Shown here piece by piece: positions 1-23,681 of a stretch of DNA of 23,681 nt (its first letter is position 1; the number at the start of each line of letters is the position of its first letter). The DNA comes from a virus. The notes under the pieces are model-generated. The model had not been told where the DNA came from and searched no databases. It was given only the letters and a program-made list of their open reading frames with translations. The position numbers and the translations under genes were made by a program. The stretch spans positions 1 through 23,681 of IMG/VR virus record IMGVR_UViG_3300044960_000421; one strand, 5' to 3'.

Positions 1-2
1 GC

Positions 3-182
3 GCTTGCGGCAGCACGCTGTATGCCAGCCTGATGCAGCGCACCGAAGGCTTCATCCGTCTGCGCTGCGCGGACTGCGAGACGGACGTGCTCCTGGCGCG
101 TTGGGTGTTCGACCTCATCACGCTGGATACCCCCAAATGCTATGACGTGTTAGAGAAAAGAGGGGGTGTGGGGGAGCTATAA
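3..182 (+). CDS. 3' end of a zinc-ribbon protein, cut by a transposon end
   Basis: An open frame enters from the left edge and stops at TAA 180-182. About 49 residues look genuine: a CGSTLY segment, then CADC and a later KCYD, a cysteine spacing typical of small phage zinc-ribbon or treble-clef proteins. The last residues (VLEKRGGVGEL) are encoded by the transposon left end beginning near 149, so the natural C-terminus is lost and the stop codon is transposon-borne. The start lies outside the window and the family cannot be named. It probably belongs to the phage region upstream of the packaging genes. Seen: reading frame, cysteines and junction. Inferred: zinc binding. Confidence 0.5.
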   Translation, partial: ACGSTLYASLMQRTEGFIRLRCADCETDVLLARWVFDLITLDTPKCYDVLEKRGGVGEL

Positions 183-265
183 TCCCCCGCTCTTCAGAGC
201 GGGGATACATGGACTCCTCCACGCCGCCCGGTTCTGGCGGCAAAGCATGGTGAACAGCCATTTTG

Positions 266-274
266 TGGTATAAT
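266..274 (+). promoter_or_regulatory. Extended -10 promoter in the transposon left end
   Basis: TGGTATAAT is a perfect extended -10 box. The surrounding TTTGTGGTATAATCC aligns with TCTGTGGTATACTCC at the start of the complete tnpB on the minus strand (11699-11713) and with TGTGCTATGCT upstream of the third tnpB. The promoter is thus a shared left-end feature. The -35 region (CATGGT, 246-251) is weak. Predicted start near 281, reading through the structured right end at 423-512. Confidence 0.5.
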
Positions 275-422
275 CCTCGTCGGGAACATGGTTTCCCGCG
301 CACCTTGAAACTCGGAGTAGGGGGTTCCACCCGGCAGTCGGGTGGGTAAAACTCTGAACGAACACCCGTGGGAGAGTCTGTGCTGAAACGCCACCTCCCA
401 GATACGGAGTCAAGGTCATTCT

Positions 423-512
423 GGCTCGGACGGAGCCTTCGGGGATGGATAGCGCAACGGCGCTTCCGTGAGAACCGAGAAGCCTTGGACTTACAGTCCG
501 AGGAGTCGTCAC
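423..512 (+). ncRNA. Stand-alone omega-RNA-like right end
   Basis: The 90 bases fold into three short helices also present at 943-1031 and 21625-21538 (minus). Helix 1 is GGCTC/GAGCC (423-437). Helix 2 is AGCGC (451-455) with GCGCT (460-464), where the other copies have ACGGC/GCCGT. Helix 3 is CCTTGGAC (483-490) with GTCCGAGG (496-503), where the others have CCCCGTTC/GAACGGGG. It ends GTCGTCAC. In the intact element this segment overlaps the tnpB stop codon and forms the right end, where TnpB omega-RNA scaffolds lie in characterised IS200/IS605 elements. The following bases (513 onward) would be the guide. Structure is seen; function is inferred. Confidence 0.55.
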
Positions 513-513
513 A

Positions 514-870
514 AGTCGCACTGTCAAGCGAGGCAAGGAGGCCCGGCATTTGCACAACCTCTGGCCCTACGCCCGCTTCCGCTCCCTGCTGGGGTACAAG
601 GCGGCGCTCAAGGGGGTGCAGGTGGTCGCCGTTGACCCCCGCGACACCTCCAAGACGTGCAGCCGGTGCGGGCATTGCGACGGGGCCAACCGCAAGAGCC
701 AAGCCCTGTTTCGCTGCCAACGGTGCGGGTATCAGCAAAACGCCGACCTGAACGCATCCGCCAACATCGCCCAGAGAGCGGGCTCGACGGGCGCGGGCCG
801 CCGTAACACGGCCCAGATTTTGGGAATCTCTACTCTGCATCGTCCCTTCCCGAAAGCCCACGCGCTTTAG
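514..870 (+). pseudogene. tnpB: tnpB C-terminal fragment (element 1)
   Basis: The frame reads TVKRGKEARHLHNLWPYARF and continues through a typical OrfB/TnpB C-terminus: the YKAALKGVQVV segment, the VDPRDTSKTC zinc-finger start, CSRCG and CQRCG cysteine pairs, then NADLNASANIA carrying the third RuvC aspartate. The first two RuvC catalytic residues and the whole N-terminal RNA-binding part are missing, so it cannot encode an active nuclease. It is cut on its left by the tnpB-less element ending at 512. The stop (TAG 868-870) lies in the loop of the right-end hairpin. It resembles the broken tnpB at 22918-23493 more than the two long copies. The upstream half is absent from the window. Confidence 0.85.
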
Positions 871-885
871 CCGTGGGATTGTTAC
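803..885 (+). ncRNA. Right end / omega-RNA-like tail of tnpB element 1
   Basis: A terminal hairpin pairs CCCACG (857-862) with CGTGGG (872-877), and the element ends ATTGTTAC at 885. GTAACA at 803-808, still inside the tnpB frame, is complementary to the terminal TGTTAC (880-885). Equivalent pairs with different but matching bases exist in the other tnpB elements of this window. The hairpin-plus-end is repeated as solo copies at 9451-9489 and, more diverged, 18154-18192. Assignment as an omega-RNA 3' end is inferred from position. Confidence 0.5.
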
Positions 886-918
886 CACGCTGGAGACTGC
901 CAAGAAGCAGGAGGAAGC

Positions 919-1590
919 ATGAACGATCTACAGGCGCTTTTAGGCTCGGCCGGAGCCTGCGGGGATGGGTACGGCGGGGGCCGTCCCGTGAGAACCGCGA
1001 AGCCCCGTTCTTTAGAACGGGGAGTCGTCACTGTGCTACTGGCTGAGCAGTGGTTTCAATGTTTGAGGGCCTGGAGAACCAAGACCGTGTGCCTGCCGCG
1101 TCCGGGCCACAGGGCATCCCACGCCGCATACATCCGCCGATCTGGTCGCTGCTCTGTGTGTCGCGCGGCTCGTGTGGCCGAATATGAGGCGCACTTCGCG
1201 CTGGCTATCTCGTCAGGCCGCAACCCCAAACCCGTCATCCGCGCTATAGCCGCTGAGCTAGGCACTCGTCCGGTAGCAGTCAAGCGACATTTCTCGCTAC
1301 ACGTAGACTATAGCCCACTACAGCCGCTGGTAGGAGAATGGGCCAGCGGTGGGGTTGAGTATGTGGAGACCCCAATTGGCTGGGTGCTGGCTAGCAAGCT
1401 AATGCGGGCGATTCGGGAGAGCTCTGAGGCTGAACTATTGCTAAGCGCTATTCGCAAGAAACATAGAAAAACCCTGTTGAACAAAGGCTTTTTTCGTAAC
1501 GAAAAAACGCGGCGAATAGGTCAGGCTTTGCTAGAAATCCACGAGGCCTTGACTTACTCCTCACTTTTTACTATATTTTCTCTAAGATAG
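919..1590 (+). CDS. Hypothetical HTH-like protein with transposon-derived N-terminus
   Basis: A strong ribosome site (AGGAGG) precedes ATG 919. After about eight residues the frame crosses an 89-base solo transposon right end (943-1031), so residues ~9-38 are encoded by transposon sequence. Real-looking protein resumes near residue 70: RSGRCSVCRAARVAEY, a basic stretch with a CxxC pair, then IAAELGTRPVAVKRHF, which looks like a helix-turn-helix, and a basic C-terminal third rich in K and R. Its place just before the small terminase suggests a DNA-binding late regulator or packaging accessory, but no family is recognised. The 3' part (1440-1590) is AT-rich and holds a palindrome and a promoter. 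Whether the fused N-terminus is translated, or translation restarts internally, is unknown. Confidence 0.5.
   Translation: MNDLQALLGSAGACGDGYGGGRPVRTAKPRSLERGVVTVLLAEQWFQCLRAWRTKTVCLPRPGHRASHAAYIRRSGRCSVCRAARVAEYEAHFALAISSGRNPKPVIRAIAAELGTRPVAVKRHFSLHVDYSPLQPLVGEWASGGVEYVETPIGWVLASKLMRAIRESSEAELLLSAIRKKHRKTLLNKGFFRNEKTRRIGQALLEIHEALTYSSLFTIFSLR
943..1031 (+). repeat. Solo right end of the tnpB-3 type
   Basis: The 89 bases match the right end of the intact element (21538-21625, minus) and the copy at 423-512. Helices: GGCTC/GAGCC (943-957), ACGGC (971-975) with GCCGT (980-984), CCCCGTTC (1003-1010) with GAACGGGG (1015-1022), ending GTCGTCAC at 1031. No left end is next to it. It lies inside the coding frame that begins at 919. 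If processed from that mRNA it would form an omega-RNA scaffold whose guide starts at 1032. Confidence 0.65.
1489..1507. promoter_or_regulatory. Perfect 19-base palindrome upstream of the late promoter
   Basis: TTTTTTCGT and ACGAAAAAA flank a single A. The site ends 42 bases upstream of the -35 box at 1549, inside the 3' part of the preceding gene. It could be an activator or repressor site, or a bidirectional hairpin. There is no direct evidence of binding. Confidence 0.35.
1549..1577 (+). promoter_or_regulatory. Candidate late-operon promoter
   Basis: TTGACT (1549-1554) is separated by exactly 17 bases from TATATT (1572-1577), a good sigma-70-type match in an AT-rich pocket of otherwise GC-rich DNA. 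Predicted start is near 1584, upstream of the terminase gene and immediately before an intrinsic terminator. It is the best promoter seen ahead of the 20-kb structural operon. Confidence 0.6.
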
Positions 1591-1600
1591 GCGCAAGCTA

Positions 1601-1625
1601 ACTCGGGGAATAGCCCGAGTTTTTA
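1601..1625 (+). terminator. Intrinsic terminator in the late-operon leader
   Basis: ACTCGGG (1601-1607) pairs perfectly with CCCGAGT (1614-1620) around a GAATAG loop and is followed by a T-rich tract (TTTTTATTT). It ends the gene at 919-1590, but also lies ~20 bases after the predicted start of the late promoter and directly before the small-terminase ATG. Confidence 0.8.
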
Positions 1626-1628
1626 TTT

Positions 1629-2108
1629 ATGCCACGATTGAGCAAAGAAACCTGGGCCGACATCCGCGCTGAACGCGAGGCTGGAGCATCATTTCCCGAA
1701 CTCGCAGCCAAGTGGGGTGTTTCTCACCAGGCAATACAGAAACGCGCCAAGTCTGAGGGATGGGGCGACGGCACCAACGTTGCAGAAGTGATTCGGCGCA
1801 AGGTTGCAGAAAAGGTTGCAAGAGTAGTTGCAGACTACAACCCCCAAAAAAGAGCCGCTGCCATCGACGCTGCCGCGGAACGCAGCGCTGAGGTAGTCCG
1901 TAAACACCAGGCCGAGTGGGAAGACCACCGGGCCCGCTTCGGCAGCGTGCCTAATGATTTCGAGGACGGCAAGCTGGCTAAAATCAGCGCTGAAATGCTC
2001 AGAATACGCCAGGAGGCCGAGCGCCGTGCCTGGGGCCTAGACGATGCCGCAACGCAGCCCACCATCGTCATCGAGCGGAGCTACGGCAAAAAGCCTGACT
2101 TATCATGA
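1629..2108 (+). CDS. terS: Terminase small subunit (DNA recognition)
   Basis: A 159-residue protein whose N-terminus (MPRLSKETWADIRAEREAGA) is followed by a helix-turn-helix, SFPELAAKWGVSHQAIQKRA, at about residues 21-40. The middle is long and helical with many K, R, E and A residues, consistent with an oligomerising core. It ends four bases into the large-terminase start (ATGA overlap), the usual terS-terL order. The role is to bind the packaging site and hand DNA to the motor. The ribosome site is poor: only GAG from the terminator stem precedes ATG 1629, so translation may depend on read-through transcription or a leaderless message. The family call rests on HTH, size and position. Confidence 0.8.
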   Translation: MPRLSKETWADIRAEREAGASFPELAAKWGVSHQAIQKRAKSEGWGDGTNVAEVIRRKVAEKVARVVADYNPQKRAAAIDAAAERSAEVVRKHQAEWEDHRARFGSVPNDFEDGKLAKISAEMLRIRQEAERRAWGLDDAATQPTIVIERSYGKKPDLS

Positions 2109-3346
2109 AGCTCCATATCAAAATCCCCCCACCCGACCTGCACCAGGGCCAGCAGATGATTCTCGAGAACCCGGCGCGGTTCAAGGTCGTTTCTGCCGGG
2201 CGGCGGTTCGGCAAAACCCTGCTCGCCATCGAGTGGTTAGCGTTTGCGGGAGGTGGGGCGCTCGACGGCGCTTCGGTGGGGTTTTTCGCGCCCACCTACA
2301 AGCTACTGATGGAGGCTTGGAACGATTTTGAATATACCCTGACTCCCATCATGAAGCGCTCGAATAAAACCGAGATGCGTATGGAGCTAATCACGGGCGG
2401 CAAAATCGACTTCTGGACGCTAGAGGACAACAGCGCTGGGCGTGGCCGTAAATACCATCGAATCGTCATCGACGAGGCGGCGCACGCACGCAACCTCAAA
2501 AACATCTGGGAGCAATCGATTAGCCCGACGCTGACCGATTATCGCGGCGAGGCGTGGTTTATCAGCACGCCCAGCGGGGTGAACTTCTTTTACGAGCTAT
2601 TCCAGCGCGGCAATGACCCCGCGTACCCCGAGTGGGCATCATTCCAGATGCCTAGCACGATGAACCCACATCTACCGCTCGAGGAAATCGAGCAGCGGCA
2701 GCGTGAGCTCCCCGATTTGGTATTTCGCCAGGAATACCTGGCCGAGTTCGTGAACTTCGGCGGTGGGCTGGTGAAGCCCGAGATGATTATTGAGGCACCC
2801 TGCCCGCCTAATCTGCCCATCGCGCTAGGCGTTGACCTGGCCATCAGCGAACGCGAGACCGCGGATTACACCGCTATCGTAGCAATGAGCCGCGACCCCG
2901 CAACTGGCATCATCTACATCAAGGAAGTTGAACGTTTCCGGGCGGCCTTCCACGAGATACTAAACCGCATCAAGGCCGCAGCGGCCCGCCATAATCCCCA
3001 CATTATCGCCATCGAACAAACGCAGTACCAGGCCGCTGTCGTGCAGGAACTTGCCCGCACCACCGCGCTACCGGTGCGCGGGATACGCCCGGCTCGAGAT
3101 AAACTAACCCGCTTCCTCCCGCTACTCACCCGCTTCGAGCAGCGCATGGTACGGCTCGACCCCGCTGGCTGCCCGGCGGCGTTCCGCGATGAGCTTCTGG
3201 CATTCCCCGAGAGCCAGCACGATGACATGGTAGACGCGGCTGCATATGCATTTCACGCGCTAGCTCCGGCTGTGCAGCCCACCACGCACCAGCCCATCAC
3301 CACCGGCCGATCCGCTACCATCCTCACCGGGAGCTTCCGCCTATGA
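2105..3346 (+). CDS. terL: Terminase large subunit (packaging ATPase and nuclease)
   Basis: A 413-residue packaging motor. Walker A is AGRRFGKTL (residues 31-39), Walker B is VIDEAAH (121-127), and the coupling motif is FISTPSG (152-158). The RNase H-like nuclease domain begins with LGVDLAISE (D244), followed by IAIEQTQYQ (E304) and HDDMVDAAAY (D373, D374, D377), giving the acidic triad. Length matches compact Mu gp28-like or terminase-6 proteins. It overlaps the gene before it (ATGA) and the portal gene after it (ATGA), so the three are probably translationally coupled. All key motifs are present, so it should be functional. It acts at the portal vertex of the procapsid, pumping and cutting DNA. 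Confidence 0.95.
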   Translation: MKLHIKIPPPDLHQGQQMILENPARFKVVSAGRRFGKTLLAIEWLAFAGGGALDGASVGFFAPTYKLLMEAWNDFEYTLTPIMKRSNKTEMRMELITGGKIDFWTLEDNSAGRGRKYHRIVIDEAAHARNLKNIWEQSISPTLTDYRGEAWFISTPSGVNFFYELFQRGNDPAYPEWASFQMPSTMNPHLPLEEIEQRQRELPDLVFRQEYLAEFVNFGGGLVKPEMIIEAPCPPNLPIALGVDLAISERETADYTAIVAMSRDPATGIIYIKEVERFRAAFHEILNRIKAAAARHNPHIIAIEQTQYQAAVVQELARTTALPVRGIRPARDKLTRFLPLLTRFEQRMVRLDPAGCPAAFRDELLAFPESQHDDMVDAAAYAFHALAPAVQPTTHQPITTGRSATILTGSFRL

Positions 3347-5544
3347 CCGACCCCATCCCCGCCCTCACTCCCCAGGAGCAGGCTGAGATGAAGCTCCTCC
3401 TGGGCGAGCGCCGTGCTGCTGTGGTACTGGCCGCCGCCCAGAAGCTGGCTAAGCCTCCCCCGGGCGAGCTCACCGGCCGCCAAGACCCCCACGTGTCGGG
3501 GGCCGGGCGGGCGCTGACGCAGGTAGTTGACCCGCGCAATGGTGGCCTCGAGCGCCTCTCTATCCAGACCCTCACCCGGCTGGCGCTTGACCCGCAGATT
3601 GGCGCAGCGCTCGAGATTATCAAGCTGCCGGTTCTCACCGTGCGCCCCGAGTTTCAGCACCCTGACCGCGTGGTGCGCGAGTTTCTGCAAAACGAGTTCG
3701 ACCGCGTGCGCATGCAGCTTATGCGCGACCTATTGACCGCGCTCGAGTACGGCTTTGTAGCGGCTGAGAAGCTATTTGCCTATGCAGACCGCACCATTGC
3801 CGACCCTAGCGGTGCAGTGCTCTGGCAAGCTCGAGCCGTAGTCTACGAGCGCATCAAAGCGATGCACCCGGCGGGCATTCAAATTGACACCGGGCCGCGT
3901 GGCGAGCCGATGGGATTCAAACAAATCGCAGGCGCGGATAGCGTTGTAGAAGTCCCTGAGGAAAAGGCGTTGATTTACACGCACGGGCTCGAGTTCGGCA
4001 ACCGCTACGGCAACCCCCGCACCCGCCGCGCTTATGTGCCATGGTGGTGGCAGCAACTCATTTATCAGTTTGCCAACCGCTACTTCGAGGACCAGTCCAT
4101 CCCCCAGCGCAAGATTTTCTACGAGCCCAACCCCCAGCCTACCGACCCCGGCGACCCGAACGCGCCCATTACCGACCCCAACCAGCAGGCTGCCGCAAGG
4201 CTTGCGGAGGAAAGCCGCTCGGGAGCGGCTGCGGTGCTGCCGCTCCAGGCCGTGCAGCAATCCGATGGCTCGATTCGCTACGAGCGCGGCTGGGATTTGG
4301 AATATCTGCAAGGCCCGAATAAGCAGAGCGAGTTTACAACCTACATCGACCACCTCGACCTGAAGAAGCTCAGAGCCATGTTCGTGCCGGAAAAAATCGC
4401 CGCCACCACCGCCACCGGGGGCGGGGCCTACAACATGGTGGAATCGCTGGCCGACTTCTTCTTGATGAGCGAGGAAGCTCTGCTCGAGGAACTGCTCGAT
4501 GCCATCGCGAAAAGCTGGGCCAGGCCTCTAATCGATTACAACTTCGGCCCGGGCGTGCCCGACGCTGTTTTTGCCCCTACCAAACTGAGCAACTCCAACA
4601 AGGCATTTTTGCAGGATTTGTTCAAAAGCACGATTTTACCGCCTCTACTGCAGGGCTACGGCCCCGCGCCGCAGTTCGATATTGAGGCCATCGCTAACGA
4701 GCTAAAAGTGCCCCTGAAAACCTCAAGCGAGCCCGACACGGTGCGCGAAACCCGCGCTGCTGACACGCCCGATGGCGTAGACGAGATTACGCGGCAGGCG
4801 TTCACACGCCGCCCCCGCCCCCGCGTGCGCTTCGAAGACATCCCCGGCGTGCGTAAACCGCGCTACAACCGCACCTGGGAGACGATGGCCGCCGAGTTCC
4901 AGCAGGCTGTAGCTGAGGTTTACGATGAATGGCTGGCCGTGGCAGCGCGGGCGCTCAGAGGCGCAACGCCGGACAACGCAGCGGCTTTGCTCGACGAGCA
5001 GATAGCCGAACTCGAGCGACGCATCCTCAGCGCGTATCGCGCCAACCTACCCGAGGCGCACGGCGCTGGCTACGGAGATGCATTATCCCCTCAAGCCCTC
5101 GCGGCTCTGGCCGATCGTATGGCCCAGGCCGAAAAAACCATAAAAGAGGAGGTGCTGCCTGCACTGAAAAACAAGCTGTTTTCCGACATCATCCAGGCCG
5201 AAGTAGACCCAGGCGAGCTAGACGGGCTTATCCGCATCCGCATGGGCCTCATCACCCGCGCCGCCGGTGGTCAGTACTGGTCAACGCTGCTAGGCGGCTG
5301 GATTGACCACCGGCGCGAGCTAGAAGCCGCTGGCAGAGCCACCAAAATCCGCTGGCGACTCGACAACGAGGCCAGCCATTGCCCTGATTGCCTGGCCTGG
5401 GCTGGGGAGTACGACAGCGTAAATCAGCTTCCCGCCATCCCGGGCGACGGCACCAGTCAGTGCGGCTGGAACTGCCGCTGCTGGCTCGAGGAATACAACC
5501 CCGAGACCGGCGAATGGCAGCGCCGCATTGCCGATTTGTTCTGA
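3343..5544 (+). CDS. Portal protein (Mu gp29/DUF935 type) fused to a MuF minor head domain
   Basis: A 733-residue protein. Residues ~1-480 resemble Mu gp29-type portals: an RYGNPRTRR...PWWWQQLIYQFAN segment, then KIAATTATGGGAYNMVESL and SWARPLIDYNFGP, family hallmarks. A Pro/Asp-rich insert (PNPQPTDPGDPNAPITDP) lies between them. From ~500 the sequence becomes a MuF/SPP1 gp7-like minor head protein: helical, then a cysteine cluster at C680, C683, C707, C711 and C713 (CPDC...CGWNCRC) and a WLEEYNPETGEW end. In Mu the two activities are separate adjacent genes (29 and 30). There is no stop or frame break between the domains. The portal forms the dodecameric DNA gate; MuF proteins sit inside the capsid. 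Confidence 0.85.
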   Translation: MTDPIPALTPQEQAEMKLLLGERRAAVVLAAAQKLAKPPPGELTGRQDPHVSGAGRALTQVVDPRNGGLERLSIQTLTRLALDPQIGAALEIIKLPVLTVRPEFQHPDRVVREFLQNEFDRVRMQLMRDLLTALEYGFVAAEKLFAYADRTIADPSGAVLWQARAVVYERIKAMHPAGIQIDTGPRGEPMGFKQIAGADSVVEVPEEKALIYTHGLEFGNRYGNPRTRRAYVPWWWQQLIYQFANRYFEDQSIPQRKIFYEPNPQPTDPGDPNAPITDPNQQAAARLAEESRSGAAAVLPLQAVQQSDGSIRYERGWDLEYLQGPNKQSEFTTYIDHLDLKKLRAMFVPEKIAATTATGGGAYNMVESLADFFLMSEEALLEELLDAIAKSWARPLIDYNFGPGVPDAVFAPTKLSNSNKAFLQDLFKSTILPPLLQGYGPAPQFDIEAIANELKVPLKTSSEPDTVRETRAADTPDGVDEITRQAFTRRPRPRVRFEDIPGVRKPRYNRTWETMAAEFQQAVAEVYDEWLAVAARALRGATPDNAAALLDEQIAELERRILSAYRANLPEAHGAGYGDALSPQALAALADRMAQAEKTIKEEVLPALKNKLFSDIIQAEVDPGELDGLIRIRMGLITRAAGGQYWSTLLGGWIDHRRELEAAGRATKIRWRLDNEASHCPDCLAWAGEYDSVNQLPAIPGDGTSQCGWNCRCWLEEYNPETGEWQRRIADLF

Positions 5545-5551
5545 GGGAGCC

Positions 5552-5872
5552 ATGGTAGACACGCTAGAAAAAATCCAGATTGAGCAGCAGGTGCAGCGGG
5601 CGGCGCAGTTGCTCGAGGCTCTACCCCTCGAAGTGCGGGTAGACCTGTGCAGCAGAGTGCTGCTACTGAGCCTGCAAGAGGCCGAGCAGAAAAAGCAGCA
5701 ATCTCCGCTGGGCACTGCCGTAAAAGTGGCGCTCTCGCAAGACCAGCGCCCGGTGGCTACGCTTTTAGCATTTGCCGGGCCGGGTGCGCCACATATCGCA
5801 AAAGCGCTAGACGGGATTATCCAGTACATCAGGAGCCTGGAGGCCCACCTAGCAGGAGGTAAGCATGAGTGA
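5552..5872 (+). CDS. Small hypothetical head-region protein
   Basis: 106 residues starting at ATG 5552 with GAGGGAG upstream. The N-terminal half is strongly helical (MVDTLEKIQIEQQVQRAAQL, then LLLSLQEAEQKKQQ). The C-terminal half includes LLAFAGPGAPHIAKALDGII. There is no signal peptide or membrane segment. It lies eight bases after the portal stop and overlaps the protease gene by eight bases, so it is part of the head operon. Such small helical proteins between portal and protease are common in Mu-like phages, but the family is not recognised. Confidence 0.7.
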   Translation: MVDTLEKIQIEQQVQRAAQLLEALPLEVRVDLCSRVLLLSLQEAEQKKQQSPLGTAVKVALSQDQRPVATLLAFAGPGAPHIAKALDGIIQYIRSLEAHLAGGKHE

Positions 5873-7262
5873 AATTCTACAGTATCTACAACAAGCCCTT
5901 GACGCGGCCAACGCTGCGGGGGATGTGGACACCATCGCGGCTATCGCAGCGCTGATGAAGAAGGTCAACGCCACTGCGGACGATGCCCCCGAGCCCGCCC
6001 CAATGCCTCCTACGGCCGCTACAACCCCCCTAGAAGCCGCTCCAACGGAGGCCCCGCAGCCTACCATTGGCCCCCTATACGAAGCGGCTCAAAACGCGTT
6101 ACAACTTTACCCGAATCACGAGTACCTGGGGGAGGATGCCGAGAGCGTTACCATCTCGGTCACCGACGATCAGGGCGTGGAGACTATCTGGCGCGTCCCG
6201 GTAACGGTTGACGCCGATGGCAATGCCACGCTGGGTGAGCCCGAACAGATCGTGCAGGAGCCGGAGGAACCCCCCTCGCCGCCCCCTCAACCCGTCCAGG
6301 TTCGCCGTCGGGCGTTGCTGTCTCTCATTGGGCCGCGTCTGCTCGAAAGTGCCAACACCAATAACGAGGTGTGGGTGAATATCGTCAACTTGGGCGAGTA
6401 CGAACATCCCGAGTACGGCACTATCGTGTTTACCGAGGAGCATTTCCGCCAATGGAAAGCGAATCTCGAGCGCGGTGTGATGGGCGGACGATGCGAGAAC
6501 GGGCGGCCGTGCATAGCGACCGACTACGGCCACGCGATGGACGAGAATCTGCCCCCCGAGATGCAGAAAGCCTCGGGCTATATCAAAGATTTGAAACTTG
6601 AAGGGAGCCGCGTCTACGCTTTAGTAGAGTTCACCCCCCGCGCGCTGGAGGGCATCAAAAACAAAGAGTGGAGTTGGTTCAGCGTCTCCGTGGTGGATTC
6701 CCTCCTCGACCAGCGCACCGGCCAGGACGTAGGCAGCGCTTTGCTCGGTGGCGCGCTTACTAATCGACCCTACATCCCCGATCTGGAGCCCATCCGGCTC
6801 ACTGACTTACGGCCCTCTCGAGCTACGCAGCTACAACGTGAGCTAGCAGCTCGTGAAGCGGAAATCGTCCGCCTCAAGCGCGAGAAATACGATGCTGAGG
6901 TGAAGGCCACGCTAGCCGCCCTGGAGCAGGCCCGCATCCCCCCGAGCGTGATCGGGCTGGTGCGCCTCCTGCTCGAGGCCGACTACGAGGCCAAACCCAC
7001 CATCAAGCTCGCACGTGGCGGGCGGGAGCAACACCTCACCCCCGGCAAAGCGGCAATCGAGGCCCTTATGGAGCTAGCCCGCGTTGGCTTGGTGCCCGCC
7101 GGTGAACGCACCGGCAAACCCACCGACCCCGGCGGCATCACCCTCGAGCAGGCTGTAGCCGAGGTTGAGGCAGAGTGGCAAAAAGCTGGAAAACGTAACT
7201 ACCGGCGCAAAGACTTGTACCTCGCAGCACGGCGCAAATACCCGCACCTGCGCGAGAACTAG
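5865..7262 (+). CDS. Mu gpI-like prohead protease / scaffold
   Basis: 465 residues with a clear ribosome site (AGGAGGT). Order: a short helical head (1-38), a proline-rich linker (41-68), an acidic region (70-130), a second proline linker (134-144), then the protease-like core from ~165. Core features are ATDYGHAM with candidate catalytic H223, WFSVSVVD with S273/S275, and LGGALTNRPYI (N300, P302), as in Mu gene I proteins. A charged coiled coil follows (~318-355, QLQRELAAREAEIVRLKREK), then a helical basic tail, fitting an internal scaffold made in frame with the protease. It should process the procapsid and itself. The ~145-residue N-terminal extension is unusual compared with Mu gpI. Confidence 0.8.
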   Translation: MSEILQYLQQALDAANAAGDVDTIAAIAALMKKVNATADDAPEPAPMPPTAATTPLEAAPTEAPQPTIGPLYEAAQNALQLYPNHEYLGEDAESVTISVTDDQGVETIWRVPVTVDADGNATLGEPEQIVQEPEEPPSPPPQPVQVRRRALLSLIGPRLLESANTNNEVWVNIVNLGEYEHPEYGTIVFTEEHFRQWKANLERGVMGGRCENGRPCIATDYGHAMDENLPPEMQKASGYIKDLKLEGSRVYALVEFTPRALEGIKNKEWSWFSVSVVDSLLDQRTGQDVGSALLGGALTNRPYIPDLEPIRLTDLRPSRATQLQRELAAREAEIVRLKREKYDAEVKATLAALEQARIPPSVIGLVRLLLEADYEAKPTIKLARGGREQHLTPGKAAIEALMELARVGLVPAGERTGKPTDPGGITLEQAVAEVEAEWQKAGKRNYRRKDLYLAARRKYPHLREN

Positions 7263-7274
7263 GAGGAGAAAACT

Positions 7275-7643
7275 ATGGAACAACTGCTGAATATCGCTAG
7301 AATAGCCGACACTGGCGGCGTTGGCGAGAACCTGATTGTCCGGCCTGTGGCCGGCGGAAAGGTCGCCGTAGCCAGCGGCTCTACCGCTGCTCTTACTGGC
7401 GTGGCGCTTTACGACGCAGCGGCTGGGCAGACCGCTACCATTCAAGTGGCTGGTATAGCTCGCGTTAAACTCGGCGGCACCGTCAGCGCGGGCGACCCCA
7501 TCACCAGCAACGCCAGCGGGCAGGGCGTAGCCGCTGCACCCGCTGCAGGAGTCAACGCCTGGATCGTGGGCATTGCTCAGGAATCTGGTGTCGCGGGCGA
7601 CCTCATCGACGTTCAAATCGCCCCAGGACGAATCCAAGGCTAA
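7275..7643 (+). CDS. Capsid decoration / cement protein (DUF2190-like)
   Basis: 122 residues, small-residue rich (A, G, V, T), with alternating beta strands and the pattern of phage DUF2190 capsid-cement proteins: VASGSTAALTGVALYDAAAG, then GDPITSNASGQG. It has a strong AGGAGG site and sits directly before the major capsid gene, the usual place. It would bind the outer surface of the mature capsid and stabilise it, which is useful in a thermophilic host (inference). Confidence 0.75.
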   Translation: MEQLLNIARIADTGGVGENLIVRPVAGGKVAVASGSTAALTGVALYDAAAGQTATIQVAGIARVKLGGTVSAGDPITSNASGQGVAAAPAAGVNAWIVGIAQESGVAGDLIDVQIAPGRIQG

Positions 7644-7658
7644 TAGGAGGTAGAAACC

Positions 7659-8618
7659 ATGCCTAACATGTACAACCCCAACGACGTTCACATTCAGCAG
7701 GCGCTCAACGACCTGGCCATCAAATACACCAACGCCGAGACCATCTGGCGGCAGGTGTTGCCAATCAAGCGCGTTCAGAAGCGCTCGGACAAGTACTACA
7801 TCTTCGACAAGGCCAACGCGTTCCAGCGTTTTAACGACACCCTGGCCCCCAACGCCATGCCCAACGAGGCCCAGTGGAAACTGTCCACCGACAACTACAG
7901 CGTGGTAGACCACGGCCTGGGAAGCTGGATTCCCCTCGAGGCCGTAGAAAACGCTGACGACCCCCTCGACCCCGCTGGCGATGAAGTGGAAAACCTCTCG
8001 GAGGCCCTAGAAAACCAGCAGGAAGCACGCGTGGCGGCCAAGGTGTTCAGCGCGGCCACCTACCCCACCGGCAACAAGGTGACGCTCTCCGGCACCAGCC
8101 AGTGGAGCGATTACACCAACTCCGACCCGCTGGCGGCCATCGAGGACGCGGCCGACAGCCTTACCGTAGCCCCCAACACGCTGGTATTAGGCGCGGACAC
8201 CTGGCGCGTAATGCGTCGCCATCCCAAAGTGGCGGCCCGGCTGTTCCCTCTTGGCGGCAACGCTAACGTTGCCGGGGCTGGCGCTACCGTGCAGCAGCTG
8301 CAGCAATACCTTAGCGACTTTGGCATCGAGCGCGTGCTCGTGGGTCGCCGTCGCGTGAATACTGCCAACATCGGCCAGGCCCCCAACCTGGTACGCGCTT
8401 GGGGTAAACACGCCGCTTTGTTGCGCGTGCAGGAGAACCCTGGCGTGAAAACCCTCACCTTTGGCGTTACGTTTGTCGAAACCGAGCGTAACGTATACCA
8501 GGAGGTTGACTACAAACGCGGGGTGAAAGGTTCGCTATTCACCAAAGTCGCGTGGAACAGCGACGAGAAAATCATCGCGCCTGACGCGGGATTCTTCTTC
8601 GAAAACGCCGTGGTGTAA
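7659..8618 (+). CDS. Major capsid protein
   Basis: 319 residues from ATG 7659, with an AGGAGGT site eight bases upstream. The sequence is typical of Mu/D3112-type major capsid proteins of the HK97 fold: VLPIKRVQKRSDKYYIFDKA at the N-terminus, GLGSWIPLEAVENAD, a helical spine (ENLSEALENQQEARVAAKVF), and a DTWRVMRRHPKVAARLF segment followed by LLRVQENPGVKTLTFGVTFV. It stands between the decoration protein and connector genes, and a strong 9-bp hairpin follows the stop. No N-terminal delta domain is obvious, consistent with the separate protease/scaffold gene upstream. Confidence 0.88.
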   Translation: MPNMYNPNDVHIQQALNDLAIKYTNAETIWRQVLPIKRVQKRSDKYYIFDKANAFQRFNDTLAPNAMPNEAQWKLSTDNYSVVDHGLGSWIPLEAVENADDPLDPAGDEVENLSEALENQQEARVAAKVFSAATYPTGNKVTLSGTSQWSDYTNSDPLAAIEDAADSLTVAPNTLVLGADTWRVMRRHPKVAARLFPLGGNANVAGAGATVQQLQQYLSDFGIERVLVGRRRVNTANIGQAPNLVRAWGKHAALLRVQENPGVKTLTFGVTFVETERNVYQEVDYKRGVKGSLFTKVAWNSDEKIIAPDAGFFFENAVV

Positions 8619-8624
8619 TAGCTG

Positions 8625-8645
8625 GCGGCCCCTACTAGGGGCCGC
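8625..8645 (+). promoter_or_regulatory. Stable hairpin after the capsid gene
   Basis: GCGGCCCCT (8625-8633) and AGGGGCCGC (8637-8645) form a perfect 9-bp stem with an ACT loop, just past the capsid stop codon. No T tract follows (TACAACCC), so it is more likely an mRNA-stabilising or partial-attenuation structure than a full terminator. Confidence 0.5.
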
Positions 8646-8666
8646 TACAACCCTACAGAGGTCACC

Positions 8667-8924
8667 ATGAAAAAACGCTATCGAGTAGACCCCACACGCG
8701 TCTTGCTGCATAACGGCGAGCGCTACGAGGGTGGCCAGACCGTGCTGCTCGAGGAGGACGCGGCTCGAAACCTGCTGGAACTGGGGGCTATCCTCGAGCT
8801 CGAACAGGAATCTGAGCAGGCAACCGAACAGGACTCCCAGACCGCACCCATCGAATCTGAAACCGATACCGAACCCGACCCCACCACCGAATCGCGCCGC
8901 CGTGGTCGGCCCCGGAGTAGCTAA
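8667..8924 (+). CDS. Small acidic protein with basic AT-hook-like tail
   Basis: 85 residues. The N-terminal ~45 (KKRYRVDPTRVLLHNGERYE, then GGQTVLLEEDAARNLLELGA) match the pattern of small phage proteins found just after the capsid gene. The next ~35 are Glu/Gln/Thr/Pro-rich, probably disordered, and the protein ends RRRGRPRSS, which contains the RGRP core of an AT-hook. Its stop shares one base with the next start (TAATG), implying coupling. Function is not established; a connector-associated role is inferred from position only. Confidence 0.7.
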   Translation: MKKRYRVDPTRVLLHNGERYEGGQTVLLEEDAARNLLELGAILELEQESEQATEQDSQTAPIESETDTEPDPTTESRRRGRPRSS

Positions 8925-9454
8925 TGATTATCAGCGCACAGCGACTCGCACTTTACATTGAGCAGGACTACGTAAAATGGGACGCGCTCAAACGCGACCG
9001 TGCGAAGGAGCACATCCTCACCGCCGGTGCTGAGGTGCGGGGTGCGCTGGCCGCGCTCTACAATATCCCCGCGTATACACGCGATTCCAGCGGCAACATC
9101 ACTTCACCCGCTGGCGTGTTAGACCCCGCAGACACCGCGCTAGGGCCAATCGTGATGATGCTAGCAGCGGCGTATCTGATTGACCCGGTGCGTGGATTTC
9201 AGCCGCAGGAGGAACGCAGCGCCGCCGCCGATTATCGCATTAGCGCCAGAGCGCAGCTAAAGGCGCTGCAAAACGGCACCACGTTCATCGCCGCGCTGGA
9301 CAGGCTCGGCGACTATGGCATTACCGCCACCGACCGCGCTAAGGCCATGTTCTCGAGCCTCAAACAGAAATCGGCTGCGCGAATCGTGCAGCCCAATTCA
9401 GGCTATTTCGGCAACTACCACAACCCTGCCAGCGGGAAGGAGTTTGAGAAGTAA
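8924..9454 (+). CDS. gp36-like head-tail connector (DUF1320)
   Basis: 176 residues that fit Mu gp36/DUF1320 adaptor proteins: MIISAQRLALYIEQDYVKWD start, IL-TAGAEVRGALAALYNIP, then ALGPIVMMLAAAYLIDP and DYRISARAQLKALQNGT. It should form a ring below the portal. The start overlaps the previous stop. The C-terminus SGYFGNYHNPASGKEFEK ends at TAA 9452-9454, which lies inside a transposon-end remnant (GTAACAATCCC), so the stop codon, and possibly the exact C-terminus, comes from that remnant. Confidence 0.8.
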   Translation: MIISAQRLALYIEQDYVKWDALKRDRAKEHILTAGAEVRGALAALYNIPAYTRDSSGNITSPAGVLDPADTALGPIVMMLAAAYLIDPVRGFQPQEERSAAADYRISARAQLKALQNGTTFIAALDRLGDYGITATDRAKAMFSSLKQKSAARIVQPNSGYFGNYHNPASGKEFEK

Positions 9455-9489
9455 CAATCCCAGGGCTAAAGCCGCTGGGTTTCCGGGGG
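9451..9489 (-). repeat. Solo tnpB right-end remnant (element-1 type)
   Basis: On the minus strand it ends GGGATTGTTAC, identical to the end of element 1 at 875-885. The hairpin pairs CCCAG (9459-9463) with CTGGG (9475-9479) around GGCTAAAGCC; element 1 has CCCACGGCTAAAGCGCGTGGG on its minus strand. It fills the gap between two phage genes and provides the TAA stop of the first. Confidence 0.6.
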
Positions 9490-9497
9490 TCATCTCT

Positions 9498-10070
9498 ATG
9501 ATTTCGACCGAGTACTCCTTCCCTGCGAGACAGACCGCTGATTTCCTGCAAGCCATCGGAGAGGAGCTTTCCCAGCTCGAGCCGCTGCTAAAGCAACTCG
9601 TGCAGTACTACCGCACTACCGTGCAGCCGGAGATTTTCGAGGCGCACGCTGGAGGTCGCAACGGTGGCGCGGGACATCCTCCCTGGCAGCCCCTCAGTGC
9701 GCGCTATCTGGCTAGCATCATCAAGCGCACCAGCGCGCATCCTCGCGATATTCTGCAACTTACAGGCGATTTCCGCAAAGACCTCACCACCGGCACCGCC
9801 TACACCATCGAGGAATATCGCATCGGCAAAGATTCCGCTTACGTGGAGTTTGGCAGCGCTCGAGTTTATCCGCGCTACGCCGGGGCCGGGCAAGGCGGCC
9901 CCCGGCAGGCTATGTACCTCACGCCTCAGGCCGTGCAGCGCATGGACGAAATGGTAAACTCGTGGCTCTCGAAGAAAATCGTCGAGGAACGCAAACGCCG
10001 CCGCGCTGGGCAAAGCGAGCTAGATAGGCGCGCTAATCGCGCTATCCGGGAGATTTCCAAATATGGCTAG
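9498..10070 (+). CDS. gpG-like virion morphogenesis / tail completion protein
   Basis: 190 residues from ATG 9498. Family features: GGRNGGAGHPPWQPLSARYLA, then DILQLTGDFRKDL and DSAYVEFGSARVYPRYAGAG, the WxPLSxxYL...ILxxTGxLRxS pattern of Mu gpG-type morphogenesis proteins that join head and tail. The basic C-terminus (ERKRRRAGQSELDRRANRAI) may contact DNA. The upstream gap holds a transposon remnant and only a weak GGGGGT ribosome site, so the original translation signal may have been replaced. The open frame extends upstream to 9315, but that part overlaps the previous gene in another frame and is unlike the family. It overlaps the next gene by eight bases. Confidence 0.8.
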   Translation: MISTEYSFPARQTADFLQAIGEELSQLEPLLKQLVQYYRTTVQPEIFEAHAGGRNGGAGHPPWQPLSARYLASIIKRTSAHPRDILQLTGDFRKDLTTGTAYTIEEYRIGKDSAYVEFGSARVYPRYAGAGQGGPRQAMYLTPQAVQRMDEMVNSWLSKKIVEERKRRRAGQSELDRRANRAIREISKYG

Positions 10071-10524
10071 CCCGTGGGATGTGCAAGAGCAAATCGTCCG
10101 CCAGATAGCCAACTGGCCCGATTTAGCGCCGGGCTCGCCTGCTCTGGGCGGGTGGTGGGCCGGATTTGGCGACATCACGCTGCGCGAGTTCCCCTACTGC
10201 GAAGATTGGCCTGCCTGCCACGTCAATATCCTCGAGCTCGTGGACGAGCCAGGCCGACCGGGATTCCCCCTCAACGGCTTGCGGCTGCAGGTCGGGGTAT
10301 ACGTGAGTCTGCAAGAGCCTGACCTGGATGCCTCAAACGAGCGACTATGGCGGCTCGTGATGGCTACTCGAGCAGCGATTACATCTGACCGCACGCTAGG
10401 CGGCCTGCTCAATGAAAAACTGCTAATGCGTAATGTGCGTCAGGTGCCTAGCCCATTGGGCACGCCTATCGTCGGCACCCGACGCATCGAGTTTGAGGCC
10501 GTTATAGTCGAAAATCTGCTCTGA
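10063..10524 (+). CDS. gp37-like tail terminator / DUF1834 protein
   Basis: 153 residues: MASPWDVQEQIVRQIANWPD start, DWPACHVNILELVDEPG, then LRLQVGVYVSLQEPDLDASN and FEAVIVENLL at the end. The size, position after the gpG-like gene and pattern fit Mu gp37/DUF1834 proteins, thought to cap the tail and join it to the head. The TGA stop (10522-10524) is immediately followed by the right end of the antisense tnpB element, so the guide of that element would be read from the last bases of this gene. Confidence 0.72.
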   Translation: MASPWDVQEQIVRQIANWPDLAPGSPALGGWWAGFGDITLREFPYCEDWPACHVNILELVDEPGRPGFPLNGLRLQVGVYVSLQEPDLDASNERLWRLVMATRAAITSDRTLGGLLNEKLLMRNVRQVPSPLGTPIVGTRRIEFEAVIVENLL

Positions 10525-10525
10525 G

Positions 10526-10640
10526 GTAACGGTTCCCCTGACTAGAAGTCAGGGGCTTTCAGGAGCCCTGAAGATGCACGAGAGCAACTCCGAGCCACGA
10601 GGCTGCGTTACGGTCAGCCCCAACAAACGAATCACCTGAG
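10526..10640 (-). ncRNA. Candidate omega-RNA / right end of element 2
   Basis: On the minus strand this covers the last ~30 codons of tnpB and the right end. Hairpins: CCCCTGAC/GTCAGGGG (10535-10555) and GGGCT/AGCCC (10553-10568). GTAACG (10611-10606) can pair with CGTTAC at the extreme end (10531-10526). The copy at 21304-21416 keeps these structures, with changes confined mostly to loops. The guide would start at about 10525 and run leftward into the gp37-like gene. Confidence 0.55.
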
Positions 10641-11694
10641 CGCCATTATGGTCAGCATCCCCAACATAGCCACAGTTCCCACACTCAAAGCGCTTGCCCT
10701 GCCGCTTGCCAATGTGCTTGCAGCAGTGGCAGGTCTGAGAAGTGTAGGCGGGATTGATGGGGAAGACCTGCACCCCAGCCAGAGCCGCTTTGTACTCCAC
10801 AAACCTGCGCAGTTGGTGGAAAGCCCAACTGTTGCTGCGGCGGCGCTCAGTGGAGCTTCTGGGCTGGCTGTTGGTTCGCTCTCGAATGCCCGTCAGGTCT
10901 TCGAGTGCGATAGCCGCGCTCAGGGTTTGAGCCTCCGAGACGATGGCCTTGCTGACCACGTGGTTCACGTGTTTCTGAAAACGTTGCTCTTTGCCCGACA
11001 GCCGTTGCAGCAGTTGACCCGCACGGCGGCGGGTACTGCGTGTGCCTTTCGAGCGGTTCTTCTGCACCATCTGGCGGGTCTTGGCAAAGCGGTCGCGAAC
11101 CTTTGTCACCGCTTTGCCCGACCAGCTTTTACCCGTGGAGGTCACAGCGATGTCGTTTCTCCCCAGATCAACCCCGACGACCTCTTGGGATTCGGCTGTC
11201 GGGGGGACATCCCGCTTGACCTGCACATGGAGCCACAACTTGCCTTTGGAGTCCACCAGCGTAGCGCTGGTGGGTTGAGTACCTTGCAGTTTTTGGAGGT
11301 GGTATTTGGAGAGTCGAAGGTCAACCCGAAGCCGACCCTTGACCGTGCTCAGAGAAGCAGTCTCATCCCGCAAACGGAGGTCAAAGATGCGCGCGTCGTA
11401 GTCCACCGACGTGGGTTTAAACGCCTTAACCTTCCCACCCAACTCTTTTGCGGCCTTGCGGTTCATGCTCACCCGAGCGATGGCCCTTACCGCGAGGTTG
11501 GCGCTCAGTCCGAACCTCTCCCGCACATCTTTGTAGGTCAACTGCTGTATGCGTGCGCTGTTTCTGATGTTCTCAGGCACAGCCGCATGGATGTGGTTGC
11601 AGGCATCCGCGAACGCGACCAGCGTAGACCTCAAAGCAATTTCTTGCTCTGGGGTCGGAGCCAGCCTAATTTTTACGGTAAGCACCTGCTGCAC
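10549..11694 (-). CDS. tnpB: TnpB RNA-guided endonuclease (element 2)
   Basis: 381 residues, full family length. RuvC catalytic residues are D176 (VVGVDLGRND), E265 (IALEDLTGI) and D348 (GDADHNGA). Zinc-finger cysteines are C322, C325, C338 and C341 (TCHCC...CGNCG). The N-terminus starts like other OrfB proteins (VLTVKIRLAPTPEQ). The basic segment QKNRSKGTRSTRRRAGQLLQ precedes RuvC-II. The GTG start is at 11694, about where transcription should begin from the promoter at 11701-11729, so the mRNA is probably leaderless. Known TnpBs cut DNA next to a transposon-associated motif using a guide taken from the right-end flank. All catalytic residues are intact, so it may be active. Confidence 0.92.
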   Translation of the reverse strand: MQQVLTVKIRLAPTPEQEIALRSTLVAFADACNHIHAAVPENIRNSARIQQLTYKDVRERFGLSANLAVRAIARVSMNRKAAKELGGKVKAFKPTSVDYDARIFDLRLRDETASLSTVKGRLRVDLRLSKYHLQKLQGTQPTSATLVDSKGKLWLHVQVKRDVPPTAESQEVVGVDLGRNDIAVTSTGKSWSGKAVTKVRDRFAKTRQMVQKNRSKGTRSTRRRAGQLLQRLSGKEQRFQKHVNHVVSKAIVSEAQTLSAAIALEDLTGIRERTNSQPRSSTERRRSNSWAFHQLRRFVEYKAALAGVQVFPINPAYTSQTCHCCKHIGKRQGKRFECGNCGYVGDADHNGAQVIRLLGLTVTQPRGSELLSCIFRAPESP

Positions 11695-11700
11695 GAAAGG

Positions 11701-11729
11701 AGTATACCACAGAATGTCACTCTATCCAA
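11701..11729 (-). promoter_or_regulatory. tnpB promoter of element 2
   Basis: Reading the minus strand: TTGGAT (11729-11724), 17 bases, then TATACT (11706-11701) preceded by TGG, giving an extended -10. The predicted start falls on or within a base of the GTG codon at 11694. Confidence 0.6.
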
Positions 11730-11826
11730 CCAGTAGCTTGCGGGGTATCCAGCGGCGTATTCACGCCGCCCTTCACTTCCTCCCCGCTCTGAAGAGACGG
11801 GGCATCCCCGAAGGAGTTTTGTGATT

Positions 11827-12039
11827 ATGGCTAAAAAATCCGATAAACCCGAAACCCCGCAAACCATCGAGTACGTGCGATGGATTCACCCCGAGCCGCG
11901 CGGCGTGATGGGCTATGGCATCCTCGAGCCGGGCTCGATTCATCGCGTGGCCGATCTGCCTGGCGATCCATTGCAGCAGCTAGGCGTAACGTTTGAGGCC
12001 GTTGAAGGCCCCGACAATCAGGAGGTAAAACATGAGTAG
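11827..12039 (+). CDS. Small hypothetical tail-region protein
   Basis: 70 residues from ATG 11827 (MAKKSDKPETPQTIEYVRWI, then PEPRGVMGYGILEPGSIHRV). AAGGAG lies ten bases upstream and may be partly contributed by the left end of element 2. A GTG at 11821 in the same frame is an alternative start. It overlaps the tail tube gene by eight bases. The pattern resembles the small phage proteins that hold a structural-gene position between tail terminator and tail tube, but I cannot name the family. The tnpB element inserted immediately upstream of it. Confidence 0.65.
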   Translation: MAKKSDKPETPQTIEYVRWIHPEPRGVMGYGILEPGSIHRVADLPGDPLQQLGVTFEAVEGPDNQEVKHE

Positions 12040-12970
12040 AGTCGGTGCACTCTCGTTTTTGGGTCTTGCCAAGGAGACGACCTGGAATACTCCGGTCGCA
12101 GCCAGTGCGTTTTTCCCCTTCTCCAGCGAGAGCCTGAAAGTCTCGATTGAGCCCATCGCAGAGGCTCAGATTCGCGGGATTCTCGACCAGAGCCCCCGCT
12201 ATAAGGGGCTGATTACCATTGGCGGAAGCTTCAGCGGCCCGGTGTACCCCAGCCTAATCGGCCATCTCCTACGCGCTGCGCTAGGAGCCCCCACCACCAC
12301 CGGCACCGGCCCCTACACCCACACGTTTACCCCTGCGCAAGGTCGTTTTTCTACTGATGCTGCGCTGCCACCGTACTCGATTACTGTAGGCCGCGATGGG
12401 GTCATCCAGCGCTATTCCGGCTGCGTGTGCCAGTCGCTCACGCTCTCGTTCGCGAAAGGGGGCATGCTGACCTTCGAAGCTCAATGGATTGGGGCCAACT
12501 ACGACAGCCCCAGCGCGCCGACCGTGACGCTCCCAACTGATACGCCGTTCACGCTGGACGCGGTGGTGCAGCGCAACTCCGCAGCGTTCGCCTCGCTGCA
12601 GGATATCTCCATCGCCATCAGCAACAACATCGAGGGCGTCCGTACTATCAGCAACAACGGTGGGATTATTACTCGGGTGGCCTGGAACGGCGTGCGTACC
12701 ATCGAGGTCAGCGGCTCAGCCGATTTCGACAATAGCACGCTGTACAACGATTTTCTCGCGTTCGGCAACACCCCTTGGTCGTTCGAGTGGTCGCAGGGCG
12801 CGAGCCCCAAGCTAACACTCACTTTCCCCGCGATGAAGAACCTTGACGGCAGCCCCAACGTGGGCGGCGAGGGGCGTATTACGCTGCCGTTCAGCCTCTC
12901 GGCGGAGTACGATACCGCTACCAGCCGCGCTATGCAGGCCGTCCTCGTCAACAGCACCGCCAGCTACTAG
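12032..12970 (+). CDS. Major tail (tube) protein
   Basis: 312 residues, beta-rich with many S, T and N, starting at ATG 12032 after AGGAGGT. The opening (GALSFLGLAKETTWNTPVAA) and the segment FSSESLKVSIEPIAE are typical of siphophage tail-tube proteins, which begin with an adaptor strand and fold as a beta-sandwich barrel. The later TFTPAQGRFS, YSGCVCQSLTLSFAKGGMLT and FEWSQGASPKLTLTFPAM segments fit the same fold. There is no sheath gene beside it, so the tail is probably non-contractile. It precedes the tail-assembly chaperone and tape measure, the standard order. Confidence 0.85.
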   Translation: MSRVGALSFLGLAKETTWNTPVAASAFFPFSSESLKVSIEPIAEAQIRGILDQSPRYKGLITIGGSFSGPVYPSLIGHLLRAALGAPTTTGTGPYTHTFTPAQGRFSTDAALPPYSITVGRDGVIQRYSGCVCQSLTLSFAKGGMLTFEAQWIGANYDSPSAPTVTLPTDTPFTLDAVVQRNSAAFASLQDISIAISNNIEGVRTISNNGGIITRVAWNGVRTIEVSGSADFDNSTLYNDFLAFGNTPWSFEWSQGASPKLTLTFPAMKNLDGSPNVGGEGRITLPFSLSAEYDTATSRAMQAVLVNSTASY

Positions 12971-12977
12971 GAGCCCG

Positions 12978-13526
12978 ATGAGTCTAACTCAACGCATCAA
13001 ACAGGAGTCCAGCCGCGAGTACCTGGCCTCCGACGGCACAACCTACATCCTGCAGCGGGTCGATATGCAGGAGCTCTTCATCACCGAGGGGCTCCTGCCA
13101 GATTTGACCGCAATACTGCTGGAAGACGATAATGAGGGCAAGCCGCTCGAGCCCGAGGAGGCCAAGGAAAAAGCGATGCGCGAGATTTTACGCAATCCAG
13201 CGCTTGCCATGCGCGGTGCGCGCACTGCCAAGATGATGCTCGAGCGCGGCTTGATTGGCGAAAAAACCCCCGACGGCGGCATTCTGATTTATCGCCATGT
13301 CGATAAACCGGCAATCCTACTAGGCGAAGGCGAGGTGAATGTCGCCCTCATCCCGCCCGAGCTGCAGACCGAGCTCGTCGAGGCCATTATGGCCCTGACC
13401 CCCAAGCCGAAGGTGGGCGGCCCTCGATTTCAAGGCATTTCTGGAGAAGGGCAACCCGCTGCGGGCGGCGCTGATTCGGCTAGCACGAGAAACACGCACG
13501 CTTCCGAGCGTGCTGATTTGGGGTAG
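12978..13526 (+). CDS. Tail assembly chaperone, short (0-frame) product
   Basis: 182 residues from ATG 12978 (GGAGCCCG upstream). The first ~140 are helical and charged, beginning SLTQRIKQESSREYLASDGT, with LQRVDMQELFITEGLLPDL and an acidic LEDDNEGKPLEPEEAKEK. This is the place and size of the G protein in lambda-like tail cassettes. After MALTPKP the 0-frame turns into a low-complexity tail (GGPRFQGISGEGQPAAGG...) that does not look conserved, whereas the +1 frame opens there and is protein-like through 13662. A programmed frameshift product is therefore likely (separate entry). It acts with the tape measure during tail assembly and is absent from the virion in known cases. Confidence 0.75.
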   Translation: MSLTQRIKQESSREYLASDGTTYILQRVDMQELFITEGLLPDLTAILLEDDNEGKPLEPEEAKEKAMREILRNPALAMRGARTAKMMLERGLIGEKTPDGGILIYRHVDKPAILLGEGEVNVALIPPELQTELVEAIMALTPKPKVGGPRFQGISGEGQPAAGGADSASTRNTHASERADLG

Positions 13527-13662
13527 CGAAGCCCTCGATGACCGGCAGCCGTGGCATCTGGCGTTTGACATGCAGACATTCCTACCGACCTGGCGCGCTG
13601 AGGACGATGAGGCTAAAAAGCTCCATGACGAACTCAAACGCGCACAGACGAGGCGGCGCTAA
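12978..13662 (+). CDS. Tail assembly chaperone, long frameshift product (G-T type)
   Basis: The alternative frame opens right after a TGA at 13396-13398 and runs to TAA 13660-13662. It encodes LDFKAFLEKGNPLRAALIRL, LPSVLIWGSEALDDRQPWHL and a charged helical end (AKKLHDELKRAQTRRR). That extension has no good start codon of its own and its stop overlaps the tape-measure start (TAATG). Just after the TGA is ACC CCC AAG (13398-13406), where a run of five C would allow a -2 slip or a +1 shift; both reach the same frame. Tail chaperone frameshifting is conserved in long-tailed phages, with -1 in lambda and -2 in Mu. A sequencing error would look the same. Confidence 0.6.
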
Positions 13663-16250
13663 TGGCTATCGATAATGTCATTAATCTAGTAATCGCGGCC
13701 AAAAACCAGGCCGGGCCTGCGCTCAAGCAGGTGCGCGAGCAGCTGCGCGATACGGAAAAATCAGCGCAGAATGCAGGCACGCAGCTAAACCGCAGGCTCG
13801 CGCTGGGGGCTCAGGTTGCCCGCGCAGGGCTGCTAGGGCTGGCTGGCGCTGGGGCTATCGTCGGAGCCGCGTTGTACCAGGTTTGGGCGGCTGCGGACGA
13901 GGCCGCCTCGAGTATCGCAGGGATGACCGGGCAAGGCATCGAGGATATTCCCAAGCTGCGGGATAGTATTCTGGCGCTTGCAGGCAAAAACGATAACCCA
14001 TTTGAGGATATTGTCGCGGCAGTAAAGACCGTTGAGACCGCCTTCCGGATATTCAACCCCAAAGACAAGGACGGCCTGGCACAACTGCTTTTAGACTGGC
14101 GCGACGCGACCGGTCAGAGGATTGATGAAGCGGGTTCAAATTTCCGCAAACTCATTCTGCTGTATTTCGGCCCCAACGCCGATGCAAATAAGGCTTTTCG
14201 AGAGATTGCCGATAAAACCCTATCAGTAGCTAACGCCGTGGGCATCAGCCCTGCATCGTTGGCAGGCGCGGTGGCCGAGCTTGGGGCAACCGGACGCACG
14301 TATTTCAAAGACTTTGATCAACTGCTGATCTTCCTCTCGTCTATCGGTGCAAGTGGCGGCGATGTAAACGCCGCTGCTGCAGCACTCCGAACTTTTGGCG
14401 AAAAAATCGCTGAGGTGCGCAAAGCCTGGAAAAGCGGAGAAGACCCCGACAAGGCCACCCTCGAGGCCTTCAAAACGCTGGGCCTGAGCCGCGAGACTAT
14501 CCAGAACGAGGGCGCTAAAATCGGGGATTTGATTATGTCTTCGCTGAAGAACGCCATGAAGGACGGCAAACTCAGCGAGGAGGAAATCGCCGCGCTGAAC
14601 TTCCTATTTGGCAATCGCGTGGGCGAGGACATGGCGCTGGCTGCCAGCGCGGTGGGTCAGTTCTCCGAGGCCGCACAGGAAGCGCTCAAAAACTACAGCG
14701 GCGCATTAGATAGAGCAGCAGCCGTTACTGACGAAAATATCAAATCCAAACTCACTGCGGCCTGGAACGGCTTTTTATCGCAACTGGCGCAATCTAAGCA
14801 GGTCGAAGGCGTGCAGCAAATCCTACTAGGGCTCCTGCAGGCGCTATCGGGCCTGGCCGCGCTGGATTGGGGAAAGCTCTCAGCGGGATTTGCTGATTTC
14901 GGCACCGGGCTATTCAAGCTGATTCTGGGGGCCGACCCCGCTAAAGTTGCCGATGCGCTGGTGGGGTGGTGGGATTCAACGGTTATCCCCAATGTCAAGG
15001 CGTTTTTCTCCAAGCAGGCGATATTCGGGCCTTTTTTAGAGGCAGGGATAGCCATCTGGAATGCGCTCAGGTCGGGAATAAACGCCGCGTTGAACGGTGC
15101 TGCTGGCGTTGTGGCAACGGTGCAAAATCTTTGGGCCGCTACAGTAACCGCCATTCGCGCCACGTGGGAAAAACTCGCAGTAGAAGTGCAAGCTGTTGGA
15201 GCAACCATCTGGGATGCGCTCAAAAACGGCTGGAATGCCGCGATGAGTGGCCCTGCTGGCGCTGCAGCGTTTCTCGTGAACCGCTGGAATGATTTCCGCA
15301 AGGGTTTCAAAGTCTGGTGGGACGGCATCATCGAGGTCGGCAAAAACATCATTGATGGCTTCTGGAAAGGCCTTGAGGAACGCTGGAAAGACGTCAAAGA
15401 ACGCGTTTCCAAAATGGGTTCGGAATTTATCGGGTGGTGGAAGGAAAAGCTAGGAATCAAATCCCCTTCAACTGAGATGGCCGCTATTGGCGTGTTTTTG
15501 ATCCAGGGTCTCACTCAAGGGATTGATAAAGCGCTGCCAGGCGTTCGCGAGCGCGTCCAGGGCATTGTTACCGCGGTTGTGGGCTCGCTGAGCTCGCTGG
15601 GTAGCGCCATCACCGATCTATCCAAAAACCAGTGGACTTCTGGCTGGGCCAATATGGCTAATGTGATGGCTGGAGCCCTCGGGGAAATCTCGCGCTATAC
15701 CGACGAAACCACGGCTGGCGCGCTAAAAGCCTGGGCGGGATACGTAACTGCATTTGGCGCGCTAATGGACAAGCACAAGGGCAATGTGCTCAAAGCCTTT
15801 GGCGAGATGCTTATCGGGATCATAGAACAGGAGCTAATCAAGATTGCCGTGACTGCCGCTGCTCAAATTGCTATAGCAGCAATCAACGCACCCCTAACAC
15901 TTGGCGCTACGCTATTGGCCCAGGGGCCTATTTTACTGGCTGCTGCCGCTGGCACTGCTGCCCTGGAAGCGTTGAAATCGCGCGTGCTGAACTCATACGA
16001 TGTGGGCACGCCATCAGTGCCAGCCGACCAGCTAGCAATCGTGCACCAGGGCGAGATGATTATTCCTAGGAATTTTGCCGATGCTATCCGCCAGGGCGAG
16101 CTAGTGCTGGGCGCAGGAAATAGCGGCCAGCAGCCGATTATCGTGCAGGTTTATCTTGATGGCCGCATGGTAGCTGAGCAGGTAGGCCGCCGGATGTACG
16201 ACAACCTGCGGCAAATCAGCCGCGCCAGCCTGCCATTGATGGGAGTCTAG
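13662..16250 (+). CDS. Tail tape measure protein
   Basis: 862 residues, largest gene of the window. The start (NVINLVIAAKNQAGPALKQV) and helical N-terminus are typical. A glycine-rich hydrophobic segment lies at ~55-80. Tryptophan-containing repeats (IWNALRSGINAAL; IWDALKNGWNAAM, with WW or WN motifs) occupy the middle, and a long hydrophobic block (AQIAIAAINAPLTLGATLLA and following) lies near 730-790, as in tape measures that insert into membranes. At the usual ~0.15 nm per residue the tail would be ~130 nm. The start overlaps the chaperone stop. No peptidoglycan hydrolase domain is visible inside. Confidence 0.9.
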   Translation: MAIDNVINLVIAAKNQAGPALKQVREQLRDTEKSAQNAGTQLNRRLALGAQVARAGLLGLAGAGAIVGAALYQVWAAADEAASSIAGMTGQGIEDIPKLRDSILALAGKNDNPFEDIVAAVKTVETAFRIFNPKDKDGLAQLLLDWRDATGQRIDEAGSNFRKLILLYFGPNADANKAFREIADKTLSVANAVGISPASLAGAVAELGATGRTYFKDFDQLLIFLSSIGASGGDVNAAAAALRTFGEKIAEVRKAWKSGEDPDKATLEAFKTLGLSRETIQNEGAKIGDLIMSSLKNAMKDGKLSEEEIAALNFLFGNRVGEDMALAASAVGQFSEAAQEALKNYSGALDRAAAVTDENIKSKLTAAWNGFLSQLAQSKQVEGVQQILLGLLQALSGLAALDWGKLSAGFADFGTGLFKLILGADPAKVADALVGWWDSTVIPNVKAFFSKQAIFGPFLEAGIAIWNALRSGINAALNGAAGVVATVQNLWAATVTAIRATWEKLAVEVQAVGATIWDALKNGWNAAMSGPAGAAAFLVNRWNDFRKGFKVWWDGIIEVGKNIIDGFWKGLEERWKDVKERVSKMGSEFIGWWKEKLGIKSPSTEMAAIGVFLIQGLTQGIDKALPGVRERVQGIVTAVVGSLSSLGSAITDLSKNQWTSGWANMANVMAGALGEISRYTDETTAGALKAWAGYVTAFGALMDKHKGNVLKAFGEMLIGIIEQELIKIAVTAAAQIAIAAINAPLTLGATLLAQGPILLAAAAGTAALEALKSRVLNSYDVGTPSVPADQLAIVHQGEMIIPRNFADAIRQGELVLGAGNSGQQPIIVQVYLDGRMVAEQVGRRMYDNLRQISRASLPLMGV

Positions 16251-16252
16251 CC

Positions 16253-17536
16253 GTGGGAATGACGCTCACCATCGCAGGCGTCGACCGCTCGAATCAGGTG
16301 CTCTGGCAGACCCTCGAGCGGGTCGCGGTGCTCACCAGCCAGGTGGATACGTTGCAGTTCACCCTCCGGCTCACCGACGCGCAGCTATCGAGCATCCCCA
16401 AGCCTACGCAGGAAGTGATTCTCGAGATTGCCGGTGTGCGCGAGTTTGGCGGGATAATCGTCAACGCGCCTCGAGCATTCCTGGGCGATTCCCGCACCGG
16501 TGAAATCGAGGTGCAAATCACGGCGCAGGATTACCAAACGCTGCTCAACCGCCGGCTTGCGACCCGCAGCTACCAGAACCAAAACGCAGGCTCAATCGTC
16601 AGCGATTTGGTGGACTTCGTAGGCGGGTTCAACTTCGCCAACGTGCAAAGCGGCCCGGTAGTAGCCGATTGGCGTGTAAATTATCAGCCCGTGGGCGACG
16701 CAATCGAAGATTTGGCGAGAACGGTAGGCTACGAGTGGTGGATTGACTACTACAAAAACGTCTATTTTAGGCAGCCCGCCAACCCCAACGCGCCTTGGAA
16801 TCTGACCGAGGACAGCAGCCCGCCATACGTTGCCAGCGCACCCTATGCAAACCTGACCTACATCGACGATGTGTCGCAGATACGCAATCTGGTATACGTG
16901 AAAGGTGCCACAGTGCAAAGCAACCTCGTGCAGCAGCGTGTAACTGGCGATGGCATCACGCGTGTTTTCGGCCTCACGCTGGGCCAGAGAATCGTGAAAG
17001 GGTCGCTCACGATGAGCATCAACAACGTGGCCCAGACCGTTGGCGAGAAGAACCAGATTGACCCCGGCCTTGTGTCGTGGTTGGTAGATTACGAAAACCG
17101 CGTTGTCGAAGCCACATCCGGCACACCTACCCCCGCCAACGGCGCGAGTATCGTATTTCAGTATCGCTATGAATCGACCATCCTTATCAACGCACGAGAT
17201 AACGAGAGCATCAACGCGTATGGCACCTGGGAACATATCGTGGTGAACGAGGACATCAAAGACCGAAATGTCGCGATCCAGGTCGCAAAAGCTGCGCTGA
17301 GTGACCAGGCCTGGCCCGAGATAGGGTTGACCTACACCACTACACGCCCGGGGTTAGCCGTGGGCCAGGTGCAGACCGTGAATATCCCGCGGCTCGGCAT
17401 CAGTGGCGACTTCCTAATCAGAGAGGTGCGTTTGCGGACTCCGAGCTATTTGAGCGGAAACACCGGCTTTCAATCCAACGATTACTATCGCGTCTGGACT
17501 ATCAGCGCGCAGCGGCTAGGGAAGGTGACGTACTGA
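16253..17536 (+). CDS. Tail hub / baseplate protein
   Basis: 427 residues. GTG 16253 lies seven bases after GGGAG and is preferred to ATG 16259. The sequence is beta-rich: TLQFTLRLTDAQLSSIPKPT, a central FANVQSGPVVADWRVNYQPV...AIEDLARTVGYEWWIDYYKN segment, and a C-terminal VGQVQTVNIPRLGISGDFLI. This is the pattern of hub proteins (gp27/gp44-like barrels) that close the tail tip behind the tape measure. The segment VGYEWWIDYYKNVYF is common in this group. It overlaps the next gene by one base (TGATG). I am confident about the location in the tail tip, less about the exact family. Confidence 0.75.
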   Translation: MGMTLTIAGVDRSNQVLWQTLERVAVLTSQVDTLQFTLRLTDAQLSSIPKPTQEVILEIAGVREFGGIIVNAPRAFLGDSRTGEIEVQITAQDYQTLLNRRLATRSYQNQNAGSIVSDLVDFVGGFNFANVQSGPVVADWRVNYQPVGDAIEDLARTVGYEWWIDYYKNVYFRQPANPNAPWNLTEDSSPPYVASAPYANLTYIDDVSQIRNLVYVKGATVQSNLVQQRVTGDGITRVFGLTLGQRIVKGSLTMSINNVAQTVGEKNQIDPGLVSWLVDYENRVVEATSGTPTPANGASIVFQYRYESTILINARDNESINAYGTWEHIVVNEDIKDRNVAIQVAKAALSDQAWPEIGLTYTTTRPGLAVGQVQTVNIPRLGISGDFLIREVRLRTPSYLSGNTGFQSNDYYRVWTISAQRLGKVTY

Positions 17537-17958
17537 TGAATCTAAAATTGCAAGGACACGTGCGAATCACGCAGCACAGCAGCGCTGGGGATGTCGTTGT
17601 GGTGGACGAGCCCAATGCGATTATTCCTGCTGGACGGGATTATCTGGCGAGCCTGTTTCTGAATGACGGGATAAACCGCTCATATTCACCGGGCCTGACG
17701 CAAATCGGGCTGTGGGCGGGCGGCGTAGAGCGCTACAAGGCCGATTTGACCGACCGCTACATTGCAGTGGGTTCAAACGTGGTGGCTGTGCTGTATGTTC
17801 CCACCACGCAGCCCAGCGGGCAGCCGTATACGTTCGACGAAGTCCGCCTGTACGCCAACGCCAGCGGATCGGTTTATGTCGCCCAGAAAACCGGGCTCGC
17901 CGTGGCCAAGAACAACACCCTGGCGCTCACGGTGGAATGGACGCTAACGCTCAGCTAG
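17536..17958 (+). CDS. Tail tip / fibre-associated protein
   Basis: 140 residues, beta-rich: KLQGHVRITQHSSAGDVVVV, PAGRDYLASLFLNDGINRSY, then a YTFDEVRLYANASGSVYVAQ core and VEWTLTLS end. Its start shares a base with the hub stop. Small proteins of this kind after the hub often belong to the fibre network, but no specific family is recognised. Confidence 0.6.
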   Translation: MNLKLQGHVRITQHSSAGDVVVVDEPNAIIPAGRDYLASLFLNDGINRSYSPGLTQIGLWAGGVERYKADLTDRYIAVGSNVVAVLYVPTTQPSGQPYTFDEVRLYANASGSVYVAQKTGLAVAKNNTLALTVEWTLTLS

Positions 17959-17966
17959 GAGGAATC

Positions 17967-18158
17967 ATGGCAAAGGAACTTGAAAAGGTGATTGCGATTC
18001 TGCTACGACCCGAGATAAAGAGCGTCGGTGGCGAGATTCCCGAACGCTTCGAGGCCACCGCTGATACAATGGCGCTAACCGACACGTCTACAGAAACATC
18101 TGCGCCACCCGAACGGCGCGTGGGTTACGCTCGCGTTGGCTATACTGACGCGGGTTGA
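17967..18158 (+). CDS. Small hypothetical protein
   Basis: 63 residues with a perfect AGGAGG site seven bases before ATG 17967 (MAKELEKVIAILLRPEIKSV). The C-terminal half is Thr/Ser/Glu-rich (DTSTETSAPPERR) and probably disordered. The TGA stop (18156-18158) is inside GTTGACA, the end of a transposon remnant, so the original C-terminus may have been different. Function unknown. Confidence 0.55.
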   Translation: MAKELEKVIAILLRPEIKSVGGEIPERFEATADTMALTDTSTETSAPPERRVGYARVGYTDAG

Positions 18159-18192
18159 CACTCCCACCCCTAAAGGCGGTGGGTTTTGAAAA
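18154..18192 (-). repeat. Solo tnpB right-end remnant with terminator-like hairpin
   Basis: The minus strand ends GTGTCAAC. CCCACC (18163-18168) pairs with GGTGGG (18178-18183), inner CC/GG around TAAA, and TTTT follows on the plus strand. The design (end motif, CTAAAG loop, GGG-TTT) matches the remnants at 855-885 and 9451-9489. It gives the stop codon of the upstream gene and may act as a weak rightward terminator before the fibre gene. Confidence 0.5.
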
Positions 18193-18223
18193 CCCCCACG
18201 CCCCCTTTCTATAAGGAGGAAAC

Positions 18224-18949
18224 ATGCCAGCAAACCAATTTTTTACCGACTGGGTGACGGGAGATACCATCACGGCGGCGAAGTTGAACACGATGAAAAA
18301 TAGTGTGCAGCCATATTTTGGCAACTACACCCCAGTAAACAAAGCCGGGGACACCATGACCGGGGCGCTATCTTTGCCTCAGGCAAATACCACTGCGGGA
18401 ACCTCCGGAGCAGGGACTCGCCATATAGAACTGCGAACTGCAGGCCTGCGCTGGGGCCTTGGCCTAGGGGGGAATGAGAGCGGCAGTAACGCGGGCGCAA
18501 ACTTTCTTTTATGGAGATATGATGATGCGGGCAACTTTCTAGGTGAGGTTTTCAAGGCAGAGCGTGATAGCGGGCGGGTTATAGTCAACGAAATTTCTGG
18601 CCGCTACGACCACCAGAACAGGTTTGTGGTGAGCGCATTTGCAGGGCAGGATATTTCAATTCCTGCTAATAGTGCCATTTTTCTTGTTAGTTTGTTTATC
18701 AATATTCCATCGGGAAAATCTTTATACATTCGTCGAGTGCGTTCGTATATAGGTGCGACTCTGAGATTTCGTATAAGTACCTCCAACACTTGGACTGCAT
18801 CAGATCCAGTATTTGAAAGTGACGTAAACACGCTTATAGTTTCGGGTTCTTTTGCTGGTGCCGTCGCATTCGGATTTACTAATTTAGCGGCTTCACCAGA
18901 AACACTTAACCGGGGTTTTGGAGCTTGGGCTGAGATGGAAATCCGCTAG
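18224..18949 (+). CDS. Tail fibre / receptor-binding protein
   Basis: 241 residues after AAGGAGGA. The start (FFTDWVTGDTITAAKLNTMK) is a common attachment segment of phage fibres, followed by NKAGDTMTGALSLPQANTTA, the classic fibre repeat. The C-terminal ~110 residues (QDISIPANSAIFLVSLFINI onward) are Ser/Phe/Ile-rich and probably form the receptor-binding tip. DNA from ~18640 to 18880 is clearly more AT-rich than its neighbours, with rare codons such as ATA, TTT and AGT, suggesting that the tip was exchanged horizontally. It is short for a fibre, so it may be a tip protein on another shaft. Confidence 0.72.
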   Translation: MPANQFFTDWVTGDTITAAKLNTMKNSVQPYFGNYTPVNKAGDTMTGALSLPQANTTAGTSGAGTRHIELRTAGLRWGLGLGGNESGSNAGANFLLWRYDDAGNFLGEVFKAERDSGRVIVNEISGRYDHQNRFVVSAFAGQDISIPANSAIFLVSLFINIPSGKSLYIRRVRSYIGATLRFRISTSNTWTASDPVFESDVNTLIVSGSFAGAVAFGFTNLAASPETLNRGFGAWAEMEIR

Positions 18950-18958
18950 GAGGTTACT

Positions 18959-19435
18959 ATGAACAGCGTAATATTCAAACTGCTACCCTACTCTGAATCA
19001 GGCATCATCACAAGACGCGAGAACGACACACTCATCATCAGCGGATTCCGGAGCGATGTAGACCTCGAGGCGCTACAAGCCGAACTCGAGGCCGAATGGC
19101 TCGAGCTTGCCAAGGAAGAGGCGGCCATTCAAATCAAAAACGCCCTAACTGCTGCCCAGGAATCCCGTCGCCCAGCAAATTTCTCTGATCTGACTGTCAA
19201 ACTACAGCTCGGCAGAATCACCCCTGCCGAGCGTGAGCAGTTGACTGCCTACTACGACGCGCTGGACGCGCTAGAGCGGGAGGCAAAGGCGCTGCAGACG
19301 GCAATAGCGCAGGTTGAAAGCGTAGGGGCGCTAAATGATATTGCCTGGCCCGAGTGGGTAGGGTGGGAGCCCTTGCCGCTCCGATTCGAGCTTCTGGCAG
19401 AGCCCGAGCCAGCAGAGCCCGAGGACGAACCATGA
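18959..19435 (+). CDS. Hypothetical coiled-coil tail-region protein
   Basis: 158 residues with an AGGAGG site (start MNSVIFKLLPYSESGIITRR). Residues ~38-120 are Glu/Ala/Leu-rich helix (EALQAELEAEWLELAKEEAA; ALDALEREAKALQTAIAQVE), so a coiled coil is likely. The end is Glu/Pro-rich. Immediately after the fibre gene, a fibre-assembly chaperone is a reasonable guess, but no family motif is visible. The ATGA overlap with the endolysin gene suggests coupling. Confidence 0.6.
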   Translation: MNSVIFKLLPYSESGIITRRENDTLIISGFRSDVDLEALQAELEAEWLELAKEEAAIQIKNALTAAQESRRPANFSDLTVKLQLGRITPAEREQLTAYYDALDALEREAKALQTAIAQVESVGALNDIAWPEWVGWEPLPLRFELLAEPEPAEPEDEP

Positions 19436-20073
19436 GGATTGTTCACCCCTTCCCTCAGCCAGAGAAAGCCCGACTGGACGCGGCTTTTCTCGACCCCCGC
19501 TACCCCGAGTGGCGCAGAAAGGCCGGGCTCACGCCCGCTGAACACCCCGGCGTGGACTACAACCTAAGCGGCACCAGCGGGGACGGCGACCTGGGCTACC
19601 CCGTGGTGGCGATAGCCGATGGAATCGTGCTTCATGCCAAATGGCATCGCGTGTGGGGCAACATCGTGCTCGTCTGGCACGCTGCGCTAGGCGTATCCAG
19701 CCAGTACGCGCACCTGCATCAGGTGTGTGTGGCCGAGGGGCAATCTATCTGGGCCGGTGAGCCGGTGGGCAGCATCGGGAAGGGCGACCCTCGAAACCCC
19801 TTCCTAGCCCATTTGCATTTTGAGATACGCAAGCGCGCGCGCCCTGCCGACCACTGGCCGGGCATGAATCGAGCCGAAATCCTCGAGTCCTACCTCGACC
19901 CCGAGAAGTGGTTGCGCGAGAACATGTCTCCCACGCGGCGTTTCACGCGGTCTAGGCTGGTTCTGTGGCTCCCCAGCGGCAGACACATAGCGGATGGGGA
20001 CACTATAGTGAATCTCGAGAGCGACGCGATGGCGCAGGTGCGTGTGAATCGGGAGTTGAAGAAGGAGGGCTGA
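19432..20073 (+). CDS. M23 (LytM-like) endolysin, peptidoglycan endopeptidase
   Basis: 213 residues from ATG 19432, chosen because ATGA overlaps the previous stop; upstream in-frame sequence belongs to the neighbour. The zinc site is H38xxxD42 (AEHPGVDYN) with H127-x-H129 (FLAHLHFEIRKR). H94/H96 in SQYAHLHQV is the usual accessory histidine. Between them lies the beta-sheet core GYPVVAIADGIVLHAKWHRV...GNIVLVWHAALG. There is no signal peptide, so export depends on a holin. M23 enzymes cut the cross-links of peptidoglycan. The C-terminal ~60 residues (RRFTRSRLVLWLPSGRHIAD) may form an extra binding module. It heads the lysis cassette. Confidence 0.88.
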   Translation: MRIVHPFPQPEKARLDAAFLDPRYPEWRRKAGLTPAEHPGVDYNLSGTSGDGDLGYPVVAIADGIVLHAKWHRVWGNIVLVWHAALGVSSQYAHLHQVCVAEGQSIWAGEPVGSIGKGDPRNPFLAHLHFEIRKRARPADHWPGMNRAEILESYLDPEKWLRENMSPTRRFTRSRLVLWLPSGRHIADGDTIVNLESDAMAQVRVNRELKKEG

Positions 20074-20513
20074 TGCTCATAGACCTGACTAAACTCATCA
20101 TTTTGCTCGTTGGGATGTGGGCCAACGGCGCGGCAGACGATTGGGATGTAGCCGCCCAGGTGCGCTTTTCTATCGCATTCCCTGGCCCTACGGCTGCGTT
20201 AGAACTGGCCCTCGACCCTGTGCCTATCTACTATCGCCCGCTTAGCCCCGACCTCTGCGGTATATCTATTGGAATAATCGTTGTAGACCAAAAAGATGGA
20301 TGCTCCCCAGACGTGCTCCAGCACGAGATAAACCACGCCTGGCAGCTACGCACCTGGGGCCTAGCATTCCCAATCTCCTACCTGATAGACCCTGACTACT
20401 GGGAAGCCAAGCCCCAGTGGAATGGCACCGTGGGGCAACCTGCCCCACGCTCGCTGAACTGGCCGCTATTCCGGTTCTGGCTACCGCTAGAACCGGGCGG
20501 AGAAAAGAGGTAA
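20073..20513 (+). CDS. Membrane-anchored HExxH protein, putative metallopeptidase
   Basis: 146 residues from ATG 20073 (GGAGG seven bases upstream, TGATG overlap). One N-terminal hydrophobic segment, LTKLIILLVGMWANGA, could be an anchor or signal. The centre has LQHEINHAW, an HExxH zinc-peptidase signature (H84, E85, H88), with C62 and C77 nearby and a conserved-looking YLIDPDYWEAKPQ later. The third ligand is not certain (E98/D102 region or E104 are possible). It lies between the endolysin and the holin-like gene, so a role in lysis or envelope breakdown is plausible. It could also be a structural protein with a chance HExxH. Family not recognised. Confidence 0.65.
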   Translation: MLIDLTKLIILLVGMWANGAADDWDVAAQVRFSIAFPGPTAALELALDPVPIYYRPLSPDLCGISIGIIVVDQKDGCSPDVLQHEINHAWQLRTWGLAFPISYLIDPDYWEAKPQWNGTVGQPAPRSLNWPLFRFWLPLEPGGEKR

Positions 20514-20515
20514 AA

Positions 20516-20746
20516 ATGAAACCGTTCTGGCAATCGAAAACTTTTTGGGCCGTGCTCATCGCCGGTATTATCGGCCTCTGGAACTCTCTGGCACCGTACA
20601 CCGGGCTGCCCCCAGTGCCGGAGTGGATCATCACTGCGCTGGCGGCGCTGGGGCTCTATGGCCGTGCTACGGCCGCAGGGCCGCTCTCGTGGAGGGGCTC
20701 TGATGCGGGCTCTGATGCCGATTCTGATCGCGCTCGTCTGCGGTAG
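20516..20746 (+). CDS. Holin-like membrane protein
   Basis: 76 residues from ATG 20516 (AGAGG upstream). MKPFWQSKTFWAVLIAGIIG starts a first membrane helix and WIITALAALGLYGRAT a second. The start resembles small phage holins (KxFWxSKTxWA pattern). The polar, charged tail (SWRGSDAGSDADSDRARLR) would stay in the cytoplasm. It is placed after the endolysin, where a holin is expected, and overlaps the next gene by 44 bases in another frame. Likely forms the lysis pore. Confidence 0.72.
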   Translation: MKPFWQSKTFWAVLIAGIIGLWNSLAPYTGLPPVPEWIITALAALGLYGRATAAGPLSWRGSDAGSDADSDRARLR

Positions 20747-21005
20747 CGCCCTGGCAGGTGGTCGTGCGGCGTGTCGTGTCGTGTACACCCCCCCGCTGTG
20801 GGGGGTGTGCTATGCCGAGCAGATCGTCTGGGCTCAAGGCCCGCTGGAAGTTGCTTTGGGTGTGGAATGGCGCACGTGGCCGGCGGCTCAGATAGGCATA
20901 TATAGCATCGTAGGCCTATACATGCCGGGCTGGTGGGCCACAGTGGAAGCTGGGCGTGGCCTGGATGCCTGGCGCTGGGCTATCGGAGTGGGGATACGCT
21001 GGTGA
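20703..21005 (+). CDS. Small secreted protein of the lysis region
   Basis: 100 residues from ATG 20703 with GGAGGGG upstream. A clear Sec signal peptide, MRALMPILIALVCGSALAGG, is followed by a mature part rich in Trp and small residues (VVYTPPLWGVCYAEQIVWAQ). The two or three cysteines could form a disulphide outside the membrane. The segment near C13 does not match a lipobox well. Its position suggests an envelope-disrupting (spanin-like) partner, but nothing else supports that. Family unknown. Confidence 0.62.
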   Translation: MRALMPILIALVCGSALAGGRAACRVVYTPPLWGVCYAEQIVWAQGPLEVALGVEWRTWPAAQIGIYSIVGLYMPGWWATVEAGRGLDAWRWAIGVGIRW

Positions 21006-21043
21006 GCCGATTTGCATGCATCAACTCAGAGAGGTAAGCGCGG

Positions 21044-21310
21044 GTGGATCCAGAAATGCAACGCATATACGACCGCCTAGAGCGCCTAGAACGGGGCAAC
21101 GAGCGACACGCCGCTATGCTCGATGAGCACTCCAGGCGGCTGGAGGCTCTCGAAGGCTTGCCCTCCGCGTTGGCCGCGATCAACCAAGCCATTGGGCGAC
21201 TCGAGGCCAAAATCGAGGCGCAGCGCCAGTTCTCAGGGCTGATCCAGGCGGTGGTGTGGCTGCTGTTGGGGGGCGTGTTGGCGGCGGGGTTTGAGCTATT
21301 AAAGAGGTAA
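21044..21310 (+). CDS. XhlA-like coiled-coil membrane protein
   Basis: 88 residues; GTG 21044 (GAGAGG eight bases upstream) is preferred, with ATG 21056 as an alternative. Residues ~5-60 are coiled coil (IYDRLERLERGNERHAAMLD; EHSRRLEALEG), followed by a single C-terminal membrane helix (GLIQAVVWLLLGGVLAAGFE) and LLKR. This is the layout of XhlA/hemolysin-type lysis proteins, which work with a holin. The TAA stop (21308-21310) lies inside GAGGTAACGG, the end of an inserted transposon remnant, so the true C-terminus may have been clipped. Confidence 0.65.
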   Translation: MDPEMQRIYDRLERLERGNERHAAMLDEHSRRLEALEGLPSALAAINQAIGRLEAKIEAQRQFSGLIQAVVWLLLGGVLAAGFELLKR

Positions 21311-21416
21311 CGGTCCCCCTGACTGGAAGTCAGGGGCTTTCGGAAGCCCTGAAAGCGCAGCAAAGCACTCCCGAGCCACGAGGCTGCGTTACGGTCAGCC
21401 CCAACAAACGAATCAC
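21304..21416 (-). repeat. Solo right end of element-2 type
   Basis: About 113 bases closely match the right end of the element at 10525-11810, including the last codons of its tnpB (VIRLLGLTVTQPRGS) and hairpins CCCCTGAC/GTCAGGGG (21316-21336). GTAACG (21307-21312) and CGTTAC (21387-21392) can pair. The rest of that tnpB is missing. It cuts the 5' side of the next tnpB fragment and gives the stop of the phage gene before it. Confidence 0.75.
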
Positions 21417-21536
21417 CAAACTCCTTTCCATTTGCTCCGTACTGCCAGAAGCATCCAGGGCGGGCAGTTGGTCAGGGGACGGGACTTCTGGTACATCCAC
21501 CTGTGGTGCGAGTACGACGACCCGCCCACTACTACC
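21417..21536 (+). pseudogene. tnpB: tnpB element 4, middle fragment (left half)
   Basis: One frame reads LLRTARSIQGGQLVRGRDFW, then YIHLWCEYDDPPTTT, a typical TnpB segment just before RuvC-I. It stops at the right end of the inserted element 3 and continues in the same frame at 22918 (GFLGVDLGIVNIATDSDG). The N-terminal third is lost; a solo right end of element 2 occupies its place. Confidence 0.75.
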
Positions 21537-21537
21537 C

Positions 21538-21625
21538 GTGACGACTCCCCGTTCTGAAGAACGGGGCTTCTCGGTTCTCACGGGACGGCCCACGCCGTAC
21601 CCATCCCCGAAGGCTCCGTCCGAGC
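21538..21625 (-). ncRNA. Candidate omega-RNA / right end of element 3
   Basis: Minus-strand helices are GGCTC/GAGCC (21625-21611), ACGGC/GCCGT (21598-21585) and CCCCGTTC/GAACGGGG (21566-21547). The tnpB stop codon lies within (21580-21578). Copies at 423-512 and 943-1031 keep the helices, the first with changed bases in helices 2 and 3. The guide would begin near 21537 and read leftward into the interrupted tnpB. Confidence 0.6.
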
Positions 21626-22723
21626 CTTGGCCAGGATATTGATGGCCGCAGCCACATCCCGATGGAAGTGGCCGCCGCACCCCGAGCAGCGAAACTCCCT
21701 GACCCACAACGGTTTCCGCTCTCGGTGCCCGCACACCGGGCAGTCCTGGCTGGTATATTTGGGGTCTACCCCCACTACCCGCCTACCAGCCTCTTCCGCT
21801 TTGTAGGCGAGGATTTGCAGAAAAGCCGCCCAGCCCGCATCCAGCACTCCTTTAGCAAGGCGGGTGCGGGCCAGGCCGAGGATGTTCAAGTCTTCATGCA
21901 CGATGGTGCCATACTGGTTGACCAGCCTCCTTGCCACCTTGTGGTGGAAGTCTTTGCGTTGGTTGGCGATTTTGCGGTGCAGCCTAGCAACCCGCCTTCT
22001 GGCCTGTTTACGGCGAGAACTACCCCGCTTCTTCCTGGACAGGCCGCGTTGGGCTCTGGCAAGTTTGACCTGGGCCTTCTGAAAGTATCGGGGGGCCTCG
22101 ACCATCTCCCCCTCCGAGGTGATGAGGAAGTGGGGGTTGGTACCCAGGTCTATCCCGATGGCCTGGTCATTGGGGGGAAGGGGCCTGGACTCCACCTCAC
22201 AGGTAAAAACGATGTACCACTGTTCTCCCTCCCGCTTTACCGTTGCGGTCTTGACCTTTCCTTCGAGCGGGCGGTGGAACTTACACTTGACCGAGCCGAT
22301 GCCGTAGATGAGTACCCGCTTCCCGCCCGCCTGGAGTTTGACCCCGGTAGTCCCGGCCTGGGGGAAGGTGAACGAGTCGTAGCGCTCCTTCCCCTTGAAG
22401 CGGGGGTAGCCGGGGGTTTGCCCCTGCTTGACCCGCCGGAAGAAGCCCTGGAAGGCTTTGTCCACCCGCTCGATGACATTTTGCAAAACCTGGGAGTGGA
22501 TGCGCTGGTACTCCGGCAACTCGGCCCGTATCTCCACCAACGAGCGCTTCTGCTCGTAGTAGGTCACGTTCTGGCCTGCCTTGCGGTAGGCCTCCCGGCG
22601 CTCCTGCAAGGCCGCGTTGTACAACTGGCGGCACAGCGCAAGGGTGCGCTCCAGGTCTTTGTGCTGGGGCTGGGTGGGGTACAGGCGGTATTTGAACGCC
22701 TTTCTGTATGTGGTAGATTCGAT
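21578..22723 (-). CDS. tnpB: TnpB RNA-guided endonuclease (element 3)
   Basis: 381 residues if it begins at ATC 22723, which lies seven bases after a strong GGGAGGT. No ATG, GTG or TTG occurs in frame between there and ATG 22798, which overlaps the presumed -10 box. RuvC residues: D192 (IGIDLGTNPHF), E277 (IVHEDLNILG), D356 (HFHRDVAAAIN). Zinc cysteines: C328, C331, C346, C349 (CPVCG...CSGCG). N-terminus TTYRKAFKYRLYPTQPQ and GYPRFKGKERYDSFTFPQ are family hallmarks. The C-terminus (TEPSGMGTAWAVP) is encoded inside the right-end RNA structure. The frame is intact; the start codon is the only doubtful part. Confidence 0.88.
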   Translation of the reverse strand: MESTTYRKAFKYRLYPTQPQHKDLERTLALCRQLYNAALQERREAYRKAGQNVTYYEQKRSLVEIRAELPEYQRIHSQVLQNVIERVDKAFQGFFRRVKQGQTPGYPRFKGKERYDSFTFPQAGTTGVKLQAGGKRVLIYGIGSVKCKFHRPLEGKVKTATVKREGEQWYIVFTCEVESRPLPPNDQAIGIDLGTNPHFLITSEGEMVEAPRYFQKAQVKLARAQRGLSRKKRGSSRRKQARRRVARLHRKIANQRKDFHHKVARRLVNQYGTIVHEDLNILGLARTRLAKGVLDAGWAAFLQILAYKAEEAGRRVVGVDPKYTSQDCPVCGHRERKPLWVREFRCSGCGGHFHRDVAAAINILAKARTEPSGMGTAWAVP

Positions 22724-22793
22724 ATGCGTTACCTCCCATCCAGGTAATGCCGGGCTCGGGGTGCACCAACACCGCCGGGCCGTTTCTATGTAC

Positions 22794-22917
22794 AGCATAG
22801 CACATCCGCCGCCCACTATGCTATGTCCGCCTCCGGCGGACGTGGGGGAGTCCATGTATCCCACGGACTGAAAGTCCGGGGGATTATCGCTCCCCCACAC
22901 CCCCTCTTTTCTCTAAC
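22794..22917 (-). promoter_or_regulatory. Left end and promoter of element 3
   Basis: The left-end hairpin lies at 22861-22882 (loop TTTCA), with an adjoining CCGCC/GGCGG stem at 22828-22842. An extended -10 of the form TGCTATGCT lies at 22802-22794 on the minus strand. The first ~78 bases match 149-226. Predicted transcription start is near 22787, giving a leader of ~64 bases before the ribosome site of tnpB. Confidence 0.5.
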
Positions 22918-23493
22918 GGCTTTCTGGGAGTAGACCTGGGCATCGTCAACATCGCCACCGACTCGGATGGCGAGACCTACTCGGGCAAGCACCTCAACTC
23001 GGTCAGACACCGCCACCGGAGACTCAGGAAGAAGCTGCAAAAGAAGGGCACTAAGGGGGCCAAACGCCGCTTGAAGAGGCTCTCGGGCAAAGAGCGGCGC
23101 TTCGCCAACGACGTCAACCACCGCATCAGCAAACGCATTGTGGCTAAGGCTCAACGCACCGGACGCGGCCTTGCTCTGGAAGACCTCCAGGGCATCCGCG
23201 AACGGGTACGGCTCCGCAAGCCCCAGAGGGCCACGCTGCATAGCTGGGCGTTCCATGACCTGGGTCAAAAACTGCGGTACAAAGCCGAACGCGCCGGAGT
23301 GCCGCTGGTCTGGGTTGACCCAAAGAACACCTCCCGGCAATGTCCAGCCTGCGGACATACCGAGAAGGCGAACCGTCCTACGCAGGCGCTGTTTCGTTGC
23401 GTAGCCTGCGGGTGCTCTGGGCCTGCGGACTACTTCGCGGCGGTCAACATTGGCCGCCGGGCTGCCGTCAACCAGCCGAACGCGGGGGTATGA
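22918..23493 (+). pseudogene. tnpB: tnpB element 4, C-terminal part (right half)
   Basis: About 191 codons in the frame interrupted at 21536: GFLGVDLGIVNIATDSDG (RuvC-I D), the basic RHRRLRKKLQKKGTKGAKRR segment, LALEDLQGIRERVR (RuvC-II E), then CPACG...CVACG zinc cysteines and GPADYFAAVNIG with the last D. Before the insertion it would have been a complete nuclease core. Now it lacks a start and its N-terminus. The phrase ADYFAAVNI differs from the usual ADxNAAxNI. It is closely related to the fragment at 514-870. Confidence 0.85.
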
Positions 23494-23554
23494 GATGCTG
23501 TTCATGGCTATCGTTCCACTTGCAAGCCTCGGACTTCAGTCCGGGGTAGTTGAC
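23467..23554 (+). ncRNA. Right end / omega-RNA-like tail of element 4
   Basis: Hairpin CCTCGGAC (23527-23534) with GTCCGGGG (23539-23546), loop TTCA, then GTAGTTGACA. GTCAAC at 23467-23472 in the tnpB frame is complementary to GTTGAC at 23549-23554. The guide would begin near 23555. Confidence 0.5.
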
Positions 23555-23576
23555 ATTAACTCCTGAACTCGACAAA

Positions 23577-23615
23577 AACTCTGATTCAGAGTTAAGAAAT
23601 CAACTTTCAGAGTTT
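23577..23615. promoter_or_regulatory. Palindrome with an additional half-site
   Basis: AACTCTGA and TCAGAGTT (23577-23593) form a near-perfect palindrome with one central base. A further TTCAGAGTT lies at 23606-23614. It looks like an operator for a dimeric repressor, but no regulator is in the window. The rest of 23555-23681 has no gene that I can see. Confidence 0.3.
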
Positions 23616-23681
23616 GTGTTGAGATACTCGTAGTGGGCTGAACGACCTTTGCCCACCAGGCGCACTTTCCCAGCTTTTTTC

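Follow-up and report, generated by a model that had tools for sequence, protein, structure and literature searches.

Does a stretch of phage DNA that carries both ends of a tnpB transposon, with no plausible gene between them, still encode anything? The question is raised by positions 150-512 of a virus contig of 23,681 bases from a hot-spring phage; the whole contig was analysed and is referred to as the window. In TnpB systems such as ISDra2, the scaffold of the omega RNA (reRNA) is formed by the right end of the transposon, the guide is the right flank, and the target lies beside the insertion motif (TAM). This RNA is normally processed from the 3' end of the tnpB transcript. The initial annotation had proposed that the locus is a stand-alone promoter plus omega-RNA unit lacking tnpB, whose RNA could load onto a TnpB encoded elsewhere in the phage and steer it against a rival transposon.

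Anatomy of the element

Positions 150-512 are a complete gene-less IS200/IS605-type element of 363 bases (element 1), which starts with TTAG (150-153) and ends with GTCGTCAC at 512. Its ends resemble those of a tnpB-bearing relative in the same phage (element 3, carrying tnpB-3): window 149-252 is 83% identical to the tnpB-3 left end at 22917-22814 (E 6.8e-24) and 423-512 is 81% identical to 21626-21538 (E 7.2e-19). Together with the lack of a plausible ORF in 150-512, this bears out the claim that both tnpB-3 ends and an extended -10 promoter are kept while the gene is absent. The features are as follows.

120-149, plus strand: remnant of the sequence upstream of the start codon of an interrupted tnpB, tnpB-Y (121-152 is identical to the sequence just 5' of tnpB-Y at locus L339)
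150-153, plus strand: TTAG, target motif in single copy and expected TAM (nearly universal TTAN start of complete elements; one TTAG in empty sites)
150-252, plus strand: left end containing a subterminal palindrome (83% to the tnpB-3 left end; relatives in phage phiLo and Thermaceae)
266-274, plus strand: extended -10, TGG-TATAAT (register kept in 27 of 29 relatives)
282-415, plus strand: structured 5' RNA domain with a 5' hairpin, a closing helix CCTTGA/TCAAGG and two inner stems (covariance model, covariation)
422-512, plus strand: omega-RNA core and right end, comprising hairpin A, hairpin B, a terminal hairpin and GTCGTCAC (81% to the tnpB-3 right end; fold z -3.7)
513-532, plus strand: expected guide AAGTCGCACTGTCAAGCGAG, the right flank (TTAN plus 16 nt exact in two tnpB-Y copies of genome G008)
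513-870, plus strand: 3' part of the interrupted tnpB-Y, whose right end reaches 885 (99.5-99.7% to L339 and L341 over 373 nt; PF07282)
21538-22916, minus strand: element 3, a relative in the same phage that carries tnpB at 21578-22723 and is a candidate nuclease source (same ends; match to ISDra2 TnpB)

The scaffold at 422-512 folds at -42.3 kcal/mol, a value reached by 0 of 200 shuffles, and its helices are intact, as had been claimed.

The extended -10 of element 1, TGGTATAAT, lies 7 nt from the first GGG at 282. A sigma-70 scan of element 1 found no -35, so the promoter would be an extended -10 without a recognisable -35, and no terminator was recognised in the element. Of 29 elements whose RNA start can be identified, 27 have a -10 that matches at 5 or more of 6 positions and lies 5-9 nt ahead of the RNA's first GGG (25 at 6-7 nt), against 1.6% for shuffled upstream sequence; related copies are not independent, and the count overstates the number of events, the three size classes being the separate arrangements. 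Core-only, short-stem and full forms all have this register, and the length differences between them amount to whole RNA modules. Some copies (L014, L107 and L072) have no usable promoter. By this layout, in which the promoter stands in register with the start of the RNA, the element has the build of an RNA gene. A transcript would start at about 282, cross the 5' domain and the omega-RNA core and continue into the flank, and its last 16-20 nt, 3' of 512, would be the guide.

The 5' RNA domain

The 134 nt at 282-415 are present in element 1 and absent from tnpB-3. A covariance model built from 25 sequences, among them the window copy, scores that copy at 129 bits. In the 25-sequence alignment 98.0% of cells pair and sliding the partners breaks the pairing, although the structure, being derived from the same alignment, is favoured over slid versions. 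The firmer part is the two-sided changes, which occur in 9 of 40 pairs against 1.8 in shuffles (0 of 500). On this covariation the domain is a structured RNA. No Rfam family matched it at the gathering threshold, and a relaxed E-value gave weak, unrelated matches far below gathering. Mean column identity is 82%.

The model matched gene-less elements and none of the tnpB-bearing loci tested. The domain also occurs in a second type of gene-less element (type II; L034, L075, L282, L298 and others), in which the stem sequences differ and the right end is CCGTGGGAGTGTCAAC, an end that sits behind tnpB genes at other loci. The unpaired stretches AGGGGGUU and GGGUAAAAC are kept in type II, where the flanking stem differs. 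At L034 (5150-5500, minus strand of an IMG/VR contig) the type II element is followed by a tnpB fragment. The core-only forms L009, L044 and L053 lack the domain and still have the promoter in register with the core. As the domain is absent from the tested tnpB loci and from the shortest gene-less forms, it is not essential for every guide. A loose pattern for the domain gave 86 stretches in IMG/VR, mostly chance, and was discarded.

A family of gene-less elements

A boundary search of Thermaceae chromosomes and phages gave 31 complete gene-less elements of 134-510 nt, the window copy included, and five tnpB-bearing elements with the same ends. Element 1 is thus not a lone remnant. The 31 are repeated, have IS605-like ends and lack coding capacity for a transposase, as PATEs do, and nearly all complete elements start with TTAN. 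By BLAST, gene-less matches were found in 18 of 50 Thermaceae genomes; the 5'-domain model matched 20 of 111 Deinococcota genomes, every one Thermaceae, with 22 matches in genome G044. Thermus parvatiensis RL, with four gene-less copies at first sight, has short forms only and was missed by the model. The layout also occurs in Thermus phage phiLo and in IMG/VR contigs.

A further gene-less type is present in phiLo (L028, 15700-16100, minus strand), consisting of a left end, TGTATAATG, a folded stretch and the right end GGAGGAGGTCAC. Small repeats, GGTCAGCC..TATCTTG and TCCGCCCCGCC..GGCGGGGCGG, lie within hairpin loops of gene-less RNAs (L031, L048, L053, L072, L081 and L103) and leave the stems undisturbed; they resemble the SMR-A insertions of haloarchaeal PATEs.

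The joined flanks of ten gene-less elements were used in a search for empty sites. For five chromosomal elements an element-free site was found across the joint (L041 100%, L089 99%, L090 97%, L062 93% and L091 93%). Each has a single TTAG and no target duplication, which makes the right flank a TAM-adjacent guide. Past insertion 3' of a short motif, with a clean empty site, is therefore seen at these five sites and at the target of the window copy in tnpB-Y of G008. TSP4 was dropped as a phage empty site for one phiLo joint, since it matched at 75% and covered no more than about 16 nt to one side. Autonomous elements of 1.73-1.79 kb that carry both tnpA and tnpB (PF01797 above cut-off) and the same distinct ends with subterminal palindromes are present in five genomes (G001, G008, G012, G024 and G044), so the gene-less elements share their ends with a Y1 TnpA element.

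Expected guide and target of this copy

The sequence 3' of 512, AAGTCGCACTG, lies inside a tnpB fragment (PF07282), as the initial annotation had noted. A search for tnpB copies matching the guide beside a flank motif, which it had proposed, gave two exact sites for TTAG plus the first 16 guide bases, both tnpB-Y copies of the Thermaceae genome G008 and each matching the window without a mismatch for 107 bases or more. The right flank, beside a TAM-like motif, is thus the target at an empty site, as in omega RNAs. At L339 a full tnpB can be read without interruption; the 5' half of L341 is partly masked. No exact guide target was found in IMG/VR contigs.

L339 also rules out an unrelated phage ORF as the left flank, since it shows that 120-153 is the upstream region of tnpB-Y. 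Element 1 sits between two TTAGs of one tnpB-Y element of which about 791 bases are missing; two insertions followed by recombination would be the simplest account of the gap.

The proposed steering against a rival transposon holds in that the target is real as a sequence. It is not supported as a general purpose: a tnpB lies in the flanks of 1 of 31 type I elements, this copy, and a preference for insertion into tnpB genes was rejected. The guide points at a rival transposon because the element landed in one; as is general for IS605 elements, the guide is simply the flank of the insertion.

Link to TnpB

The tnpB-3 product matches ISDra2 TnpB (8h1j) with E 1.5e-58, and the D, E and D residues are aligned and kept. 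The scaffold at the right end of element 1 is homologous to the one borne by tnpB-3, and across 12 genomes gene-less cores resemble the tnpB cores of their own genome (0.813, against 0.732 with shuffled labels, p 0.0005). As part of the core doubles as the right end for TnpA, its conservation is not pure RNA evidence. A tnpB-3 relative is present in 16 of 18 carrier genomes and 14 of 32 others (Fisher p 0.0017, uncorrected for phylogeny and with an E-value cut loose enough to include distant tnpBs). A close tnpB was not found in two carrier genomes, some of the genomes being drafts.

Other tnpB-related sequences in the window were recorded. Element 3 also interrupts a tnpB, whose frame, on direct reading of the sequence, is restored if one TTAG is counted as target. 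Positions 10523-10636 and 21304-21417 form an 89% direct repeat, namely the right end of tnpB 10549-11694 and a second copy beside element 3. Element 2 (943-1031) has a right end and omega-RNA core only, without a left end, straight after TTAG, and ORF 919-1590 reads in frame through it. A sister phage contig (G002, L307 and L308; IMGVR_UViG_3300045136_000588) is 99.76% identical over window 3403-23681 and extends about 4.7 kb past the right end; its coverage excludes element 1, and it was set aside as a test of the presence or absence of the element.

Choice between explanations

That a one-off internal deletion of tnpB-3 left a functionless remnant is very improbable. A simple deletion could leave both ends and the promoter region, but the 134-nt domain is foreign to tnpB-3 and covaries, and relatives are present in many genomes and in high numbers (22 model matches in G044); for the family as a whole this explanation is already refuted. 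An ordinary, passive PATE, in which the 3' scaffold is kept as the DNA right end for TnpA and the RNA is not loaded by TnpB, is more serious, since IS605-derived PATEs moved in trans are known (PMC3119063, PMC7290912) and promoterless copies exist (L014 and L107). We nevertheless regard it as unlikely: in 27 of 29 copies, whose lengths vary, the -10 stays 5-9 nt from the point where the RNA begins, hairpins A and B are both kept although they lie upstream of the terminal palindrome, and the 5' domain covaries as RNA.

The 5' domain might instead be the product that matters, as a ribozyme, a ligand sensor or a regulator of TnpA or TnpB, with the 3' core a mere transposon end. Its high conservation (82%), which extends to the unpaired stretches kept in type II, and its occurrence with two right-end types speak for this, but the core-only forms, which dispense with the domain yet preserve the register between promoter and core, make it quite improbable. 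The reading that we consider likely is that 150-512 is a non-autonomous IS200/IS605 element of the PATE class that has lost tnpA and tnpB and encodes a predicted trans-acting guide RNA. The proposed stand-alone promoter and omega-RNA unit is upheld by the conserved family, the register, the same-genome scaffold match and the same-phage TnpB with its D/E/D residues, though not as a device of general anti-transposon purpose. The family of relatives, the RNA domain at 282-415 and the origin of the left flank at 120-153 had been overlooked.

As far as its sequences tell, the gene-less family probably supplies guides to RNA-guided TnpB nucleases whose genes lie elsewhere. The TnpA of an autonomous relative would move element 1, and the TnpB of phage element 3 or of the host would bind its RNA. 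The loaded TnpB would then cut TTAN plus flank wherever the site is empty, and cutting of empty sites would favour retention of the element and its copying via repair. As the flank here is another tnpB, element-free copies of that tnpB would be cut. The 5' domain may stabilise or present the guide.

Relation to known systems

IscB stand-alone omega RNAs and HEARO RNAs are guide RNA loci without a nuclease in cis, a likeness that we offer as a lead; in IscB RNAs the guide is on the 5' side, and Rfam has no family matching the element 1 RNA. The element 1 RNA shares with TnpB omega RNAs the right-end scaffold, right-flank guide and TAM-adjacent target, but differs in that a promoter of its own serves it, tnpB is missing in cis and a separate 5' domain is usually present. 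Work on Geobacillus TnpB reportedly mentions gene-less elements. No gene-less family with an in-register promoter and a dedicated structured 5' domain is described in the literature searched; an earlier mention in the Geobacillus TnpB or IscB work is possible.

In the available portions of two reports, PATEs of Haloquadratum and Halanaerobium have IS605-like ends with subterminal palindromes, lack a transposase and are moved in trans; some arose by core deletion of IS605 elements, and small mobile repeats target them (PMC3119063, PMC7290912). The element 1 family shares this anatomy of ends without transposase. Those portions describe PATEs as ends only, whereas here a promoter precedes, in register, a structured RNA that combines a new 5' domain with an omega-RNA core. 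In the TnpB gene drive of plasmids the guide records the insertion site and element-free copies are cut (PMC11870625); the nuclease there is in cis and would act in trans here.

Conclusions

The 5' domain is an RNA family outside Rfam that occurs with two scaffold types. More tentatively, Thermaceae and their phages may hold dispersed trans-guide sets, in which as many as about 20 scattered gene-less elements would supply guides to one or a few TnpBs. Each would be transcribed separately and carry the dedicated, newly recognised 5' domain, which would work with two or more TnpB scaffold types and may itself be active. Thermostable, compact guides with separate transcription would be of practical interest. 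Should TnpB take up these RNAs in trans, the guide would be the unit that moves and the nuclease a common resource, and gene-less elements would drive themselves into empty sites. Scattered guides would then multiplex one TnpB, a plausible step from single-guide TnpB toward CRISPR arrays.
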